Positions 1 through 64,000 of a stretch of DNA of 64,000 nucleotides are shown piece by piece. The notes under the pieces are model-generated. The model worked only from the letters and a program-made list of their open reading frames with translations. It did not search any database and had not been told where the DNA came from. Source of the DNA: Balneola sp. GTDB taxonomy: Bacteria; Bacteroidota; Rhodothermia; Balneolales; Balneolaceae. A program made the translations under genes and the position numbers. How positions within the stretch are numbered: position 1 is the first letter of the stretch; every line of letters starts with the position of its first letter. The stretch covers positions 171,448 to 235,447 of the forward strand of contig JAEPPZ010000005.1 of the NCBI GenBank assembly GCA_017640785.1, written 5' to 3'.

Positions 1-878
1 AGATACGTTTAGGAGATGCTGATGTTGTTGTTGCAGGTGGTATGGAAAGCATGACAAACGTTCCTTACTACCTACCTAAGCACAGATACGGTTCTAAATA
101 TGGACACGTTCAGACTGAAGATGGGATTCTAAAAGATGGACTTTGGGATGTATATAACGACTTTGCGATGGGAAATGCTGCTGAAATTTGTGCTAAAGAG
201 TGCAAGATTAGCAGAGAAGAACAAGATGAATTTGCAATCGAATCTTATAAAAGAGCGCAAGAGGCTCAAGAAAAAGGTTATTTCGATAATGAATTAATCA
301 AAGTTAAAGTCACCGACCGTAAGGGCAATGTAACTATTGTTGATAAAGATGAAGAAGTAGCCAGAGTAAATTTTGACAAGATCCCTAACCTTCGCCCTGT
401 CTTTGATAAGGAAGGAACTGTAACGGCTGCAAATGCATCAAGTATAAATGATGGCGCTGCTGCAGTGCTTGTAATGAGCGCTGAGAAAGCAAAAGAATTA
501 GGGCTTAAACCAATTGCCAAAATATTAAGTCACGGAAGTGCTGCTAAAGCACCTGAGTGGTTTACTACTGCTCCATCTGATGCTATTCCTATTGCACTTA
601 AAAAAGCTAACTTATCAATTGATAAAATCGATCTTTTTGAGATCAATGAAGCTTTCTCCGTAGTGTCTATTGCCAACAACCAAATTCTGGAATTGGACCC
701 TAAAAAAGTAAACATTCATGGAGGAGCCGTAAGTATTGGCCATCCTATTGGATGCTCCGGAGCCAGAATAGTTGTTACACTTTTACATGCTCTGAAAAGA
801 ACCGGTGGAAAATACGGTTGTGCAGGTATTTGTAATGGTGGCGGTGGCGCTTCTGCTCTCGTTGTTGAAATGCTATAA
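1..878 (+). CDS. Acetyl-CoA C-acyltransferase (thiolase), 5' truncated
   Basis: The frame is open to the window edge, so the N-terminal part with the nucleophilic cysteine lies outside. What remains has the thiolase signature GGMESM, the C-terminal domain with NEAFSV, the GGAVSIGHPIGCSGAR block carrying the catalytic histidine, and the CAGICNGGGGASA block carrying the second catalytic cysteine. Thiolases condense or cleave acyl-CoA (acetoacetyl-CoA or beta-oxidation). It resembles the biosynthetic/degradative acetyl-CoA acetyltransferase group more than the 3-ketoadipyl-CoA thiolase at 49691. It ends just before a hairpin terminator, so it closes a unit that starts upstream. Confidence 0.93.
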   Translation, partial: IRLGDADVVVAGGMESMTNVPYYLPKHRYGSKYGHVQTEDGILKDGLWDVYNDFAMGNAAEICAKECKISREEQDEFAIESYKRAQEAQEKGYFDNELIKVKVTDRKGNVTIVDKDEEVARVNFDKIPNLRPVFDKEGTVTAANASSINDGAAAVLVMSAEKAKELGLKPIAKILSHGSAAKAPEWFTTAPSDAIPIALKKANLSIDKIDLFEINEAFSVVSIANNQILELDPKKVNIHGGAVSIGHPIGCSGARIVVTLLHALKRTGGKYGCAGICNGGGGASALVVEML

Positions 879-881
879 TTA

Positions 882-908
882 AAAAAGGAGTGAAAACTCC
901 TTTTTTTG
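882..908 (+). terminator. Rho-independent terminator after the thiolase
   Basis: An AAAGGAGT / ACTCCTTT stem with a GAAA-type loop is followed by a run of seven T. It lies directly after the thiolase stop codon, the expected position for an intrinsic terminator. Confidence 0.85.
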
Positions 909-1133
909 TTTGACATTATAAACGAACAAACATATTATAGTGTCAGATTTTAATTAAACCCAACAGATACCGTAATACAGCTACAACTTATTCAACCAGT
1001 AACGAATAATTATTACTATCAGGGCGACCTGCTTCCCATTAAAGTCTAAATTCTATTATTACTATTTCGAACAGCTACTATTTATTCGCCTCGTGCGTTA
1101 ATTAATTTTATCAGACCAATTATATAGTAATTA
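909..1133 (+). promoter_or_regulatory. AT-rich leader region upstream of porU, with an imperfect palindrome
   Basis: This is a non-coding stretch between a terminator and the first gene of the porU block, so it should hold the promoter. An imperfect inverted repeat (TGACATTATA at 911-920 against TATTATAGTGTCA at 933-945) could be an operator. No promoter hexamers are clear enough to name. Confidence 0.35.
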
Positions 1134-4100
1134 ATGAAGATCAAGCATCTGCTTTTTTATGGGCTGTTCGTTTTCATTTACTCAGATTCTCTAATCGCTC
1201 AAAGAGTAAATGTGACTGCAGAAACAGACTCTTTTACAGACTATGAGTTGGTAAATGATTCGGACAAAATTTTTCCTCCTTATCAATTACTGGTTCCTGT
1301 AGTCAATGGTGAGCCTGCTTTTAAAATATTGGAGCAAAGCATTGTGGAAATTGACCGTTCGCTCTCCGAAAGTGAGATAAGTGCTGCATTCATTTCATCA
1401 GATGAAGTTAACGTAATTGAAACAGCGGGAATAGGAATATACAGAGGACACAAAAAGGCTCAGATGCTGTTTCATCGAGTTCGATACACATCCAAATCTC
1501 TTCTGGTTACAAGAAAACTTAAAGTAAGGGTTTATAAAAATGATGGAGACAGAGTTGTGTCTTCAAAGAAGAGATTCTTTGCGGATTCCCCCCTTTCATC
1601 AGGAACTTGGTATAAAATCCCTGTCAGAGAAAACAATATTTATAAACTTGATTTCAATTATCTCAGTGATCTTGGTATTAATGTTGGAAGTATCGATCCA
1701 AAAAATATCCAGCTTTGGGGTACAAATGGTTTTCAGCTTCCTGAACTTAGCGGTGCTTCCCGACCTTCTTTAGCTCAAATTCCGATCATAGTTGAAGGAG
1801 AAAGTGATGGTTCTTTTGATTCAAATGATCGGATACTCTTTTATGGAAACAGTCCTCATCAAGTTTTAAGAAACCAGGATAAATTTGTGCATAATTTGCA
1901 CCCATATTCCGATGTTAAATATGTTTTCCTGACTGTCACCAATGGTAACGGGTTAAGATTATCCCCCTCAAATAATGGCTTGAATCCTACTTCAACAGTA
2001 AATTCTTTCACAGATTTTCTTTGGAAAGATGAGGAATTAACAAAACCGGAAGATAAATTTAAATCAGGGCGGTATTGGTTAGGTCAATCCATTCCTTCAA
2101 CTCAAAGTAATGTTCCAGTATCAATCTTTAAGGATACTTTAGTTGGAGTTTCAAGTCCTTTAGATATAAATGTTACCGCCAGATTATACGCTCGTTCTGA
2201 AGCATTGATAACATTTGATACCGACCTAAATAATGTAGATGTAGCTCAGAATAACGTATTTAGTTTATCATCCACCAATTCATCCAGAGGATATAACGGA
2301 AGTGAAGGACCAGCGGCTTCTCCGTATAATATTAATGAAGACATAACCATCTCTGTGAATGATGGAATTCTTAATCTAACAACTTCGGTTACTCACAGAC
2401 AACAAAATAGTATAGCCTTTGTTGATTGGGTCAGATTAACTTTTGACCGTTCTTTAACTGCTGAATCAAATCGACTGTTATTCTATACAATTAACGATAC
2501 ACTGCCACCGGAAGAAGTTACCTTTCGACTTAACGGATTTAGTACGGACCCATATATAATGGATGTTACTGATCCTTCTGCCCCTTCCTTGCTTCAATAT
2601 TCAACTTCCGGAGATAATATTGATGTAAATTATTTCCAAAACAGTGGTCGCACAATAATAGCTCAGTCGGTTTTTCCAACTCCCGGCCCGGGCGAAAGAA
2701 TTGTAAATCAAAATCTCACCGGGATAACTAACTATCCTGATTATATAGTTGTTACTTCCGAAGACTTAAAAAACGAAGCGCTTGAACTTGCAAACTATAG
2801 AGATCAACAAGGATTAAGCCCTGTTCTTGTAACTCAATCAGAAATTTTCAACGAATTTTCAGGGGGAACCAAAGACCCAACTGCCATTAGAGATTATGTG
2901 AAATTTCTTTGGGAAACAGCAATATCAGCCGGCGAGAAAGAACCTCAATACTTATTACTTTTTGGAGATACCACATACGATACTAAAGGTATCATCGAAA
3001 ATGCACTTACAAATCATGTGCTTACATATCAAAGCCAACAATCAACAGTAAGAGCAACAGGAAGTGGCGGAGGAACCTTTGGTACTGACGACTTCTTTGG
3101 ATACTTGGATGATAATGAAGGTGATATTGGAAGCGGAAATACTGAGAATAGCTTTTTAATGGACATAGGGATTGGCAGAATAACCGCCCAAACCTCTACC
3201 GAAGCATCAAATTTTATAGATAAGATTAAGAGATACGAAGCACAGTCAAATGCAGGTGAATGGCAAAACCTATTTACTTTTGCCGCAGATGATGATTTCC
3301 CAGATCAAAATAGAAACAGAGATATTCATACAATCAATGCAGATGTATCTGCTGAAATGATGGCTTTAAATGAACCGGGTATACGCCTTAATAAGATCTA
3401 TGAGTTTTCGTATCCGGCCGAAATTACAGGGGCTGGTCGACAAATACCCGAGGCTACTGAAGATTTTCTCAGGGCAGTTAACAACGGAACATTGGTACTT
3501 AATTATTCCGGTCATGGAAACGAACAAACACTTTCGGACGAAGAACTTTTCTTGTCAGAATACATAACCGGATTTACTAATACTGATAAGCTATGTGTTC
3601 TTGTAACCGCTACATGCCAGTTTGGAAGATACGATGATACTAGCGATCAGTCGGGGGCTGAACGTTTTGTAAGTGCTAATAACGGAGGTGGAATTGCTTC
3701 TTTCACTACTACCAGGGTTGTTTACACTAATTCTTCAGTTAGTTCCAATAATAACTTTGGTTTGAATCTGGCTCTTTCTCAAAGAATGTCAGAAAGAAAG
3801 TCTGATGGTACTCCTAAGAGGCTTGGAGATATTATGAGAGAAACAAAAAATTCAATTGTTGGAAGTGGTACTTCCAGAGTTGGATCATCAACTAATAACA
3901 AAAAATTTGTGCTACTTGGAGATCCCGCTACAATTTTCAAGTTGCCTTCACAAAAAGCGGTTGTTACTTCAATAAACGGTATTGATGTATTGAACCAAGA
4001 TACTACCGTTACTCTTCGTGCTTTAGACCAGGTAACATTGTCAGGAATAATACAAACAAGCAACGGGCAGATAGACAACTCATATACCGGTGAATTGGTT

Positions 4101-5054
4101 TTATCTATCTTTGACGCTCGCAGAAAGGTAAGTCTACCTGAGCGTGAGTGGAATTGTGTACTTAATGGTGACTGTACATACAATGTTGAAAAGGATTTAC
4201 TGTTCAAAGGAAAAGTGTCTATTCAGCACGGTGTCTTTGACCAAACATTTATTGTTCCGAAAGACATTAGTACCTCTTCAGAAAACGGAAGAGTTGTTTT
4301 ATATGCAAAAGGATCGAATCAATATGCCGGCGGAGCTTATACAGATCTTACTTTTGATGGTGTAAACCCTGAGGCAGTTAATGATGGTACAGGGCCATCT
4401 ATGAATATATATTTGAACGACGAAAAATTTGTCAATGGAAATTTAGTCAGCGATTCACCAAAATTAATCGTTGAGTTACAGGATAATTCTGGAATAAATA
4501 CTACAGGAACAGGAGTTGGACATGAAATAATTGCTACTATCGATACAAAACCTACACAAACATTTATCCTCAATGAATTTTATGAGGGAAATTTAAATGA
4601 TTTCAGTGGAGGACGTATCGAGTATCCTCTGGACCAATTACCTGAGGGTAATTATACGCTGAAAGTTCGAGCTTGGGATGTACATAATAATCCAAATGAA
4701 AAAGAAATATTTTTCGAGGTTGCTCCCAAAAACGAGCTCTCGGTTCGGAATATCTACAATTATCCGAATCCGATGAATTCAACAACACAATTCACATTCG
4801 AACATAATCAGCCGGGTAATCCGTTAGATGTATCTATTAAAATATATACTCTAAGCGGAAAACCTGTACAACATATCAAGCAAGAATCACTTATTACATC
4901 TAATTCTTATGCCAATATTCCATGGAATGGCCGTGACAGGGATAATGATCGCCTGGGCAACGGTACTTATATTTATGTGCTTCGGGTTACAGCAGAAACC
5001 CCGGAAGGAAAACAATCAACCGAAAAAATCGAAAAGCTCGTAATCATTAGATAA
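1134..5054 (+). CDS. porU: Type IX secretion system sortase PorU (C25 peptidase family)
   Basis: The 1306-residue protein starts with a signal peptide (MKIKHLLFYGLFVFIYSDSL...AQ). Its central part is a gingipain-type C25 domain: the LLLFGDTTYD strand, the NYSGHGN motif with catalytic His794, and TATCQFG with catalytic Cys828. The C-terminus (YPNP, SIKIYTLSGK, PWNGRDRDNDRLGNGTY) is a FlgD/T9SS-type immunoglobulin-like domain. PorU cleaves the C-terminal sorting signal of T9SS cargo at the cell surface and attaches it to lipopolysaccharide. The known partner PorV follows immediately, which supports the call over a secreted gingipain-like protease. It is slightly longer than the Porphyromonas protein. 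Confidence 0.93.
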   Translation: MKIKHLLFYGLFVFIYSDSLIAQRVNVTAETDSFTDYELVNDSDKIFPPYQLLVPVVNGEPAFKILEQSIVEIDRSLSESEISAAFISSDEVNVIETAGIGIYRGHKKAQMLFHRVRYTSKSLLVTRKLKVRVYKNDGDRVVSSKKRFFADSPLSSGTWYKIPVRENNIYKLDFNYLSDLGINVGSIDPKNIQLWGTNGFQLPELSGASRPSLAQIPIIVEGESDGSFDSNDRILFYGNSPHQVLRNQDKFVHNLHPYSDVKYVFLTVTNGNGLRLSPSNNGLNPTSTVNSFTDFLWKDEELTKPEDKFKSGRYWLGQSIPSTQSNVPVSIFKDTLVGVSSPLDINVTARLYARSEALITFDTDLNNVDVAQNNVFSLSSTNSSRGYNGSEGPAASPYNINEDITISVNDGILNLTTSVTHRQQNSIAFVDWVRLTFDRSLTAESNRLLFYTINDTLPPEEVTFRLNGFSTDPYIMDVTDPSAPSLLQYSTSGDNIDVNYFQNSGRTIIAQSVFPTPGPGERIVNQNLTGITNYPDYIVVTSEDLKNEALELANYRDQQGLSPVLVTQSEIFNEFSGGTKDPTAIRDYVKFLWETAISAGEKEPQYLLLFGDTTYDTKGIIENALTNHVLTYQSQQSTVRATGSGGGTFGTDDFFGYLDDNEGDIGSGNTENSFLMDIGIGRITAQTSTEASNFIDKIKRYEAQSNAGEWQNLFTFAADDDFPDQNRNRDIHTINADVSAEMMALNEPGIRLNKIYEFSYPAEITGAGRQIPEATEDFLRAVNNGTLVLNYSGHGNEQTLSDEELFLSEYITGFTNTDKLCVLVTATCQFGRYDDTSDQSGAERFVSANNGGGIASFTTTRVVYTNSSVSSNNNFGLNLALSQRMSERKSDGTPKRLGDIMRETKNSIVGSGTSRVGSSTNNKKFVLLGDPATIFKLPSQKAVVTSINGIDVLNQDTTVTLRALDQVTLSGIIQTSNGQIDNSYTGELVLSIFDARRKVSLPEREWNCVLNGDCTYNVEKDLLFKGKVSIQHGVFDQTFIVPKDISTSSENGRVVLYAKGSNQYAGGAYTDLTFDGVNPEAVNDGTGPSMNIYLNDEKFVNGNLVSDSPKLIVELQDNSGINTTGTGVGHEIIATIDTKPTQTFILNEFYEGNLNDFSGGRIEYPLDQLPEGNYTLKVRAWDVHNNPNEKEIFFEVAPKNELSVRNIYNYPNPMNSTTQFTFEHNQPGNPLDVSIKIYTLSGKPVQHIKQESLITSNSYANIPWNGRDRDNDRLGNGTYIYVLRVTAETPEGKQSTEKIEKLVIIR

Positions 5055-5107
5055 CGAGCATTAAAAATCATTTTAATACGTTATATTTATCAAAATTTAA
5101 GAGATAT

Positions 5108-6253
5108 ATGAACAGGACATTTTTATTACTTGCGGCATTATTTTTAATATTATCGCCGAAAGTTGATGCACAAGTTGGTATTACAGGCGTTCCCTTTTTA
5201 CAAATTGAAGCTGATTCCAGAGGTGCCGGGATGGGAAATACCGGAGTTGCACTTGCTGACAATGCAGCTGCTTTATTTTGGAATCCCGCAGGGCTTGCTT
5301 ACCAAAGAGATAACCAAGCTAGTTTTACTCACTCAAATTGGCTTGCTAATTTTGGTGTGAGTGATCTATTCTATGACTACCTGGTTGTGAAACAATATGT
5401 AGAAGGGATTGGAACCATTGGGGGACATATCACTTTTCTTAATCTTGGAGAACAATTAAATACAACTGCCGGTGGCGAGGAAGGTGCCAGATTCAACAGT
5501 TATGAATTTGCGATTGGTTTATCCTACGGTACAGAACTAAGCAAAAACTTTGCCCTTGGTGGTGGTGCCAGACTAATATACTCCAGTTTGGCAAGTGGAA
5601 TTGAAGTTGACGGCCAAAAGATCAATCCCGGATCAAGTGTTGGGGTAGATATTGCGGCTCTTTATAAATCAAATCCATTCGATTTTGGATCATCAGACGC
5701 AATTGCCAGTTTTGGAGTGAACCTAACCAATCTAGGCCCCGGAATTCAATATTCTGATAATGCTCAAAAAGATCCACTTCCAACAGTACTTCGTTTTGGA
5801 CCGGCAATAAACTTTGGTTTGGATGAAGATCGCGTAAATGAATTAACTGTTGCTGTGGATATTACCAAGATCATGGCCAGACAAGAGGCATTTGAAGTAC
5901 AAAGTGGTGATTCAACTGTATTTGAGTTTCGTGCAGTAAATCCATTGAGAGCTCTTGTTGAGTCTTGGAGCACCTATCGTCCTTTAGATCCGAATACCGG
6001 TACACGCACGAATGTAAGCCTGATCGAGCAGTTTATGATCGGGGCAGGATTAGAATACTGGTACAATAAACAATTTGCCATCCGCGGAGGCTACTATTAT
6101 GAATCTCCTGATAATGGCGATAGAGAATTTATTACTTTCGGAGCAGGATTGAGATACAATCAATTTGGTGTTGATTTCAGTTATATAAAAACACTCGAAT
6201 CTCAAAGTCCTCTGGCAAACACATTACGCTTTAGTATCCTTCTGAACTATTAA
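5108..6253 (+). CDS. porV: T9SS outer-membrane barrel protein PorV
   Basis: A signal peptide (cleavage near residue 21, ...VDAQ) precedes the PorV/PorQ-family opening ADSRGAGMGNTGVALADNA...FWNPAGLAY. Alternating aromatic beta strands run to a terminal phenylalanine-rich strand (TLRFSILLNY), typical of a FadL-like 14-stranded barrel. PorV carries cargo from the translocon to PorU. It starts 53 bp after porU and is followed 5 bp later by a T9SS cargo gene, so the three are probably co-transcribed. Confidence 0.93.
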   Translation: MNRTFLLLAALFLILSPKVDAQVGITGVPFLQIEADSRGAGMGNTGVALADNAAALFWNPAGLAYQRDNQASFTHSNWLANFGVSDLFYDYLVVKQYVEGIGTIGGHITFLNLGEQLNTTAGGEEGARFNSYEFAIGLSYGTELSKNFALGGGARLIYSSLASGIEVDGQKINPGSSVGVDIAALYKSNPFDFGSSDAIASFGVNLTNLGPGIQYSDNAQKDPLPTVLRFGPAINFGLDEDRVNELTVAVDITKIMARQEAFEVQSGDSTVFEFRAVNPLRALVESWSTYRPLDPNTGTRTNVSLIEQFMIGAGLEYWYNKQFAIRGGYYYESPDNGDREFITFGAGLRYNQFGVDFSYIKTLESQSPLANTLRFSILLNY

Positions 6254-6258
6254 AATAC

Positions 6259-9200
6259 ATGCCGGTTTCTAATTTTTTCCTTAAAAAGAGCGTGTTAATT
6301 GTAAGCATGCTCTTTTTGTTTTCTTTACAGGCCTCAGCCCAGAAAATAATCCCTCAAAAAAGCCATGCAATTTCTATGGTTGATGAGGTTGTCTATTCTG
6401 TACCCACAACCGGCACTCTTGATGTAGTTGCAATTATGGTTGAATTCCAGCCTGATGAAAATGAACTAACTTCCGGAACCGGCGTTTTTGATGGAGGACT
6501 TCCCTATCTGGAAAATGAACCTACAAATATTGATCCCCTTCCTCATAACAGATCTTATTTTGAAGCTCACCTCGAATTTGCTAAAAATTATTTTGAGCAA
6601 TCTTCCGATGATCAACTGACTCTTAACTACAGAGTGCTTCCCCAAGTGTACCGCCTTGATAAGGAAATGAAAGACTACTCCCCTACGGGAAAAACCTTTA
6701 CCAATGAAAAATTAGCTCAATTCATCGTTGATTCCTGGACTAAAGTTGAAGAAAATGGTGGTTTTGATGCCACCGGACTTGATCCTGATAACACAGCCTT
6801 TGTGATCTTCCACGCTGGAATTGGCCGGGATATAGAATTAGTTGGCACGAGTCTTGATATCACTCCTCAGGACATCCCATCTATAACGCTGAAAAAGAAT
6901 GATCTGGCTAATCTTTTAGATCAACCATCTTTTGATGGTATTCCGGTTAACAACGGAGCTTTCAGAGTTACTAATTCTTTAATAATTCCAAGAACTGAAT
7001 CCCGCCGAGGATTAGATATTCAGGATAATGAATTTGTATTTCCACTTTCGATAAATGGTTTATTGTGCGCTTCAATAGGCAGTCATCTGGGGCTTCCTGA
7101 TCTTTTTAATACAGAAACCGGTGATTCAGGCATTGGTCGTTTTGGATTGATGGATGGAGCCAGCTTCTTTGCATATCAAGGGCTTTTTCCTCCGGAACCT
7201 TCGGCTTGGGAAAAAATATTTTTAGGCTGGACAACTCCCTTCGAAATCACAACCCAAACTGCAGGCGCGATTTCACTTACTGCATCCAGCTCAAACGACA
7301 TAAATAACATTGCCAAGTTCAATCTCTCATCCTCTGAATATTTCCTTCTGGAAAACCGATACAGAGATATAGGAAATGACGGAGTTACTTTAACCATTCG
7401 AAAGAATGATGGCACTGAAGTTCAACAAACTTTCACCAATGATAATGACACCTTTGTTTTTCAAGGTTCTGATTTTGATGATCTATTTGAGCAAGGCGTA
7501 CTTATTGATGTAAGTGATTTTGACTGGAGCTTGCCGGGAGGTTTAGATATTGGACCTGACGACAATGAAGGAACTGCGGATGACCGTGAATTAAATGGTG
7601 GGATTTTAATCTGGCATATTGACGAATCTGTAATCAATAAAAAAATGTCTCAAAACTCAGGTGTAAACAGCAATCCTGATCGCAGAGGTATTGACCTGGA
7701 AGAAGCTGAAGGGTCACAAGATATAGGGAAACCGATTGATGGTGCTTTAGATAATAGTGCTGCATTTGGAATTCCGTTCGATTTTTGGTGGAGTGGTAAT
7801 AACTTCACCGTTATCAGCCAAGGTAACCAGATTTCCCTTTATGAAAATCAGTTTACGCCACAAACATTCCCGAATACAGACAGTAATTCTGGTGGGAAAA
7901 CGTTTGTTCGGTTTTTTGAATTCTCAGATAACTTACCAACGGCTACCTTCAGAATTGAAAAGTTCACCGATTCAGGCTTTGGATATTCAGAGGTTTTATC
8001 CATTCCGGTAAATGAAGATAATTTTTATACCGAATCAAATTTATATCAGGATTTCTATCCTCTTTCGATCGGGTTGCACACTTCAGGAGCCGATAGTTTT
8101 ATCGTAATTCCCAAAAAAGAAGATCTTTCTGCTGTACAGATCACCGATCCTTTAAATACTGTCCACACAGTTAACTCGGCAAGTAATCAGCAACCTTTGC
8201 TAAACGATAATTTTATAACTGCTCTAAACCCAATTACGGCCCCTGATTTTTCAATCACTGCGTTTGAATGGAATTCAGGAACAGAAACTTTTGATCAGCT
8301 TTGGCAAGTAGATACCACTGCGAACAGCGCTTTTATCAGTTCTCAAAATGGAGATTCCCTGTTTCTGGACTTTACTGAAATCGCTCTTAATCCTGTTGAT
8401 GGAACTAATTTTCCGAAACAATCTAATGCGTCGTTCCGATCAGAAATATTCAACAACAGCTTTGCAACAATTAACACGCAAAATGTGAATTTTGAAGGAA
8501 GTAACATTCTTGACTTCCTTTCGGCTTCCACAAACCGATTATACTCCGGAGTTATAAAGGGAGAATCTGAAAATGTGTATTACATTTTTGAGGATGATGC
8601 TTTTATTCTTGCAGATCCATCTAAAACAGATCCATTTCTAACAGTATTTTCAGAATATGCTTCCGAGTGGCCCGCTATAAGCAAGGATTTTGAAATTATA
8701 AGAGTGGATAAAGCAAATAGCCTAGTAACAGGTTATAATCGAAATGGTGCTATTCTGAATAATATGCCCATTGACTCACCGGAAAATGTACGATTTATCG
8801 GAACCCCTCTTTTAGCCGACATTACAGGCGATAATGTTCAGGATATAATAGTAGTAGCACAAGATGAGTATTCTCTCAATATTTTTGGCTATGAAAAAAA
8901 CGGTACGCCTATTGAAGGATTTCCTCTTTTTGTTGGAGAAGTTAAAGATCAGAACTTCCAACCTATCCACCCTTCTTTTGTGGGAAATACTCTGTATGCA
9001 GTAAGTCATGTTGGAGATATAAAAGCCTGGAGATTTGATAATTTCACAACTTCAGAATGGCCTTCCCGATATGGCAAAAATCCTTTTAATAAAGTTTCTG
9101 CTGAAATTAACTCTGATGTCTCGGGGCCGAATCCCAACTCATTTTCAGTATTGAATAAAAATGAAACTTATAACTGGCCGAATCCTGCTGACGAAGAAAC

Positions 9201-9426
9201 AAATTTAAGATTCCAGACTGAACAAGCCGGAGAAGTTGAGATCCATATCATTACTCAAAGTGGAAGATTGGTTTATAAAAATACATTTCAGGTAAATGGT
9301 GGAACTCCTGAAGAGGTCTCCATCAATACTTCAGCATGGGGAAGCGGGGCTTATTTTGCGCTGGTTAAAGCAACAGTAAATGGTAAGTCAGAATCTAAAC
9401 TCGTTAAAATAGCGGTGGCTCATTGA
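6259..9426 (+). CDS. M6-peptidase-like T9SS cargo protein, zinc motif lost
   Basis: The 1055-residue protein has a signal peptide (to about residue 28), an immune-inhibitor-A/M6-like region and a C-terminal T9SS sorting domain (NWPNPADEETNLRF, then IITQSGRLVY, GSGAYFALVKA, ending KLVKIAV). M6 enzymes carry HEFGH followed by LGLPDLY; here the conserved GLPDLF is preceded by ASIGS at residues 271-275, so both histidines and the glutamate are replaced. Downstream M6 landmarks (GIGRFGLMD, PSAWEKIFLGW, ILIWHIDE) remain. I infer a non-catalytic surface or scaffold protein. It is the gene after porV and touches the next gene. Confidence 0.85.
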   Translation: MPVSNFFLKKSVLIVSMLFLFSLQASAQKIIPQKSHAISMVDEVVYSVPTTGTLDVVAIMVEFQPDENELTSGTGVFDGGLPYLENEPTNIDPLPHNRSYFEAHLEFAKNYFEQSSDDQLTLNYRVLPQVYRLDKEMKDYSPTGKTFTNEKLAQFIVDSWTKVEENGGFDATGLDPDNTAFVIFHAGIGRDIELVGTSLDITPQDIPSITLKKNDLANLLDQPSFDGIPVNNGAFRVTNSLIIPRTESRRGLDIQDNEFVFPLSINGLLCASIGSHLGLPDLFNTETGDSGIGRFGLMDGASFFAYQGLFPPEPSAWEKIFLGWTTPFEITTQTAGAISLTASSSNDINNIAKFNLSSSEYFLLENRYRDIGNDGVTLTIRKNDGTEVQQTFTNDNDTFVFQGSDFDDLFEQGVLIDVSDFDWSLPGGLDIGPDDNEGTADDRELNGGILIWHIDESVINKKMSQNSGVNSNPDRRGIDLEEAEGSQDIGKPIDGALDNSAAFGIPFDFWWSGNNFTVISQGNQISLYENQFTPQTFPNTDSNSGGKTFVRFFEFSDNLPTATFRIEKFTDSGFGYSEVLSIPVNEDNFYTESNLYQDFYPLSIGLHTSGADSFIVIPKKEDLSAVQITDPLNTVHTVNSASNQQPLLNDNFITALNPITAPDFSITAFEWNSGTETFDQLWQVDTTANSAFISSQNGDSLFLDFTEIALNPVDGTNFPKQSNASFRSEIFNNSFATINTQNVNFEGSNILDFLSASTNRLYSGVIKGESENVYYIFEDDAFILADPSKTDPFLTVFSEYASEWPAISKDFEIIRVDKANSLVTGYNRNGAILNNMPIDSPENVRFIGTPLLADITGDNVQDIIVVAQDEYSLNIFGYEKNGTPIEGFPLFVGEVKDQNFQPIHPSFVGNTLYAVSHVGDIKAWRFDNFTTSEWPSRYGKNPFNKVSAEINSDVSGPNPNSFSVLNKNETYNWPNPADEETNLRFQTEQAGEVEIHIITQSGRLVYKNTFQVNGGTPEEVSINTSAWGSGAYFALVKATVNGKSESKLVKIAVAH

Positions 9427-12400
9427 TGAAAAAGGTTCTGTCCATATTAATCTTGTTCTTTTCTCTCGGGATCAACTCTGTTTATTCACAAACCAGTCCG
9501 CTTTATTACGATTATTCTCACAACCATTTGGAGTGGTTTACAATTGAGGGAGAACATTTCCTTATTCATTTTCAGGAAAGAAATAGTCGCTCAGCGAAAG
9601 TCACAGCTCGTATTGCAGAGGAAATCTATAAGCCGATTACAGAACTCTACCAATACGAACCGGATCAAAAAGTGAGCATTGTACTTAAAGATAGAGATGA
9701 TTACTCGAATGGTGCTGCCTATTTCTTTGACAATAAAATTGATATATGGTTACCCGCATTAGACACGCCTCTCCGTGGAACTCATAATTGGCTTCGAAAC
9801 GTAATTACACATGAGTTTACTCACATTGTTCAAATACAAAAAGCTATAAAGGGGAAGAGAAAATATCCTATCTCTTACATCCAATGGCTTAGTTATGAAG
9901 ATGTACGCAGACCCGATGTTCTGTATGGTTTTCCTAATGGGATTGCTACTCTTCCATTCGCTTCTATCAATGTTCCTGCCTGGTTAGCAGAAGGAACGGC
10001 ACAATACCAACGTGAAGGACTATTCTACGAAACCTGGGATTCTCACAGAGATATGATCCTCAGAACCAGAATTCTGACGGATACTTATTTCAGCTTAGAA
10101 GAAATGGGGACCTTTTCATCAAAAACCAGTATTGAAAGAGAAACCGTCTATAATCAGGGCTTTGCTTTTGTAATCTACTTGGTTGACAGATTTGGAGAAG
10201 AAGTCGTAAGAGAAATATCAGCAGCATTGGCACAAAGAGGAGTTTATGATGTTGCTGAAGCCATTGAAATTGCAACCGGCAATCCCGGAAAGTCCGTATT
10301 TGAAGACTGGATTCAGGAACGAAAAGAATTCTACGGCAATGCGGCAAGTGAGATTAACGAAACCAAAAGTGAATATGTAGAAAAGGACGGTTTCTTCAAT
10401 TTTTACCCAAAAATATCTCCGGATGGAAACTCGATCGCTTATCTCTCTAATAAAGGAAGAGATTTCGGTCTTGCTTCACTGTACTTAAAAGACAAAAATG
10501 GTACCAGGGAAATTGCTCAGGTTTCAAATCAACTTTTTGATGAGCACCAGCAACATACCTCTGCTACTGAGAAACCGTTAATTACTTTTCTCGCCACATC
10601 TTATTCTTTCTCCCCTGATGGTAAAAACATAGCTTACTCTGTTAACAAAGCTACCAGATACGGTGAATCATATCGTGATATCTTCATCTATGATCTGGAA
10701 ACAGAGGAACATACCAAGCTTACCAACGGAGCCAGAATAGAATCTCCCACATGGAATACCGATGGCTCACGAATTGTAGCAATTAAGTACAATAAAGGAA
10801 CTCAAAATCTGGTCATTTTAAATCCGGAAACTAAAGAAATTCAGGATTTAACCAACTACAAGAATGGAGAAACTCTGTACACTCCCGTTTGGTCTCCTGA
10901 TGGTGAACAGATTTATTTTGCATATGCAGACCGAGGTAATCGCTCTATTTTCGCTTATGATATCACTTCTGAAACTATCGCACCGATTGTAGAAGATAAT
11001 TTTGCTGATAGTCGTGATCCAATGATTTCTGATGACGGCAAGCACCTGTTTTATTCCGGTGATGAAGATGGGATTTTTAATATTTACAGACTCAATTTAA
11101 AAACAGGAACTAAAACACAGCTAACTAATGTGTTAGGTGGAGCTTTTATGCCATTTTTAGGTAGCAATGGCGATCTGTTTTATTCAGAATATGAGTCTGA
11201 TGGATACAAGATCAAAAAACTCAGCATTGATAGTAGTAATAACGAATACATCTCCTACAATCCAAGTTTTAAAGATCTTGATGCTGACACTTATTATGAT
11301 TCGGACACATTCTCTCAGCTGAATAATTTTAATGATAACGACCTTTCAGAGTTTAATGCATCAGAACATGCAATTGCAGATACCGGATCTTATGCTTTTG
11401 AAATAAACACTGTGGGAGGAGAAAATGACTACACTTACCGGGAATACGAAGACACTTTTACCGACTTCTCTTTCTTCCCTATAATCAGATTTGATAATTA
11501 TACGAAGTTAAATGGGAGCAATGGCTCACTCATTAAAAATGGAAAATTTGGTAAGCTTGGAGAGAACTTACTTCGGGATGTAAAACCAGGTATGTATTTT
11601 GCCTCCCGTGATGTGCTAGACAAATTAAGTATTTTTGGTGGGGCAATGCTTGGTGTCGGCTCTCTTCCTGCTGAAAGCATCGGAGGATTTTTTAAACCAA
11701 ACCGACTTTTTGAATTAGACAGAGATCTTTTTCTGATCGCCGAATACCGTGGTCTCCCTTTTATAAAAAGAAGTTGGTCCCCTACTGTTTCTCTTGAATT
11801 GTATAATCTTCGCCGAAACGTAAAGGATGGTTTACAAATTGAAGAATTTCCTTGTACATCCTGTGCTCAGAAAGACACTGTAAATGTTGATATAGCTTAT
11901 CAGATCTGGGAGGCAAATTTATATTTCAGAAGTAAACTTAGCCGACGATCTTTGCTTGAACTTGGAATTGGTTACAGTCCTTATAGGGTTGAAACGGACA
12001 ATTTTTATTCTAATGAATTACAATCCTTTATTACCGGATCTTCATCCGAATATTTCAAAGGAACTACTTTATCTGCTTCTTATACGGTCGACTATTACGA
12101 ATTTACTACGGATGCTGATATAGCTCCTACCGGTCTGAAAGGTTACTTACGATACCAATATCAACCCGGGAAATTATTGGAAGAATATGATATTGAAGAT
12201 GGTTCATTGATTCCAATATTCAAGACTTCAAAAAATCATTCTACTGAATTTCATGTGCGATATGGGTTCAAGCTTCCTTCCGGTCAGGCTCTTCAAGCCA
12301 GAGCTAGAGGCTTTGCTTATTTCAACAACCCGAATGATTCTTTTTATACTGATTATATTGGAGGGTTCCTTGGGATGAGAAGTTATCCTTATTTTGCTTT

Positions 12401-12773
12401 GGGTGGAGACAGAACCGCTTTTACGAGTCTGTCTTATTTTCTTCCTATTTTCAAAAAGATCACGAAACAAGCAGGCCCTTATACTTTTGATAAACTTTAT
12501 GCCAGAGTATTCTTTGAAGCTGGGAATGCATGGAATTCACCTTTTGGAACAAGTAATTCGCTTAAAACAGGTATTGGTACTGAACTCAGATTAGCAATGA
12601 ACGGATATTACTTATTTCCTCTCAAGTTTTTTGTAAGTGCTTCATATGGATTCAATGAATTTCAGCTGACACTCCCTGATGAATTTGTAACAGGAACAGG
12701 AAATAACTCCGTTACTTATGGACGTGAACTCCTGTTCCATTTTGGATTAACTTTTGATTTTGAATTGCTATGA
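9426..12773 (+). CDS. Peptidase-MA-like metalloprotease / TolB-type propeller / outer-membrane barrel protein
   Basis: I chose the ATG at 9426, which shares bases with the previous stop (TGATG); a TTG lies 3 bp upstream. The order is: signal peptide (MKKVLSILILFFSLGINSVYSQ), a gluzincin peptidase-MA domain with HEFTH at residues 129-133 and the third ligand in LAEGTAQY (Glu189), a TolB/WD40-like propeller with repeated SPDG motifs (about 320-600), and a long C-terminal region resembling an Omp85/surface-antigen barrel ending in the strand LLFHFGLTFDFELL. It is probably an outer-membrane protein exposing a zinc protease. The function is unknown, but its position in the porUV operon suggests an envelope or secretion role. 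Confidence 0.85.
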   Translation: MKKVLSILILFFSLGINSVYSQTSPLYYDYSHNHLEWFTIEGEHFLIHFQERNSRSAKVTARIAEEIYKPITELYQYEPDQKVSIVLKDRDDYSNGAAYFFDNKIDIWLPALDTPLRGTHNWLRNVITHEFTHIVQIQKAIKGKRKYPISYIQWLSYEDVRRPDVLYGFPNGIATLPFASINVPAWLAEGTAQYQREGLFYETWDSHRDMILRTRILTDTYFSLEEMGTFSSKTSIERETVYNQGFAFVIYLVDRFGEEVVREISAALAQRGVYDVAEAIEIATGNPGKSVFEDWIQERKEFYGNAASEINETKSEYVEKDGFFNFYPKISPDGNSIAYLSNKGRDFGLASLYLKDKNGTREIAQVSNQLFDEHQQHTSATEKPLITFLATSYSFSPDGKNIAYSVNKATRYGESYRDIFIYDLETEEHTKLTNGARIESPTWNTDGSRIVAIKYNKGTQNLVILNPETKEIQDLTNYKNGETLYTPVWSPDGEQIYFAYADRGNRSIFAYDITSETIAPIVEDNFADSRDPMISDDGKHLFYSGDEDGIFNIYRLNLKTGTKTQLTNVLGGAFMPFLGSNGDLFYSEYESDGYKIKKLSIDSSNNEYISYNPSFKDLDADTYYDSDTFSQLNNFNDNDLSEFNASEHAIADTGSYAFEINTVGGENDYTYREYEDTFTDFSFFPIIRFDNYTKLNGSNGSLIKNGKFGKLGENLLRDVKPGMYFASRDVLDKLSIFGGAMLGVGSLPAESIGGFFKPNRLFELDRDLFLIAEYRGLPFIKRSWSPTVSLELYNLRRNVKDGLQIEEFPCTSCAQKDTVNVDIAYQIWEANLYFRSKLSRRSLLELGIGYSPYRVETDNFYSNELQSFITGSSSEYFKGTTLSASYTVDYYEFTTDADIAPTGLKGYLRYQYQPGKLLEEYDIEDGSLIPIFKTSKNHSTEFHVRYGFKLPSGQALQARARGFAYFNNPNDSFYTDYIGGFLGMRSYPYFALGGDRTAFTSLSYFLPIFKKITKQAGPYTFDKLYARVFFEAGNAWNSPFGTSNSLKTGIGTELRLAMNGYYLFPLKFFVSASYGFNEFQLTLPDEFVTGTGNNSVTYGRELLFHFGLTFDFELL

Positions 12774-13717
12774 AAAATCTGGTTTTAATATTAGTTATTT
12801 CTGCCCTGTTCACCGGTGTTAACTTCGCACAGTTGAAATCCGATCTGGCGGGTAATATTATAAAAGTTGAAGATCTTCCTGCTGAAAGAGATTTGTCTAT
12901 CAATGATTTTTCATTTCAGCAAAGTTCAAATGGATTTATAAATGCACAACAGACCGTTCCCGGAGTTGCATTCTTATCTTCGGCAATCTTACCTGGTTCA
13001 GCTCAGGCTGCAAATGGAAAATGGGCACGTGCAGGAATCTATCTTGCAGTTGAGGCTTTTAGCATTTTCTATTACATAAATCGAAATAACGTAGCCAAAG
13101 ATCAGGAGCGAGCTTACGAAGCATTCACTCATCAAGAATGGAGTGTGGTTGCTTATTCTCAATGGCTTATTGGTTACTATGATAACAACGGTTTATCACA
13201 CGACAAACTGGATCAACTTCGAACGATGGTTGGTGGCTTGGATCCGGACTTTTCAGATACACGAAACGACTGGAACAGAGTAAACATAAATCTCTTACAG
13301 GAAATTGAAAGAGAAACCGATCTGGTTTGTGGCACCTGCGGTAGTGGTGATTTTTCTCATGTTCTTCCGGCATATGGTTCTCAACAATACTATGAATTGA
13401 TAAGTAAGTACTATCAATTTGAAGGTGGATGGTCTGATTTTTATGCTGAAAATGTAGCAGTGAATAACCCAAATTATGATTATCTGTACGATAATAAAGG
13501 CGATCTTGCATCTCCATTGTTTTTACTCGGGGCAGAACGAGCCGACCGTTTTAACAATAATTATCGTCGCGCAGGGAACATTTTGAACCTATTAGTGATA
13601 AACCATGTAGTTTCAGCCTTTGACGCACTCTTTTCTGTAAAACTGAAAAACGCCCAAGTACAAGCTTCGGCAAATATGATGCGACCTGATTCATTTTCAC
13701 TAACCTTACACTTTTAA
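12770..13717 (+). CDS. DUF5683-family secreted/membrane protein
   Basis: It overlaps the previous gene by 4 bp (ATGA), which implies translational coupling. A signal peptide (MKNLVLILVISALFTGVNFAQ) is followed by a segment typical of DUF5683 proteins: SSAILPGSAQAANGKWARAG and a hydrophobic helix with FSIFYYINRN. The C-terminal part (LLVINHVVSAFDALFSVKL and a final beta-like SFSLTLHF) also fits that family. The biochemical role of DUF5683 is unknown. The context is an envelope-biogenesis block. Confidence 0.75.
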   Translation: MKNLVLILVISALFTGVNFAQLKSDLAGNIIKVEDLPAERDLSINDFSFQQSSNGFINAQQTVPGVAFLSSAILPGSAQAANGKWARAGIYLAVEAFSIFYYINRNNVAKDQERAYEAFTHQEWSVVAYSQWLIGYYDNNGLSHDKLDQLRTMVGGLDPDFSDTRNDWNRVNINLLQEIERETDLVCGTCGSGDFSHVLPAYGSQQYYELISKYYQFEGGWSDFYAENVAVNNPNYDYLYDNKGDLASPLFLLGAERADRFNNNYRRAGNILNLLVINHVVSAFDALFSVKLKNAQVQASANMMRPDSFSLTLHF

Positions 13718-13728
13718 CATCGTCTGTA

Positions 13729-14574
13729 ATGCCGTACTTTTCGAATATGCTCAAACGGATATTCACAAGTAAAAAATTCTATTTTTCCATTCTGGGACTC
13801 GTTCTATTCGGCTCACTTTCTCTGCTCCTTTTTGATAAAGTGATTATGCCGGGCTATACCAACTACTATGAAGGGTTAACTGTACCGGATCTAACAAGAA
13901 TTACTCTCGAAGAAGCCGAAGAAGAATTAACAAGTATCGGCCTCAGATATGAAGTTGCCGATAGACGAGCTAACTCTGCTTTTCCGGCGAATTATGTTAT
14001 TGACCAACAACCCGCAGCCAATACTATTGTTAAGCCAAACCGGAAAATTTACCTCACGGTTAATACCGAAGTAAAACCAGTAGTTGTAGTTCCTAATGTG
14101 GTAAGTCTTTCTATCAGAAACGCTCAAATTCAATTACAAAACTATGGGCTTGAAGTTGGCTCTACCAGTTATGAGTCTTCAAGATTCAAAAATGTAATCT
14201 TGCGTCAATCAATCCCAGAAGGTGATACCGTTGCTAAAGGAACCACTGTTGATCTTGTTGTAAGTGATGGTTTGGGTAATAAAATTGTTACTATACCTGA
14301 AATTATCGGTCTAAGACTACCACAAGCACAATTAAAACTTCGGGAAGCAGGACTCCGATTAGGTGAAATTAGATTTCGTCCGATAAGAGATGTCCCTCCG
14401 AATACTGTTCTGGAATACACACCAAACGTTGCTGAAATAATAGAAGGAGAAACTATAAATCTGGTTATCTCTGAACGTTTTGAAGCTATTGAACCTGAAG
14501 AAGGTGGAGTAGTGAATATTGATTCTACCGGTACACCAATCCCAAAACAACTCCCACAACCAAATAAAGACTAA
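13729..14574 (+). CDS. Membrane-anchored triple-PASTA protein
   Basis: After a short cytoplasmic start there is one transmembrane helix (about residues 17-36, FYFSILGLVLFGSLSLLLF). Three PASTA domains follow (about 48-113, 115-183 and 190-252), each with the xVPxxxGLxxxxAxxxLxxxGL pattern. There is no kinase or transpeptidase domain, so this is a stand-alone PASTA protein, probably periplasmic and binding peptidoglycan or division proteins. An in-frame ATG at 13747 is an alternative start. The stop overlaps the rpe start (TAATG). Confidence 0.88.
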   Translation: MPYFSNMLKRIFTSKKFYFSILGLVLFGSLSLLLFDKVIMPGYTNYYEGLTVPDLTRITLEEAEEELTSIGLRYEVADRRANSAFPANYVIDQQPAANTIVKPNRKIYLTVNTEVKPVVVVPNVVSLSIRNAQIQLQNYGLEVGSTSYESSRFKNVILRQSIPEGDTVAKGTTVDLVVSDGLGNKIVTIPEIIGLRLPQAQLKLREAGLRLGEIRFRPIRDVPPNTVLEYTPNVAEIIEGETINLVISERFEAIEPEEGGVVNIDSTGTPIPKQLPQPNKD

Positions 14575-15245
14575 TGGATTTTCAACTTCCCATCCTGGCA
14601 CCATCAATTCTGGCAGCAGATTTCACTCAACTTGGAAGTGATATTAAAGACTGTGTAGATGGCGGAGTAACTTGGATTCACTGTGATATCATGGATGGAC
14701 ACTTTGTACCAAATATCAGTTATGGACCAAGTATCGTAAAGGCTGCAAAAAAATCTGCTCCTGAAGCTTTTATGGATGTTCATTTAATGATTGAAAATCC
14801 CGATAAATTCGTGGATGATTACGTGCAAGCCGGTGCTGATCTTATTTCGGTTCATTATGAAGCCTGTCCTCATTTACACCGATCCATTCAAAACATAAAG
14901 AAGCATGGAATTATGGCAGGAGTGGTTGTAAATCCAGCCACCTCTTTATTCAATATCGAACCCATTCTTGAATATGTTGATCTGGTGTTGATCATGAGTG
15001 TAAACCCGGGTTTTGGTGGACAAAGTTTTATTGAATCCAGCTATGAAAAACTTCAGGAACTTGCTGATCTGCGTGATGCAGGTGGTCATGGTTTTTTAAT
15101 TGAAATAGATGGTGGAGTCTCGCTCAAAAATATCCAAAAAGTAGCTGAAGCCGGAGCTGATGTGCTTGTGGCGGGTAGCAGTGTTTTTAAAGCCGACGAT
15201 ATTACAGCCAGAGTTAATGAGTTGATGGGTAAGCTTGAAAGCTGA
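14574..15245 (+). CDS. rpe: Ribulose-phosphate 3-epimerase
   Basis: The 223-residue TIM barrel interconverts ribulose 5-phosphate and xylulose 5-phosphate. All landmarks are present: LAPSILAADF at the N-terminus, HCDIMDGHFVPN with the metal-binding His and Asp, DVHLMI, MSVNPGFGGQ in the phosphate/substrate loop, and EIDGGVS with the second catalytic Asp. Its start overlaps the PASTA gene stop, so this pentose-phosphate enzyme is the tail of the porU operon. Confidence 0.96.
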   Translation: MDFQLPILAPSILAADFTQLGSDIKDCVDGGVTWIHCDIMDGHFVPNISYGPSIVKAAKKSAPEAFMDVHLMIENPDKFVDDYVQAGADLISVHYEACPHLHRSIQNIKKHGIMAGVVVNPATSLFNIEPILEYVDLVLIMSVNPGFGGQSFIESSYEKLQELADLRDAGGHGFLIEIDGGVSLKNIQKVAEAGADVLVAGSSVFKADDITARVNELMGKLES

Positions 15246-15335
15246 TAGCGAGCTTTATTTTTCTTATCTTTACTGCTTAATTCTAACTCAATTCAAAGTT
15301 CCATCGAAGACGAACGTACCCTCTTAGAACAAGTC

Positions 15336-16283
15336 GTGGATATTTCCGGCTCCGACCCGGTTTCACTATTCGGATTACACGATAAAAATATTCAGATTCT
15401 GGATAGATCATTCCCGGAAGTGAAAATCAATGCCCGTGGTAATCGTGTTAAAGTAATTGGCTCCAGTGAAGAAGTTGATCTGGTAAAAAATATCATTGAA
15501 GGCATGATAGGTGTTGCTGATCGCAAAGGCTCTGTTTCTGAAAACGAAGTTAAAACACTGATCACTCTTAAATCAGGTGAAAGAAAAGCCAGAACTCCTC
15601 TTCCTAAAAATATCAAAGAAGGCGACCTGATCCTTTATACTTATGATGGGATTCCTGTTCATGCTAAAACTCCCGGACAGAAACGAATCGTTACTACTTC
15701 AAACCAAAGTGACATCCTTTTTTCAATTGGGCCGGCAGGAACCGGAAAAACGTACACTTCTGTAGCTCTTGCTGTAAAAGCGATGAAGGAACAACGAGTA
15801 AAAAAGATCATCCTTGCAAGACCTGCAGTGGAAGCCGGAGAAAGTTTAGGTTTCTTACCGGGCGACTTGAAAGAAAAGATCGATCCTTATCTTCGCCCGC
15901 TTTATGATGCTTTGGAAGACATGATCGAGCCCGATAAACTCGATTATTATCTCACCAAGAACATGATTGAAATCGCGCCGCTGGCTTACATGCGTGGAAG
16001 AACCTTGAACAATGCGTTTGTGATCCTGGATGAAGCCCAAAATGCAACCAATGCTCAAATGAAGATGTTCCTGACCAGAATCGGGTTCAATAGTCGTGCG
16101 ATCATTACCGGAGATGTTACCCAAACCGATCTTCCTAGAAAACAGGAATCCGGACTCATCACAGTTCAGAATATTTTAAAAGATGTGGACGGAATTGATT
16201 TCGTATATCTGAGTGAAGAAGATGTAGTACGTCATAAGTTGGTGAAGGATATTATCAACGCTTACGAAAAGTTTGAATCTTAG
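15336..16283 (+). CDS. phoH: PhoH-like ATPase (start uncertain)
   Basis: It has a PhoH/YbeZ-type P-loop ATPase with GPAGTGKT (about 132-139), EAGESLGFLPGD, LDEAQNA (Walker B) and TGDVTQTDLP, preceded by a KH-like N-terminal domain (NARGNRVKVIG). PhoH proteins are linked to RNA metabolism and often sit next to ybeY. The GTG at 15336 is the first standard start, but the same frame is open back to 15249 and codes for a PhoH-like beginning (SIEDERTLLEQV). The true start may therefore be an unusual ATT at 15291 or ATC at 15303. A TATCTTTA box at 15265-15272 could be a Bacteroidota-type -7 element. Confidence 0.9.
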   Translation: MDISGSDPVSLFGLHDKNIQILDRSFPEVKINARGNRVKVIGSSEEVDLVKNIIEGMIGVADRKGSVSENEVKTLITLKSGERKARTPLPKNIKEGDLILYTYDGIPVHAKTPGQKRIVTTSNQSDILFSIGPAGTGKTYTSVALAVKAMKEQRVKKIILARPAVEAGESLGFLPGDLKEKIDPYLRPLYDALEDMIEPDKLDYYLTKNMIEIAPLAYMRGRTLNNAFVILDEAQNATNAQMKMFLTRIGFNSRAIITGDVTQTDLPRKQESGLITVQNILKDVDGIDFVYLSEEDVVRHKLVKDIINAYEKFES

Positions 16284-16327
16284 GAGTTATTGGTTACTAG
16301 TGATTGAGTGATTAGTTTAAATCATAT

Positions 16328-17140
16328 ATGAAAAATAAAATCAATACGTACGCAGCTGCACTTTATGAAGGTACTTTCTCGGTAGGATTAGATAAAAAAT
16401 TCAATCGGATCTCAAGAGATGATAAACCTGCTAAAGGTGCACTCAAAATTTCTTTGAATCCCTTTTTGATTTCCACTCCGGATAAAAAATTTCTTTTTGA
16501 TTGCGGAATCGGAGTGTTTGGCGAAGACACCGGACCTCATGTTATTCGTGAAAACCTGGAAGCTCATGATCTGACCGAGTTTGATATCACAGATGTCGTT
16601 TGCAGCCACTTGCATTATGATCACATCGGTGGACTGGCACACAAAGAGAATGGATATTGGGAGCTCACTTTTCCTGAAGCCAAGATCTGGGTTTCAAAAA
16701 AAGGCTGGGAAAAGGTGATGAACAAAGAAGTGTATTACGATGAAGAAAAAACGGAATTCGTTTCTTTTATAGATGCTAAAGCCGATCTTCATTTTTTGGA
16801 TGCAGAGGATGAAGCCTATCCGGAATTAAAAGTGGAAAAGATCGGCGGTCATACAGAATTCCATCAGGTTCTTCTTTTTAATGACGGAGAGAACAAGTTC
16901 ATGCAAGCCGGTGATGTGATTGCAACCCGAAGCCAGGTGAACCGAAAATTTGCTGCGAAATACGATTTCGATCCTAAAACAAGTCAACAGCAACGCGAAC
17001 GATTGGCAAAACTGGCTTTTGATGAAGGTTATACTATTTTAGGCTACCATGACGACAGCACTCCAATTATTAAACTTACCGGCTACGACGATAAAACCGG
17101 TTACACTACTGAAGCGATAGATTCTTATGTCCCTGCCTGA
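16328..17140 (+). CDS. Metallo-beta-lactamase-fold hydrolase
   Basis: The 270-residue protein carries the dinuclear zinc motif SHLHYDHIGGL (His94, His96, Asp98, His99), then GGHTEFHQVL and MQAGDVIAT, which supply further metal ligands. The order resembles the lactonase-like (AHL lactonase/YtnP) subgroup, but the substrate cannot be told. It overlaps the purine nucleoside phosphorylase gene by 14 bp, suggesting co-expression. The 44-bp gap to phoH carries words such as TGATTGAGTGATTAG, related to the operon hairpins further along. Confidence 0.88.
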   Translation: MKNKINTYAAALYEGTFSVGLDKKFNRISRDDKPAKGALKISLNPFLISTPDKKFLFDCGIGVFGEDTGPHVIRENLEAHDLTEFDITDVVCSHLHYDHIGGLAHKENGYWELTFPEAKIWVSKKGWEKVMNKEVYYDEEKTEFVSFIDAKADLHFLDAEDEAYPELKVEKIGGHTEFHQVLLFNDGENKFMQAGDVIATRSQVNRKFAAKYDFDPKTSQQQRERLAKLAFDEGYTILGYHDDSTPIIKLTGYDDKTGYTTEAIDSYVPA

Positions 17141-17921
17141 TCATATTTTTGAAATTAAAGACTTTCTTGTTGGAAAGGGATTTCCCGATAAGATCGAAGC
17201 CGTAGTAATATTAGGATCCGGTCTTGGTGATTTTGGGGATGAAATTCAGAATCAAACGGTTATTCCATATTCAGAAATTCCGAACTTTCCGCAATCGACC
17301 GTACAAGGACATTCAGGAGCGTTGATATTCGGCAAAGTGGAAGGAAAAACTACCTTAGCATTTTCCGGTAGATTCCATTTTTATGAAGGATATGGATTTG
17401 ATAAAACGGTTATTCCTGTTCATTTAGCTTATGTATTTAATGCTGCTAAACTGCTGGTCTCCAATGCCGCCGGTGGCATTAATCTCGATTTCAGAGTTGG
17501 CGACCTCATGGTGATCGAAGATATCATCAAACAGAATATGGATTTGAAAGCAGCTCCTTCTTCTAAAAAGTGGTCACTTGATCTTTATCCGGTTGCAGAT
17601 CGGGTTCAACAAATAGCTCATGATGTTGGGGTAGCTACCAAGCGAGGAACCTATCTTTACGTGAAAGGACCTAACTACGAAACCAAAGCAGAGATCAAAG
17701 CTTACCGAATGATTGGTGGAGATTCAGTTGGAATGAGTACCGCTCCAGAATTGATGGAAGCTGCCCGACTTGGAATTAGATCAGCTGCTGTCTCATTGAT
17801 CACCAATGCTGCTGCCGGAGTTACCGATCAGAAATTAGATCACGCCGAAGTAAAAGAAGCCGCCGAAATGAAAAAAGGCGAGTTTGCGGAGTTGGTGAAA
17901 GGGTTGGTTAAAGAGTTTTAG
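17127..17921 (+). CDS. Purine nucleoside phosphorylase (class I, trimeric type)
   Basis: The 264-residue enzyme of nucleoside salvage cleaves inosine or guanosine with phosphate. Signatures are VVILGSGLGDFGD (phosphate loop), STVQGHSGALIFG, SGRFHFYEGY, VSNAAGGIN, VKGPNYETKAEIKAYRMIGGDSVGMSTAPE with the purine-binding Glu, and SLITNAAAG in place of the usual TNxAAG. It belongs to the PunA/PNP-II group, not the hexameric DeoD group. Confidence 0.94.
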   Translation: MSLPDHIFEIKDFLVGKGFPDKIEAVVILGSGLGDFGDEIQNQTVIPYSEIPNFPQSTVQGHSGALIFGKVEGKTTLAFSGRFHFYEGYGFDKTVIPVHLAYVFNAAKLLVSNAAGGINLDFRVGDLMVIEDIIKQNMDLKAAPSSKKWSLDLYPVADRVQQIAHDVGVATKRGTYLYVKGPNYETKAEIKAYRMIGGDSVGMSTAPELMEAARLGIRSAAVSLITNAAAGVTDQKLDHAEVKEAAEMKKGEFAELVKGLVKEF

Positions 17922-17935
17922 AAGTTTCTACTTAA

Positions 17936-18484
17936 ATGGATAGCTCATTAAATATAGAAGACATATTCAGTTTATTATTTTTTGTCACGCTTTTTGTTGC
18001 GATTGCTGAAACCTTGCTAATCACTTTTTGGAATAGATTTTATTTTCAACTAGGGATTCCTATTCTTAAATATAGTGCTAAGTGCAAATCTATCTCATTT
18101 GGAGTTACAGAGGCAAGACTTAACAAAATTGATGATCATAAGAGCCTTGCTAAAATTGGATTTAGAAACTATTCGACTAATGTATTTATGTTTTGTGAAT
18201 CCTATTTCTCAAATAGTAAAAATCCTAGGGGTGGCTATACTCTTTTAATGCGTGGTATGCTATATATCGATGAAGAAGATTCTCAAGTCACAGTTTATGG
18301 GATACTGAATACATACCCAATTTTGTTTCTCGCCTTATCTGGTTTTTATGCCTTATCGGAACAGTCCTTCGTGATGTTACTATTCCTTCCCGTGTTAGTT
18401 TTTGAAATCATAATCTATTTCGTTCAACTTAAAAGATATAAAAGCGTTGCCAGAAGGGTCGCTTCTATCTTAGATCAAAAGTAG
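17936..18484 (+). CDS. Uncharacterised membrane protein
   Basis: I do not recognise this 182-residue protein. It has an N-terminal transmembrane helix (about 13-35), a soluble stretch containing NYSTNVFMFCESYFS and MRGMLYIDEEDSQVTVYG, and a hydrophobic hairpin of two helices (about 122-165) before a basic tail. It starts 14 bp after the purine phosphorylase gene and precedes the repeat-rich zone. No SD is evident. Confidence 0.6.
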   Translation: MDSSLNIEDIFSLLFFVTLFVAIAETLLITFWNRFYFQLGIPILKYSAKCKSISFGVTEARLNKIDDHKSLAKIGFRNYSTNVFMFCESYFSNSKNPRGGYTLLMRGMLYIDEEDSQVTVYGILNTYPILFLALSGFYALSEQSFVMLLFLPVLVFEIIIYFVQLKRYKSVARRVASILDQK

Positions 18485-18554
18485 TCCTAAGATTCCTGTT
18501 TAACGAAACATTGGCTTTGATTAAAAAGTTAAGCTAGTAAGTAAGTTCTTTTCA

Positions 18555-18659
18555 TTACAGATCCTGAATTAAGTTCAGGATGATGTACTAGTGTAGTTTG
18601 TTCTAAATTACTCGTCATGCTGAACAGCGAACGAAGTTAGTGTGATTCAGCATCTGTAA
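18555..18659. repeat. REPIN-like palindromic element, family 1, copy A
   Basis: The outer arms TTACAGATCCTGAA (left) and TTCAGCATCTGTAA (right) are inverted with one mismatch. Each half contains a smaller palindrome: ATCCTGAA/TTCAGGAT on the left and ATGCTGAA/TTCAGCAT on the right. This two-inverted-REP design is REPIN-like. The end abuts the stop codon of the GIY-YIG gene at 18664. A second copy in the same orientation lies at 19051. Confidence 0.85.
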
Positions 18660-18663
18660 CGAG

Positions 18664-18954
18664 CTACCCTCTTAAAGTAGGATACCAATCGATCAATTCA
18701 GGATTCGATTTCTTAATTAATTCCCATTTCCAATCTTTTCTCCAAGCTTTAAGCTGCTTCTCACGGGCGATTGCATCAGATATTGAATCAAATTCTTCTA
18801 CATATAAAAGAATAGTGAGTTTATATTTCGAAGTAAATTTTGACCCTTCTCCCTGCTTGTGATTCCAAACTCTTTGGTTCAGATTTGAAGTGACTCCGAT
18901 ATAAAGGGTTGTTCTTTGAATATTGCTTAGAATGTAAATATAACCTTTGCCCAT
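18664..18954 (-). CDS. GIY-YIG (URI-type) nuclease-domain protein
   Basis: This 96-residue single-domain protein of the YhbQ/UPF0213-like GIY-YIG group has GYIYILSN (GIY strand), TLYIGVTSNLNQRVWNHK (YIG strand plus the conserved Arg and His), KYKLTILLYVEEF and AIAREKQLKAWRKDWKWELI. The family is related to homing endonuclease and UvrC nuclease domains, but free-standing members have no settled role. The gene lies opposite to its neighbours and directly between two copies of the family 1 palindrome, so it is probably part of a repeat-associated mobile unit. Confidence 0.9.
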   Translation of the reverse strand: MGKGYIYILSNIQRTTLYIGVTSNLNQRVWNHKQGEGSKFTSKYKLTILLYVEEFDSISDAIAREKQLKAWRKDWKWELIKKSNPELIDWYPTLRG

Positions 18955-19050
18955 ATTTTGTAAGACAGGTTAAGGTGTAATTCCTTACAAAAGTTTTTGA
19001 AAAACTTAATTAACTTTGATAAGTAACTCTATGATTCCAAGATTTTTCCT

Positions 19051-19173
19051 TTACAGATCCTGAATCAAGCCTGCCTATCGGCAGACAAGTTCAGGATGAC
19101 GACTAACTTAGTATGAGTATTATTCCTCGTCATGCTGAACAACGAACGAAGTGAGTGTAATTCAGTATCTGTA
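19051..19173. repeat. REPIN-like palindromic element, family 1, copy B
   Basis: It has the same layout and orientation as the copy at 18555: TTACAGATCCTGAATCAAG, then TTCAGGATGACGAC, CGTCATGCTGAACAACGAA and a right arm TTCAGTATCTGTAG. A GCCTGCCTATCGGCAGACA insertion interrupts the left palindrome. The right flank GTGAGCT matches AACGAGCT of copy A. The GIY-YIG gene lies between the copies. Confidence 0.85.
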
Positions 19174-19221
19174 GTGAGCTATGATTTAATAATGTGATAA
19201 ATCCTATTGAAAAGTCATGGC

Positions 19222-19307
19222 GGAATGAATTCCTTGCTTGTTTACTTAACTAAATCTTTCCTATACAATAAATATTCATCCCGTTCACAAGAGAGGACTT
19301 CATTCCG
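19222..19307. repeat. Palindromic intergenic element
   Basis: Terminal arms CGGAATGAA (19222-19230) and TTCATTCCG (19299-19307) are exact inverted repeats around an AT-rich core. No coding potential is seen. Confidence 0.6.
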
Positions 19308-19371
19308 ATTGTCTAGCTTGCGCTTTTCATTTCCAATCAAAGTTTGATTCTAAAATCTTTCGGATTTAAAT

Positions 19372-19434
19372 AACTCTTCCAGAGTTAACCTTTCTGAAAT
19401 TTAAATACTATCTCTTTCCAACTCTGGAAGAGTT
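19372..19434. repeat. Palindromic intergenic element with exact 15-bp arms
   Basis: AACTCTTCCAGAGTT at 19372-19386 is the exact reverse complement of AACTCTGGAAGAGTT at 19420-19434. It could form a hairpin just upstream of the dcw promoter. The remaining bases to 19560 show no gene. Confidence 0.7.
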
Positions 19435-19562
19435 CGGACAAAAGCTACTTCAACATTCAATATTAAAAACTCCCCCACCCTCTCCCACTGCTCTTCTTAA
19501 AACACCAAAACAGCCTCTGAAATGAATGTGGAAAACTTTTTCAACATTCATAAACAAATTTC

Positions 19563-19592
19563 TTGACACATATTATAAATTTAGGGTACATT
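19563..19592 (+). promoter_or_regulatory. Sigma70-like promoter of the dcw cluster
   Basis: A perfect -35 box TTGACA (19563-19568) is followed after 18 bp by TACATT (19587-19592). It lies directly before the MraZ boxes and about 80 bp upstream of the mraZ start, the arrangement known for autoregulated mraZ promoters. Confidence 0.75.
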
Positions 19593-19618
19593 GTGGGGTG
19601 ATGTGGGAGATAGTGGGG
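19592..19618 (+). promoter_or_regulatory. MraZ operator: three TGGG boxes with 10-bp phasing
   Basis: TGGG occurs at 19594-19597, 19604-19607 and 19614-19617, each preceded by G or A and exactly one helical turn apart. MraZ is known to bind TGGGN repeats separated by 5 bp upstream of its own operon. The boxes start at the end of the -10 hexamer and cover the likely transcription start, so bound MraZ should block initiation. Confidence 0.85.
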
Positions 19619-19669
19619 ACTACTCCTGAATCACTTAATTTAGCAATCTTCAATACCTCTGAGGGAATC

Positions 19670-20140
19670 GTGCCTAGTTTTAAAGGACAATACGAGCATT
19701 CTATAGACGATAAAGGTCGTGTAGCCTTCCCTGCCAAACTACGCAAAAATCTCAGTCCGGACGCACAAGAAAAGTTCACGATCGTACGCGGCCAATCTGA
19801 AGAATGCCTATATCTATACCCCGAAAATGAATGGCAAGCTGTGGAAAAGAAGCTTTCTACCGTAAATTCCTTCAGTAAAAAAGGCCGTTTAGTTAAAAGA
19901 TATTTACTACGTTTTGCAGAAGATCTATCCCTCGATAAGCAAAACCGTATCGCCCTCCCCTCCGATCATATCAATTATTCTGCCATAGACTCAAAAGTGG
20001 TTTTTATCGGAATGGGCGAACACATAGAAATTTGGTCCCCAGCTAAATTAGAAGAAGCCGACGAGAATGTAAGCGCTGAATCAATAGAAGAAATCTTTGA
20101 GCAAGTGCTCGGAGGAGATCTCGAAAATGATGGTGATTGA
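19670..20140 (+). CDS. mraZ: Transcriptional regulator MraZ
   Basis: I chose GTG 19670: the family begins a few residues before the first conserved block (FKGQYEHSIDDKGRVAFPAKLR), and a GAGGGA ribosome site lies just upstream. The longer open frame from 19526 would run through the promoter and operator. The 156-residue protein has the two SpoVT/AbrB-like halves (DDKGRVAFPAKLR and DKQNRIALPSD). It represses the dcw cluster through the three upstream boxes. Confidence 0.92.
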   Translation: MPSFKGQYEHSIDDKGRVAFPAKLRKNLSPDAQEKFTIVRGQSEECLYLYPENEWQAVEKKLSTVNSFSKKGRLVKRYLLRFAEDLSLDKQNRIALPSDHINYSAIDSKVVFIGMGEHIEIWSPAKLEEADENVSAESIEEIFEQVLGGDLENDGD

Positions 20141-21068
20141 GATGACTACATACCACGAGCATATTCCGGTAATGCTGAACGAATGTATGGAAGGTTTAAT
20201 TACCGATGAAAACGCTATATATATAGACGCTACTCTTGGTGGCGGTGGACATTCAAAAGAAATTCTCGCTCGTCTTGGTGAAAATGCAACGCTTTATGGC
20301 ATCGATCAGGATGATGAAGCTATTGCTGCAGCCACGGCTCGTATCGGCGAAGATGAACGATTTAAAACGATAAAAGGTAATTTCGGCTATCTGTCAACAC
20401 TTCTACCTCCCCCTGTAAAAGGACAGGTAGCCGGAATCCTACTTGATCTTGGAGTTTCAACGCATCAGATCAAAGAAGCAGAACGTGGATTCAGTTTTCA
20501 GGAAGATGGTCCTCTTGATATGAGAATGGGGAATCTTTCAGGTGTTTCTGCTTATCAGGTGGTTAACAATTACGACTATGAGACGCTTCGCGACGTGATC
20601 TTCCATTATGGTGAAGAGCGTGCAAGTCGTCAGATCGCCAAAGAAATTATCAATAACAGACCTATTGAAACTACCGGTGAACTTGCAGCTATTGTAAAGG
20701 AATTGGTTCCTGCTAAATTTGCTGTGAAATCGCTGGCAAGAGTATTTCAAGGAATACGAATTGAAGTAAACCGTGAATTAGATGTTTTAAAAGACGTTCT
20801 AACTCAATCTTTAGAAGTTTTAAAGCCAGGCGGTCGTATTGTAGTGATGTCTTATCATTCCCTGGAAGATCGAATTGTTAAAAAATTCTTTAAAGCCGGA
20901 AATCTGGATGGAAAGCTCGAAAAAGATTTCTACGGCAACATAATTTCCCCACTAAAAGCTGTCAATCGACAGATCATAACCCCTTCACCCGAAGAGGTTG
21001 CTAAAAACCCCGCTGCCCGGAGCGCTAAACTTCGGATAGCTGAGAAAAACAGCGGAGGTAGTCAATGA
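20127..21068 (+). CDS. rsmH: 16S rRNA m4C1402 methyltransferase RsmH
   Basis: This is an S-adenosylmethionine-dependent methyltransferase with HIPVMLNE, YIDATLGGGGHS (AdoMet loop), GILLDLGVSTHQI, GPLDMRM, GIRIEVNRELD and VMSYHSLEDRIVK. ATG 20127 has an ideal GGAGGAG at 20111-20117 and overlaps mraZ by 14 bp; ATG 20142, just after the mraZ stop, is the alternative. It is the second gene of dcw clusters as a rule. Confidence 0.95.
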   Translation: MMVIEMTTYHEHIPVMLNECMEGLITDENAIYIDATLGGGGHSKEILARLGENATLYGIDQDDEAIAAATARIGEDERFKTIKGNFGYLSTLLPPPVKGQVAGILLDLGVSTHQIKEAERGFSFQEDGPLDMRMGNLSGVSAYQVVNNYDYETLRDVIFHYGEERASRQIAKEIINNRPIETTGELAAIVKELVPAKFAVKSLARVFQGIRIEVNRELDVLKDVLTQSLEVLKPGGRIVVMSYHSLEDRIVKKFFKAGNLDGKLEKDFYGNIISPLKAVNRQIITPSPEEVAKNPAARSAKLRIAEKNSGGSQ

Positions 21069-21481
21069 TCGTGCAATCCCCACTTAAAAAGCGCGAAACC
21101 CGACCTAACCTCCGTAAAGTTCCTTTACCTGACATAGAATCCCCATCTTCATCCTCAAAAGGAAAAAGATCTTCAGGTAAAAAAGCAGGAAAGTCGGTAA
21201 GAAAAACTATACAGGATATTAAACCCTGGAAAGTGATTCTTACAACTATTGCTATAGGTGTATTCGGATTTCTGTATCTGACACATGTTTTTGCTACTCA
21301 AAATTTGTTAGAAGAAGTCCAAAAGCTTGAAAGCGAATACAATAAAGTGCGCACTCAACATGATGCTTTAAAATTACAGTATGATCGCATGGTTGGTCCG
21401 GCTGAAATCTACGAAAAAGCAGAAAAAGCCGGTTTTATAAACGGTGGTCCTGCTGATAAACTGATCGAGGTTAAAAAGTAG
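21065..21481 (+). CDS. ftsL: Cell-division protein FtsL-like
   Basis: The 138-residue bitopic protein has a basic serine-rich cytoplasmic tail (about 1-58), one transmembrane helix (about 59-78, VILTTIAIGVFGFLYLTHVF) and a periplasmic coiled coil (LLEEVQKLESEYNKVRTQHDALKLQYDRM). Sequence alone is weak for FtsL, but position between rsmH and the division transpeptidase and the topology agree. It overlaps rsmH by 4 bp and is followed immediately by ftsI. Confidence 0.8.
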   Translation: MIVQSPLKKRETRPNLRKVPLPDIESPSSSSKGKRSSGKKAGKSVRKTIQDIKPWKVILTTIAIGVFGFLYLTHVFATQNLLEEVQKLESEYNKVRTQHDALKLQYDRMVGPAEIYEKAEKAGFINGGPADKLIEVKK

Positions 21482-23650
21482 ATGACAGAAAGAACTTCCA
21501 TATTAAGCAGGATGTTTTTGGTGTTCGGGCTGTTGTTGCTTATACCTTGTGTATTGGCTTTTCAACTAGTTCGCATCAATTATCTGGAAGGAGAAGATTT
21601 GCGTTTACTATGGAGTAAACAAGCGATCGATTCCATTCCTATCCCCGCACAGCGTGGAAATATCTACGATGCTAACGGAACCTTGCTTGCTACTAATGCT
21701 GCAAATTACCTGATCGCATTGGATCCTAAAGTAAAAGATGTGAATGGAAAATCGGTTACACAGGATCAGATCAACCAATTAGCAGTTACATTAGCTAAGC
21801 ATACCAATCAGTCTCCATCTTACTTCAAGAAAAAAATTAGTGACGCTCCTTCACATTCTCAGTATATCATTCTTGCAAAGAACTTGTCTCCTGTTTCAAG
21901 AGATGCCGTTCGGGAATTAGATATAAAAGGAGTCATCATTGAGGAGAGCTTCAGTAGAAAATACACCTTTGGTTCTCTGGCTGCACATTCTTTAGGCTTT
22001 GTAAATCATAACATGGATGGCAAAACAGGTCTGGAAGCCTATTATGACACAGAGTTGAAAGGTGAAAATGGAGTTCAACAAGTTCGTCGTGACCCAAGAA
22101 ATCAAATTTCTGCTTATGTAGGAGCCCCAAAGAAACTTCCGGAGAATGGTCATTCCATCCACACCACTATTGACTCCTACATTCAGGCCATTCTGGAAGA
22201 TGAGCTAAAGAAAGGTGTGGAAAAGCATCTTGCTGAATATGGAACGGGAATTATTATAGACCCTAAGACCGGAGCCATTAAAGCAATGGCTAACTATCCG
22301 ACTTATGATCCGAATTATCCGGGCAGTAACGAAAATGAAAACCGAAGAAATTTTGCCATTTCTGATATGGTGGAACCGGGTTCAACCTTTAAGTTGGTAA
22401 CTGCAATCGCAGCTGTAGAGCAAAACAAGGTAGATTTTAATGAAATTTTTGAAACTCCTGAATCCGGCGAAGTAGAAATTCATGGATTAACTCTCCGTGA
22501 TCACGACCCGCTTGGAAATATGACCTTTCAGGAAGTCATTCAGAAATCTTCCAATGTGGCTACCGCTGAAATTGCCATGAGGTTAAAACCTGAAGTTTTT
22601 TATCAATATGCCAGAAATCTAGGGTTTGGTGCTGAAACGAATATTGATCTTTCCGGTGAAGTAGCCGGAATTCTGAACAAACCATATGACTGGAGTTTGG
22701 TAAGTCTTCCGTGGATGAGTCATGGATACGAAGTTTTAGCAACACCATTACAAGTAACTCAGGCTTATGCTGCTTTTGCTAATGAAGGAATGTTGATGCG
22801 TCCTTATTTGGTCGACAGAATTGAAGATCAAAATGGAAATATTGTTTTAGATAACACTCCGGTAGAAATTCGTCGCGTTGCCAGAAAGAAAACACTTAAA
22901 AAAATACTTCCGATTTTTGAAAGCGTCGTAACAGATTCCGGCACCGGAGAATGGGCGCAGATCGATGGATTAAGAATAGCCGGAAAAACAGGTACAGCAA
23001 AAAAAGTATATCAAGGGCGTTATTCCAATAAATATCTCGCCTCTTTTGTAGGGTTTTTCCCAACCGAGGATCCAAAGTATGTTTGCCTCATCATGTTGAA
23101 TGAGCCAAAAACAAGTGGATACGGTGGCTTTACCGCAGGTCCTATTTTCAGAGAAACCGCAAAAAGAATTGCAGGTTTAGATGGAGATATACAACGAAGT
23201 ATGTTACCACAAGAAGAACCTGAATTGATTACAAAGGCTCCTTCATTCATAGGCATCGGAAAAGAAGAAAGCGAAGAGATCCTAAAGAAATTTGACATTC
23301 CTTATACCATTGAAGGGAAATCAGGGTATGTGATTTCACAAACTATTGAACCGGGCAGCCCTCTTCCCGGAAAAGACGAAATTATTCTCACTTTATCGGA
23401 AACCTATTTACCTGTTGACAGTTCGAAGGTTAAAGAAGGCTTTGCAGAAGTTCCCGAACTTCGAGGAATGAGCATGCGTCAAGCAACCACCATTTTAGCG
23501 GAACTTGGATTAGAGGTAAAATCTTTCCGTTCCGGCACTGTTGAACGACAGTTTCCAAAAGCAGGTGATATGATGAGACTTGGCAGTTCTGTTACCATTC
23601 GTGGCAAAGCAAAATCACTTGAACTTGTAGCCATGGAGGACCGAGATTGA
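21482..23650 (+). CDS. ftsI: Division transpeptidase FtsI/PBP with two PASTA domains
   Basis: The 722-residue class B penicillin-binding protein has an N-terminal membrane anchor (about 10-30), a dimerisation domain starting at IPAQRGNIYDANG, and a transpeptidase domain with SxxK (Ser301, STFK), SxN (356-358) and KTGT (from Lys502). Two C-terminal PASTA domains follow (about 585-645 and 655-715). It cross-links septal peptidoglycan. The PASTA tail is of the SpoVD/PBP2x style and absent from Escherichia coli FtsI. Confidence 0.95.
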   Translation: MTERTSILSRMFLVFGLLLLIPCVLAFQLVRINYLEGEDLRLLWSKQAIDSIPIPAQRGNIYDANGTLLATNAANYLIALDPKVKDVNGKSVTQDQINQLAVTLAKHTNQSPSYFKKKISDAPSHSQYIILAKNLSPVSRDAVRELDIKGVIIEESFSRKYTFGSLAAHSLGFVNHNMDGKTGLEAYYDTELKGENGVQQVRRDPRNQISAYVGAPKKLPENGHSIHTTIDSYIQAILEDELKKGVEKHLAEYGTGIIIDPKTGAIKAMANYPTYDPNYPGSNENENRRNFAISDMVEPGSTFKLVTAIAAVEQNKVDFNEIFETPESGEVEIHGLTLRDHDPLGNMTFQEVIQKSSNVATAEIAMRLKPEVFYQYARNLGFGAETNIDLSGEVAGILNKPYDWSLVSLPWMSHGYEVLATPLQVTQAYAAFANEGMLMRPYLVDRIEDQNGNIVLDNTPVEIRRVARKKTLKKILPIFESVVTDSGTGEWAQIDGLRIAGKTGTAKKVYQGRYSNKYLASFVGFFPTEDPKYVCLIMLNEPKTSGYGGFTAGPIFRETAKRIAGLDGDIQRSMLPQEEPELITKAPSFIGIGKEESEEILKKFDIPYTIEGKSGYVISQTIEPGSPLPGKDEIILTLSETYLPVDSSKVKEGFAEVPELRGMSMRQATTILAELGLEVKSFRSGTVERQFPKAGDMMRLGSSVTIRGKAKSLELVAMEDRD

Positions 23651-25107
23651 ATACACATGATCTCATAGAATTTATCAACCCGTTAAATACTTCCCGTTTT
23701 AAACCGGAAGGTGAAGTTGGTCCGCTTGTTCAGGATTCACGTCAGGTTACAGAAGGCTCTGTTTTCATAGCCATCCGAGGCACTGAGGTAGATGGACATA
23801 TGTTTTTGGAAGATGCTATCCATCGCGGAGCAAAAGTAATTATCTGTGAAGAATCTTATTACACCGACGCTGAAGTTTGTGTGATTGAAGTTGAGAATAC
23901 ACGTTCATTAATAGGTCCTTTAGCTCAAAAAATGGCCGGGAACCCGGGTAATAAACTAAAGATCATCGGAATCACCGGCACAAACGGTAAAACTACTACT
24001 GCTACTTTAGTCTATCAGGCACTTACCAAACTTGGTGAAAAAGTTTCTCTTTTAGGAACTGTGGAAAAAAAGATCCTTACAGAATCATTAGATAGCAAAT
24101 TAACTACCGCTGACCCAATAGAACTTGCTGCCGACATGAAAAAGATGGTTGAAGCAGGTTCAGAGTATTTGGTTATGGAAGTGTCTTCTCACGCTCTTCA
24201 TCAAGCAAGAGTCGGAGGTTTTGATTTCAAAGTAGCTGCTTTTACCAATCTTTCGCAAGATCATCTCGATTATCACGAGACTATTGAAGAATATGCCGCA
24301 GCTAAGAAAATTCTATTTGATGGATTGAAACCGGAATCATCTGCAATCATCAACATGGATGATTCTTATGGATCTTTTATGGCTAATGGAATCTCCGCTC
24401 AAATTTCAGAACTTTCATTCGGAAAAAATGCTCAGATTTTAAGTAATTCTGCACAAGGGCTAAAAATTTCTGTCGATGGGGCCAAGATCTCTTCGTCATT
24501 GGTGGGACATTTCAATGCGTTTAATCTGGCTGAGGCTTTTATGATCTGTAACGAACTTGGTCATGATAAGGAAGCAATTGCTTCAGCACTTTCATCTGTA
24601 CCGGGAGCTCCCGGAAGAATGGAATCTGTAAGTTTAGATTCAGAAACAGATCTACCGAAAGTTATTGTTGATTACGCACACACCCCTGACGCTATTGAGA
24701 ATGTTCTGAAAACACTATCAGAGTCACGTACACAAAATCAGTTTATTTATTGTGTTTTTGGTGCTGGCGGTGACAGAGATTCAGGCAAGAGACCGGAAAT
24801 GGCGAAAGCAGCTTCAGAATTTGCTGATGAAATTATTGTAACCAGTGATAATCCAAGAACTGAAAATCCGGATCTGATCATCGCTGATATTTTGCAGGGA
24901 TTTGAAAATACGGACAATGTAGTAACCATCACTTCCCGAAAAGAAGCCATTTTTAAAGCTATTGAGCTGGCTTCATCAAATGATATCATTCTTATTGCCG
25001 GAAAAGGACATGAAGATTATCAAGAAATTGACGGAAAACGATATCCTTTTGATGACCGATTAGTTGCAAAAGAAGCTCTCGAACTTAAAGCCAAAGGAGG
25101 ATTCTGA
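23647..25107 (+). CDS. murE: UDP-MurNAc-tripeptide ligase MurE
   Basis: The TTG start at 23647 overlaps the ftsI stop. This Mur ligase has GITGTNGKTTTATLVY, MEVSSHAL, HTPDAIENVL and GAGGDRDSGKRPEMAKAA. The DNPRTENP motif indicates meso-diaminopimelate as the added amino acid, as in Gram-negative MurE. mraY follows directly; the usual murF between them is missing. Confidence 0.95.
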   Translation: MNTHDLIEFINPLNTSRFKPEGEVGPLVQDSRQVTEGSVFIAIRGTEVDGHMFLEDAIHRGAKVIICEESYYTDAEVCVIEVENTRSLIGPLAQKMAGNPGNKLKIIGITGTNGKTTTATLVYQALTKLGEKVSLLGTVEKKILTESLDSKLTTADPIELAADMKKMVEAGSEYLVMEVSSHALHQARVGGFDFKVAAFTNLSQDHLDYHETIEEYAAAKKILFDGLKPESSAIINMDDSYGSFMANGISAQISELSFGKNAQILSNSAQGLKISVDGAKISSSLVGHFNAFNLAEAFMICNELGHDKEAIASALSSVPGAPGRMESVSLDSETDLPKVIVDYAHTPDAIENVLKTLSESRTQNQFIYCVFGAGGDRDSGKRPEMAKAASEFADEIIVTSDNPRTENPDLIIADILQGFENTDNVVTITSRKEAIFKAIELASSNDIILIAGKGHEDYQEIDGKRYPFDDRLVAKEALELKAKGGF

Positions 25108-26243
25108 TGCTATACGAATTATTCTCCTGGCTTGATACTGCATTTGACTTCCCGGGAGCCGGAGCGTTTGAATATATCTCCACAAGAACGGGATTGGCTG
25201 CTGTGACTTCCGTGATCATAAGTCTGATCATCGGACGAAGAATTATAAAATGGCTGAGTAGCATGCAGCTTAAAGAAGTGATCCGAGACGACGTTGGTTT
25301 GGATCATCACCAAGCTAAAGCCGGAACTCCTTCTATGGGTGGAGTTATTATTCTGCTGGCAGTGATCATACCTTCTATCCTATTCATGAAAATGGACAGC
25401 GTATATGCATGGCTCATCGTATTTGTGATAATTGCACTAGGGCTTGTTGGTTTTGTGGATGATTACATCAAAGTTGTGAAGAAAGACAAAAGTGGTCTTG
25501 CCGGACGATTTAAGATAGTTGGTCAAGTCAGCGTTGGAATTGTTGTAGGAGCTGTATTGTATTTCCATCCTGATTTTGCTGATGTGAATACGCTTTCAAC
25601 AGTTCCTTTCCTCAAGAACGTGAATATTGATTACGCTTTCTTTGGAGAAGACCTTGGCTGGATGATATTTATCCCAGTTGCCGTATTTGTGATAACTGCA
25701 GTAAGCAATGCCACTAACTTAACAGATGGTTTGGACGGATTGGCTTCAGGTGTTTCTGCAATTTGTGGATTTGTATTCGCAATTTTTGCTTATGTCTCCG
25801 GAAGAACTGACTTATCTGGATATTTAGACATTATGTATTTACCGGGCGCAGGTGAACTCACTATTTTTTGCGCTGCACTGATCGGAGGCTGTATGGGATT
25901 TTTATGGTATAACACCAACCCGGCATCTGTATTCATGGGCGACACCGGTTCTTTGGCGCTTGGTGGTGCTTTTGGTGCTTTGGGACTGATGCTTCACAAA
26001 GAACTACTTCTCCCCTTCATTTGCGGTGTATTTTTCTTTGAAACGCTTTCTGTGATCATTCAAACTACCTACTTCAAGTACACTAAAAAGAAGTATGGTG
26101 TAGGAAAACGAGTGTTTTTAATGACTCCGATCCATCATCATTTTGAGAAAAAAGGATGGTCGGAACAAAAGATCGTAGTTCGATTCTGGATCATCACGGT
26201 GATGCTGGGAATTTTGAGCCTTCTAACATTGAAGATCAGATAA
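25107..26243 (+). CDS. mraY: Phospho-MurNAc-pentapeptide transferase MraY
   Basis: This polytopic membrane enzyme transfers phospho-MurNAc-pentapeptide to undecaprenyl phosphate, making lipid I. Motifs: HQAKAGTPSMGG, FVDDYIKVVKKDKSGL, NATNLTDGLDGLASG, NPASVFMGDTGSLALGG and the cytoplasmic MTPIHHHFE. TGATG start overlap with murE and TAATG overlap with murD show a coupled operon. Confidence 0.97.
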   Translation: MLYELFSWLDTAFDFPGAGAFEYISTRTGLAAVTSVIISLIIGRRIIKWLSSMQLKEVIRDDVGLDHHQAKAGTPSMGGVIILLAVIIPSILFMKMDSVYAWLIVFVIIALGLVGFVDDYIKVVKKDKSGLAGRFKIVGQVSVGIVVGAVLYFHPDFADVNTLSTVPFLKNVNIDYAFFGEDLGWMIFIPVAVFVITAVSNATNLTDGLDGLASGVSAICGFVFAIFAYVSGRTDLSGYLDIMYLPGAGELTIFCAALIGGCMGFLWYNTNPASVFMGDTGSLALGGAFGALGLMLHKELLLPFICGVFFFETLSVIIQTTYFKYTKKKYGVGKRVFLMTPIHHHFEKKGWSEQKIVVRFWIITVMLGILSLLTLKIR

Positions 26244-27595
26244 TGGATGTAGTTAACAAACATATCGTTGTTATTGGTGCTGCCAGAAGTGGTATTGCTG
26301 CTGCTATTCTTCTTAAGAAAAAAGGAGCTGATGTTTTTGTGTCTGATTATGGAATCATTAAAGATGACTGGAAACAGAATCTTGTAAATGCCCAAATCGA
26401 TTTTGAAGAAAACGGACATTCTGATAAAGCAAAACAAGCTGACTTTGTAGTACTAAGCCCGGGAGTTCCTACGGAATCACCAATAGTTCAGTTTTATCTG
26501 AATGCAGGTAAAAAAGTCTATTCCGAAATAGAAGCAGCAAGTTGGTTTACGGATCAAAGAATTATAGCAACAACCGGTAGCAATGGAAAAACTACCGTTA
26601 CTAATTGGTTGGATCATGTTTGGAAAACGGCTAAAAGAGATCATTCCGTTTCAGGAAATATAGGAGTGGCATTTTCAGATGTTGTTGATGGATCAGGTGG
26701 CGACTTCGTACTTGAGATCAGCAGCTTCCAACTGGATCATATTGACACATTCAAGCCAACAATAAGTTTGTTGCTGAATATTACACCGGATCATTTAAAC
26801 AGATACGGAGACAGCTTTGAGGCTTATGCCGCTTCAAAATTCAGAATTACAGAAAATCAGACGGAAGAGGATTGGTTCATATTCAATTATGATGATCCGA
26901 TCATAAAAAGCCACGTGGAATCGCTTCAGAAAAAAGAAGACGCTCCAAAAATATGGGCTTTTTCATACAACAATGAAGTGCCGGAAGGTGCTTTTGTACG
27001 CGACGAACATATCATCTTCAAATTCAACAACAAGGAAGAAACGCTTATGCCGGTTTATGAAGTAGGCCTTAGTGGAAATCACAACCTGAACAATGGATTA
27101 GCAACGGCTTTAGCTGCTCGCGCGGCTGAAATTAAAAACGAAGCTATTCGTGAAAGTCTGCAATCTTTTATGGGCGTTGAACATCGCCTGGAGAAAGTTC
27201 GTGATGTAGACGGAGTTAAATATATAAACGATAGCAAAGCTACTAACGTAAATGCTGTTTGGTTTGCTTTAGACAGTTTTCAGGTTCCAATGACATTGAT
27301 TCTCGGCGGTCGCGACAAAGGAAATGATTACAGCGAGATCGTTGATCAGATCAAAGAAAAGGTTCATACGATCATCGCCATTGGAGAATCAAAGGATCGG
27401 GTTGAAGATCAACTTGGTGAAGTGGTACCTAATTTTGTAAAAGCTGAAAGTATGATGAAAGCAGTCCGTGCAGCTCAAAAAGTAGCGAAACGAGGAGAAG
27501 TTGTTTTGCTGAGTCCTGCATGCGCTTCATTTGATATGTTCGACGATTACGAGCACAGAGGAAAAGTATTTAAAGAAGAAGTTTATAAACTCTGA
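26243..27595 (+). CDS. murD: UDP-MurNAc-L-Ala-D-Glu ligase MurD
   Basis: I chose ATG 26243 (TAATG overlap with mraY); the open frame from 26156 lies inside mraY. The start gives MDVVNKHIVVIGAARSG, the expected N-terminal Rossmann strand. TTGSNGKTTVTNWL is the ATP loop, EISSFQLD and NITPDHLNRY are Mur-ligase signatures, and NDSKATNVNA and GGRDKGNDY close the C-terminal domain. Confidence 0.96.
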   Translation: MDVVNKHIVVIGAARSGIAAAILLKKKGADVFVSDYGIIKDDWKQNLVNAQIDFEENGHSDKAKQADFVVLSPGVPTESPIVQFYLNAGKKVYSEIEAASWFTDQRIIATTGSNGKTTVTNWLDHVWKTAKRDHSVSGNIGVAFSDVVDGSGGDFVLEISSFQLDHIDTFKPTISLLLNITPDHLNRYGDSFEAYAASKFRITENQTEEDWFIFNYDDPIIKSHVESLQKKEDAPKIWAFSYNNEVPEGAFVRDEHIIFKFNNKEETLMPVYEVGLSGNHNLNNGLATALAARAAEIKNEAIRESLQSFMGVEHRLEKVRDVDGVKYINDSKATNVNAVWFALDSFQVPMTLILGGRDKGNDYSEIVDQIKEKVHTIIAIGESKDRVEDQLGEVVPNFVKAESMMKAVRAAQKVAKRGEVVLLSPACASFDMFDDYEHRGKVFKEEVYKL

Positions 27596-27710
27596 AGAAC
27601 TAAATGACAAAACCCAAAATTCAATTGACAAACAAATTTCAAATACCAAACGCTGAAAATCCTAATAAGGGGTTAACTGTGATTTGCTATTTGAACATTG
27701 AAATTTACGA

Positions 27711-28901
27711 GTGATATACACGAGTCCACATAGCAACTTATCTAATATCATAGGCACCAGCCCTGAAGATATTGACAACCGTAAGCAAGGCAGCGATCGC
27801 TTTTTGCTGATGGCCGTTGTTGCGCTTATGATGTTTGGGGTTCTTGCCGTGTATTCTTCTATCGCTTACTTCGCTGAATCTAAGTCTACAACTGCATTTA
27901 CCTTGATCACAGGACATATCATAAAGCTTGGAATTGCTTTTGTTGTAATGCTGATCGTTTCTAAGATCAATTATCACACTCTGGCTAAATTCAGTCGTAT
28001 TGGTATGGTAATAAGCTGGGTGCTTCTTGTAGCCGTTCTTATGTTTGGAACTGAACAATTTGGAGCCAAAAGATGGCTAAACCTTGGTGGGTTTACTTTC
28101 CAACCGTCCACAGTAGCAACCGTTGCCTTGTTACTTCATGTATGTGTATTACTTTCAGAAAAACAGGATTACGTCAAAGATTTCAAAAGAAGCTTTATTC
28201 CAATTATGGTTTGGGTAAGTATTACCTGTGCATTGATTGGCGTTCAGGATTTCAGTAGTGCTGGAATTCTATTCGGAATTTGTTTAATCGTCATGTTTAT
28301 AGGTCGAGCCAGTACTTTGCAATTGGGAACTCTTGTAATCATCGGTGTTTTTGGCGGAATGTTACTCCTGAATCAATCTGAGAATAGACAGAGCCGTATT
28401 GACGATTACATCACACAGGTAAAAGATATTGAAAGTAGTAAAATACTTCAGGGCTCAGGCTATCAGGCACAGCAGGCACATATTGCTATCGCCAAAGGAG
28501 AATTTTTTGGAGTGGGAATTGGTAAAAGTTCACAACGTGACTTCCTCCCTGCTCCTTACAACGATTTCATTTTCGCAATTATAGCCGAAGAATATGGAAT
28601 TTTTGGAGCTATGAGTTTGATACTCATTTTCACTCTTATTTTATTCCGTGGAGTGGTTTTCATTTCCAAAAATGCGGAAGATACTCTTGGTTCTCTTCTG
28701 GCAATTGGCTGTACACTCACAATCGTTTTATATGGATTTGTAAATGCCGCTGTAGCAAGTGGATTGCTGCCGGTAACCGGGCTTCCTATGCCCTTTGTAA
28801 GTTATGGCGGTACCAGTATGCTTTTTGCAGGATTGATGGTTGGAATCTTATTGAATATTTCGAAACATCACAAAGATCGGAGGACTATGTATTATGGATA
28901 A
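27711..28901 (+). CDS. ftsW: Septal peptidoglycan glycosyltransferase FtsW
   Basis: This SEDS-family polytopic protein of 396 residues has a GTG start. It has about ten transmembrane helices, GAKRWLNLGGFTFQPST, YQAQQAHIAIAKGEFFGVGIG, FIFAIIAEEYG and LPMPFVSYGGTS, the normal FtsW/RodA landmarks. The 115-bp gap after murD is the widest in this half of the cluster and contains AT-rich words (AAATTTCAAATACC and TTTGAACATTGAAATTT) that look like a decayed inverted repeat. Confidence 0.95.
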   Translation: MIYTSPHSNLSNIIGTSPEDIDNRKQGSDRFLLMAVVALMMFGVLAVYSSIAYFAESKSTTAFTLITGHIIKLGIAFVVMLIVSKINYHTLAKFSRIGMVISWVLLVAVLMFGTEQFGAKRWLNLGGFTFQPSTVATVALLLHVCVLLSEKQDYVKDFKRSFIPIMVWVSITCALIGVQDFSSAGILFGICLIVMFIGRASTLQLGTLVIIGVFGGMLLLNQSENRQSRIDDYITQVKDIESSKILQGSGYQAQQAHIAIAKGEFFGVGIGKSSQRDFLPAPYNDFIFAIIAEEYGIFGAMSLILIFTLILFRGVVFISKNAEDTLGSLLAIGCTLTIVLYGFVNAAVASGLLPVTGLPMPFVSYGGTSMLFAGLMVGILLNISKHHKDRRTMYYG

Positions 28902-29994
28902 TCCGAGAATCTTAATTGCTGCAGGCGGAACCGGTGGACACGTGTATCCCGCCATTGCTATTGCTGATGCTATTAAAAACGAAAATGCTGGCTCTGAAAT
29001 CTTATTTGTAGGAACCAAAGATCATATGGAATGGAAAGCTGTTCCAAAAGCAGGCTATAAGATCAAAAGTGTTTGGATAAGTGGCTTTCACAGAAGACTT
29101 ACTTTAAAGAACATGCTGTTCCCGTTAAAACTTGTGACGAGTATCGTTCAAAGTTTTGGAATAGTGAGCTCTTTCAAACCTCAGGTTATGGTTTCATGTG
29201 GTGGATATGCTGCCGGGCCGGTTGGCTGGGTTGCAGGAAAGCGTGGAGTAAAAGTGGTGATTCAGGAGCAAAACAGTTTCCCCGGAGTCACAAACCGAAT
29301 GCTTGCTAAGTTTGCATCCAGAATATTTACAGCTTTCAAGGAAGCAGCGAAATATCTGCCTTCTGATAAGATCGTGGAATCAGGAAATCCGACCAGAAAC
29401 ACTTTGGATAAGGTCGAAAAGAAAGTCGGTCTCAACTCCTTCAATTTTGATGACTCTAAACCGGTATTGATGGTTCTTGGAGGAAGTGGAGGAGCAAGAT
29501 CGATCAATGAAGCAGTAAAAGAAAACCTTGATAAACTTTCAGATCTACAAGTGATCTGGCAGTGCGGAAGCCGATACATCGATGCTTTGATGAAAGAAGT
29601 TGATTTAGAGAACAACAAGAATATTCGCTTAACAGCTTTTATAGACAATATGCCGGAAGCGTATGCTGCTGCCGACCTGATTGTCAGTCGCGCAGGTGCA
29701 AGTTCATGTTCTGAATTTATGATGACAGGAAAGCCCAGTGTATTGATTCCTTCTCCAAACGTAGCCGGAGATCATCAAACACAAAATGCACAAAGCATGG
29801 TTGACGCCGGAGCTTCTGAATTATTGAAAGATGCCGACGCAGTAAATGCTTTACCTGAACTGGTTCATTCATTGATCAAGAATCAGGAAAAATTGAAGGA
29901 AATGAACAAAGCTGCACTAAAGCTGGCAAAACCGGATGCAGCAAAGATGATCGCAAAAGAAATTTTAGAACTCGCAAAATCGAAGAACAGTTGA
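28894..29994 (+). CDS. murG: Lipid II synthase MurG
   Basis: This GT28 glycosyltransferase adds GlcNAc to lipid I. It has AAGGTGGHVYPAIAIAD at the N-terminus, VSCGGYAAGPVG, VIQEQNSFPGVTNR, GGSGGARSINEAV, and VSRAGASSCSEFMMTGKPSVLIPSP for UDP-GlcNAc binding. It overlaps ftsW by 8 bp. Confidence 0.97.
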   Translation: MDNPRILIAAGGTGGHVYPAIAIADAIKNENAGSEILFVGTKDHMEWKAVPKAGYKIKSVWISGFHRRLTLKNMLFPLKLVTSIVQSFGIVSSFKPQVMVSCGGYAAGPVGWVAGKRGVKVVIQEQNSFPGVTNRMLAKFASRIFTAFKEAAKYLPSDKIVESGNPTRNTLDKVEKKVGLNSFNFDDSKPVLMVLGGSGGARSINEAVKENLDKLSDLQVIWQCGSRYIDALMKEVDLENNKNIRLTAFIDNMPEAYAAADLIVSRAGASSCSEFMMTGKPSVLIPSPNVAGDHQTQNAQSMVDAGASELLKDADAVNALPELVHSLIKNQEKLKEMNKAALKLAKPDAAKMIAKEILELAKSKNS

Positions 29995-31424
29995 TGGAAA
30001 ACAGAATTCAAACACAACCCGTATTTGGACGAACCAAACATATTCATATGGTTGGAATCGGTGGAATTGGTATGAGCGGGATGGCTGAGATCTTCATACA
30101 ACGAGGATATAAAGTAACCGGCTCTGATGGGGCTTCCAACGAAACTACAGATCGCCTGAAAGAACTTGGCGCGACTATTTACCAAGGACACGCTCCTGAG
30201 AATATTGAAGGCGCCGATGTTGTGGTTTATACCAGTGCAGTTAAAGCAACTGAAAATGAAGAAACCAAAGCTGCTTTAGAAAATCGTATTCCTACTATCA
30301 AAAGAGCGGAAATGCTTGCTGAGTTGATGAAAATGAAGTTCGGAATCGGAGTAGCTGGAACACATGGCAAAACCACTACGACGACTATGATCGGTCACGT
30401 GACGCAGGATGGAAATTACGATCCTACTATCATGGTTGGCGGGAAAGTGCACAGTTTTGATAAAACCAATGCTGTTGTAGGTAAAGGTGATGTGATCGTT
30501 GTGGAAGCGGATGAATTCGATCGCACATTCCTTCGCCTCACTCCTTCTATTGCTATTATTACCAATATTGAAGCTGAGCACTTAGACATCTACGATGATC
30601 TGGAAGATGTAAAAGGTGCGTTCATCGATTATGCTAACAAAGTTCCTTTTTACGGAGCTGTAATTGTTTGTCTGGATGACCCGAATGTTCGAAGTATCCT
30701 TCCTGATCTGGAAAGAAGAATTATCTCTTACGGGTTAAGCCCTCAAGCCCAGGTTCGTGCGGTTGATATTAAAATGAATCAATTTACCAGCACTTTTACG
30801 GTGATGAATGATGATCAGAAACTTGGAGTGATCACTTTAAAAGCTCCCGGCGATCACAATGTAAAAAATGCACTGGCTGCAGTAGCTACAGGAATTGAGT
30901 TAAATATTGATTTTAAACTAATCAAACAAGGATTAGAACGCTATCAGGGTGTATTTCGAAGATTTCAGAAGAAAGTTGAAGAACAAGGCGTGATGGTTAT
31001 CGATGATTATGCTCATCATCCAACAGAAGTTGCGGCAACATTGAACGCAGCTCGTAAAGGATGGCCTGATAGAAGAATTGTAGCTGTTTTTCAACCTCAC
31101 TTGTATTCCAGAACTCAGGATCTGTACAAGGAATTTGGTCTTTCATTCTCTGATGCAGAAGTGCTGTTGATCACAGATGTATATCCATCCAGAGAAAAAC
31201 CAATTGAAGGCGTAACAGGAAAATTGATCTCTGACACTGCTGAACAATACGGTCACAAAAATGTGATCTATGTTGAGGACAAAGCAGATGTAACGGAAAC
31301 TCTTAAAGAGATTTCAAAAGCCGGGGACATCATCATAACCATGGGTGCCGGTGATATCTATAAATACGGCGAAGAATTTGCAAAGGAATTGGAAAGCGGA
31401 AACTACAAAACAGGAGCTCAATAG
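29994..31424 (+). CDS. murC: UDP-MurNAc-L-alanine ligase MurC
   Basis: I chose ATG 29994, overlapping the murG stop (TGATG); a TTG one codon earlier is possible. The 476-residue Mur ligase has HMVGIGGIGMSGMAEI, GVAGTHGKTTTTTMIGHV, EADEFDRTFL, IEAEHLDIY and DDYAHHPTEV. It adds L-alanine to UDP-MurNAc, the first peptide step. Confidence 0.97.
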   Translation: MENRIQTQPVFGRTKHIHMVGIGGIGMSGMAEIFIQRGYKVTGSDGASNETTDRLKELGATIYQGHAPENIEGADVVVYTSAVKATENEETKAALENRIPTIKRAEMLAELMKMKFGIGVAGTHGKTTTTTMIGHVTQDGNYDPTIMVGGKVHSFDKTNAVVGKGDVIVVEADEFDRTFLRLTPSIAIITNIEAEHLDIYDDLEDVKGAFIDYANKVPFYGAVIVCLDDPNVRSILPDLERRIISYGLSPQAQVRAVDIKMNQFTSTFTVMNDDQKLGVITLKAPGDHNVKNALAAVATGIELNIDFKLIKQGLERYQGVFRRFQKKVEEQGVMVIDDYAHHPTEVAATLNAARKGWPDRRIVAVFQPHLYSRTQDLYKEFGLSFSDAEVLLITDVYPSREKPIEGVTGKLISDTAEQYGHKNVIYVEDKADVTETLKEISKAGDIIITMGAGDIYKYGEEFAKELESGNYKTGAQ

Positions 31425-31427
31425 TTA

Positions 31428-32174
31428 ATGTCGGGCAACAGCACAAATAGTGACGTGAAGAAGAGTAAGCTTCTCCCTTGGGCAACAGCAATTATGCTGG
31501 TTATTGGAGTTGCTGTGCTTGCGGCTGTCTATTGGAACAGAAATGTGACTGTTGATGAGTTATCATTTTCCGGGAATGTAATTACAGAGATCGAAGTGCT
31601 GACAGAAGCTGCAAATGTAGAATTTGGTGTTCATCCCGACAGTCTGGATCTGAGTGCGATTGTTCAACGCATTGAAAAAGTAGATTATGTAAAAAGTGCG
31701 ACTACTTACATAGAACCAAATGGCGATCTGAATATTGAAATTACAGAACGTACACCTGTCGCATTACTTATTAAAGATGAAAAAAGAGCTTATGTAGATG
31801 CTGAAGGAGTAAAGCTCCCGATCTTTAAAAATAAAACATTCAATCTGCCTTTGGTTTATGGATTTGATGCTTCCTCACATTCTGACACACTTAAAAGTGA
31901 AGCATTCAAGCAAATAAGTACTTTTTTAACGGAAGCAAAGCAAAACAAATTCGGATGGTTGACCATCAGTGAAGTGGCTTATAACAAAGAAGAAGGTGTT
32001 GTGGCACTGAGCCAGGAAAACGGAGTAAAGCTCTTATTCGGAAGTAATGACTTCAGGATCAAGCTTGAAAACTGGGAAGCTTTTTACACGGAGGTGATTC
32101 GGGTGAAAGGAATCCAAACCATGCAACAGGTAGATCTCAGGTTTACCAATCAAGTGGTAACAAGGGAAGGTTAA
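31428..32174 (+). CDS. ftsQ: Cell-division protein FtsQ/DivIB
   Basis: The 248-residue protein has a short cytoplasmic tail, one transmembrane helix (about 15-37) and a POTRA-like domain beginning VDELSFSGNVITEIEVL, then a beta domain (ITERTPVALL, GVKLPIF) ending in DLRFTNQVVTRE, as in FtsQ. Position between murC and ftsA confirms it. It recruits FtsL/FtsB to the septum. Confidence 0.9.
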   Translation: MSGNSTNSDVKKSKLLPWATAIMLVIGVAVLAAVYWNRNVTVDELSFSGNVITEIEVLTEAANVEFGVHPDSLDLSAIVQRIEKVDYVKSATTYIEPNGDLNIEITERTPVALLIKDEKRAYVDAEGVKLPIFKNKTFNLPLVYGFDASSHSDTLKSEAFKQISTFLTEAKQNKFGWLTISEVAYNKEEGVVALSQENGVKLLFGSNDFRIKLENWEAFYTEVIRVKGIQTMQQVDLRFTNQVVTREG

Positions 32175-32234
32175 GATATGAGTATCAATCAATTTCATAT
32201 ACAAAAAGCGTTTTCTCTTTTTAGAGATCAAGGA

Positions 32235-32334
32235 ACCCACCCCTCAATCCCCTCCGGTGGAGGGGAAACTCTTTGGTCTAAATCAGAGAAAGAACAACGA
32301 GTTTCTCCTCCAGGGAGGAGATTAAGAGGAGGGT
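32235..32334. repeat. 100-bp palindromic (MITE/REPIN-like) element between ftsQ and ftsA
   Basis: The left arm 32235-32270 (ACCCACCCCTCAATCCCC...) and right arm 32300-32334 (...GGAGGAGATTAAGAGGAG...) are long imperfect inverted repeats, each with its own inner CCTCC/GGAGG hairpin. It is G/C-rich against an AT-rich genome and is the only insertion within the dcw cluster. An apparent 77-residue reading frame through it is not a gene. Confidence 0.8.
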
Positions 32335-32403
32335 CAGGAAATACAAGTTCCACAAAAAATCTGCAATCAATTTTAGCAATCAACAAACAAAGCGGTATCA
32401 ATA

Positions 32404-33663
32404 ATGTCTGAACAAGAAAATATCATGGTCGGTCTCGATATTGGGACTACAAAAATTTGCGCAATCGTTGCTTCCATCGAGCACGAAAGAATCAACATCC
32501 TTGGAGTTGGTAAAGCTCCCAGCGATGGCTTAAATCGTGGCGTGGTTGTTAACATTGATAAGACCGTAAACGCAATCAAGGACGCCATTGCACAGGCTGA
32601 ACTTGCTTCCGGAATTCAGGTTAATTCTGTGAATGTGGGTATTGCAGGCGATCACATCAGAAGCATGAGAAGTAAAGGTGTGATCACCATCAACAATAAA
32701 GACAATGAGATCACCGCTCATGATGTTGAACGTCTTTTGGAAGACTGTCAGCGCATTATGTTGCCTACTGATCAACAAATTCTTCATGTAATTCCTCAGG
32801 AGTTTGTGGTTGATGGTCAGGATGGAATCAGCGACCCAGTTGGAATGAGCGGAATGCGCATGGAAGCAGAAGTTCACATTATCACAGGTTTGGTTTCTGC
32901 AGCTAAAAACATGTATCGCTGTGTGGAACGTGCCGGGTATCAGGTGGCAGATCTGATTTTAGAACCTTTAGCTTCTTCTTATTCAGTATTGGATGAAGAA
33001 GAAAAAGAAGCCGGAGTTGTGTTGGTGGATATCGGCGGTGGAACTACAGATGTAGCCATCTTCCAGGATAATACCATCCGACATACAGCAGTTGTTGCCA
33101 TTGCCGGACAGAAAGTAACGGACGATATACGTCTTGGTTTAAGTGTTCTTGACGATCAGGCCGAAATGCTGAAAAGAAAGCACGGTGAAAGCTATGCTGA
33201 TATGATCGAAGAAGACGAAGTGATCACCGTTCCGGGAATTGCCGGACGTCCACCAAAAGAAATTACAAAGAGCATTCTTTCCAAAATTATACAGGCGAGA
33301 ATGGAAGAAATCATGGAAATAGTTGGGATCGAGATCAAACGCAGTGGCTACTCAGAAGCACTAAGTGCAGGAGTAGTTTTAACAGGCGGCGGATCTTTGA
33401 TCAAGAATATTTGTCCACTGGCTAACGAGATCTTAGGAATAGATGCCAAGATCGGGATTCCGTTAGGAATCACAGGCGGTTTAGTGGAAGAAGTAAACAG
33501 TCCAATTTACGCTACAGGTGTTGGTCTTGTGGTTCATGCTTTAAAAACAGGCATGGGCAACAATCAAACGATGATGCCATCATCACAAAAAGGCGGAAAA
33601 AATATGGAACAGGTGATGAACAAGATCGCCGACCGTATGAAAAGTTGGTTCAAAGAACTTTAG
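32404..33663 (+). CDS. ftsA: Cell-division actin homologue FtsA
   Basis: The 419-residue protein has the actin-fold phosphate 1 motif MVGLDIGTTKICAIVA, the 1C subdomain, GVVLVDIGGGTTDVAIF (phosphate 2), GVVLTGGGSLIKNI (adenosine motif), and a C-terminal amphipathic tail (NKIADRMKSWFKEL) for membrane attachment. It tethers FtsZ filaments. It is separated from ftsQ by the inserted palindrome. Confidence 0.96.
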   Translation: MSEQENIMVGLDIGTTKICAIVASIEHERINILGVGKAPSDGLNRGVVVNIDKTVNAIKDAIAQAELASGIQVNSVNVGIAGDHIRSMRSKGVITINNKDNEITAHDVERLLEDCQRIMLPTDQQILHVIPQEFVVDGQDGISDPVGMSGMRMEAEVHIITGLVSAAKNMYRCVERAGYQVADLILEPLASSYSVLDEEEKEAGVVLVDIGGGTTDVAIFQDNTIRHTAVVAIAGQKVTDDIRLGLSVLDDQAEMLKRKHGESYADMIEEDEVITVPGIAGRPPKEITKSILSKIIQARMEEIMEIVGIEIKRSGYSEALSAGVVLTGGGSLIKNICPLANEILGIDAKIGIPLGITGGLVEEVNSPIYATGVGLVVHALKTGMGNNQTMMPSSQKGGKNMEQVMNKIADRMKSWFKEL

Positions 33664-33723
33664 CAAACAGCAATCATCTACAAAATACAATCCAGTAAAT
33701 AAATACAAAAACAAGGAGTAATC

Positions 33724-35067
33724 ATGGCTAACCATAATACTCGATTCTTTTTCGACGAACAAAGCCAGGAAAACGCAAAGATCAAAGTGGTCGGCGTAGG
33801 CGGCGGCGGCGGAAACGCAATCAACAATATGATAAATATGGGCCTCGACAGTGTGGAATATATCGCACTTAACACCGATGCCCAAGCATTGAAAAACAGC
33901 CAGGCTGATGTAAAAATTCAGGTTGGAACCTCACTTACTAACGGTTTAGGAGCAGGAGCTCGCCCGGAAGTTGGTAGAGAAGCGGTTGAAGAAAACCGAC
34001 ACGAAATTGAAGAAGCCATCGAAACTGCGGATATGATATTCGTGACTGCAGGAATGGGTGGCGGTACCGGAACGGGAGGCGCACCTGTGGTTGCAGGAAT
34101 GGCCAAACGTAAAGGAATTCTTACAGTAGGAATTATTACCACTCCATTCGATTGCGAGGGTAAGATCCGTAAGAAATTTGCACTGGAAGGAATCACAGAA
34201 CTCAAAAAGAACTGTGACACCGTTATCGTTATTCCAAACGAACGACTTCTGGACATCGCAGACGAAAACACCACATTGATGGATGCTTTCGCTCTGGCAA
34301 ATGAAGTTTTATATAACGCAACGCGCGGTATCAGCGACTTGATTCTAATGCCCGGTCTGATCAATCTTGATTTTGCGGATGTTAGAACTACAATGACCGA
34401 CGGTGGCGCAGCGATCATGGGATCAGCTACAGCTGAAGGTCCTGACAGAGCCGAAATTGCTGCCCGTTCTGCTATTAACTCTCCTTTATTGGATGGAGTT
34501 AGTATTCGCGGAGCTCGTAGCGTTCTTGTTAACATCAGCGCCGGTTCGGCACTTGGTATGCGTGAAACCACTACTGCTACAAGTATTGTTCAGCAGGAAG
34601 CCGGTGACAATGCAGAGATCATCTTAGGTACTGTTCTTGACGAAACATTTACCGATGAGATCAGAGTTACCGTAATCGCTACCGGTTTTGACTTAGCAGA
34701 AGACAGAACTACAGCGAAAGTAGCACCAAATGCTTCTGCAGGTTTAAATAAAGCAGCGGAAAATGCTTTGAATAATCAAGAAATAAAGCCTCAGGGAGTT
34801 CCAAGCAGAATTGCCCGCACTCCTAGTGATTATTACAAAGGAGAAGGGAATCTGAAAAAGTTGGATACACCTTCTTACCTGCGTCGTGATCTTTCTGTTC
34901 GACAAAAAGAACAGGAAAATGATGAGGAAGAAGAAAGTTACCGCGCTGAAGAACCAAAGCAGGAAACTAGAAGCAGAGATAATATCGCTCCGTTCCAAAG
35001 CAGAACCGAGCGTATTCAAAAAGACGATTCTGATCAGCCCGCATTCTTGCGCAAGATCATGGATTGA
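33724..35067 (+). CDS. ftsZ: Cell-division tubulin homologue FtsZ
   Basis: This GTPase forms the Z ring. It has GVGGGGGNAINNMI, LNTDAQAL, GMGGGTGTGGAPVVAG (tubulin signature), the NLDFADVRT loop and the C-terminal interaction peptide DQPAFLRKIMD. AAGGAG at 33713-33718 is one of the few strong SD sequences here, fitting high expression. It is the last dcw gene. Confidence 0.98.
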   Translation: MANHNTRFFFDEQSQENAKIKVVGVGGGGGNAINNMINMGLDSVEYIALNTDAQALKNSQADVKIQVGTSLTNGLGAGARPEVGREAVEENRHEIEEAIETADMIFVTAGMGGGTGTGGAPVVAGMAKRKGILTVGIITTPFDCEGKIRKKFALEGITELKKNCDTVIVIPNERLLDIADENTTLMDAFALANEVLYNATRGISDLILMPGLINLDFADVRTTMTDGGAAIMGSATAEGPDRAEIAARSAINSPLLDGVSIRGARSVLVNISAGSALGMRETTTATSIVQQEAGDNAEIILGTVLDETFTDEIRVTVIATGFDLAEDRTTAKVAPNASAGLNKAAENALNNQEIKPQGVPSRIARTPSDYYKGEGNLKKLDTPSYLRRDLSVRQKEQENDEEEESYRAEEPKQETRSRDNIAPFQSRTERIQKDDSDQPAFLRKIMD

Positions 35068-35140
35068 TCTGTTTTTGTTTTACTGATTTTTGAGCTGCCT
35101 TGGGAAAGGTGTTTCTCAGATCATGATTTTTACTGGATAT

Positions 35141-35173
35141 ATAGTTGCTGCTCACTTTGTGAGACAGCTATAG
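35141..35173 (+). other. Stem-loop downstream of ftsZ
   Basis: ATAGTTGCTGCTCA and TGAGACAGCTAT form an imperfect hairpin with a short CTTTG loop. No T run follows, so its role is unclear; it may stabilise the ftsZ transcript. Confidence 0.45.
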
Positions 35174-35187
35174 ATTGCTAACAACAA

Positions 35188-35219
35188 GAGAAGCCTCTGG
35201 ATAAGGGGCTTCTTTTTTG
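35188..35219 (+). terminator. Rho-independent terminator of the dcw cluster
   Basis: A GAAGCCTC / GGGGCTTC stem is followed by six T. It lies 120 bp after the ftsZ stop. Confidence 0.8.
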
Positions 35220-35361
35220 ATCACTGATTTCGCTGATTTAGAAACAATGATTCCGCTGATTTTCTTCGTTTCGGACTGTCGTCCTCACTTGCCTATACTG
35301 AAGCTTTACGATGGCAGGCTTGTTTACTTTATTAACATTTATTCGATTTCATTTTATAACT

Positions 35362-35816
35362 TGTCATATCGAGATGAGTGAAGGCGTAGCCTGATGACCG
35401 AGAAATCTAAAGAACTACTAATTTACATCAACTATCTTTAGATGTCTCACATACGTTCGACATGACAAACTCGGCTCTGTCATTTCGAGATGAATGAAGG
35501 CGTAGCCTGATGACCGAGAAATCTAAAGAACTACTAATTTACATCGACTATCTTTAGATGTCTCACATACGTTCGACATGTCAGAGTCGATTTTGTCATT
35601 TCGAGATGAACGAAGGCGTAGCCTGAATGACCGAGAAATCTAAAGAACTACTAATTTACATCAACTATCTTTAGATGTATCACATCCGTTCGACATGACA
35701 GAGCCGAGTTTGTCATTTCGAGATAAGTGAAGGCGTAGCCTGAACGACCGAGAAATCTAAAGAACTTCTAAATTGCATCGAATATCTTTAGATTTCTCCC
35801 TCTGGTCGAAATGACA
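35362..35816. repeat. Array of four ~106-bp REPIN-like elements (family 2), left of the GIY-YIG gene
   Basis: Copies lie at 35362-35467, 35478-35583, 35594-35700 and 35711-35816. Each has outer arms TGTCATTTCGA / TCGACATGACA and inner arms GAGAAATCTAAAGA / TCTTTAGATGTCTC, so it folds into one long hairpin. Successive copies are separated by exactly 10 bp. The spacer is AACTCGGCTC between copies 1 and 2 and its exact reverse complement GAGCCGAGTT between copies 3 and 4. The stretch 35220-35361 before the array shows only repeat-like fragments. Confidence 0.9.
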
Positions 35817-35851
35817 AAAACGTTGTTTACTAAGCCAAACAATTATCAACT

Positions 35852-36193
35852 GTGTTATACTATGTCTACATAACAACCAATTCTAGCAAAACTACTTTGT
35901 ATGTTGGTATAACAAATGATATTCCATCCAGAATATTGGAACATGGATTGAACGCCGGAAACCCCGAAACTTTTGCTGGAAAATATCATTGCTTTAATCT
36001 TCTTTATTACGAAGAATTCAAATATGTAAATGATGCTATCGCAAGAGAAAAAGAAATCAAAAAATGGCGTCGAAACAAGAAAGAGCAATTAATTAATTCG
36101 GTAAATCCTGAATGGAGGTTTCTTAATAAGGAACTGGGACTATACCCTTTTGGTGATTATGCTGATGAAAGGAATATCAAAAACAGAAGATAG
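35852..36193 (+). CDS. GIY-YIG nuclease-domain protein inside the repeat array
   Basis: It has a GTG start at 35852 and 113 residues. The nuclease domain has YYVYITTNSS (GIY strand), TLYVGITNDIPSRILEH (YIG strand, Arg, His), LLYYEEF and AIAREKEIKKWRRNKKEQLI, followed by a longer tail than the protein at 18664. The gene starts 35 bp after repeat copy 4 and ends 10 bp before copy 5. This is the same relation to palindromes as the first GIY-YIG gene, but with a different repeat family. Confidence 0.88.
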   Translation: MLYYVYITTNSSKTTLYVGITNDIPSRILEHGLNAGNPETFAGKYHCFNLLYYEEFKYVNDAIAREKEIKKWRRNKKEQLINSVNPEWRFLNKELGLYPFGDYADERNIKNRR

Positions 36194-36203
36194 AAAACCA
36201 CCT

Positions 36204-36520
36204 TGTCAGTTCGATTGTATCTGAAAAGTCTAGGATTTTTAGATATATAAAAGCAATCTTTAGATGTCTCACATCCGTTCGACATGACAGAGCCGAGTTT
36301 GTCATTTCGAGATGAATGAAGGCGTAGCCTGATGACCGAGAAATCTAAAGAACTTCTAAATTGCATCGAATATCTTTAGATGTCTCACATTCGTTCGACA
36401 TGACAGAGATAGTTTTGTCATTTCGAGATGAGTGAGACAAAGTCGAACGACCGAGAAATCTAAAGAGCTACTAATTTACATCGACGATGTCTAGATTTCT
36501 CACATCCGTTCGAAATGACA
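36204..36520. repeat. Family 2 repeat array, right of the GIY-YIG gene (three copies)
   Basis: Copy 5 (36204-36289) has a degenerate left half. Copies 6 (36300-36405) and 7 (36416-36520) are complete. Spacers are again 10 bp: GAGCCGAGTT and GAGATAGTTT. The region on to 36686 contains a GACCCTGAAGGGTC palindrome at 36541-36554 and words such as CCAATAACTAATCC shared with the paa-operon hairpins; no gene is seen. Confidence 0.88.
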
Positions 36521-36686
36521 AGAACGCAGTCCTGCTCCCCGACCCTGAAGGGTCTCCTTGTTTAAGGTTTAAATCAATTGTGAAATTACAACAAAAAACT
36601 AAGTTAGCTGCTACCACACCTATTACTTATTCCCTTATCCACCAATAACTAATCCACTTTGTCACTCAGTCACTTTCCCCACTCTG

Positions 36687-38504
36687 TCACTTCTTCAACC
36701 CCAACCAAGCATTTCTTCTCTCCACCTCTTTTCTACCAGCATTTTCATCAAGAGTAGTTTGTAATCGCTTAGAAGCTTCCAGCGTCACATCAAAGGTTTT
36801 TTCCTGCCCCCATCTTTCGATGACTACTTTAATTACATCGCCCGGTTTGTGATTTGCTAAGATCTCATCAACATTTTCTACGGAATTCAGATCGGTTCCT
36901 GCAATGGAAATAAACTCATCTTCTGATTCAATTCCTGCTTCGTAGATCGGACTTCCAACCGTTGCGTTTGAAGTCATTCTCCATTCATCATATCGCTTTC
37001 GGATGGTTTCGCCTAAACTTGCCTTGTTCGGCTCCCCTAATTCTAGTTTCACTCCTACTTTCGCAAATAATGATTTGTAATCAGGAAGTTTGCTGTCAAA
37101 GATGTAATTCTCAAAATAGTTGTCAGCGAATTCTTTGCCGGCGTACTCTGCCAAAGCAACCTGAAGATCTTTAACCGTATACGGAACTTCTGTCTTGCCG
37201 TATTTCATCCAAACTAGCTTGAAAAAATCATCCAGATTTAAGCCTTTATCCATTGTTCTAAGTGAAAGATCTAGCCCCAATCCAAGTACGCTACCATAAG
37301 TATAGTAAGACACAAACGTATTCGATCGATTCACAGGATCTACTGATCGCGCCGCATCCACAAACGGAGCCTGATAACTCATTTCGATCGGATTAAAGTA
37401 ATTCCTTCCCGGAGAATTGATCACGTAATTCAGTCCACCGTCTAATCCTTCTACATATTGCTGATCTGTTCTGATACCAGCTCTGGCAAGCGCTAAACCG
37501 GTGTAATAGCTCGTAAATCCTTCTGCAAACCAAAGCTCACCGCTCATATTTGCTTCTTCAAAATCGAATGGTTCCAAACTTGCCGGACGAATTCGTTCTA
37601 CATTCCAAGCATGAAAAAATTCATGAGAGATAGTTCCAATACTGGTTTCTCCCAAAGGTCGGTCTAATGGTTTTGAACTTACCACGTACGTCGAGTTTCT
37701 GTGCTCCATTCCATCTCCGCTGGCGTTGGGCATGTAGCAAGTCAGAAAGGTATACTCGCCATAATCGAACTCTGGCATTTCACCATAAATATCTCTCTGC
37801 GCTTTTACGATCGCCATTACCTTGTCGAAATATTCATCCACTTCTTTATCTGAAGCCGGAGTGTGTAAAGCCAGACGAATATTTTGCCCATCTACTTTTT
37901 CTTCACGGAAATGCATATCTGCAATTTCGGTCGGACTGTCTAAAAAGTACTGAAGATCTTCCGCGTAATAGGTATTTCCTTCCACATGCTTTAGCTGTGT
38001 AGCGATCTCCCAGTTCAGATCGTCTCTTTTGTTGAAGGTGATCTCGATCGGACGGTATTCGTAGTTTCTTGCCCACGCAAAAGTCGCCGGCATGTTCATA
38101 TGCGCATGCGTTTCGTCAATTCCGGTGTACGTCCCTCCTCCTCTGTTCGCATATAAAGTGTAGCTGAACTTCACGGTTCCATCATGACCGCTTACATTCC
38201 ATTGGTGTGGATTTGGTCGGGTAATTTCCAACTCATTTCCGTTGCCGTCTACGGCAGTCACATTGTACACGTTTTTGGCAAACTCATGAAGTGCATATCG
38301 TCCCGGAGATGTCCTGCTCATTCTCACTTCCAGCACTTTCTTTTCTACATTCGGAAAGGTGACTGAGATTTCTGCTTCGTGATGAACCGCATTTTCGAAC
38401 GAAATTTCGTATTGATTATGGGTTTGAGCGGAAGCCACATTCGTGGCGAATATTGAATATCCAACAAGGAATAATGAATAATGAAGTGCTAGAACTTTTT
38501 TCAT
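36687..38504 (-). CDS. M61-family (glycyl aminopeptidase-like) metallopeptidase with PDZ domain
   Basis: I chose the ATG at 38504, which opens with a signal peptide (MKKVLALHYSLFLVG...ASAQ); the longer frame adds 19 residues without one. The order is an N-terminal beta domain, a catalytic domain with HEFFH (residues 294-298) followed by LWFAEGFTSYYTG supplying the third zinc ligand, and a C-terminal PDZ domain (YEAGIESEDEFISI). M61 enzymes are exported aminopeptidases. The gene stands alone between two repeat-rich zones. Confidence 0.93.
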   Translation of the reverse strand: MKKVLALHYSLFLVGYSIFATNVASAQTHNQYEISFENAVHHEAEISVTFPNVEKKVLEVRMSRTSPGRYALHEFAKNVYNVTAVDGNGNELEITRPNPHQWNVSGHDGTVKFSYTLYANRGGGTYTGIDETHAHMNMPATFAWARNYEYRPIEITFNKRDDLNWEIATQLKHVEGNTYYAEDLQYFLDSPTEIADMHFREEKVDGQNIRLALHTPASDKEVDEYFDKVMAIVKAQRDIYGEMPEFDYGEYTFLTCYMPNASGDGMEHRNSTYVVSSKPLDRPLGETSIGTISHEFFHAWNVERIRPASLEPFDFEEANMSGELWFAEGFTSYYTGLALARAGIRTDQQYVEGLDGGLNYVINSPGRNYFNPIEMSYQAPFVDAARSVDPVNRSNTFVSYYTYGSVLGLGLDLSLRTMDKGLNLDDFFKLVWMKYGKTEVPYTVKDLQVALAEYAGKEFADNYFENYIFDSKLPDYKSLFAKVGVKLELGEPNKASLGETIRKRYDEWRMTSNATVGSPIYEAGIESEDEFISIAGTDLNSVENVDEILANHKPGDVIKVVIERWGQEKTFDVTLEASKRLQTTLDENAGRKEVERRNAWLGLKK

Positions 38505-38591
38505 GGATGTAATTTTTTGAATTGAACGATGGAAGATGAGGAGCTTTAAGGATTGGTGCAACTGATGTTACATATCTTTGCTTCTCAGTTA

Positions 38592-38960
38592 TCATTCCGG
38601 ACTTACCTATGCCGAAGCTCTGCGAAGGCAGGCTTGATCCGGAATCTGTGTAAGCTTAGAAATGCAATCCCTACAGATCCTGAATCAAGTTCAGGATGAC
38701 AAGGTTTAATAATTATCCCCTAATTAAGTCATCCTGAGGATACTTCCGAAGGATCTGCACAAACTCATACATGTTCAGATTAACCAAATTTGCAGATTCT
38801 TCGCTTTCGCTCTGAATGACGAGAGAGCTGTCATCCCGAAGTGGAAATGCTTAGTTGAAACTTCAATTGCTAACACGAGCCTGCCGACTGAGAAATCTAA
38901 AGATTGCCTTTAATACTGATTTTTAGATTTCTCTCCCGAATTGTCGGGATCGAAATGACA
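38592..38960. repeat. Mosaic of four palindromic elements
   Basis: From left: CATTCCGGA...TCCGGAATCTG (about 38592-38648); a single family 1 half ACAGATCCTGAA/TTCAGGATGAC (38673-38700); GTCATCCTGAGGATA...GCTCTGAATGAC (38729-38820); and a family 2-like hairpin TGTCATCCCGA, GAGAAATCTAAAGA, TTTAGATTTCTC, TCGAAATGACA (38829-38960). The 588-bp gap between the M61 start and the next gene holds little else. It behaves as a landing zone for several repeat families. Confidence 0.8.
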
Positions 38961-39092
38961 GCCTCGGGGACATTCCAGACTTTTCTACGCTATAACTTTT
39001 TGTAACATATAATTTTATCAGCTACATTCGTGTATTAAATAAATAGAATGTATATACGCAATGCGTGTATGCATAAGTTGTGCTCAATTAAA

Positions 39093-39635
39093 ATGACCAA
39101 ACTGACAGACATATTAAAAGAAACTATTCCTCTCCAAGAACACTCTTGGAAATGGATGTTTGAAAATGAAGACGGTCATTTACCGACAACTGAACATCTT
39201 GACCAAATTTTCCCATTGGACTCTAAGGCTTCGAATTACCTATGGAAATTTGAGAATGAAATAAAGCTTAACACATTCGACCCTGAAACCAAACGATATT
39301 TTAAGGACTTTGAGAAATTTAGTTTCGGTGACAACATGGAGAAAGAAGTCAAAAAATGGCTTTTCAATCGACAAGTCAAATTTGACAACATTGTTTACAT
39401 GACCTTTCAACCGACAGTTGCTTTTGCAATGACATGGAAAATGGCAATCCATTATTCAGCGAATTTATTCTTTGGACACGATACGACCATTTGGGACAGG
39501 ACATTAAATTGGGCATTGTACTATGACCACAATGACGTATTCTATTTTGCCAAGAACAGAATTTACGATGGACAAGAAGAAAAACTAAAATTGGACAGAC
39601 TAATAAAAGAAATAACTGTGCACAACAACACCTAA
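39093..39635 (+). CDS. Uncharacterised protein with foreign codon use
   Basis: I do not recognise this 180-residue protein (ATG 39093; an upstream ATG at 39048 is possible). It is rich in Lys, Phe, Trp and Asp, without signal peptide or clear motif, and looks soluble (LTDILKETIPLQEHSWKWM, VYMTFQPTVAFAMTWKMAIH). Asp is coded by GAC 12 times and GAT twice, whereas neighbours prefer GAT, which points to recent acquisition. The stop codon lies in the left arm of an inverted repeat at 39632-39732, cassette-like. Confidence 0.6.
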   Translation: MTKLTDILKETIPLQEHSWKWMFENEDGHLPTTEHLDQIFPLDSKASNYLWKFENEIKLNTFDPETKRYFKDFEKFSFGDNMEKEVKKWLFNRQVKFDNIVYMTFQPTVAFAMTWKMAIHYSANLFFGHDTTIWDRTLNWALYYDHNDVFYFAKNRIYDGQEEKLKLDRLIKEITVHNNT

Positions 39636-39732
39636 AGCTAATGTGGCTAGTACGTCTTCGGCAGACACTGACGCGGTACACGATAACGATCTCGGTTCTT
39701 TAGGAACTTACGAAAAGCCGCACTAGCTTTAG
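39632..39732. repeat. Imperfect inverted repeat at the 3' end of the foreign gene
   Basis: CTAAAGCTAATGTGGCT (39632-39648) pairs with AGCCGCACTAGCTTTAG (39716-39732), 15 of 17 positions. Smaller hairpins such as GTTCTTTAGGAAC lie between. The layout recalls an integron attC site, but I cannot find the RYYYAAC/GTTRRRY core sites, so the relation is open. Confidence 0.5.
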
Positions 39733-39742
39733 CCAAACCGTT

Positions 39743-40900
39743 TCACTTCCCTTCCAACCACGAATAAGGATAACTCGGATCGTCTAGTCGCATGGCTTCT
39801 TCAGTGACGTACATCGGCTTAAAGGTATCGATCATCACTGCATATTCATCGGTTTCTTCTGCGCCGATGCTGGCTTCTGCTTTTCCGGGATGTGGTCCAT
39901 GAGGAATTCCACCGGGATGAAGTGTGATACTCGCATAATCCATTCCTTTTCTGCTCATGAAATCACCTTCCACGTAATACAGCATTTCATCTGAATCTAC
40001 ATTGGAGTGATTATATGGCGCCGGAATGGCATCGGGATGATAATCGAATTTCCTTGGACAGAAACTGCAAACCACATAATTATGTCCACGGAAAGTTTGA
40101 TGTACTGGTGGCGGTTGGTGAACTCTTCCGGTGATCGGCTCAAAATCCTTGATGTTGAAGATCCACGGATATAAATATCCATCCCAGCCAACTACATCTA
40201 GCGGATGATGATCAAAAGTATAATGATGCATTCTTCCGCCTTTCTTTATACGAACTTCAAACTCTCCATCGCCTTCAAAGAACAGTTGCTCTTGCGGTAA
40301 GCGGAAATCCCGTTCACAAAACGGTGAATTTTCCATGAATTGTCCCATTTCCGATAAATAACGCTTTGGAAAATCAATAGGCCCGGTAGAATCTACAGTA
40401 AGAACACGGTTCTTGTCCGTATCAAAATTCATTTGGTAGGTTGTTCCACGCGGGATGTAGATATAATCTCCGTATCCAAAATCCAATCGCCCAAAGTTGG
40501 TTTGCAGATGCCCCGTTCCTTCATGAATGAATAACAACTCATCATGTTCACCATTTCTGTAGAAATAATTCATGGCGTCGGTTGGTCGCATCACTCCGAT
40601 CTGAAGATCGTTATTGAACATCAAAACCTTTCGCCCGGTAATGGCATCTCCGCCTGTTGGAATATCTTTGGTCTTCAAATGTCGGTGACGTAGTGTTTGG
40701 TCGTCTGCCGCTTTAACTTCGATCTTTGTTCCTTGCTCGATCTTGGTCACTCGCGTCGGCATATGGTAATGGTACAGCAACGAGCTGTTTCCATGAAAAC
40801 CTTCTGCTCCGAATAATTCTTCCGTAAACAATTCTCCGTCCGGTCGGCGAAATACCGTGTGACGTTTATGCGGGATGGTTCCTAATGCGTGGTAATACAT
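39743..40900 (-). CDS. hmgA: Homogentisate 1,2-dioxygenase
   Basis: This 385-residue cupin-type iron dioxygenase opens the ring of homogentisate in tyrosine breakdown. It begins YYHALGTIPHKRHTVFRRPD and contains HEGTGHLQTNFG, YIPRGTTYQM, the C-terminal iron-site region TLHPGGIPHGPHPG and DPSYPYSWLE, as in the shorter bacterial homogentisate dioxygenase group. It lies downstream of hppD on the same strand, two consecutive steps of one pathway. Confidence 0.93.
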   Translation of the reverse strand: MYYHALGTIPHKRHTVFRRPDGELFTEELFGAEGFHGNSSLLYHYHMPTRVTKIEQGTKIEVKAADDQTLRHRHLKTKDIPTGGDAITGRKVLMFNNDLQIGVMRPTDAMNYFYRNGEHDELLFIHEGTGHLQTNFGRLDFGYGDYIYIPRGTTYQMNFDTDKNRVLTVDSTGPIDFPKRYLSEMGQFMENSPFCERDFRLPQEQLFFEGDGEFEVRIKKGGRMHHYTFDHHPLDVVGWDGYLYPWIFNIKDFEPITGRVHQPPPVHQTFRGHNYVVCSFCPRKFDYHPDAIPAPYNHSNVDSDEMLYYVEGDFMSRKGMDYASITLHPGGIPHGPHPGKAEASIGAEETDEYAVMIDTFKPMYVTEEAMRLDDPSYPYSWLEGK

Positions 40901-40920
40901 GGCTTAATTTTGAATGTTTA

Positions 40921-40960
40921 ATTATGAATTTTGAATTAGCGGCCATTCAAAATTCATAAT
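40921..40960. repeat. Operon hairpin between hppD and hmgA
   Basis: ATTATGAATTTTGAAT (40921-40936) and ATTCAAAATTCATAAT (40945-40960) are exact 16-bp inverted repeats. The junction is otherwise only AT-rich filler. It resembles the gene-less hairpins of the paa cluster. Confidence 0.75.
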
Positions 40961-40978
40961 CCATAATTAATAATTCGT

Positions 40979-42115
40979 TTAGAGGTTTCCTCTCAACTCT
41001 TGTTCGCGTTCTATGGCTTCGAAAAGTGCTTTGAAGTTTCCTTTTCCGAATCCTCGGGCTCCTTTTCGCTGAATGATCTCATAAAACAATGTTGGACGAT
41101 CAACTACAGGCTTCGTAAAGATCTGAAGTAAATATCCTTCATCATCTCTGTCAACCAGAATTCCAAGATCAGCGAGTACATCAATGGGCTCATCGATCTT
41201 CCCTACTCTTTCTTCCAGTTCTTCGTAATAGGTTGTTGGCACTTTAAGAAAGTCCACTCCCCTGTCACGAAGTTTGGTCACTGTATCAATAATATCTGCT
41301 GTAAGTAAAGCTACGTGTTGAACTCCAGGTCCTTCAAAGAAATCCAGATATTCTTCGATTTGCGATTTCTTCACACCATCAGCCGGCTCATTGATCGGAA
41401 ATTTTATCATTCCCCTACCACCTGCCATCACTTTACTCATCAAAGCGGTGTATTCGGTAGAGATATCTTTGTCATCAAAACTGATGTACTGCGTGAAACC
41501 AAGAACATCTCTGTAAAAAGCTACCCAGGTATCCATTTCTCCGAGTTCCACATTGCCAACGCAATGATCCACAAACTGAACACCAACAGGTTCGGTGCTG
41601 ATCAGACTTTCTTTGGCAACAAATTTCGGAAAGAAAATCCCATCATATTCTGTTCTGTTAATGAAAGAGTGAATTACATCACCGTAGGTTCTGATGGCTG
41701 CTTTTCTGATCGTTCCATCGCCGTCAGTTATGGAATGTGGTTCTTCAACAACTTCCGCTCCTCTTTTCACACTTTCCTTAAATGCACGATCCACATCTTC
41801 CACATGCATTGCAATATCTTTGATTCCATCTCCATGCTTATGCACAAACTCCGAAATGGGTGACTTACTGCTTAGCGGAGCTGTAATCACAAACCGAATA
41901 TTCCCTTGTTCTAAATAATAAGAAGATCTATCCCGAACTCCGGTTTCTAAACCTGAGTAAGCTTTTAGTTGAAATCCGAAAGTGGTTATGTAATAATGGG
42001 CGGTTTGTTTAGCATTACTTACATAGTGCTCCACATAATCCACATCCTGTAATCCCAGATGGTCATCAAATTCTTCTTCTATTTCTCTTTCCAATACGTT
42101 GTCTTGATCTTTCAT
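40979..42115 (-). CDS. hppD: 4-hydroxyphenylpyruvate dioxygenase
   Basis: This 378-residue vicinal-oxygen-chelate enzyme makes homogentisate from 4-hydroxyphenylpyruvate. Iron ligands are visible in FVDHCVGNV (His), GPGVQHVALLT (His) and LFYEIIQRKG (Glu), followed by the GARGFGKGNFKALFEAIE helix that closes the active site. It is first in a two-gene minus-strand unit with hmgA and divergent from the paa cluster. Confidence 0.96.
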   Translation of the reverse strand: MKDQDNVLEREIEEEFDDHLGLQDVDYVEHYVSNAKQTAHYYITTFGFQLKAYSGLETGVRDRSSYYLEQGNIRFVITAPLSSKSPISEFVHKHGDGIKDIAMHVEDVDRAFKESVKRGAEVVEEPHSITDGDGTIRKAAIRTYGDVIHSFINRTEYDGIFFPKFVAKESLISTEPVGVQFVDHCVGNVELGEMDTWVAFYRDVLGFTQYISFDDKDISTEYTALMSKVMAGGRGMIKFPINEPADGVKKSQIEEYLDFFEGPGVQHVALLTADIIDTVTKLRDRGVDFLKVPTTYYEELEERVGKIDEPIDVLADLGILVDRDDEGYLLQIFTKPVVDRPTLFYEIIQRKGARGFGKGNFKALFEAIEREQELRGNL

Positions 42116-42487
42116 CGTAATATTTTTACAAACTGTTCAGGTTGGCATTCAACAGTACTGCAAAATATTGAGTTGCTGTAGCTCTTGAATGAAATTTCGG
42201 TCTACCCAACTACTACTTTTATCCGATTTTGAAAATAAATGACTGCTTTGCCTTTTACTAGATAATTATACTTCATTGAGTAGAACTATAAATGTTGCTA
42301 AGCACGTCATTTTTGATCCATTTTATCTCCGGATATCTAAATTTGGAATGATCTTTAATAATAACTGTATAAAATGTATGAAAGGAAATGAATAAACAAA
42401 AATCAATAGTCTGCTTTTATTATATTCAAGGAATGTAATTCTTTTAAAGGATGTTATGCCACTGAACTAAAAAAGCGCTTACACCAT
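42116..42487. promoter_or_regulatory. Divergent intergenic region between hppD and paaA
   Basis: These 372 bp are AT-rich and non-coding. They must hold promoters for the tyrosine (minus) and phenylacetate (plus) units. I cannot identify a PaaX-like or other operator, and there is no regulator gene nearby. No SD precedes paaA. Confidence 0.5.
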
Positions 42488-43432
42488 ATGGAAACACAAC
42501 AGCAATTAGACGACTTTCAAGCCCGAATTGATGCCGGCGAAAAGATAGAACCCAAAGACTGGATGCCTGAACGCTATCGCGAACAGATCATTCGTATGGG
42601 CAGCCAGCACGCACATTCTGAGATCGTAGGTATGCTTCCTGAAGGAAATTGGATCTCCAGAGCTCCATCACTAAAAAGAAAATTAGTACTTCTTGCTAAA
42701 GTTCAGGATGAAGCCGGGCACGGATTATATTTATACAGCGCTATTGAAACTTTAGGTGTGAGACGTAGTGAACTCATCGATCAGTATTTGTACGGAAACG
42801 CTAAATATTCCAGTATTTTCAATTATCCGACCTTAAGCTATGCTGATGTTTGCGTGATCGGTTGGTTGGTTGATGGAGCCGCTATTGTAAACCAAACTAA
42901 GTTGGCGCATTCCAGTTATGGTCCATACGCAAGAGCGAACCTGAGAATTTGCAAGGAGGAAAGTTTCCATAAAAAGCAGGGTTACGAAATGGTAGCTAAG
43001 CTTGCTGAAGGAACTCCTGCGCAACGCAAAATGGTGCAAAGTGCAGTTGATCGTTTTTGGTGGCCAACTTTAATGATGTTTGGACCAAATGATTCTAACT
43101 CTCCAAACAGTGCTGAATTATTGAAATGGCAAGTGAAATTGAATACCAACGACGAGCTTCGTCAACACTTTGTGGACAGAGTGGTTATGGAAGCTGAAGC
43201 AGTTGGATTAACACTGCCTGATCCTGATCTGAAGTTTAATGATGAAACCGGCCACTGGGAATTTGGCGAGATTCCGTGGGATGAATTTTGGGACGTAGTA
43301 AAAGGAAATGGTGTTATGAACCGCGAGCGAATGAAATCGCGCAGAAAAGCACATGAAGATGGCGCTTGGGTTCGTGAAGCTGCACAAGCCTACGCCAGAA
43401 AGAAAAATTTAAGCCGCGAAAAGGCTTCTTAA
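42488..43432 (+). CDS. paaA: Phenylacetyl-CoA epoxidase catalytic subunit PaaA
   Basis: The 314-residue ferritin-like di-iron subunit epoxidises the ring of phenylacetyl-CoA. Landmarks: [38 protein letters not shown] (di-iron Glu/His), [36 protein letters not shown] (second Glu/His pair) and [12 protein letters not shown]. It is the first gene of the paa cluster. Confidence 0.97.
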
Positions 43433-43450
43433 GATAATTAAACAAAGAAT

Positions 43451-43537
43451 TGTCATTTCGAAGGAGCTTGTCGACAGAGAAATCTAAAGAGCTATTTAAA
43501 AGCAATCTTTAGATATCTCGCTTTGCTCGATATGACA
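43451..43537. repeat. Family 2 REPIN-like element between paaA and paaB
   Basis: TGTCATTTCGAAGG and GAGAAATCTAAAGAG on the left pair with ATCTTTAGATATCTC and CTCGATATGACA on the right. This is the element arrayed at 35362-36520, here as one shortened copy (87 bp) ending 12 bp before the paaB start. Confidence 0.85.
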
Positions 43538-43549
43538 AAATCCAAATTA

Positions 43550-43849
43550 ATGAGCGAAAACAACGAAAAAGATTGGCCTCTGTGGGAGGTTTTTTATCAA
43601 CCTAAAAATGGTAAACCGTACGAGCACGCCGGAAGCTTACACGCTTCGGATGCAGAAAATGCACTACAAAATGCCCGGGATGTGTATGCACGAAGAAATG
43701 AAGGAATCGGAATCTGGGTAGTTCCATCTGATCAGATCACTGCTTCCACACCGGAAGATATGGGATCATTTTTTGATCCGGCATCTGATAAGCCGTACAG
43801 ACATCCACAATTTTACAGTGTACCAAGAGCCGTAAAGAAAAGAAGCTAA
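43550..43849 (+). CDS. paaB: Phenylacetyl-CoA epoxidase subunit PaaB
   Basis: I chose ATG 43550; a TTG frame from 43523 begins inside the inserted repeat. The 99-residue small subunit has WPLWEVFYQPKNGKPYEHAGSLHASDAENALQNARDVYARR and WVVPSDQI, typical of PaaB. It bridges PaaAC pairs in the complex. Confidence 0.95.
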   Translation: MSENNEKDWPLWEVFYQPKNGKPYEHAGSLHASDAENALQNARDVYARRNEGIGIWVVPSDQITASTPEDMGSFFDPASDKPYRHPQFYSVPRAVKKRS

Positions 43850-43852
43850 TTC

Positions 43853-43903
43853 GTTAATTGTTATTAGTGCGTTTGTGAAACCAAGTAACTAATAACCAAT
43901 AAC
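43853..43903. repeat. Operon hairpin between paaB and paaC
   Basis: GTTAATTGTTATTAG (43853-43867) pairs with CTAATAACCAATAAC (43889-43903), 13 of 15. It starts 3 bp after the paaB stop and ends 6 bp before the paaC start, filling the junction. Confidence 0.65.
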
Positions 43904-43909
43904 TATCAA

Positions 43910-44692
43910 ATGAATACAACGAAAGAATTAACAGTTAAAGAATCTAAAATAGCTTACCTGCTCAGGCTGGCCGATGATAGATTAATACTTGGACAGCGAA
44001 TGTCAGAGTGGTGCGGACATGGTCCGGTTCTGGAAGAAGATCTTGCTTTGGCAAACATGGCTTTAGATCTGATCGGTCACGCTTCTTCACTATACGCTTA
44101 CGCAGCAGAAGTTGAAGATGAAGGTCGTGATGAAGATCACTTTGCCTATTTCCGAGATGACTACGAATTTACAAATCTCCAGCTGTGTGAACTCCCGAAA
44201 GGTGATTTCGCTTTTACCATTGCCCGACAGTTTTTGTTCAGTTCTTTCAGTTATTTTCAATATCAGCAGCTTAAAGAAGCTAAAGACGAACAGTTTGCCG
44301 GAATGATCGACAAGCATTTTAAAGAGATCAAATATCATTTAAGACACTCCAGAGATTGGGTACTCAAGCTTGGTGATGGAACTGATGAAAGCAAAGAAAG
44401 AATGCAAGAAGCTTTCGATGAACTTTGGATGTACACCGGAGAATTATTTTACATAGACGGCGTTGATGAAATGATGTTGGCAGATGGAAACGGAGCTGAT
44501 CTGTTATCATTCAAAGAAGAATGGAAGAAATTAGTGGAAGATACTTTGAAAGAAGCCACATTAAACGTTCCAGATTGGGATCAGTTTATGATGACAGGAA
44601 GTCGAACAGGTATGCATACGGAGCATTTAGGACATATGCTTGCTCAGATGCAGTTTTTAAGACGCTCGCATCCTGATGCTGATTGGAAGTAG
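43910..44692 (+). CDS. paaC: Phenylacetyl-CoA epoxidase structural subunit PaaC
   Basis: The 260-residue ferritin-like subunit is catalytically inactive in known complexes. It has LLRLADDRLILGQRMSEWCG, GPVLEEDLALANMALDLIGHA, LPKGDFAFTIARQFLFSSF, KEIKYHLRHSRDWVLKLGDGT and TGMHTEHLGHML. It binds PaaA to form the stable core. Confidence 0.96.
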   Translation: MNTTKELTVKESKIAYLLRLADDRLILGQRMSEWCGHGPVLEEDLALANMALDLIGHASSLYAYAAEVEDEGRDEDHFAYFRDDYEFTNLQLCELPKGDFAFTIARQFLFSSFSYFQYQQLKEAKDEQFAGMIDKHFKEIKYHLRHSRDWVLKLGDGTDESKERMQEAFDELWMYTGELFYIDGVDEMMLADGNGADLLSFKEEWKKLVEDTLKEATLNVPDWDQFMMTGSRTGMHTEHLGHMLAQMQFLRRSHPDADWK

Positions 44693-44696
44693 GAAC

Positions 44697-44773
44697 AGTA
44701 CTTAGTATTGAGATGTTAGATTTTAGCGTCGCTTAAGTTAAGCTCAATACTAAGTACTAATATCTCAATACTA
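44697..44773. repeat. Operon hairpin between paaC and paaD
   Basis: AGTACTTAGTATTGAG (44697-44712) is the exact reverse complement of CTCAATACTAAGTACT (44743-44758). A second copy of the right word (TATCTCAATACTA, 44761-44773) could pair with the left arm instead. It starts 4 bp after the paaC stop and ends 4 bp before the paaD start. Confidence 0.8.
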
Positions 44774-44777
44774 AAAA

Positions 44778-45287
44778 ATGTCAACTCAAACCCTACATAC
44801 CGAAGAGCAAATTTGGGATTATATCCGCGAGGTAACGGATCCGGAGATTCCTGTTCTCAATATTATCGAAATGGGTATCGCGCGTAGTGTTGATATAGAT
44901 AGTTCAGGAAAAGTGACCGTCAAGATCACTCCGACTTATTCCGGTTGTCCTGCCATGAACGCCATCGAAAAAATGGTAAAGGAAAAATTGGCAGAAAAAA
45001 ACATAGAAGATTTTGAAGTAAAACTAGATTTTTCTGAAGCCTGGACTACTGATTGGATGACGGATGAAGCCAAAGTTAAACTCAAAGACTATGGTATCGC
45101 CCCTCCTGAAAAATCCGTGAACGATGATGATTTTTTGAAGAGTTTATCAGGAACTAAGATTGTCCCCTGCCCTTTTTGTGATTCTTTTGAAACTGAACTT
45201 CAAAGCCAGTTTGGTTCTACGGCTTGTAAATCTCAGTATTTTTGTAATTCTTGTCATCAACCCTTTGAACATTTTAAATGCATATGA
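44778..45287 (+). CDS. paaD: Phenylacetate pathway Fe-S assembly factor PaaD
   Basis: The 169-residue protein has an N-terminal DUF59/MIP18 domain (VTDPEIPVLNIIEMGIAR, TPTYSGCPAMNAIEKMV, DWMTDEAKVKLKDYGIAPP) and a C-terminal zinc ribbon (CPFC, 19 residues, CNSCHQPFEHFKC). PaaD is needed for maturation of the epoxidase reductase PaaE, which is not in this window. It overlaps the next gene by 4 bp. Confidence 0.94.
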   Translation: MSTQTLHTEEQIWDYIREVTDPEIPVLNIIEMGIARSVDIDSSGKVTVKITPTYSGCPAMNAIEKMVKEKLAEKNIEDFEVKLDFSEAWTTDWMTDEAKVKLKDYGIAPPEKSVNDDDFLKSLSGTKIVPCPFCDSFETELQSQFGSTACKSQYFCNSCHQPFEHFKCI

Positions 45288-45637
45288 AACGAAAAATTTT
45301 CATCCTGACTTTATTTCTTTGTTTAATAACTCTTTCAGTAAGTGCTCAGGTTCTTGAACAAAAGAATAATCGTACTGATGATGCAAAGATCTCATTTAAT
45401 TTTATTCCTGACTATAATCATCAGTTTCAAATAAAGCCCCTTCAAGTTAAATCGAATAAAGTTTTGGTCGGAACCGGCTTTTTGCTCCAAAACTTAAAAT
45501 TCAGCTCACCCATCGATCAGTTTAATGCCGTTGCTCCATTCGATTTCAGAGCTTATGAACCACTGAATTTCAGTTCTTTTTCACAGACTATTCAAACAAA
45601 CTATCTACTTCAAAATTCTATACAGCCTATAAAATGA
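45284..45637 (+). CDS. Unknown small secreted protein coupled to paaD and paaG
   Basis: It is not recognised. ATG 45284 overlaps the paaD stop as ATGA, and the stop overlaps the paaG start as ATGA, so it is translationally coupled at both ends. The 117 residues begin with a clear signal peptide (KRKIFILTLFLCLITLSVSAQ). The mature part is short, rich in Asn, Phe and Gln, without cysteines, and has a repeated aromatic pattern (FDFRAYEPLNFSSFS). It is probably periplasmic or surface-located. An ATG at 45278 is also possible. Confidence 0.7.
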   Translation: MKRKIFILTLFLCLITLSVSAQVLEQKNNRTDDAKISFNFIPDYNHQFQIKPLQVKSNKVLVGTGFLLQNLKFSSPIDQFNAVAPFDFRAYEPLNFSSFSQTIQTNYLLQNSIQPIK

Positions 45638-46425
45638 GTCTACAGTTTATTGAAACCAATTTAGAAGAAGGCGTTTTAACCATAATTCTGAATCGTCCGG
45701 ATGTATTGAACAGTTTCAACTACGGAATGGCTGAAGAAGTACAAGATGCTTTTAAGGAAGCCGAATCCAATGATGAGATCCGTTGTGTTTTACTCACTGC
45801 AAATGGTAAAGGGTTTTGCGCGGGACAGGATCTGAAAGAAGTGACCGAAATTGCAAAAGATCCCGATCGCGAGCTTGGTGAAGTTGTTCATCATACTTAC
45901 AACCCGATCATCAAAGCTATTCGGACTTTAGAAAAACCTGTTATTTGTGCCGTTAACGGAACTGCTGCCGGAGCAGGAGCAAATATTGCACTAGCTTGTG
46001 ATATGGTGTTTGCAGCTGAAGAAGCCAAGTTTATTCAATCATTTTCAAATATTGGATTAATTCCTGATAGTGGTGGAACGTACATTCTACCACGGCTAGT
46101 TGGACTTGCCAGAGCAACCGAACTTACTTTTACCGGTCGACCTGTTAAAGCACCTGAAGCGGTTGAAATGGGAATGATCTACAAGTCAGTTCCTGCCGAT
46201 GAATTACTGAATGAAGCGATGGGTCTTTGCAAGAAATTCGCAAAAATGCCTACTCGTGGCTACGGACTTACGAAAAAAGGTTTTAATGAAGGGTTTAATA
46301 ATGACTTGGAAACCCAATTGAAACTGGAAGCTGACCTGCAAGCGGAAGCAGGCAGTACGGAAGATTATCATGAAGGAGTTGCTGCTTTTCTTGAGAAGAG
46401 AAAACCTGAGTTTAAGGGAAAGTGA
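45634..46425 (+). CDS. paaG: 1,2-epoxyphenylacetyl-CoA isomerase PaaG (crotonase family)
   Basis: The 263-residue crotonase-fold enzyme isomerises ring-1,2-epoxyphenylacetyl-CoA to the oxepin. It has LNRPDVLNSFNYGMAEE, GKGFCAGQDLKE (oxyanion hole), VNGTAAGAGANIALACDMVFA and IGLIPDSGGTYILPRLVG, where the Asp matches PaaG rather than the Glu of hydratases. Context supports PaaG. Confidence 0.9.
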   Translation: MSLQFIETNLEEGVLTIILNRPDVLNSFNYGMAEEVQDAFKEAESNDEIRCVLLTANGKGFCAGQDLKEVTEIAKDPDRELGEVVHHTYNPIIKAIRTLEKPVICAVNGTAAGAGANIALACDMVFAAEEAKFIQSFSNIGLIPDSGGTYILPRLVGLARATELTFTGRPVKAPEAVEMGMIYKSVPADELLNEAMGLCKKFAKMPTRGYGLTKKGFNEGFNNDLETQLKLEADLQAEAGSTEDYHEGVAAFLEKRKPEFKGK

Positions 46426-46445
46426 ATTTCAAATCCTACAACTTT

Positions 46446-46865
46446 TTATAACTCATTTATTGAAGTAACAAACTCTTTATAAGCTGTCTTTTTTATTCCA
46501 TTAGACATTCGAACATCAGCTGTAAATAAATTTCCTTCATAATTGACAGCTACTGCAAGATAACAAGCACCATATAAAGTAATTGAGAACCGAGTAGATA
46601 TAAAAAATGCTTCCGTCTTAATTTCGTCGAATGCAACAGTAACAAAATTCATGCTCTCCAGAATTTGAATAATTCTCTCAGCCTCGTTTATAGAAAGCTC
46701 TCTCTTCCTTACTTTTTTTGAGATAATATTACTCGTTTCTATCCAAAAAAGATCAGGTACTACGAAACGATTTTTTTCAGATAAAAAGCTTCTGGCAATT
46801 TCACTGTTTTCTTCAGGAAAGAACCATTTTAAAGCAAAAGATGCATCAATAATCGGGACTTTCAT
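46446..46865 (-). CDS. PIN-domain toxin (VapC/FitB-like), one acidic residue altered
   Basis: The 139-residue PIN protein has IIDASFALKWFFPEE with Asp7, WIETSNII with Glu43, and LFTADVRM with Asp117. The third PIN acid, normally Asp in YDALYLALA, is Gly99 here (LYGACYLAVA). PIN toxins cleave tRNA or rRNA with a four-acid metal site, so activity may be reduced. It overlaps its antitoxin by 4 bp and lies antisense inside the paa cluster. Confidence 0.85.
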   Translation of the reverse strand: MKVPIIDASFALKWFFPEENSEIARSFLSEKNRFVVPDLFWIETSNIISKKVRKRELSINEAERIIQILESMNFVTVAFDEIKTEAFFISTRFSITLYGACYLAVAVNYEGNLFTADVRMSNGIKKTAYKEFVTSINEL

Positions 46866-47098
46866 CGATCCCTATCTTCACGAATATCTTTTACGCTATC
46901 TGAAAATACCCGGCCCTCAGCTTTGTATTTCTCATATATTTCCCGAACCATATCCTTAGCTTCATCCATGTTCATGGATGCTTCTTCTTCAAGCAATATT
47001 TTTAACTCTGCTTGTAGGGAACGATTGTTTCTCTCTGCTCTTTTTTTGAGCTTGTTCAGTGTTTTCTCATCGATATTTCTGATTAATACATCAGGCAT
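46862..47098 (-). CDS. Ribbon-helix-helix antitoxin (FitA-like)
   Basis: The 78-residue protein has the FitA/VapB ribbon-helix-helix start MPDVLIRNIDEKTLNKLKKRAERNNRSL and a helical C-terminal part (EEEASMNMDEAKDMVREIY) that would wrap the toxin. It precedes and overlaps the PIN gene, the standard toxin-antitoxin order. It probably represses its own promoter, in 47099-47232. Confidence 0.85.
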   Translation of the reverse strand: MPDVLIRNIDEKTLNKLKKRAERNNRSLQAELKILLEEEASMNMDEAKDMVREIYEKYKAEGRVFSDSVKDIREDRDR

Positions 47099-47232
47099 AA
47101 TAACTGTGTTTGTTATATGATATCATTATGATAGCAAATTGTAGTGATGTTTACAATGCTATACTCAAATTCCCCTTAAGATTTGTTATCTTGGAAATGG
47201 TCTAACCGACCGTTTAAATTAATTTGTGATAA

Positions 47233-47604
47233 ATGAAATACGTTCTTAAATCAGAGCAACTGGTTCTGTTCTTTTTTACTGTGATTTTCTTCCCTTTTGC
47301 TACAAACCTGCCTTGGTACTTTTATGCAGGTTTGTTTTTTGCTCCGGACTTAGCTTTTATAGGATATGCCGTAAACTCAAAAGTTGGCGCTATTTTCTAT
47401 AATGTATTACACCATCAGGGAATCTGGATGATCGTTGCTTTGATTGGGTTCTCGACGGGCACTGAATGGTTGTTGGGGCTAGGAATTACATTTGTCGGGC
47501 ACTCTGCTTTTGACAGAATTTTTGGATATGGATTAAAGTATTTCGATAGTTTTCACAATACGCATCTTGGAATAATTGGTAATAACAAAAATGACTTTAG
47601 ATAA
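47233..47604 (+). CDS. DUF4260 membrane protein
   Basis: The 123-residue hydrophobic protein has about four membrane segments and the DUF4260 pattern: PWYFYAGLFFAPDLAFIGY, NVLHHQG and GHSAFDRIFGYGLKY, with several conserved histidines and aspartates. Its function is unknown. It overlaps paaH by 14 bp, so it is probably expressed with the pathway. Confidence 0.8.
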   Translation: MKYVLKSEQLVLFFFTVIFFPFATNLPWYFYAGLFFAPDLAFIGYAVNSKVGAIFYNVLHHQGIWMIVALIGFSTGTEWLLGLGITFVGHSAFDRIFGYGLKYFDSFHNTHLGIIGNNKNDFR

Positions 47605-48754
47605 AGAAACAGCAGTAGGAATCATAGGCGCAGGTACAATGGGCGCCGGAATCGCACAAATAGCATCTACAAATGGACATGAAGTTTATCTGTATGATGC
47701 TTACGCCGAACAGCTTCCAAAAGCTAAATCAGGGTTAGAAAAGATCCTGAATCGTCAGGTTGAAAAAGGGAGAATGTCACAAGAAGAAGTGGATGGAATT
47801 CTTTCCCGAATCCATTTTGTGGAAGACATCACAGAATTTGGAAAGTGTGGCTTTGTGATTGAAGCTATCGTAGAAAATATTGATGTCAAAAAAGATGCTT
47901 TTCAACGATTGGAAGGAATTGTTTCTAAAGATTGTGTGCTTGCATCCAATACCTCTTCCCTTTCCATTGCTTCGATCTCATCAGCATTAAAAAAGCCGGA
48001 ACGGTTCTTAGGGGTCCATTTTTTCAATCCTGCTCCGCTGATGAAATTGGTGGAGATCATCCCAAGTGTAGCCACTAATTCTGATCTAGCGCAATCAACC
48101 AAAGAGTTCATTTCCGGATGGGGAAAGATCACGGTCTTAGCAAAAGACACTCCCGGATTTATCGTTAACCGTGTGGCTCGACCTTTTTATTCCGAAGCAC
48201 TCAGGATTTTGGAAGAAGGCGTTGCCGATGTTCCAACCATCGATTGGGCAATGAAAGAGATCGGCGGTTTCAGAATGGGACCTTTCGAACTAATGGATCT
48301 TATCGGTCATGATGTAAATTATGAAGTGACATCAAGCGTATTCAAAGAATTTTACTACGACCCAAGATTCAAACCTTCATTTACTCAAAAACGATTGGTT
48401 GAAGCCGGTTGGTTAGGCAGAAAATCGGGTAAAGGATTTTATAATTACGGAGAGGATGCAAAAAATCCTGATCCAAACACTGACAAAGAATTAGGCGAAG
48501 AAATTCTTCACAGAATACTCGTAATGCTGATCAACGAAGCTTTCGATGCCGTATTTATGAATATAGGTTCTGCGGAGGATGTAGATCTTGCAATGCAAAA
48601 CGGAGTGAATTACCCAAAAGGCTTACTTGCATGGGCGGAAGAGATAGGATTAGAAAAAGTCTTAGGCCGAATGAATGCTCTTTATGAGGAATATCAGGAA
48701 GACCGCTACAGACCTAATCCACTTTTGAAAAGAATGGTAAGAGAAAAGCAGTAA
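47591..48754 (+). CDS. paaH: 3-hydroxyadipyl-CoA dehydrogenase PaaH
   Basis: I chose ATG 47591; a TTG at 47576 is less likely. The 387-residue enzyme oxidises 3-hydroxyadipyl-CoA. It has GIIGAGTMGAGIAQIAS (NAD loop), ASNTSSLSI, GVHFFNPAPLMKLVEI (catalytic His), DTPGFIVNRVARPFYSEA, MGPFELMDLIGHDVN, GWLGRKSGKGFYNY and a second C-terminal domain. It is shorter than the 475-residue E. coli protein but complete in domains. Confidence 0.93.
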   Translation: MTLDKETAVGIIGAGTMGAGIAQIASTNGHEVYLYDAYAEQLPKAKSGLEKILNRQVEKGRMSQEEVDGILSRIHFVEDITEFGKCGFVIEAIVENIDVKKDAFQRLEGIVSKDCVLASNTSSLSIASISSALKKPERFLGVHFFNPAPLMKLVEIIPSVATNSDLAQSTKEFISGWGKITVLAKDTPGFIVNRVARPFYSEALRILEEGVADVPTIDWAMKEIGGFRMGPFELMDLIGHDVNYEVTSSVFKEFYYDPRFKPSFTQKRLVEAGWLGRKSGKGFYNYGEDAKNPDPNTDKELGEEILHRILVMLINEAFDAVFMNIGSAEDVDLAMQNGVNYPKGLLAWAEEIGLEKVLGRMNALYEEYQEDRYRPNPLLKRMVREKQ

Positions 48755-48822
48755 TCAGAATTCAGGAGTTCAGGAGTTCAGAATATGAGTAGAACTCTGC
48801 TGAATTCTGAACTCCTGATTAC
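48751..48822. repeat. Operon hairpin between paaH and paaI
   Basis: The left arm 48751-48784 contains GTAATCAG plus two overlapping copies of AGGAGTTCAG. The right arm CTGAATTCTGAACTCCTG (48800-48817) continues into ATTAC. The paaH stop codon (48752-48754) lies in the left arm. The word TTCAGGAGTTCAGAAT recurs in the arms of the four-helix-bundle element at 54977-55430. Confidence 0.75.
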
Positions 48823-48839
48823 TGACAGCTAACAACAAT

Positions 48840-49247
48840 ATGAGCAAAGACTACAAAAACATAATTCAATCCATGATGGAAAAAGATGCCTTTTCCCAGT
48901 GGATGGGTATTGAGATATTGGAATCAGAATCGGGATATGTGAAAATATCCATGGAGATCCGTCAAGAAATGTGCAATGGATTTGGGATTTGTCATGGCGG
49001 AATTACATTCTCTTTAGCTGACAGTGCTTTAGCATTTGCATCCAACTCCAGAGGCTCAATATCTGTAGCCTTGGAAAATAATATCAACTATACTAAAAAA
49101 GTAGAAGTAGGTGATACACTTATTGCTGAAACAGAAGAAATTCAAAACGGAAGAACCATCGGCGTGTATAAGATCAAGGTTGTGAATCAGAATGATGATC
49201 TAGTTGCAGATTTTAGGGGAACGGTTTATAGGACTGGCAGACATTAG
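48840..49247 (+). CDS. paaI: Phenylacetate-pathway thioesterase PaaI
   Basis: The 135-residue hotdog-fold thioesterase has FSQWMGIEILESESGYVKI, MCNGFGICHGGITFSLADSA (Asn-His-Gly catalytic region with the downstream Asp) and AETEEIQNGRTIGVYKI. PaaI removes CoA from dead-end hydroxyphenylacetyl-CoA and rescues the CoA pool. Confidence 0.93.
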   Translation: MSKDYKNIIQSMMEKDAFSQWMGIEILESESGYVKISMEIRQEMCNGFGICHGGITFSLADSALAFASNSRGSISVALENNINYTKKVEVGDTLIAETEEIQNGRTIGVYKIKVVNQNDDLVADFRGTVYRTGRH

Positions 49248-49689
49248 ATGTTAGTATTCAGTAGTTAGATTTTTAGTATCGAAAGTAGGAGTATTTTTAT
49301 GCATCAATTTAAAGAATTAAAGGTTTGGCAGAAATCTGTAGAATTAGCTACTGAAGTTTATAATTCTACTAAGAATTTCCTATCCGAAGAGAAGTTTGGG
49401 ATAACTTCTCAAATTAGAAGAAGCGTTGTTTCTATAGGCTCAAATATCGCTGAAGGTGCTGGAAGAAAATCAAAAAAAGAATTCAAACTATTTCTAAACT
49501 ATGCATATGGGTCATGTTCTGAACTCGAAACTCAACTTATCATTTCAAAAAATTTAGGATTTTTAAATCCAGACTCATTACCTGTTTTATCTGAATCAAT
49601 TAATGAAATTCAAAAAATGATCTACTCTCTGTCTAATAGTTTGAACTAGGTGATGAAAACTAATTTCTAAATACTCAATACTACTATCT
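49246..49689. mobile_element. IVS-like cassette 1: inverted repeats around a four-helix-bundle gene
   Basis: The left arm 49246-49276 (AGATGTTAGTATTCAGTAG...) and right arm 49660-49689 (...ACTCAATACTACTATCT) are about 80% reverse-complementary. The left arm overlaps the paaI stop; the right arm ends one base before the thiolase start. The enclosed gene is on the plus strand. The right arm shares the word CTCAATACTA with the hairpin at 44697. Confidence 0.7.
49299..49649 (+). CDS. Four-helix-bundle protein, 23S rRNA IVS type (1)
   Basis: The 116-residue helical protein of the IVS/four-helix-bundle family has FKELKVWQKSVELATEVYN, FGITSQIRRSVVSIGSNIAEG (family signature), KEFKLFLNYAYGSCSELETQL and a last helix SINEIQKMIYSLSNSL. 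Relatives are encoded in 23S rRNA intervening sequences and as the Avd protein of diversity-generating retroelements, where a basic bundle binds nucleic acid. No rRNA or retroelement is present here. Confidence 0.92.
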   Translation: MHQFKELKVWQKSVELATEVYNSTKNFLSEEKFGITSQIRRSVVSIGSNIAEGAGRKSKKEFKLFLNYAYGSCSELETQLIISKNLGFLNPDSLPVLSESINEIQKMIYSLSNSLN

Positions 49690-49690
49690 C

Positions 49691-50908
49691 ATGTCTAAAA
49701 GCGAAGCGTACATAATCGACGGAATCAGAACTCCAATTGGAAAATTGAAAGGCACACTCTCTTCTATCAGAGCGGATGATCTTGCGGCAATTCCTATTAA
49801 AGAACTTTTGAAAAGAAATCCGGAATTAGATCCTGCTTCAGTAGAAGATGTGATACTGGGATGTGCAAATCAAGCCGGAGAAGATAACAGAAATGTCGCT
49901 CGAATGGCTGCTTTACTTGCCGGACTTCCGGTATCAGTTCCGGGCGAAACCGTGAATCGTTTATGTGCATCAGGAATGAGCGCCACAATTCGTGCTTTTC
50001 ATGCAATAAAAGCCGGTGAAGGCGATGTTTTTATCACCGGAGGTGTAGAACATATGACTCGCGGACCTATCGTTCTAGGCAAAGGAAATTCTCCTTATTC
50101 AGGAACGACTGAAATGCATGATTCTACTTTCGGATGGAGATTTGTAAATCCAAAAATGCATGAAATGCATGGAACTGATGGAATGGGAATGACTGCTGAA
50201 AATGTAGTTGAAATGCACAAGATATCTCGGGAAGATCAGGATAAATTTGCTACTTGGAGTCAACAAAAAGCCGGTGTAGCTCGTGATTCAGGTCGTTTGG
50301 CTAAAGAAATTGTAAAAGTCGAAATCCCACAAAGAAAAGGCGACCCGATCGTTTTTGAACACGATGAATTTATGCGTCCAGATACAACTGCTGAAATTCT
50401 TGGAAAGCTCAGACCTGCATTTAGAAAAGATGGTTCAGTAACTGCAGGAAATGCTTCGGGATTGAATGACGGAGCCGGAGCTTTATTGATCGCTTCAGAT
50501 TCTGCTGTTAAGCAATATGGGTTCAAACCAAAAGCCAGAATTGTTGCTTCGGCAGTTTCCGGAATTGAGCCTAGAATTATGGGACTTGGTCCTGTGGAAG
50601 CAACTCAGAAAGCTTTGCAACGCGCCGGACTTTCCTTAGACGATATGGATATTATTGAACTCAACGAAGCGTTCGCCGGACAATCTCTTGGAGTTACCAG
50701 AAAACTTGGACTGGAAGACAATGATTCGAGACTAAATCCGAATGGTGGAGCAATTGCAATCGGACATCCATTAGGAATGACTGGACAAAGATTACTTCAA
50801 ACTGCTACCATCGAGCTACATGAAAATTCTGATAACAAATACGCACTTTGTACTTTGTGTGTAGGAGTTGGACAGGGATTTGCTGTTGTTTTGGAGAAGG
50901 TTAGTTAA
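49691..50908 (+). CDS. paaJ: 3-oxoadipyl-CoA thiolase
   Basis: The 405-residue thiolase begins YIIDGIRTPIGKLKGTLS. Motifs: VNRLCASGMSA (nucleophile Cys), GGVEHMTRGP, NEAFAGQSLG, GGAIAIGHPLGMTGQR (His) and LCTLCVGVGQG (second Cys). The position fits PaaJ, which releases succinyl-CoA and acetyl-CoA. The final step could be shared with other ring pathways (PcaF). Confidence 0.92.
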   Translation: MSKSEAYIIDGIRTPIGKLKGTLSSIRADDLAAIPIKELLKRNPELDPASVEDVILGCANQAGEDNRNVARMAALLAGLPVSVPGETVNRLCASGMSATIRAFHAIKAGEGDVFITGGVEHMTRGPIVLGKGNSPYSGTTEMHDSTFGWRFVNPKMHEMHGTDGMGMTAENVVEMHKISREDQDKFATWSQQKAGVARDSGRLAKEIVKVEIPQRKGDPIVFEHDEFMRPDTTAEILGKLRPAFRKDGSVTAGNASGLNDGAGALLIASDSAVKQYGFKPKARIVASAVSGIEPRIMGLGPVEATQKALQRAGLSLDDMDIIELNEAFAGQSLGVTRKLGLEDNDSRLNPNGGAIAIGHPLGMTGQRLLQTATIELHENSDNKYALCTLCVGVGQGFAVVLEKVS

Positions 50909-50912
50909 TTAA

Positions 50913-51334
50913 GAGATTAAGTTATTGAGTAATTAAGTTTCTAATATGTACAAACTATCTGAACTAGAATCTTGGAAATCAGCACGGCAATTACGAATTG
51001 CTATTTCTGATTTAGTAAAATCATTTCCAGCTGACGAAAAATTTAGATTGAAGGATCAGATTGTCAGATCTTCAAGGTCAATTCCTGCTAATATAGCGGA
51101 AGGGTTTGGTCGTTTTCATTATCAGGAAAACATTCAGTTTTGTAGAATTGCTAGAGGTTCGTTATATGAAACTCTTGAACACTTGATGTGTGCTAAAGAT
51201 GAAGGCTATATTACCGCTGAGCAATTTCAAGATTTGAATGATCAAATTCTTGAATGCCTAAAAATATTAAATGGATATGTTCAGTATCTTAAAAAAGCAA
51301 AGAAATCCACTTAATTACTCAATAACTTAATCTC
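50913..51334. mobile_element. IVS-like cassette 2: perfect 26-bp inverted repeats around a four-helix-bundle gene
   Basis: Bases 50913-50938 (start GAGATTAAGTTATTG) are the exact reverse complement of 51309-51334 (end AATAACTTAATCTC), 26 of 26. The left arm starts 4 bp after the thiolase stop. The gene's own stop TAA lies in the right arm, which ends 16 bp before paaY. Confidence 0.85.
50946..51314 (+). CDS. Four-helix-bundle protein, 23S rRNA IVS type (2)
   Basis: The 122-residue protein has LSELESWKSARQLRIAISDL, LKDQIVRSSRSIPANIAEGFG (family signature), QFCRIARGSLYETLEHL and a basic C-terminus KKAKKST. It is clearly homologous to, but not a recent duplicate of, the proteins at 49299, 52519 and 55066. 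Its final codons and stop are formed by the right inverted repeat. Confidence 0.92.
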   Translation: MYKLSELESWKSARQLRIAISDLVKSFPADEKFRLKDQIVRSSRSIPANIAEGFGRFHYQENIQFCRIARGSLYETLEHLMCAKDEGYITAEQFQDLNDQILECLKILNGYVQYLKKAKKST

Positions 51335-51350
51335 CTAAACACTAAGCCGA

Positions 51351-51950
51351 ATGGCGATCTACGAATACAAAGAATATAAACCAGTAATTCACGAAAGTGC
51401 TTACATACATCCGCTTGCGGCTGTGACTGGAAATGTGATTATCGGCAAGGATGTGTATATCGGTCCCGGGGCTGCTATTCGAGGTGATTGGGGAAAGATC
51501 GTAATTAAAGATGGCTGCAATGTTCAAGAAAATTGTACCATTCATATGTTTCCGGGAGTTACTGTTACTCTGGAAGAAGGCGCACATGTTGGGCACGGAG
51601 CTATTATTCATGGTTCGCACCTTGGTAAGAACTGTTTGATCGGAATGAATGCTGTAATCATGGATAATGTGAAAATTGGTTCCGGCTGTATTGTAGGTGC
51701 TTTGACATTTATCAAAGAAGGAATGGAAATTCCGGATCGTAAAGTTGTGGTTGGAAATCCTGCTAAAATAGTGAAAGATGTTTCTGATGACATGCTGAAA
51801 TGGAAAACAGAGGGAACCGGTTGGTATCAAAGATTACCTAAAGAATTGCATGAAACCTTGAAAGAATGTGAACCGTTGAGAGAAATACCTGAAGATAGAA
51901 AAGATCAGAACTCTGACTATGAGACTTGGGGCAAATCGAAGGATGGTTAA
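51351..51950 (+). CDS. paaY: Gamma-carbonic-anhydrase-like hexapeptide protein PaaY
   Basis: The 199-residue left-handed beta-helix protein has VTGNVIIGKDVYIGPGAAIRGDWG, VQENCTIHMFPG, HVGHGAIIHG and CLIGMNAVIMDNVKIG, with the three zinc histidines of the gamma class. PaaY is a thioesterase-like accessory of phenylacetate pathways. Its stop codon lies in the left arm of the next hairpin. Confidence 0.92.
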   Translation: MAIYEYKEYKPVIHESAYIHPLAAVTGNVIIGKDVYIGPGAAIRGDWGKIVIKDGCNVQENCTIHMFPGVTVTLEEGAHVGHGAIIHGSHLGKNCLIGMNAVIMDNVKIGSGCIVGALTFIKEGMEIPDRKVVVGNPAKIVKDVSDDMLKWKTEGTGWYQRLPKELHETLKECEPLREIPEDRKDQNSDYETWGKSKDG

Positions 51951-52031
51951 TAGCGATTAGTTATTTGGAGAGTCTTTGCTTTACGTTATTTTCTACTCTG
52001 TCCATAAAACCAATAACTAATCACCATTAAC
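51945..52031. repeat. Operon hairpin between paaY and the next gene
   Basis: GGTTAATAGCGATTAG continuing to 51968 pairs imperfectly with CCAATAACTAATCACCATT continuing to 52031. The paaY stop (51948-51950) is in the left arm; the next start follows 7 bp after the right arm. The words match the hairpin at 43853 (CTAATAACCAATAAC). Confidence 0.7.
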
Positions 52032-52038
52032 AGAACAC

Positions 52039-52482
52039 ATGGGATTTTTTAAGAACGATAAAAAAGGAAAGCCACCGCATACCTGGTATCCTGAAATATT
52101 ACACTGGCGAGAAGGTGATAAGATCTTTTGCTGGAATATTGCAAAAGCATTGGGTTATTTGAATGCCAAATCGAAAGATTTGTACAAGTATATGTCTGCT
52201 ACTGAACAAATGAGTGGTGGCTTTGGCAAAGCTAATTTTTTCTATAAATCAGTTGACGAAACCGGCAATATTTATCTGGAATATGAAGGTGAAACAGTAC
52301 AATTTGAGTTTTGGAGATTTATTAAATCATCTGAAAATGAAAGCTTGAAGTCTCGAAATTTGCAAGATGACGTAAAGAATTCAAAAAAATACATGGAATT
52401 GATGTCGACCTTTCAACATGCATTCGATGAACTACAGGAAGCGGATGATCATCCGAAGAGACTAGGTCAAAAAAACTCGTAA
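52039..52482 (+). CDS. Unknown soluble protein in the paa cluster
   Basis: It is not recognised. The 147 residues include HTWYPEILHWREGDKIFCWN, SKDLYKYMSATEQMSGG, LEYEGETVQFEFWRF and a charged helical tail. There is no signal peptide and no membrane segment. The beginning (a compact beta-rich WREGDKIFCWN block) could be a small ligand-binding domain. It sits between a hairpin and cassette 3. Confidence 0.6.
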   Translation: MGFFKNDKKGKPPHTWYPEILHWREGDKIFCWNIAKALGYLNAKSKDLYKYMSATEQMSGGFGKANFFYKSVDETGNIYLEYEGETVQFEFWRFIKSSENESLKSRNLQDDVKNSKKYMELMSTFQHAFDELQEADDHPKRLGQKNS

Positions 52483-52920
52483 CTGGTTACTCGTTTCTTT
52501 TAACTTAGAAATATAATCATGAGCTACCGTAATTCAGAGATCTGGCAACTTGCAAAGGAGCAATCAAATAAAATTCATTTTATGAGTTTAAAACTTCCAA
52601 GATTTGAGCTTTATGAAACCGGAAGTCAAATAAGAAGATCTTCAAAATCGGTGCGCTCGAATATTGTTGAAGGATATGGTAGAAGAAGTTATAAAAGGGA
52701 ATATATTCGATTCTTAATTTTTGCTCTCGCGTCTAACGATGAGACTAGAGATCATCTTGACTCGCTATATGAAACTCAATCATTAAAGAGCAAAGAACTT
52801 TATCTTGAACTGATAGAATTAAATGATAAACTTGGGAAGAAATTGAACCTCTTCATCCAATCGGTAGAAAGAACACAATAATAATTATGGAAACTGATAA
52901 CCAGAATCAAGAAACGAGTA
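52483..52920. mobile_element. IVS-like cassette 3: weak arm pair, right arm inside paaZ
   Basis: CTGGTTACTCGTTTCTT (52483-52499) has a reverse complement matching 52909-52925 in 15 of 17 positions, including 12 in a row. The right arm lies in codons 8-13 of paaZ, not in the gap. This is much weaker than the other three pairs and could be chance. Confidence 0.4.
52519..52881 (+). CDS. Four-helix-bundle protein, 23S rRNA IVS type (3)
   Basis: The 120-residue protein has [40 protein letters not shown] (family signature) and a very basic second helix ([22 protein letters not shown]). It is the most divergent of the four. It ends 5 bp before paaZ. Confidence 0.9.
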
Positions 52921-54962
52921 GCGAGCTAAAAGTACAAAGTTATATTCAAGGAAAGTGGCTATCAAAAGGATCAGAAACTGATCTTATCAGTGCTATTAAC
53001 GAAAAACCAGTTGCTCAATTAGTCGAAGCTGATATCGATTATCACTCTGCACTGGAATACGGACGAACTGTAGGTGGACCTGCCCTTCGCAAACTCACCA
53101 TCCACGAGCGTGCCTTTAAAATTAAGTTTCTTGCTGCTTATTTGATGGAGAGAAAGGAAAAACACTACAAACTTTCTTCTCACACAGGAGCTACCCGTAA
53201 AGATTCCTGGATAGATATTGAAGGTGGGTATGGATCTATGTTTGTACTTTCCAGCAAAGCCCGTCGAGAACTTTCCGACCTCCCTTTCCACGTTGAAGGT
53301 GGAACTGAACGTCTTTCCAGAGGCGGAACTTTTGTTGGACAACATATTTGTGTTCCAAAGCATGGAATCGCCGTTCATATCAATGCATTCAATTTTCCGG
53401 TTTGGGGAATGGTTGAAAAATTGGCGCCGGCAATTATGGCGGGACAGCCATGTATCATCAAGCCTTCACCGGTTGGATCATACTTGGCTTACGAAGTCTT
53501 TAAAGATATTATTGAATCTGAAATTCTTCCTGAAGGAAGTGTACAGTTCATAGCTGCAGATAAACCCGGAGATCTTCTGGATCACCTTAACAGTCAGGAT
53601 TCTGTTTCTTTTACCGGATCGGCTACTACAGGCAAGAAATTAAAATCGCATCCCAATATTGTAGCGAATTCTATTCAGTTTAATATGGAAGCCGATTCAT
53701 TGAATGCGTCAATTCTTGGTCCTGATGTTACTCCTGATATGGAAGAATTCAATCTTTTCATTAAGGAAATCGGCATGGAAATGACCGTTAAAACAGGACA
53801 AAAATGTACCGCCATTCGTCGAACTATTGTTCCAAGAGAACGACTTGAAGATGTATCCGAAGCACTAAAGATCTTTCTTTCAAAAACAACCATAGGCGAT
53901 CCTACAGATAAAGATACCAGAATGGGACCTTTGGCTTCCAGTCTTCAGTCTCAAAGATTTGATGAACAACTTGCAGTGCTTGAAGACGTGACAGATTCTA
54001 TTTTTTCTAACGGAACTCATGAAGGCGCTTTCACTAGCCCGAAAGTTTTGGTTTGTCATCAACCAATGAAAGTTGATAAAGTCCATGAAGTTGAAGCTTT
54101 CGGACCAATGACAACCATCATGCCTTATGATTCTACTGAAGAAGCTATTCAGCTTGCCAATAAATCTGATGGTTCTTTAGTGGCTTCTCTTTTTACTGCT
54201 GATGATGATATTGCAGCAAAAATAACTTTAGGATGCGCTCCTTATCACGGTCGTTTTATGGTGATCAACAAAGATTCTGCAGGCGAGTCAACGGGACATG
54301 GTTCCCCGATGCCGCATATGGTCCATGGTGGTCCGGGAAGAGCGGGAGGCGGAGAAGAACTTGGTGGAGCCAGAGCAGTACTTCACAATATGCAGAGAAT
54401 CGCTCTACAAGGCTCCCCTACTACATTAATGAACATAGTTAAGCAACACATTAAAGGAGCAGAAACAAAGGAAGCGCCTAAGCATCCATTCCAAATGTAT
54501 TTTGAGGAATTAGAAGTGGGACAGTCTTTGCTTTCTGATGTTCGAAAGGTTAAAGATCAGGACGTTGAGGATTTTGCTAATCTTTCCGGTGATCATTTCT
54601 ATGCGCATACAGATCCTGACGCAGCTTCCCGATCTTTGTTTGGTAAAATTGTTGCTCATGGATATTTTGTGCTTTCCGCAGCAGCCGGACAGTTTGTTCA
54701 TCCTGATGAAGGGCCTGTATTGCTTAATTATGGATTAGAAAATCTGGCTTTTCTGGCTCCTGTTGCTCCCGGAGATACCATCCAAACTAAACTCATTGTA
54801 AAGCGAAAAACAGTTCGCCAACAACGGGAAATGGACCTATTCCCTTTTGGAGTAGTGTATTGGGATGTAGAAGTAAAAAATCAGGAAGACGTTTTAGTTG
54901 CTGAGTATACCATACTAACTTTAGTGAAAAGAAAGAATAAATTAGATATCGACCTGGTTTAG
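52887..54962 (+). CDS. paaZ: Bifunctional PaaZ: oxepin-CoA hydrolase / semialdehyde dehydrogenase
   Basis: The 691-residue fusion carries out ring opening. Residues about 15-525 are an aldehyde dehydrogenase with [21 protein letters not shown] (general-base Glu) and [10 protein letters not shown] with catalytic Cys307. Residues about 535-690 are a MaoC-like R-hydratase domain with [32 protein letters not shown] and [12 protein letters not shown]. The first 14 residues ([14 protein letters not shown]) extend beyond the usual start and overlap the possible arm of cassette 3. Confidence 0.95.
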
Positions 54963-54976
54963 TCTGTGGTCAGAAC

Positions 54977-55430
54977 TCAGAATTTCAGGAGTTCAGAATT
55001 GATCTTTTTTGTAAGGAATTGCTTTGAATTGGTCTTATTAGATAACTAATAAATAATTTTTATCTATGAAACCAGCACAAACATTTAAAGACCTTTTAGT
55101 TTGGCAGAAAGCGCATAAATTTGTACTTGAAAGCTATGCTTATTCAAAGAGCTTCCCAAAAGAAGAAATTTATGGTCTTACTTCGCAGTATAGAAGAGCC
55201 TCTGTATCAATAGCCGCAAATATCGCTGAAGGATTCAAGAAAAGAGGACAAAAAGATAAAGCAAGATTCATGAATATCGCACAAGGATCATTGGAAGAAT
55301 GTAGATATTACCTTATACTCGCACAAGATTTAGGATATGGATCATCTCAAAACTTGAACGATCTCCTTGAGGAAGTGAGTAAAATGCTTTCAAGTTATGG
55401 AAGATCAATTCTGAACTCCTGAAATTCTGA
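54977..55430. mobile_element. IVS-like cassette 4: perfect 28-bp inverted repeats around a four-helix-bundle gene
   Basis: Bases 54977-55004 (start TCAGAATTTCAGGAG) are the exact reverse complement of 55403-55430 (end GAACTCCTGAAATTCTGA), 28 of 28. The left arm starts 14 bp after the paaZ stop. The last codons and stop of the enclosed gene are inside the right arm. Arm words recur in the hairpin at 48751. Confidence 0.85.
55066..55422 (+). CDS. Four-helix-bundle protein, 23S rRNA IVS type (4)
   Basis: The 118-residue protein has FKDLLVWQKAHKFVLESYAY, YGLTSQYRRASVSIAANIAEG (family signature), FMNIAQGSLEECRYYLILAQDLGYG and a final helix LLEEVSKMLSSYGRSILNS. The last five residues and stop are coded by the right arm of the flanking inverted repeat. 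Confidence 0.92.
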   Translation: MKPAQTFKDLLVWQKAHKFVLESYAYSKSFPKEEIYGLTSQYRRASVSIAANIAEGFKKRGQKDKARFMNIAQGSLEECRYYLILAQDLGYGSSQNLNDLLEEVSKMLSSYGRSILNS

Positions 55431-55451
55431 ACTCCTGAAGAACTAATAAAT

Positions 55452-56216
55452 ATGTCAAAAGACGGCAACGTAGAACTAACCATTTCAAATAATATCGGAA
55501 CCATCGAATTTTCTCATCCAAAGGGGAATTCATTACCGGGTGCTATACTCAGAAAACTGGCTTCAACAATTGATGAAGCGGGAAAAGATAACGACATAAA
55601 AGTGATCGTAATAAAAAGTTCAGGTGAAGGGGCATTTTGCGCCGGAGCTTCTTTTGATGAATTGGTTGCCATTGAAGACTTTGAAACAGGAAAACAATTT
55701 TTTATGGGATTCGCGCTAGTCTTAAACGCCATGCGACAATCACCTAAACTGATCATCGTTCGAGTTCATGGAAAAACAGTAGGTGGGGGAGTTGGAATTG
55801 CATCGGCCGGAGACTATACCTTTGCAAAAAAAGGAGCATCTGTAAAACTTAGTGAGTTAGCTTTAGGGATTGGTCCATTTGTAGTTGGTCCTGCTGTGGA
55901 ACGAGCTGTAGGTACTTCTGCATTCTCAACAATGGCTGTGGATGCCACTACTTGGTATGATTCAACATGGGCAACTCAGAAAGGGCTTTTCAACAAAGAG
56001 TTTGAAACTACTGAACAATTGAATGAAGCTGTTTCGAATTTAGCTGAGCAACTTTCCAAAAGCAGCTCTGAAGCTATGCAGGAATTAAAACAAGTGCTTT
56101 GGAAAGGAACGGAAGACTGGAGCGAGCTTTTAGACCAACGGGCTGAAGTAAGCGGTCGATTAGTTTTATCAGATTATACTAAAAACTTTATCAAGAAATT
56201 TAAGTCGAAAAACTAG
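55452..56216 (+). CDS. Enoyl-CoA hydratase/isomerase family protein (PaaF candidate)
   Basis: The 254-residue crotonase has FSHPKGNSLPGAIL, GEGAFCAGASFDEL (oxyanion hole), VHGKTVGGGVGIASAGDYTFA and VKLSELALGIGPFVV. The second catalytic Glu (SEL) is kept; the first is Gly-Val-Gly, as in some methylglutaconyl-CoA-hydratase relatives. By position it could be 2,3-dehydroadipyl-CoA hydratase PaaF, but the family match is loose. Its stop and that of the convergent kinase gene share the four bases CTAG. Confidence 0.8.
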   Translation: MSKDGNVELTISNNIGTIEFSHPKGNSLPGAILRKLASTIDEAGKDNDIKVIVIKSSGEGAFCAGASFDELVAIEDFETGKQFFMGFALVLNAMRQSPKLIIVRVHGKTVGGGVGIASAGDYTFAKKGASVKLSELALGIGPFVVGPAVERAVGTSAFSTMAVDATTWYDSTWATQKGLFNKEFETTEQLNEAVSNLAEQLSKSSSEAMQELKQVLWKGTEDWSELLDQRAEVSGRLVLSDYTKNFIKKFKSKN

Positions 56217-59206
56217 TTCTTTTTATATGGGATATCTATCTCAAAATGAGCTCCATTTTCATTTTTTACATTAATTTTTGCGCTTAACTGTGCAACCAAA
56301 GACTCGATTAGAGTAATTCCTAGGGAGGATTTCACGGATTCCAATAAATTTTCGTCAATTCCCTTTCCATTATCTCTAACAGTCAATCTTAAACTATCAT
56401 TGTTTTCCTTAAATTTGATAATGACCCTACCATCTTTTCTTCCATTGAAAGCATGTTTAAATGCATTGGTTAAAAGCTCATTTATTATTAGCCCACAAGG
56501 AATCGCATATTCGAGGCCAATTAAGTTTGAATCAACATCTAAATCAACTTCAATATTCTTGTCTTTTGATTGCAGAGTTACAACAATTCCGTCTCGTAGT
56601 TCTTCAAGAAAATCCTCAAAATTGATCTTACCGAGATTTTTATTCTGATATAGATTCTCGTGTATCTTCGCAATAGCTAAAACTCTTAGCCTGGAATCAT
56701 TCAAGGCTTTTTGAGCTTCTTCGTTTCCTAAAGACCAGCTTTGCATTTCCAACAATCCCGAAATAACGGCCAAGTTATTTTTAACCCGGTGATGTATTTC
56801 TTTAATAAGGACTTCCTTTTCTTCTAGCGCTTCTTGAAGCTCCAAAGTTTGCTCATTAACCAATAACTTTAGTTTTTTCTTTTCAAGATATGCTACCCTG
56901 AATTTCACTATTAAATAAAGCGCACCTAATAACAGTATTAGTGATACAATAATGAACCACCACTGCATCCAATAAGGCTGTTTGATAACGAATTTAAAAC
57001 TCAGAGGTTTTTCATTCCAATCTGAAACCGGAGACCTCGCATAAACCAGAAATGTATAATGACCCGGATCTAAGTTTGTATACAAACTTCTATTATCAAC
57101 TCCATCCGCCATAAATTCTGTATCAAATCCATCCAATTTCTGTTTAAAAATCACCCTCTGAGGATCTTTAAAGTTTAGTACTCCAAAATCTATTTCAATA
57201 TTATTTTCATCAAAATTTAACTCAACAGATCCTTGGTTTAAATCACTTATATCCAGCATTTCTCCGTTCACCAAAATTTCATTAAAAAACAATTTTGGAG
57301 CTTCTTCTTGTTTGAGTATTCCTGCAGTTTTGGGAACATTATATTTGACCACTCCATTTTCTGCTGTTCCAAACCATAGATCTCCCTCATCATCGATTAA
57401 GCTGGATGATCCGTTAAACTCTATTCCTCTTCCATAGCCTTGCAATGAAAAGTGAATGCCCTTAGTTTTTCCGGAATCATTCCAGTCATGTAGATTATAG
57501 TAATTCAATCCCGCATTCGTACCCTGCCATAATCCTCCATGGGAATCAAATTGGATGAATATAGTTTCGGTGAGGTAGTTTTTATCTGTTTCAAAAGTTC
57601 TGATCAAATATGGATTTTCAGGATTCCTTAGTTTAGTAAAAACTGTAATTCCTTTATTTGTCCCGAACCAGAGATTTCCCAACTCATCTTCTTTGATTTC
57701 GTAGACACTAGCTCCTTCTACCCCTTGTTTTTTTGTGTATCGAGTTTGTTTACCATTTTTATATTCAACAACTCCGTTCTCAGTACCTAACCAGTAAATT
57801 CCTTCTTTATCTTTATAGATAATATTTACATATCTATCCCAGTAACCCTTACCAATTATAGAGACTGTATCTATTTTACTACCTTGAATAAATAACAGCC
57901 TTTCTTCGCCCGAAAGAATCAACGTACCGTCTTCTTCTATAAAAATGTCAGTGTTATAAATAGGTATTTCTTCAGACTGGAATTTGTAATCTGAGAAAGT
58001 AACTCCATCAAATGTAAGTAAACTGTTTTCATATGAAAGCAAAACAAGTGTACCGTTTTCCAGCTCTTCAATTTCCCAAATTTCCTCGTTTTTATATTTA
58101 GCCGGAAATTCAAAAAAATCAAACTCGCCATTTTTAAAACTCGTTAAGCCATTATTGTTAGCAAACCAAAGCGTTCCATCTTTTGCTTTTTGCACTCCGA
58201 AAACTTCATTCGCACCGTAATCCGAATTAGAATCGAATATTTGAAAATGCATATCCTTAAAAATAGTAATACCATCCCCATCAGTTGCTACCCAAATTGT
58301 CCCCTGTTCATCTTTTACAAAGCGGTACACATAATTGCTGCTTAACCCATTTTTTTTGGTGATATGTCTTGATTCCTCTTCCGTATACCAAAAAACTCCA
58401 CTTCTCTCTGTCCCAATCCAAATATGGTTATATTCGTCTTCAATAATGCTGTAGACATAATTTAATTTCGCACCATCTAATTCTGAAATATTTTCTGTGG
58501 TGAAATCAGGTTTTACAATGGTAACACCATTTGTTGAAGCGACCCATTTATTACCGCCACTGACTTCATAGGTTTGATAAGCCGCAAATCCGTTCAATCC
58601 ATTTTCTTCCGTGTAAATCATTCTTTGATTCAATTCACTATCTAAAACAGCCAGACCTGCGTGTGTTGAAACCCATAAAAGCCCTGAATCATCAAAATAT
58701 ATATCCCAAACAGTATTTGATGGAAGCGGCGAATTTGAACGATTAAGGGAATCTATTTTATTGGTTTCTCTTTCCCATGAATAGATTCCTGATTCACTGG
58801 TTCCAAACCATAATTTTCCAAAAGGTGATTCTGTAATATAATTTACATCCTTGTTATTCAAGAACGACAAATCCTCTAAGTATACAACAGTGTCCTCTTT
58901 AATTAATCCTACTCCCTGTTCTACAGAAGCTACCCAAAAATTACCGAGGCTGTCTATAAAAAGATCGGATGTTGTTTCTCCTTTTAATCCTTGCTCTTCT
59001 CCTATTGTAACAAAATTTATCCCATCAGTCCGAACTACACCATATGAAGTAGCTAACCATGCAAATCCAATCTCATCAAATTCAATATCGTAGACCTGAC
59101 CTGAAGGCAGACCCTCATTTACTGAGTATCGCTTTACATCATATCTCTGTGCTAAACCAGTGTTTGTAAATCCCCAAAAAGCTAAAATGAATAAAATGTA
59201 TTTCAA
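56213..59206 (-). CDS. Two-component-propeller sensor histidine kinase (HisKA_2 type)
   Basis: The 997-residue protein has a signal peptide (to about residue 19), a periplasmic sensor of some 14 two-component-regulator propeller blades (repeats such as GLPSGQVYDIEFDE, LWFGTSESGIYSW, IWIGTERSGVFWY), a Y_Y_Y domain (FKQKLDGFDTEFMADGVDNR), a transmembrane helix (WWFIIVSLILLLGALYLIVK), a HisKA_2 dimerisation region EIHHRVKNNL (His805/His806) and a HATPase domain (NELLTNAFKHAF, VRDNGKGID, GITLIESL). Without an attached receiver it would need a separate regulator, not seen nearby. Confidence 0.93.
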   Translation of the reverse strand: MKYILFILAFWGFTNTGLAQRYDVKRYSVNEGLPSGQVYDIEFDEIGFAWLATSYGVVRTDGINFVTIGEEQGLKGETTSDLFIDSLGNFWVASVEQGVGLIKEDTVVYLEDLSFLNNKDVNYITESPFGKLWFGTSESGIYSWERETNKIDSLNRSNSPLPSNTVWDIYFDDSGLLWVSTHAGLAVLDSELNQRMIYTEENGLNGFAAYQTYEVSGGNKWVASTNGVTIVKPDFTTENISELDGAKLNYVYSIIEDEYNHIWIGTERSGVFWYTEEESRHITKKNGLSSNYVYRFVKDEQGTIWVATDGDGITIFKDMHFQIFDSNSDYGANEVFGVQKAKDGTLWFANNNGLTSFKNGEFDFFEFPAKYKNEEIWEIEELENGTLVLLSYENSLLTFDGVTFSDYKFQSEEIPIYNTDIFIEEDGTLILSGEERLLFIQGSKIDTVSIIGKGYWDRYVNIIYKDKEGIYWLGTENGVVEYKNGKQTRYTKKQGVEGASVYEIKEDELGNLWFGTNKGITVFTKLRNPENPYLIRTFETDKNYLTETIFIQFDSHGGLWQGTNAGLNYYNLHDWNDSGKTKGIHFSLQGYGRGIEFNGSSSLIDDEGDLWFGTAENGVVKYNVPKTAGILKQEEAPKLFFNEILVNGEMLDISDLNQGSVELNFDENNIEIDFGVLNFKDPQRVIFKQKLDGFDTEFMADGVDNRSLYTNLDPGHYTFLVYARSPVSDWNEKPLSFKFVIKQPYWMQWWFIIVSLILLLGALYLIVKFRVAYLEKKKLKLLVNEQTLELQEALEEKEVLIKEIHHRVKNNLAVISGLLEMQSWSLGNEEAQKALNDSRLRVLAIAKIHENLYQNKNLGKINFEDFLEELRDGIVVTLQSKDKNIEVDLDVDSNLIGLEYAIPCGLIINELLTNAFKHAFNGRKDGRVIIKFKENNDSLRLTVRDNGKGIDENLLESVKSSLGITLIESLVAQLSAKINVKNENGAHFEIDIPYKKN

Positions 59207-59372
59207 TATTCTCTACCATTAAATAAACCCCATCCAATATGCATATATTTTTTGAGCTTATTAATTAATAATGATTAAGCTAAACTTATACTTTTGTAAA
59301 ATTGATACAATCGCTGAAAATTTTAAGTATATATATACTATTATCGAAGTAACTATAAATTATTTAAGCTCT
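59207..59372. promoter_or_regulatory. Divergent promoter region, kinase and amidohydrolase
   Basis: This AT-rich gap lies between two divergent genes. It contains the perfect palindrome AGTATATATATACT (59326-59339) and the phrase TTGTAAAATTGATACAA. These could be binding sites; no promoter can be assigned firmly. Confidence 0.4.
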
Positions 59373-62300
59373 ATGAACTATTTTTATACCCCACTTTTAG
59401 CTCTGCTTTTTGTCACATCAACAGTGGCTCAAGATAAATGGGATGTTAGCAATCCCGATCTGGGTGAATCAACTAAGCATTCCTTTACAACTTCAGAAGG
59501 AACATGGATGAATCTGGATATAAGCCCTGACGGAAAACATATCGTTTTCGATCTTTTGGGAGATATTTATCTAATGCCTATAAAAGGAGGCGAAGCAACC
59601 TTACTGAGAGGTGGACATGCTTTTGAAGTTCAGCCTCGATTTAGTCCCGACGGAAAACATATTTCATTTACAAGTGATGCCGGGGGTGGAGATAACATTT
59701 GGATTATGGATAAAAACGGTGAAAACGCTACTCAGATAACTAAAGAAAATTTCCGTTTACTCAACAACTCAACATGGATGCCGGACGGAGAGTATATCAT
59801 CGCGAAAAAGCACTTCTCATCCACTCGTTCTTTGGGTGCCGGTGAGATTTGGATGTATCATAGGTCTGGTGGATCAGGAATTCAATTAGTAGAAAAGAAA
59901 AATGAGCAACAGGATATCGGAGAACCTTCTGTTTCTCCTGATGGAAGATATATTTACTATAGCGAAGACAATTACCCCGGAGGATTTTTCCAGTACAACA
60001 AAGATCCTAATAGTCAGATCTACGTAATCCGGCGATATGACACTAAAGAAGGTGATATCGAAACTGTTACCGGAGGAAATGGTGGCGCTGCAAGACCTCA
60101 AATATCCCCTGATGGTAAACACCTAGCTTTTGTTAGAAGAGTAAGAACAAAAAGTGTGCTCTACCTTCGTGATCTTTCTTCAGGAAAAGAATGGCCTGTG
60201 TATGAGAATTTAAGTAAAGACCAACAAGAGGCTTGGGCAATTTTCGGAGTATATACTAATTTCAACTGGATGCCAAATGGCAAAGAGATCATAATTTGGG
60301 CAAATGGCAAGATCAATAAAATAAATGTAGAAACCAGAGAAGCTTCTGTAATACCTTTTGAAGTAGAGTCCAGCCATACTATATATAACGCCGCAAGATT
60401 TAAACAAGAAGTTTCTCCTGATAAGTTTACCGTAAAAGCCATCAGAAATGCAGTTACTTCCCCTGATGGAAAAACTTTAGCTTTTAGCGCTGCCGGTTAT
60501 TTATGGACTAAAGCTTTGCCGAACGGAACGCCAAAACGCCTTACCCGAGAAACTGATTTTGAATTTGAGCCTGCTTTTTCTCCTGACGGAAAATTACTTG
60601 CTTATGTGAGTTGGAGTGATGAAGATATGGGTGCTTTGAACGTTGTAAATCTGCTTACAAAAGATCGTTTCAAAAGACCAACAGTACTTACAAAAGAGAA
60701 AGGAATTTTCAGAGAACCTTCTTTCTCCCCGGATGGAAAAACCATTGTATTCAGAAGAGAAAGCGGAAACGGCCAACAGGGTTTTGTTCATACCCTGAAT
60801 CCGGGAATTTATACTATTCCTACAACCGGAGGCGAACTAACAATGCTTGACGTAAATGGTTCTTTTCCAAGATTCAATGCTGACGGTGATAGAATTATGT
60901 ATCAATCCGGAGGATATATCTTCGGATCTATAAACAAGTCTTATAATAGTGTAGATTTGGATGGAGAAGATCAAAAAACATTATTCACCTCCAGCTATGG
61001 TCATGAATTTGTACCAAGTCCAGACGGTAAATGGATAGCATTTTCGAATTTATACAAAGTATATATCGCTCCGATGACCAGTCCGGGAAAAACAATTGAG
61101 CTTTCACCAAATACTAAATCCATTCCGGTTTCATTAGTTGCTTCGGAAGGCGGTTACCATATGCATTGGTCTGCAGATAGTAAGAAACTGATGTGGACTT
61201 TGGGCGAAGAGTATTTCAGTGTAGATCTTAAAGACAGTTTCAAATTTGTTGAAGGCGCGCCCGATAGTTTGCCGAAGCCTCCCAAAACAGGATTGAATAT
61301 AGGTTTGGAACTGGATACTTATGTTCCTGAAGGAACCATCGCATTTACCAATGCCCGAATTATCACCATGAATGGTGACGAAGTTATAGAAAACGGTACC
61401 ATCGTTGTTGAAGGAAATAAGATCAAAGCTATTGGAGCAAACGTCTCTGTTCCAAGCGGAGCAAAAGCAATTGATGTTTCCGGCAAAACTATAATGCCCG
61501 GAATTGTTGATGCACATGCTCATTTAGGCAATTTCAGATTGGGATTAAGCCCTCAACAGCAATGGGAATACTTTGCTAATCTGGCATATGGAGTTACTAC
61601 TGCTCATGATCCATCATCAAATTCTGAAATGGTATTTTCACATTCCGAAGCTATTAAAGCAGGAAATATGATCGGGCCAAGAGTCTTTTCAACCGGAGTT
61701 ATCCTTTATGGTGCAGACGGAGCTTTCAAAGCTACAGTAAATAATTATGACGACGCACTTTTTGCCTTGAAACGAACCAAAGCATTTGGCGCATTTTCAG
61801 TAAAAAGTTACAATCAACCACAAAGAGAACAGCGCCAACAGATCATGAAAGCTGCAAAGGAACTTGAAATGATGGTTGTTCCTGAAGGCGGCTCTTTCTT
61901 TTTTCATAACATGAGTATGATACTAGATGGGCATACCGGAATTGAGCACAACATTCCTGTTGTTCCTCTCTATAAAGACGTTCGGGAATTATGGAGCAAC
62001 AGTGCAACAGGTTACACGCCAACACACATTGTAAACTACGGAAGTATGAGCGGTGAATATTACTTCTATCAAAAAGACAATGTTTGGGAAAATGAAAAAC
62101 TACTCTCCTTTACTCCAAGAAGTGTTATCGATCCTCGATCTCGTCACAGAACTATGATTCCGGACGAGGAGTATGAGCATGGTCACATTAAGACTGCTGA
62201 ATCTTCTAAGTTACTAACTGATGCCGGAGTTAAAGTTAATCTAGGTGCGCATGGTCAGCTTCAAGGACTCGGTGCTCACTGGGAACTGTGGATGATGTCG

Positions 62301-62645
62301 CAAGGTGGAATGACTAACATGGAAGCGCTGAGAGTTGCAACCTTGAACGGAGCACATTACCTCGGACTTGATGATGATATAGGTTCTTTAGAAGTTGGGA
62401 AACTAGCTGATCTTATTGTTTTGGATAAAAATCCTTTAGATGATATCCGAAATACAAACTCGGTTCATTACACTATGGTAAATGGGCGTTTATTTGATGC
62501 TTCGACTATGAATGAAGTTGGCAACCAAACAAAAGTACGACTACCATTTTGGTGGGAGCGCAATGATTATGGTGATGAATTCGATTGGCATGCCATTTCT
62601 CTGGAAGCTGCAGGATTGCAGTGTACCTGTTTTGGGGAGCAGTGA
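59373..62645 (+). CDS. Secreted TolB-propeller / amidohydrolase fusion
   Basis: I chose ATG 59373, which opens with a signal peptide (NYFYTPLLALLFVTSTVAQ); the longer frame adds 34 residues without one. The N-terminal half has two sets of TolB/PD40 propeller repeats with ISPDGKHIVF, SPDGKHISFTSD and SPDGKTIVFRRE motifs. The C-terminal half is an amidohydrolase: GIVDAHAHLGNF (HxH metal ligands), MVVPEGGSFFFHN, GIEHNIP and ADLIVLDKNPL. It is a periplasmic hydrolase of unknown substrate; relatives are annotated as imidazolonepropionase-like. Confidence 0.92.
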   Translation: MNYFYTPLLALLFVTSTVAQDKWDVSNPDLGESTKHSFTTSEGTWMNLDISPDGKHIVFDLLGDIYLMPIKGGEATLLRGGHAFEVQPRFSPDGKHISFTSDAGGGDNIWIMDKNGENATQITKENFRLLNNSTWMPDGEYIIAKKHFSSTRSLGAGEIWMYHRSGGSGIQLVEKKNEQQDIGEPSVSPDGRYIYYSEDNYPGGFFQYNKDPNSQIYVIRRYDTKEGDIETVTGGNGGAARPQISPDGKHLAFVRRVRTKSVLYLRDLSSGKEWPVYENLSKDQQEAWAIFGVYTNFNWMPNGKEIIIWANGKINKINVETREASVIPFEVESSHTIYNAARFKQEVSPDKFTVKAIRNAVTSPDGKTLAFSAAGYLWTKALPNGTPKRLTRETDFEFEPAFSPDGKLLAYVSWSDEDMGALNVVNLLTKDRFKRPTVLTKEKGIFREPSFSPDGKTIVFRRESGNGQQGFVHTLNPGIYTIPTTGGELTMLDVNGSFPRFNADGDRIMYQSGGYIFGSINKSYNSVDLDGEDQKTLFTSSYGHEFVPSPDGKWIAFSNLYKVYIAPMTSPGKTIELSPNTKSIPVSLVASEGGYHMHWSADSKKLMWTLGEEYFSVDLKDSFKFVEGAPDSLPKPPKTGLNIGLELDTYVPEGTIAFTNARIITMNGDEVIENGTIVVEGNKIKAIGANVSVPSGAKAIDVSGKTIMPGIVDAHAHLGNFRLGLSPQQQWEYFANLAYGVTTAHDPSSNSEMVFSHSEAIKAGNMIGPRVFSTGVILYGADGAFKATVNNYDDALFALKRTKAFGAFSVKSYNQPQREQRQQIMKAAKELEMMVVPEGGSFFFHNMSMILDGHTGIEHNIPVVPLYKDVRELWSNSATGYTPTHIVNYGSMSGEYYFYQKDNVWENEKLLSFTPRSVIDPRSRHRTMIPDEEYEHGHIKTAESSKLLTDAGVKVNLGAHGQLQGLGAHWELWMMSQGGMTNMEALRVATLNGAHYLGLDDDIGSLEVGKLADLIVLDKNPLDDIRNTNSVHYTMVNGRLFDASTMNEVGNQTKVRLPFWWERNDYGDEFDWHAISLEAAGLQCTCFGEQ

Positions 62646-62667
62646 TTAGTCTTTTCACTTAAATTTA

Positions 62668-62700
62668 AAAGGCCTCTTTTTTAAGAGGTCTTTTTTTTAT
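62668..62700 (+). terminator. Rho-independent terminator after the amidohydrolase
   Basis: A GGCCTCTT / AAGAGGTC stem is followed by eight T, 25 bp after the stop codon and just before the next gene. Confidence 0.8.
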
Positions 62701-62710
62701 TACTTCTCCT

Positions 62711-63451
62711 ATGCTAGTATGCAATAATTGTAGAACTGAATTCGAGGGTAATTTTTGTCCTAACTGCGGCCAGAGGTCAAACAGTGGTCGTATCGTATTT
62801 CGCGAATCTGTTCGGGATGTATTAGAACATTACTTCGATTTTGATGCACCACTTATCAGAACTGTTAAAGGATTAATAACTAATCCCGGCAAGCTTATAA
62901 GAGAATACATTGCCGGAAGACGAAAATCCTACTCTCACCCTTTCCGCTATTTCATTTTCGTATTAGCTATTTACCTGATACTTAAGAGCTTTCTGGATTT
63001 TGATCCAATCCAAATGGTATCTGATCTAAGAGGTGTAGAACAGGTTCCTAGTCCTGATACAACCATAGCAAAAGCATCGAATTATTTTTCTAATCATATC
63101 AATGCCTTCTTATTAATCTTTGCCCTAACAATTGCATTATTCAGCAAGTTGTTCAATTTCAGGTCTAAGGTATATTTCGTAGAATATTTAACACTGGGAT
63201 TTTTTGTCATTGGTGAGTATATGCTCTTTTCCATCTTTATCCTTATTGCAAGCACCATATCTGCCAAATTTTTTCTACTTAATTATTTAGTAGTATTTTT
63301 ATATCCCGTTTATGTATTAGTGAGTTTTCATTCAGGAAACTTGTTTCTCCGCATTTTAAAATCCCTTCTTATATCTGTTTTAGCCTGGACATCCTATTCA
63401 TTTTTAGGATTTACAATTTCCATTTTCATCGTAAAAATATTTGGCTTATGA
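62711..63451 (+). CDS. DUF3667 membrane protein with N-terminal zinc ribbon
   Basis: The 246-residue protein begins with a zinc ribbon (CNNC, 9 residues, CPNCGQR) and the DUF3667 pattern DFDAPLIRTVKGLITNPGK...YIAGRRKSYSHPFRYF, then about five transmembrane helices. Its function is unknown. It lies between a terminator and a convergent kinase gene. Confidence 0.88.
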   Translation: MLVCNNCRTEFEGNFCPNCGQRSNSGRIVFRESVRDVLEHYFDFDAPLIRTVKGLITNPGKLIREYIAGRRKSYSHPFRYFIFVLAIYLILKSFLDFDPIQMVSDLRGVEQVPSPDTTIAKASNYFSNHINAFLLIFALTIALFSKLFNFRSKVYFVEYLTLGFFVIGEYMLFSIFILIASTISAKFFLLNYLVVFLYPVYVLVSFHSGNLFLRILKSLLISVLAWTSYSFLGFTISIFIVKIFGL

Positions 63452-63473
63452 CTTTCAAGCACGCTTTAAAAAT

Positions 63474-64000
63474 CTAGCTGTATTCTTTAGAAAATGACAG
63501 TTGAAAAACAGTACCTGAAGCATCTTTTCTATTATTAAATGAGTATGAACCATCAAGCTGCATTGTTAAAGTCTTAATCAAAGTAAAACCAAGAGATTTT
63601 GCTTTAGACTTTTCTTTCTCTAGTTCTCTCAATCCTTCTCCGTTATCACTCACTTCAATATTTATTTTTCCATCTGTATCAGTCATCGAAATCAATATCT
63701 CTCCTTGCTCGCGTTTGTTAAAGGCATGCTTATATGCGTTAACTAAGACTTCATTGATGAGCAAAGAACAAGGTATTGCTTGATTTACGTTTAGAGAAAC
63801 ATCTGTGATATTTGTAGTAACCTTGATCTTTTTACTGCTAACATTGTAAGTATTACTAATTGTGTCGACCAAATCCTTGGTGTATTTATCGTAATCAATG
63901 TAGGCTAAAGAATCACTACTGTACAATTTTTCATGAATCAGAGCAATGGATTTAACTCGTAGCTGGCTTTCGGTAAGCATTTTAATTACTTCTTCGCTTT
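63474..64000 (-). CDS. Histidine kinase, HisKA_2/HATPase part, 5' truncated by the window
   Basis: The frame is open to the right edge, so the N-terminal sensor lies outside. Visible are the end of the HisKA_2 domain (ESQLRVKSIALIHEKLY) and the HATPase domain (PCSLLINEVLVNAYKHAF, VSDNGEG, SLGFTLIKTL, ASGTVFQLSFSKE). It is of the same class as the kinase at 56213. Confidence 0.9.
   Translation of the reverse strand, partial: SEEVIKMLTESQLRVKSIALIHEKLYSSDSLAYIDYDKYTKDLVDTISNTYNVSSKKIKVTTNITDVSLNVNQAIPCSLLINEVLVNAYKHAFNKREQGEILISMTDTDGKINIEVSDNGEGLRELEKEKSKAKSLGFTLIKTLTMQLDGSYSFNNRKDASGTVFQLSFSKEYS

Follow-up and report, generated by a model that had tools for sequence, protein, structure and literature searches.

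A family of small GIY-YIG nucleases linked to CGTC-tagged REP repeats in many bacterial phyla

We describe here a family of GIY-YIG nucleases of about 95-115 residues whose natural partners would be CGTC-tagged REP hairpins. The family probably acts on these repeats, either in the manner of RAYTs and REPINs or like a homing nuclease for which the REPs are the site, and would do so with an unrelated nuclease fold. CGTC-tagged REPs carry a CGTC or TGTC tag and a stem starting with AT, and are mostly arranged as head-to-head dimers (Di Nocera et al. 2013, PMC3733652). They occur in Proteobacteria, Bacteroidetes, Chlorobi, Spirochaetes and Thermotogae, include dRS3 of Neisseria as well as RPE-4 and RPE-6 of Rickettsia, and are described as not associated with transposase genes and as repeats that seem to "lack a dedicated transposase" (PMC3733652).

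The palindrome array downstream of ftsZ and its nuclease

The window, i.e., the whole stretch of 64,000 nucleotides that was analysed, belongs to contig 14 of a 3.39-Mb Balneola genome (G000) that is 99.7% complete. Downstream of ftsZ (33724-35067, +), a conserved neighbour outside the element that anchors the orthologous site in eight genomes, seven TGTC...GACA units surround a GIY-YIG gene of 113 codons (35852-36193, +; GTG start, TAG stop). On the forward strand, four units lie to the left of the intact gene (35362-35467, 35478-35583, 35594-35700 and 35711-35816; 106, 106, 107 and 106 bp) and three to its right (36204-36289, 36300-36405 and 36416-36520; 86, 106 and 105 bp), as the first-pass annotation had described. 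Its gaps of 35 bp (left) and 10 bp (right) between gene and array are likewise correct, and so are the spacers of exactly 10 bp in all five adjacent pairs. In order, these read AACTCGGCTC, GAGTCGATTT, GAGCCGAGTT, GAGCCGAGTT and GAGATAGTTT; the first is the reverse complement of the third, and palindrome and spacer repeat together with a tandem period of 116 bp. The unit length of about 106 bp given earlier applies to six units (105-107 bp), but not to the first one on the right, a degenerate copy of a different subtype that is better preserved in the genomes G026 and G038. Similarly, the term palindrome is borne out by strong outer arms (TGTCATTTCGA/TCGAAATGACA) and inner arms (GAGAAATCTAAAG/CTTTAGATTTCTC, also given as GAGAAATCT/AGATTTCTC), but the symmetry is imperfect, with a self-reverse-complement identity of 56-67%.

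The end pattern TGTCATTTCGA-N60-90-TCGAMATGACA occurs 21 times in the 3.39-Mb genome (both strands) and the reversed control pattern not once; hence, the array is not a product of chance. Folded as single-stranded DNA, the better units reach z-scores of -3.4 and -6.0, the latter for the fourth unit, which folds best, while one unit reaches only -1.8. Two further palindromes of this type lie at about 38880-38960 and 43450-43540, with no GIY-YIG gene directly adjoining.

The units, which are head-to-head pairs of REP half-sites, fit the description of CGTC-tagged REPs. The tag with its AT stem start reads TGTCAT in six of the seven units (TGTCAG in the fifth) and GTCAT in the REPs at other genes, and both the head-to-head dimers and, in the Balneola and alphaproteobacterial REPs, a stem of 8 bp with a loop of 5 nt and a CTT or CCA tail are found. 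The window half-sites deviate from the class (stem of 8-9 bp, loop of 4-5 nt, short unpaired CCA tail) in that their stems are longer and imperfect and contain small variable hairpins, e.g., GGCGTAGCC or GACAAAGTC; furthermore, the tail of the Balneola REPs is usually CTT instead of CCA. The array is best explained as a REP-gene-REP unit whose flanking dimers were amplified by tandem duplication as 116-bp repeats. The nuclease is not needed for this step, and the tandem repeat could come from ordinary recombination.

The identification of the gene product as a GIY-YIG protein stands (Pfam PF01541, E=2.3e-15). It has the signature of these nucleases (Tyr, Tyr-x-Gly, Arg, Glu, Asn), and its catalytic residues Y6, Y17, G19, R27, E66 and N85 are kept in 99-100% of about 80 relatives. 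The dN/dS of the family lies mostly at 0.05-0.2 and is higher in a few comparisons of very close copies. Judged by these residues and ratios, the nuclease is intact and under purifying selection. NCBIfam has no family for the protein, and the only sequence matches in the PDB are 1zg2 and 1ywl. The predicted fold (pLDDT 88) matches the UPF0213 protein BH0048 (Z 7.3), Slx1 (Z up to 7.1), I-TevI (5.9) and UvrC (5.4); Z values below 8 indicate the fold of the model, not its function.

Association of the nuclease family with CGTC-tagged REPs

The genome carries 13 PF01541 genes. Six of them, in addition to the window gene, lie between two inverted REP hairpins with the GTC tags pointing outward, e.g., GGTCATCCCGAACTCGTTTCGGGATCTT...gene...AAGATCCCGAAATAAATTCGGGATGACC; these are single hairpins, whereas the window gene sits between whole dimers. 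Two UvrC-like genes, one YhbQ-like gene, one beside the RNase P RNA gene and one beside a tRNA-Gly gene were considered for the same group and set aside, as their flanks lack paired REPs. The 3' end of the gene at the RNase P RNA (L002, 1447-1707, -) shares about 30 bp with the beginning of the RNase P RNA match, which is 500 nt long compared to a model of 367 positions; the gene at the tRNA (L005, 1492-1764) lies directly downstream of tRNA-Gly(gcc).

Another member of the linked GIY-YIG family within the window (18664-18954, -) has CGTC-type repeats on both sides and a TTTGTAAGGAAT leader. The leader TTTGTAAGGAAT-N-GTCTTA precedes a gene of the 23S rRNA-intervening-sequence type (PF05635, 55066-55422, +; region 55008-55422) and recurs in the genome at seven GIY-YIG genes and at six Y1 loci. 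It is a putative promoter or regulatory motif common to three unrelated small mobile-type gene families.

Within Balneola, distinct protein subfamilies pair with distinct REP types. REP pairs are also dispersed in the genome, mostly as head-to-head dimers; gene-free dimers have the same subterminal motifs as those with a gene, and one gene-free copy is a gene unit with an internal deletion. Among 59 distinct REPs that were selected by tag and loop only, the variable positions of the stem stay paired: positions 5 and 21 (C-G, G-C or T-A) pair in 95% of them, compared to 43.5% with shuffled arms. This retention of pairing points to a recognition of the REP as a hairpin.

With a profile of seven proteins (A2), relatives were gathered at 80 loci in other genomes. 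These loci were picked by similarity to Balneola proteins, and the following fractions therefore describe this family, not all GIY-YIG genes. Under a strict definition, hairpins occur on both flanks at 32 of the 80 loci, compared to 0, 0, 1 and 0 in shifted controls. When A or G is allowed at the stem start, a GTC-hairpin lies upstream in 48, downstream in 45 and on both sides in 38 of 74 loci (shifted-position controls: both flanks in 0-1 of 68-75), while about a quarter of these 74 relatives have a detectable GTC-hairpin on neither side. The hairpins around linked genes face outward, such that the REPs flank the gene in inverted orientation. When upstream flanks are compared with reverse-complemented downstream flanks, the one from the same locus gives a far better match than those from other loci or from shifted positions, with a score of at least 20 at 33 of 75 loci, compared to 0 of 285 shifted controls.

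Hairpin-bearing loci belong to Balneolota, Bacteroidota, Ignavibacteriota, Pseudomonadota, Campylobacterota, Elusimicrobiota, records labelled Bacillota and two candidate phyla. A plasmid collection added Neisseria, Aeromonas and the cyanobacterium Planktothrix, the last of which was scored by eye because its stems are below the detector threshold. As far as the sequences go, linkage to REPs is thus general for this family in many phyla. The arrangement recurs in species from the 2013 list of CGTC repeats, namely S. meliloti, A. lipoferum 4B and the dRS3 array of Neisseria, with the same repeats as listed there. In the N. gonorrhoeae array the GIY-YIG reading frame (L284, 1501-1773) is unannotated in the record.

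Protein and repeat also vary together. Repeats of the GTCATCTCGAG/TCGAAATGAC type are found once more on the flanks of a relative of the window gene from another genus, and below 70% protein identity the similarities of protein and REP covary with a Spearman coefficient of 0.27, which was reached in none of 1000 free permutations, one of 1000 within phylum and two of 1000 within class, phylogeny inside the class remaining in the comparison. Among 198 genomes of the phylum, a family member is found in 34 of 38 with a AACTTGTT-type REP and in 81 of 160 without it (Fisher p=6e-6, not corrected for phylogeny). A close relative of the gene is hence absent from only four repeat-positive genomes; one of these, G192, carries 13 copies of the REP without a close GIY-YIG match. 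Genes of the family lie far nearer to the repeats than either the control positions or the Y1 genes. The first-pass annotation had proposed that GIY-YIG proteins spread or maintain the palindromes. Since both closeness and co-occurrence came out in favour, a functional link between gene and repeat has good support; a direct role of the protein in spreading or maintaining the palindromes is what we infer from this link.

Turnover at orthologous sites

At orthologous sites, gene-filled and gene-free states alternate. The ftsZ site has the gene in four of the eight genomes (G000, G038, G026 and G061), with differing numbers of palindromes, and lacks it in G159 (one palindrome at the same junction), G096 (two), G065 (one) and G171 (none). 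It does not qualify as a clean empty site, and because the gene-free genomes retain 0-2 palindromes, loss by recombination is as likely as gain. The array of G038 (L164, about 1400-2150) holds another small open reading frame between two palindromes. At another shared site, G000 and G026 carry two different GIY-YIG units. The sites in Shinella and in Rhizobium CIAT894, too, were rejected as clean empty sites, their flanks being too rearranged.

The best-dated insertion is found in G159, where a gene-bearing element with the outer ends TGTAGATGT...ACATCTACA interrupts a palindrome that is continuous in G000, G096 and G026, with a 5-bp duplication of the bases following the GTC tag. An interpretation of this event as direct transposition by the nuclease was withdrawn: the gene copy moved within a larger inverted-repeat element with TGTAGATG ends that also exists without the gene, and the duplication is seen for this outer element only, not for the REP-gene-REP unit. 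Since there are also copies of these elements without the gene, a different enzyme with CGTC REPs as its target may be what moves them. In G000, seven of 15 ends of this kind directly follow GTCATnnn. Elements with the ends TGTAGATGTYANNTAATT (L268-L282 in G000 and L189-L191 in G159) insert into CGTC REPs immediately after GTC and a further 5 bp, and 5 bp appear to be duplicated in the process. Their cargo is REP-GIY-REP in some cases and a long noncoding mosaic in others.

Possible roles of the nuclease

We propose that the mobile unit would consist of the gene between two head-to-head REPs or REP dimers with the GTC tags outward, and that gene-free REP dimers elsewhere in the genome would be its non-autonomous partners. 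The nuclease would recognise the REP hairpin or cruciform and cut at or near the GTC tag, whereupon both the dimers and the REP-gene-REP unit would be copied into new places, as with RAYTs and REPINs; alternatively, repair of the cut would copy the unit into other REPs, as in homing. It is a serious possibility, though short of an even chance, that CGTC REPs as a whole class, from Balneola to Neisseria and the Rhizobiales, are spread by a hydrolytic, hairpin-recognising GIY-YIG nuclease, which would be a second, unrelated solution to what RAYTs and REPINs do, and a new transposition mechanism.

The strongest competing explanation, which we consider rather unlikely, is a parasite of the homing type: the REPs would have come first and been spread by something else, the nuclease would cut them, and its gene would be copied into the cut by repair, such that the REPs are the target and not the product. 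The GIY-YIG domain is a classic one of homing nucleases, and the structural matches include I-TevI. Two sites speak for this explanation as well. In Balneola, a gene-free element has a symmetric palindrome where sister copies have REP-GIY-REP, and at the fnrL site of Sphingobium plasmids REP-gene-REP alternates with the single symmetric palindrome GTCACCCCGGGTCAAGCCCGGGGTGAC, which is of the same kind; the Sphingobium tree separates the gene-filled from the palindrome-only group but not the direction, i.e., insertion into a palindrome or excision leaving one. However, the hairpins on both sides of the gene are complete and not split half-sites, and the subterminal motifs shared by gene-free dimers and gene-bearing units are expected if the former are derivatives. 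Furthermore, a dimer-gene-dimer block lies between sufB and sufC of Azospirillum lipoferum, and the three relatives read have neither this block nor any REP there (other listed Azospirillum matches also cover just 81-82% of the query). At this site, the unit therefore seems to have come together with its REPs; a clear target-site duplication is not seen.

A host function, with the nuclease resolving cruciforms or processing REP RNA or DNA hairpins and the flanking REPs regulating its gene, is very unlikely. The predicted fold does resemble Slx1, a nuclease of branched DNA and junctions, hairpins fold well as single strands, and the gene kept at the ftsZ site has a dN/dS of 0.04-0.10 among closely related pairs, but the patchy presence, several copies per genome, varied sites and REP types and internal deletions argue for a mobile unit rather than a housekeeping gene.

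Least probable of all is a spread of the palindromes in trans by Y1/RAYT-type transposases with the GIY-YIG gene as a passenger, even though GTAG REPs are known to be mobilised by RAYTs (PMC3116915, PMC3733652) and the earlier statement that no RAYT is present, which is true for the window and its whole contig (no Y1 match), fails for the genome, with 15 Y1_Tnp matches at E<=1, ten of them above the Pfam cut-off. None of the 13 Y1 loci of the genome with usable flanks has a GTC-hairpin within 250 bp, and their flanks hold other, unrelated palindromes. In the phylum sample, GTC-hairpins lie upstream, downstream and on both sides of 1, 1 and 0 of 32 Y1 genes, compared to 12, 16 and 10 of 27 GIY-YIG genes (Fisher p below 3e-4 in each comparison), and the 2013 survey found no CGTC repeats beside Y1 genes (PMC3733652). 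A Y1/RAYT enzyme as the partner of these REPs is thus not supported.

To return to the nuclease as the partner, the arrangement of a small enzyme gene between inverted REPs, with gene-free REP pairs dispersed in the genome, is shared with RAYT (TnpA-REP), REPIN and REPtron systems. The enzyme, however, is a GIY-YIG protein (PF01541) and not an HUH/Y1 transposase, the tag is GTC and not GTAG, and whereas REPIN pairs depend on a RAYT, the Y1 genes here are without these REPs. The family has the fold and size of small UPF0213/YhbQ-type proteins, but the YhbQ-like and UvrC-like genes of the genome lack flanking REP pairs. With homing endonucleases such as I-TevI it shares the catalytic fold and a selfish-element context, yet it is free-standing, has neither an intron nor an extra DNA-binding domain, and is linked to repetitive hairpins instead of one conserved gene site.

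Repeats and nuclease fold are each already known, and a search of the open-access literature found no prior report of their pairing (subscription journals and bioRxiv were outside the search); there is a substantial chance that it is also mechanistically new. The survey of CGTC REPs found no dedicated enzyme. To their apparent lack of a dedicated transposase (PMC3733652), the linkage with a single nuclease family across many phyla offers an answer that is concrete and testable and that covers repeats of well-studied bacteria such as the Neisseria dRS3 and the rhizobial REPs. Of the candidates for the partner that CGTC repeats have long lacked, and that would move or copy them, the GIY-YIG family is the best. 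If this is true, a nuclease fold known from homing and repair would fill the role that HUH enzymes have for GTAG REPs.

What the first reader, a model, noticed from the sequence alone, without database searches (positions are those of the whole stretch)
50913..51334. Cassette 2: 26/26 perfect inverted repeat with the gene's stop codon in the arm
An AT-rich 26-base arm is repeated exactly, 396 bases apart, in reverse complement. The stop TAA of the enclosed gene belongs to the right arm. Exact arms imply recent insertion or strong selection for pairing.
Basis: seen in the sequence. Interest (0 to 1): 0.75.

Follow-up and report, generated by a model that had tools for sequence, protein, structure and literature searches.

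The report
Mobile four-helix-bundle cassette with repeat arms
The 26-base inverted repeat is real and marks the ends of a small mobile DNA cassette, the same kind found in bacterial ribosomal RNA genes, whose ends are built from short 7-8-base repeats that turn up around the same small protein gene across many bacterial phyla.

Summary
In detail: arms 50909-50938 and 51309-51338 pair at 29 of 30 bases (26 in one perfect run); resampled sequence gives at most 16. The enclosed gene (50946-51314) is a PF05635 'IVP/S23' four-helix bundle, the protein of rRNA intervening sequences. In two sister species the thiolase-paaY junction is empty; a third (G006) carries a 92% identical cassette between flanking genes only 74-79% identical, so the cassette moves as a unit. 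The arms are inverted arrays of degenerate 7-8-nt repeats (here GATTAAGT TATTGAGT AATTAAGT). Inverted arms flank 68-77% of 236 PF05635 genes from many phyla against 1-2% in mismatched controls, including a 23S rRNA insertion in Azospirillum and a Xanthomonas copy with the published GGGAATC heptamers. Arm type follows protein subfamily across phyla even where third codon positions are saturated. Best reading: a mobile IVP element sitting in an operon; its transcript should fold into a long stem cut by RNase III (shown in vitro for Coxiella, inferred here), and the protein probably recognises the repeats (inferred). Exactness of the arms is not conserved in sisters; approximate pairing is, except where the ORF is dead. 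How the cassette integrates is unknown.

The parts
50909..50938 (+). left arm; 26-nt perfect part 50913-50938; octamer array GATTAAGT TATTGAGT AATTAAGT
50946..51314 (+). IVP/S23 four-helix-bundle gene, 122 aa, PF05635 / TIGR02436
   Evidence: fold match to 2gsc and 2rld
51309..51338 (+). right arm, reverse complement of the left arm; holds the gene's TAA
50906..51350 (+). whole inserted cassette between the thiolase (pcaF-like) coding end and the paaY start; 2-3-nt junction in the empty sisters; exact boundary not defined
49239..49696 (+). neighbouring IVP cassette: arms 49239-49269 / 49666-49696, gene 49299-49649 (heptamers AGACATT AGATGTT AGTATTC)
52475..52933 (+). neighbouring IVP cassette with weak arms: 52475-52499 / 52909-52933 (80%), gene 52519-52881
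54977..55430 (+). neighbouring IVP cassette: arms 54977-55006 / 55401-55430 (30/30), gene 55066-55422 (repeat CAGAATT/CAGGAGT)
48749..48824 (.). ORF-less hairpin with the CAGAATT/CAGGAGT repeat of the 54977 cassette
44695..44781 (.). ORF-less hairpin with the AGTATTG/AGATGTT repeat type of the 49239 cassette and its relatives
40906..40976 (.). ORF-less hairpin with the GAATTTT repeat of an IVP cassette elsewhere in this genome (L011)
51946..52031 (.). ORF-less hairpin between paaY and the next gene (GTTAATA/ATTAGTTA); link to a cassette type not significant

Best explanation
This is a small mobile element of the IVS/IVP kind: one PF05635 gene between two inverted arrays of degenerate 7-8-nt repeats, inserted in a protein-coding operon instead of rRNA. 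Shown: the architecture, occupied and empty sites, movement as a unit between species, co-inheritance of arm type with protein subfamily, and a predicted stem in the transcript. Inferred: (1) as part of the paa operon transcript the arms form a stem of about 30 bp that RNase III cuts, freeing the IVP segment and splitting the mRNA between cistrons, as shown in vitro for the Coxiella 23S rRNA IVS; (2) the pentameric four-helix protein recognises the repeat array, which would explain why the repeat type is kept with the protein; (3) the protein helps the element spread. The integration chemistry is unknown; the cassette encodes no transposase, nuclease or reverse transcriptase.
For: PF05635 hit 1.7e-35. 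Empty junctions in G005 and G003; a different IVP with other arms in G004; an IVP on the opposite strand in G014; ORF-less hairpins in G028, G013 and G018 at the same junction. G006 cassette 92% identical (third positions 82%) with flanks at 74-79% (third positions 47-53%). IR score >=14 in 77% of 135 non-Balneolaceae and 68% of 101 family IVP genes vs 1.3-1.7% of mismatched pairs and 4-12% in direct orientation. Arm periodicity 7 (46/80), 8 (16/80) or 14 (13/80), flat in controls. Protein-arm association across distant taxa r=0.195, permutation mean 0.018, sd 0.026, p=5e-4; antisense control r=-0.05; arm type kept with third positions at about 0.4. Azospirillum 23S rRNA insertion with heptamer arms. 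Xanthomonas GGGAATC arms. RNA fold z=-5.66 with the arms as closing stem. Coxiella IVS: 28-bp stem, GACAGAT heptamers, RNase III cleavage at the first repeat (PMC4990558).
Against: About a quarter to a third of IVP genes show no clear arms, including some own-genome copies (L010, L012). Base-level covariation is weak. No target-site duplication could be defined. No near-identical copies at unrelated sites were found in the family sample, so movement is documented at one orthologous junction, not as transposition to new sites. Recombination through short conserved flanks could have carried the cassette into G006. Protein-arm association can arise partly from linkage within transferred cassettes. 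In Coxiella the protein appeared not to be made in vivo (PMC4990558), which does not favour an active role there. No transcript data here.
Confidence: 0.75

Rival explanations
1. Host-beneficial regulatory stem: the arms are an attenuator or mRNA-stability element of the paa operon and the small protein is its regulator.
For: The stem lies between operon genes and holds the stop codon; four cassettes occur in one catabolic cluster.
Against: Same architecture next to unrelated genes in many phyla, including cas genes and rRNA; absent in sisters with the same operon; ORF dead in G006.
Confidence: 0.12
2. Passive palindrome: the arms are kept alike by DNA-level template switching or slippage of short tandem repeats, without function in RNA or mobility.
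For: Unit order and number change between sisters and between arms; heptamer slippage has been proposed in the literature (discussed in PMC4679880).
Against: Does not explain the frequent link with one protein family, the inverted rather than direct orientation, or repeat-type conservation across phyla.
Confidence: 0.1
3. A conventional MITE-like transposon moved in trans by a transposase encoded elsewhere, with the IVP gene as a passenger.
For: Terminal inverted repeats and ORF-less copies.
Against: Arm sequence differs between copies in one genome and follows the IVP subfamily instead of being uniform; no target-site duplication seen.
Confidence: 0.1
4. Retro-mobility: the excised RNA is reverse transcribed and reinserted with an RT acting in trans, as with the related DGR protein Avd.
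For: Avd-like fold (PMC10053308); RNA-level excision known in rRNA.
Against: No RVT_1 protein in G000 or in six other sampled genomes with IVP genes, one of them with 16 PF05635 matches.
Confidence: 0.08

Closest known systems
rRNA intervening sequences (IVS) with an S23/IVP ORF: Coxiella, Leptospira, Azospirillum
   Same: PF05635 gene inside a long inverted-repeat stem; Coxiella and Azospirillum arms contain heptamers (GACAGAT; GACGGAT/GACAGAG); cassette of about 430-445 bp
   Different: Sits between protein-coding genes of an operon; many copies per genome; none of 80 sampled relatives lies in rRNA
Dispersed heptamer repeats: cyanobacterial STRR, Xanthomonas GGGAATC (PMC4692102), Beggiatoaceae TAACTGA (PMC4679880)
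   Same: Intergenic 7-nt tandem units, in Xanthomonas often as inverted pairs, most often of four units
   Different: Reported as repeats alone, without a link to a protein gene in the papers read; here such arrays bracket an IVP gene
REP/REPIN with RAYT
   Same: Small gene flanked by inverted repeat elements, with dispersed gene-less copies
   Different: IVP is a four-helix bundle with no known catalytic domain; RAYT is a Y1-type transposase (own knowledge)
Avd of diversity-generating retroelements
   Same: Related four-helix fold (sub-threshold PF22296 hit on the neighbouring IVP; 4dwl in the fold search with weak E-value; homology argued in PMC10053308)
   Different: No reverse transcriptase or template repeat here

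Membership tests
IVP/S23 element (IVS kind) | PF05635 four-helix protein gene | tested here: met
IVP/S23 element (IVS kind) | terminal inverted repeats forming a long stem around the ORF | tested here: met
IVP/S23 element (IVS kind) | sporadic presence and absence at a defined site, horizontal transfer | tested here: met
IVP/S23 element (IVS kind) | location in 16S/23S rRNA | tested here: not met
   thiolase-paaY junction of the paa operon; no Rfam hit. It is therefore filed as an IVP element outside rRNA, not as an rRNA IVS
IVP/S23 element (IVS kind) | excision from the transcript by RNase III | not testable with these tools
   published for Coxiella in vitro (PMC4990558)
Diversity-generating retroelement | reverse transcriptase with template and variable repeats nearby | tested here: not met
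   no RVT_1 in G000
Insertion sequence / MITE | uniform terminal repeats among copies | tested here: not met
   arms differ between the copies of one genome
Insertion sequence / MITE | target-site duplication | tested here: inconclusive
   none visible at the empty versus occupied junction, but the boundary could not be fixed

The most novel reading that the evidence does not exclude
PF05635 proteins are the trans-acting, repeat-reading half of a very widespread class of mobile element that needs no transposase, nuclease or reverse transcriptase of its own. Each protein subfamily reads its own 7-8-nt unit, and dispersed bacterial heptamer repeats (STRR, GGGAATC and others) are gene-less copies moved by it.
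Probability: 0.35. Interest if true: 0.92.

Novelty: new variant of a known kind. Interest (0 to 1): 0.78.

Why it matters
IVS elements have been treated as curiosities of rRNA, and short heptamer repeats of bacterial genomes have no accepted origin. The data here join the two: similar repeat arrays bracket the same protein gene from Xanthomonas to cyanobacteria to Balneolaceae. That makes the origin of the repeats, the function of the 'S23' protein and the way IVS elements spread directly testable, and offers an explanation for why such genes turn up in cas loci (PMC3936711) and inside tight operons.

Tried and rejected
Own-genome search for other copies of the 26-mer: none except the two arms. 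Exact-copy transposon: rejected, arm sequences differ between copies. Base-pair covariation as main proof: weak outside this junction. Reverse transcriptase partner: absent in G000. rRNA location of the relatives: none of 80. Rfam on the paa region: no match. Recent transposition to new sites: no high-identity cassette pair with unrelated flanks in the family sample. The single-sequence AlphaFold model is of low confidence (pLDDT 66) but still finds 2gsc and 2rld first.

Full report
Observation. The two arms are as described: 26 of 26 perfect, 29 of 30 when extended. Resampled sequence of similar dinucleotide make-up gives perfect inverted repeats of at most 16 nt. The gene between them is PF05635, the protein of rRNA intervening sequences. 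The genome holds 14 such genes, four in this paa cluster.

The junction in relatives. In G003 and G005 the thiolase and paaY genes are separated by 2-3 nt; no cassette is there. G000, G001, G002, G007 and G006 carry the same cassette. G004, G024 and G031 carry other IVP genes with other arms, G014 one on the opposite strand. G028, G013 and G018 carry short ORF-less hairpins. In G006 the flanking genes are only 74% and 79% identical to those of G000 (third codon positions 47% and 53%), while the cassette is 92% identical (third positions 82%). The cassette therefore arrived in G006 on its own or with very short flanks. The only PF05635 match in G006 is this copy, and it has an internal stop.

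The arms are repeat arrays. Left arms of 80 IVP loci of the family have a best period of 7 (46), 8 (16) or 14 (13) nt, against a flat distribution in coding controls. The present arm reads GATTAAGT TATTGAGT AATTAAGT. Upstream and downstream arrays are inverted, not direct: score >=14 in 68% of 101 family loci and 77% of 135 loci from other taxa; mismatched pairs 1.3-1.7%, direct orientation 4-12%. The outside set includes cyanobacteria, Xanthomonadales, Nitrospirota, KSB1, Planctomycetota, Acidobacteriota, Chloroflexota and others. Period 7 is visible in the listed arms of these taxa but was counted formally only in the family set.

Link to rRNA IVS and to known heptamers. One plasmid copy (Azospirillum, L148) lies inside 23S rRNA and has the same architecture, GACGGAT GACAGAG GACGGAG. 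The Coxiella IVS has GACAGAT heptamers at its 5' end and a 28-bp terminal stem, cut by RNase III at the first repeat (PMC4990558). The Xanthomonas vasicola copy has GGGAATC arms, the heptamer reported as dispersed inverted pairs in Xanthomonas (PMC4692102); that genome has 52 overlapping matches to a GGGAATC array pattern and none to the reversed control.

Arm type follows protein. Across distant taxa arm similarity rises with protein similarity from 0.19 to 0.45 (r=0.195, p=5e-4 by permutation within composition classes); the antisense control does not. Examples: CAGAATT/CAGGAGT in Trichormus and Balneolaceae; GGCACAAA in Nitrospirae, KSB1 and Balneolaceae; AGCTNTT in cyanobacteria and Balneolaceae, with third codon positions at about 0.3-0.5. 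Linkage within transferred cassettes explains part of this, but conservation against saturated third positions suggests constraint on the repeat. Recognition by the protein is the simplest inference; it is not shown.

ORF-less copies. Three hairpins in the window (40906-40976, 44695-44781, 48749-48824) match arm types of IVP cassettes above shuffled controls and lie in short intergenic gaps. A fourth (51946-52031) does not reach significance.

Mechanism. The transcript of the cassette is predicted to fold with the arms as closing stem (z=-5.66). By analogy with the rRNA IVS, RNase III would cut it; in an operon this splits the mRNA between cistrons, which the host may tolerate. Among family loci whose neighbours run in one direction, 58 cassettes are in the same sense and 26 are antisense (neighbours taken as longest open frames, so approximate). 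How the element integrates is unknown. An RT-dependent route is made unlikely by the lack of RVT_1 proteins in G000 and in other IVP-carrying genomes.

Known and new. Known: the protein family and its pentameric structure, IVS in rRNA, heptamers in one IVS, heptamer repeats in several genomes, IVP genes in cas loci (PMC3936711) and in 16S/23S insertions of CPR bacteria (PMC11270868). I found no paper that joins these, within a library that lacks many subscription journals and preprints. New here, as far as that search goes: the general inverted-heptamer architecture outside rRNA, its dependence on protein subfamily, and the natural transfer into one operon junction.

Noticed in passing
window 35457-35721 and 35795-36437: A different inverted-repeat family (GTCATTTCGA type, 32 nt, 94%), unrelated to the IVP arms.
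   Followed up: no
L004, L006, L010, L011, L013, L016 upstream of the IVP gene: A shared TTTGTAAGGAATT ... GTCTTA/GTCTAA motif, resembling an ECF-sigma promoter, lies inside or outside the arms depending on the copy.
   Followed up: no
L138 and L146: IVP cassettes sit between cas6 and cas4, and between cas10 and cmr3, on cyanobacterial plasmids.
   Followed up: partly
L023 (G006): The ORF of the transferred cassette is broken by a TAA and its stem has shrunk to about 16 bp.
   Followed up: partly
L129/L130: Another IVP cassette is 99.7% identical between G002 and G004 while its flanks are 94% and 86% identical: a possible second transfer.
   Followed up: no
L027, L033, L034 (G028, G013, G018): Thiolase-paaY junctions with ORF-less hairpins of other repeat types (CGCAGAG, CACTAAG, CACGGAT/CACAGAT) that look like the same kind of repeat.
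   Followed up: no

Follow-up and report, generated by a model that had tools for sequence, protein, structure and literature searches.

Four of the 14 IVP genes in the Balneola sp. genome lie in the paa operon of the window, the whole 64,000-nucleotide stretch of DNA that was analysed here. IVP proteins are four-helix bundles known mainly from ribosomal-RNA inserts and, widespread as they are, we know of no role that has been assigned to them. The fourth gene, in what we call cassette 4, is located between paaZ and an enoyl-CoA hydratase gene, and its coding sequence runs into one arm of a long inverted repeat. The locus raises the question of whether the gene and its arms belong together, as the original prediction proposed, and, if so, as what kind of unit. 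Cassette 4 has the following parts.

54977..55006, forward strand: left arm, octamer/heptamer units TCAGAATT TCAGGAGT TCAGAATT GATCTT, one half of a 30/30 inverted repeat
55009..55037, forward strand: predicted ECF-like promoter, TTGTAAGGA-N-GGTCTTA, between the left arm and the gene
55066..55422, forward strand: gene for the IVP (four helix bundle) protein, 118 amino acids (PF05635, E=5e-38; TIGR02436, E=9e-36)
55401..55430, forward strand: right arm, coding for the last six IVP residues and the stop
55423..55439, forward strand: second copy of the right-arm unit in a shifted register, from the repeat search

The inverted repeat was predicted to be perfect over 28 positions; a repeat search of the window found it perfect and longer, with 30/30 complementary positions (54977-55006 and 55401-55430) and 394 nucleotides between the arms. 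The predicted spacing of 14 bp between paaZ, which ends at 54962, and the left arm was also found. A shifted 17-nucleotide match (54984-55000 with 55423-55439) is present as well, owing to a 16-mer that occurs twice in the right arm, and the copy number of the right-arm unit at this site is two in genome G000, three in G004 and about eight octamers in G003. Cassette 4 is an octamer variant (TCAGAATT, TCAGGAGT) among arms that are mostly built from heptamers. The IVP open reading frame is the sole gene-sized family match between the arms. Its product scores 129.9 bits against PF05635 (cut-off 33.8) and 122.4 bits against TIGR02436 (cut-off 24), above the curated cut-offs, and is a member of the IVP/TIGR02436 family. 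A search of positions 48500-56000 of the window against Rfam gave no match.

Cassette 4 has three gene-bearing relatives and a gene-less one in the same operon.

48755..48825, forward strand: gene-less miniature relative (site S0, the paaH|paaI junction), inverted octamer arrays with an 18-nucleotide loop
49239..49269, forward strand: left arm of cassette 1, ATGTTAG-type heptamers
49299..49649, forward strand: IVP gene of cassette 1 (paaI|paaJ junction)
49666..49696, forward strand: right arm of cassette 1
50909..50938, forward strand: left arm of cassette 2, TTAAGTTA-type octamers, 29/30 complementary
50946..51314, forward strand: IVP gene of cassette 2 (paaJ|paaY junction)
51309..51338, forward strand: right arm of cassette 2
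52488..52499, forward strand: core of the left arm of cassette 3
52519..52881, forward strand: IVP gene of cassette 3, the right arm of which lies within the N-terminal codons of paaZ
52909..52920, forward strand: core of the right arm of cassette 3, within paaZ

Flanking inverted repeats were found at all four IVP genes of the window, with scores of 30, 27, 16 and 12, and at 0/45 of its other genes at the same threshold, none of which had a score as high as 12; shuffles that preserved composition never scored above 12. The arrays also overlap the neighbouring genes: paaZ starts in the right arm of cassette 3, and the stop codon of the upstream gene lies within the arrays of cassettes 1 and 2. 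Elsewhere in the window, at 40900-40979, heptamer arrays (ATTATGAATTTTGAAT / ATTCAAAATTCATAAT) around a short loop form a further hairpin without a gene, which is probably a miniature relative of the cassettes.

To see the arms in a wider setting, 173 IVP loci drawn from Balneola, the rest of its family and a cross-phylum set of 80 records were surveyed, the relatives covered overall numbering 187. In 114/173 cassettes the gene is flanked by an inverted repeat that exceeds the 99% null, and in Balneola a cassette's own arms scored 14.2 against 7.9 for swapped arms. The autocorrelation of the arms at lag 7 was 0.59, 0.64 and 0.79 in three sets, compared with about 0.30 after shuffling, with a second peak at lag 14 and weak or absent signals at other lags except in some octamer arms. 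Arms in the clade of the cassette 4 protein are built from YCAGRAK units, in which the G of position 4 and the A of position 6 are each conserved at 99%, and have a modal length of four to five units; this heptamer is used alike in cyanobacteria, Chloroflexi, Acidobacteria and Clostridia, within a cross-phylum set that was drawn from the window's clade and so over-represents its heptamer.

The identity of the heptamer follows the protein. Among cassette pairs with no similarity between their flanks, the cosine similarity of arm 4-mers rose from 0.09 below 50% protein identity to 0.52 at 60-70% and 0.65 at 70-80%, and arm type correlated with protein identity (Mantel r 0.70, 0/999 permutations), as it did when left arms alone, which are almost wholly non-coding, were used (Mantel r 0.67). 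Cassettes of different clades within Balneola have arms of low similarity (0.12), and the arms of the 14 copies in a single genome differ, what is kept being the seven-nucleotide period and, within a clade, the heptamer. That arm sequence follows protein clade at unrelated sites and across phyla supports the original prediction that gene and arms form one unit. For the same reason we rejected the proposal that the arms are copies of the target site.

These data also bear on the suggestion that the arrays are independent short tandem repeats on which IVP genes land by chance. Genomes of Nostoc, Anabaena and Sphaerospermopsis do have hundreds of array matches and few IVP genes, as this suggestion expects; in Nostoc linckia, pattern searches gave 782 and 750 overlapping YCAGRAN array matches (none in the reversed control) and 79 and 77 overlapping matches to inverted pairs with loops of 100-130 nucleotides (control also 0), in a genome with only eight IVP genes. 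A solo array at three empty cassette 4 sites, described below, points in the same direction. Chance landing does not explain why most cassettes have two inverted arrays, one on each side, why own arms match better than swapped ones, or why the heptamer tracks the protein clade, and we regard it as very improbable. The excess of solo arrays over IVP genes in cyanobacteria nevertheless suggests that arrays may spread by other means. In several Balneola genomes the start of an open reading frame is occupied by a long, pure TCAGAAC array of at least ten units, as at L261 (G000:C1:107740-108020) and L222 (G001:C17:508654-508737).

The overlap between right arm and gene has consequences for the protein. 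The original prediction assigned the last five residues and the stop of the cassette 4 protein to the right arm; the stop is indeed there, preceded by six codons (RSILNS). At 36 of the roughly 60 window-clade loci with a right array, that array starts exactly 21 nucleotides before the end of the stop codon, so what is translated as the protein tail is arm sequence. The right array in this clade yields a tail that can be summarised as I-L-x-S-x-S-stop. Read in this frame, ATTCTGA-MTYCTGA-MTYCTGA gives I-L-x-x-x-x-stop, hence the tails ILNSDS, ILTPDS and ILTSDF that are found in many phyla, and octamer units in the same frame end after ILNS, as in cassette 4. Since seven is not a multiple of three, stops occur in all three frames in 52% of right arms, against 4% of shuffled arms. 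Arm sequence and protein end had been expected to evolve together. This is correct across clades, as the cassette of Picosynechococcus PCC 7003, with a different repeat unit and a different tail, illustrates; it is wrong as a rule within sites. Within a clade and site the tail is kept: in G003 the cassette 4 protein still ends in RSILNS despite a right arm that has been rebuilt and expanded and a left arm that has decayed. Moreover, the right arm reaches less than 6 nucleotides into the gene in 32 of the 46 Balneola cassettes that have arms, and tails did not match their own left arms significantly better than other left arms (p = 0.06). It is unusual, genetically, for a C-terminus to be translated from the end of the element that carries it.

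Comparison of the paa junctions of eight Balneola genomes revealed gain, loss and exchange. The site of cassette 4 (S4) is occupied in three and empty in five; site S1 holds two different IVPs among the eight genomes; at S2 the gap is 3 bp (TAA-N3-ATG) in G003 and G005 and 430-490 bp in the others, with a different IVP in G004; and at S3 stop and start overlap in G005 and G006. The gene-less miniature at S0, the arms of which are of the cassette kind, is present in 6/8 genomes, and in G003 it has another arm sequence with pairing retained. The gaps at the empty S4 loci L041, L045 and L047 measure 67, 67 and 64 bp, and an identical 32-nucleotide solo array (AATTTTG-AATTTTT-AATTCTT-AATTTTG-AATT) is found there in G001, G006 and G005, the last a more distant genome; the array may be a remnant left by a lost cassette or a site at which cassettes land.

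Might the IVP gene be an ordinary resident of the host genome, with flanking repeats that serve as terminators or regulatory hairpins? Purifying selection on the protein is strong (median dN/dS of 0.09 among orthologues, 0.04-0.09 at S4), and other genera of the family have IVP genes of the same clade at their paaZ junction, there on the opposite side of a promoter-like motif. A resident gene would not be expected to have close relatives with empty junctions or other IVPs in its place, nor arms that are specific to its clade across phyla, nor cassettes of the same clade at unrelated junctions, and heptamer arrays are not a feature of terminators. We consider this explanation improbable, while acknowledging that purifying selection at fixed sites fits a host function too.

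An RNA-level role is a stronger competitor. Here the arm stem in the operon mRNA would be cut by RNase III and the cassette released, with pairing under selection. In the predicted fold of the cassette 4 transcript the full 30-bp arm stem forms the closing helix (z = -4.6), both neighbours are co-directional with the cassette in 111/180 cases, compensatory changes are seen at S2 and S0, and the 23S intervening sequence (IVS) of Coxiella combines the same protein family with a 28-bp terminal stem, heptamers and excision by RNase III (PMC4990558). The pattern of substitution tells against it. Arm pairs compared among orthologues were unchanged in 704 cases, broken on one side in 107, changed to G-U in 38 and compensatory in just 10, and in G003 the arms of cassette 4 no longer pair and the gene is retained. 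Arm mismatches comprise 150 G.T and 147 A.C, without the G.T excess that selection for pairing predicts, and selection on the RNA structure of the arms was rejected on this basis. The parity favours a role for the arms at the DNA level, during insertion, ahead of one in RNA excision. The RNA-level explanation is kept alive by the operonic placement of the cassettes and by the known RNase III biology of the 23S IVS (PMC4990558), and we give it a small chance of being correct.

The promoter of cassette 4 (TTGTAAGGAATTGCTTTGAATTGGTCTTA), between the left arm and the gene, offers a hint about when the protein is made. Its strict form, TTTGTAAGGA-N13..19-TGTCTNA, occurs at 18 sites in the genome and at none in the reversed control. 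The targets include ssb, yifB/comM, radC, a gene for a ComEC-like metallo-hydrolase, one for a RecQ-type helicase with a PD-(D/E)XK domain, five RAYT/Y1-type genes, four GIY-YIG-type nuclease genes and three IVP genes; in this list, the assignment of the C4 target as a RAYT and of the C14:9232 target as an IVP is based on position, and that of two of the GIY-YIG-type nucleases on sequence similarity to scanned ones. IVP genes are over-represented (hypergeometric p = 6e-5, about 3000 genes), and the promoter is present in only 20/78 Balneola cassettes. Nearly all of the 18 targets are DNA-processing or selfish genes, and a second TTGTAAGGA...TGTCTTA copy is found at 18961-18990 of the window, on the reverse strand, ahead of a gene for a single-domain GIY-YIG-type nuclease. 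In Haemophilus parasuis the competence regulon includes comM, radC and ssb (PMC5809987); by analogy the Balneola set may be a competence-like regulon. The sharing of this promoter by cassette 4 and DNA-uptake-type genes suggests that the cassette 4 protein would be made while foreign single-stranded DNA is processed.

The distribution of the family is consistent with movement between lineages. Close relatives of the cassette 4 protein occur in at least 16 named phyla, most at 63-72% identity, and changes of phylum along the weakly resolved IVP tree number 29 or more, against a minimum of 15. Some relatives are on cyanobacterial plasmids, for example between cas10/cmr2 and cmr3 in Picosynechococcus PCC 7003. 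Among 58 Balneolaceae genomes, YCAGRAN arrays were detected by pattern search in 27/47 with IVP genes and in 0/11 without (p = 4e-4), an association that is confounded with genome size and gives p = 0.019 after size matching. Across the same 58 genomes, IVP and Y1/RAYT copy numbers are correlated even when genome size is taken into account (partial rank correlation 0.58-0.62; 0.58 in IVP-bearing genomes only). Mobilisation by Y1/RAYT transposases was rejected, the sampled RAYT genes having palindromes of their own in place of heptamers, so the correlation probably reflects common exposure to foreign DNA. Dependence on a reverse transcriptase was rejected too: PF00078 had no match in the 13 Balneolaceae genomes with at least ten IVP genes, the source genome included.

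The explanation that we prefer, and hold to be rather probable, is that gene and arms constitute one small DNA cassette with heptamer ends matched to the clade of its protein, and that it belongs to a widespread class. Each cassette consists of a gene for a pentameric four-helix-bundle protein (the PDB relatives 2gsc and 2rld have five chains) between two inverted arrays, each of about four to five degenerate heptamers or sometimes octamers. Gene and arrays would pass down together, every protein clade having a heptamer of its own. Cassettes would enter, leave and replace one another at gene junctions inside operons, where the arrays supply boundary codons: three-frame stops on the right, the protein tail, and sometimes a start codon or the stop of a neighbour. 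The comparisons above show the architecture, the period, the ends specific to each clade, the spread across phyla, the presence or absence at junctions and the purifying selection. We infer that the heptamers are read by the IVP ring, probably as DNA and with about one subunit to each unit, and that the ring draws on host functions in promoting the retention or insertion of DNA with array ends; cassettes may move with DNA uptake. Against the cassette explanation, neither a transposase nor a nuclease is encoded in the cassette; no clear target-site duplication was seen, a 12-nucleotide repeat at 55044/55441 not being conserved in G004 or G003; and no fresh copy was seen at two sites within one genome. 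If IVP proteins do recognise the arrays, DNA with repeat ends would have in them a partner of a new kind.

How does such a cassette compare with known systems? It lacks the transposase of a classical insertion sequence, and its terminal repeats are not conserved between copies. RAYT/REP elements and MITEs are likewise small and palindromic and have gene-bearing and gene-less forms; the IVP protein is not a Y1 transposase, however, and the RAYT/Y1 genes sampled in Balneola are flanked by other palindromes. In Nostoc linckia (G062) there is a family of gene-less elements of about 150 bp, the inverted arms of which are of the YCAGRAN type and the core of which is conserved in part (for example C57:63014-63159 and C14:92045-92189). 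These elements and the S0 hairpin resemble MITEs in being gene-less and sharing their ends with a gene-bearing element. The Avd protein of diversity-generating retroelements is a bundle homologue (PMC10053308), and the cassette 4 protein matches NF033474 with E=2e-6, scoring below the Avd cut-off; unlike those retroelements, the Balneola sp. genome has no match to a reverse transcriptase (PF00078).

The closest parallels are with elements that are defined by heptamers. The same protein family is present in the 23S rRNA IVS of Coxiella and Leptospira, with inverted repeats of about 28 bp at the termini, and in Coxiella GACAGAT heptamer repeats lie beside the S23p open reading frame and RNase III performs the excision (PMC4990558). 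Cassette 4 shares the terminal inverted repeats around an IVP open reading frame and not the 23S location; the cassettes described here are found in protein operons, show no sign of selection for RNA pairing and have clade-specific arms. The G. metallireducens genome has eight pairs of sites on opposite strands, one pair between proB and proA, and 15/16 of the sites are five tandem heptamers MTYCTGA (PMC2700814), the reverse complement of the window clade's TCAGRAK; they were taken to be binding sites, with IHF or HU as a guess, in a paper the text of which does not mention an IVP/S23 protein (PMC2700814). The TAACTGA tandem arrays of Beggiatoaceae, cyanobacteria and Bacteroidetes (PMC4679880) are also seven-nucleotide repeats between genes, although no inverted pairing of them on either side of an IVP gene was reported. 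Our literature search, which took in few subscription papers and no preprints, turned up no report of a connection between heptamer arrays and IVP genes outside rRNA.

The heptamer repeats of Coxiella rRNA, Geobacter, Beggiatoaceae and cyanobacteria were described separately and without an owner, and the clade-specific match between protein and heptamer joins them to the IVP proteins and makes recognition testable by a binding assay. It is possible, and we offer it only tentatively, that IVP proteins are ring-shaped readers of heptamer arrays in minimal, transposase-free mobile cassettes found in many phyla, with a pentamer corresponding to about five heptamers per end and with spread through DNA uptake linked to competence. 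The gene-less hairpins and at least a part of the heptamer repeats of cyanobacteria and Geobacter would then be non-autonomous offspring of such cassettes, and the 23S IVS would be a special case of the same arrangement.
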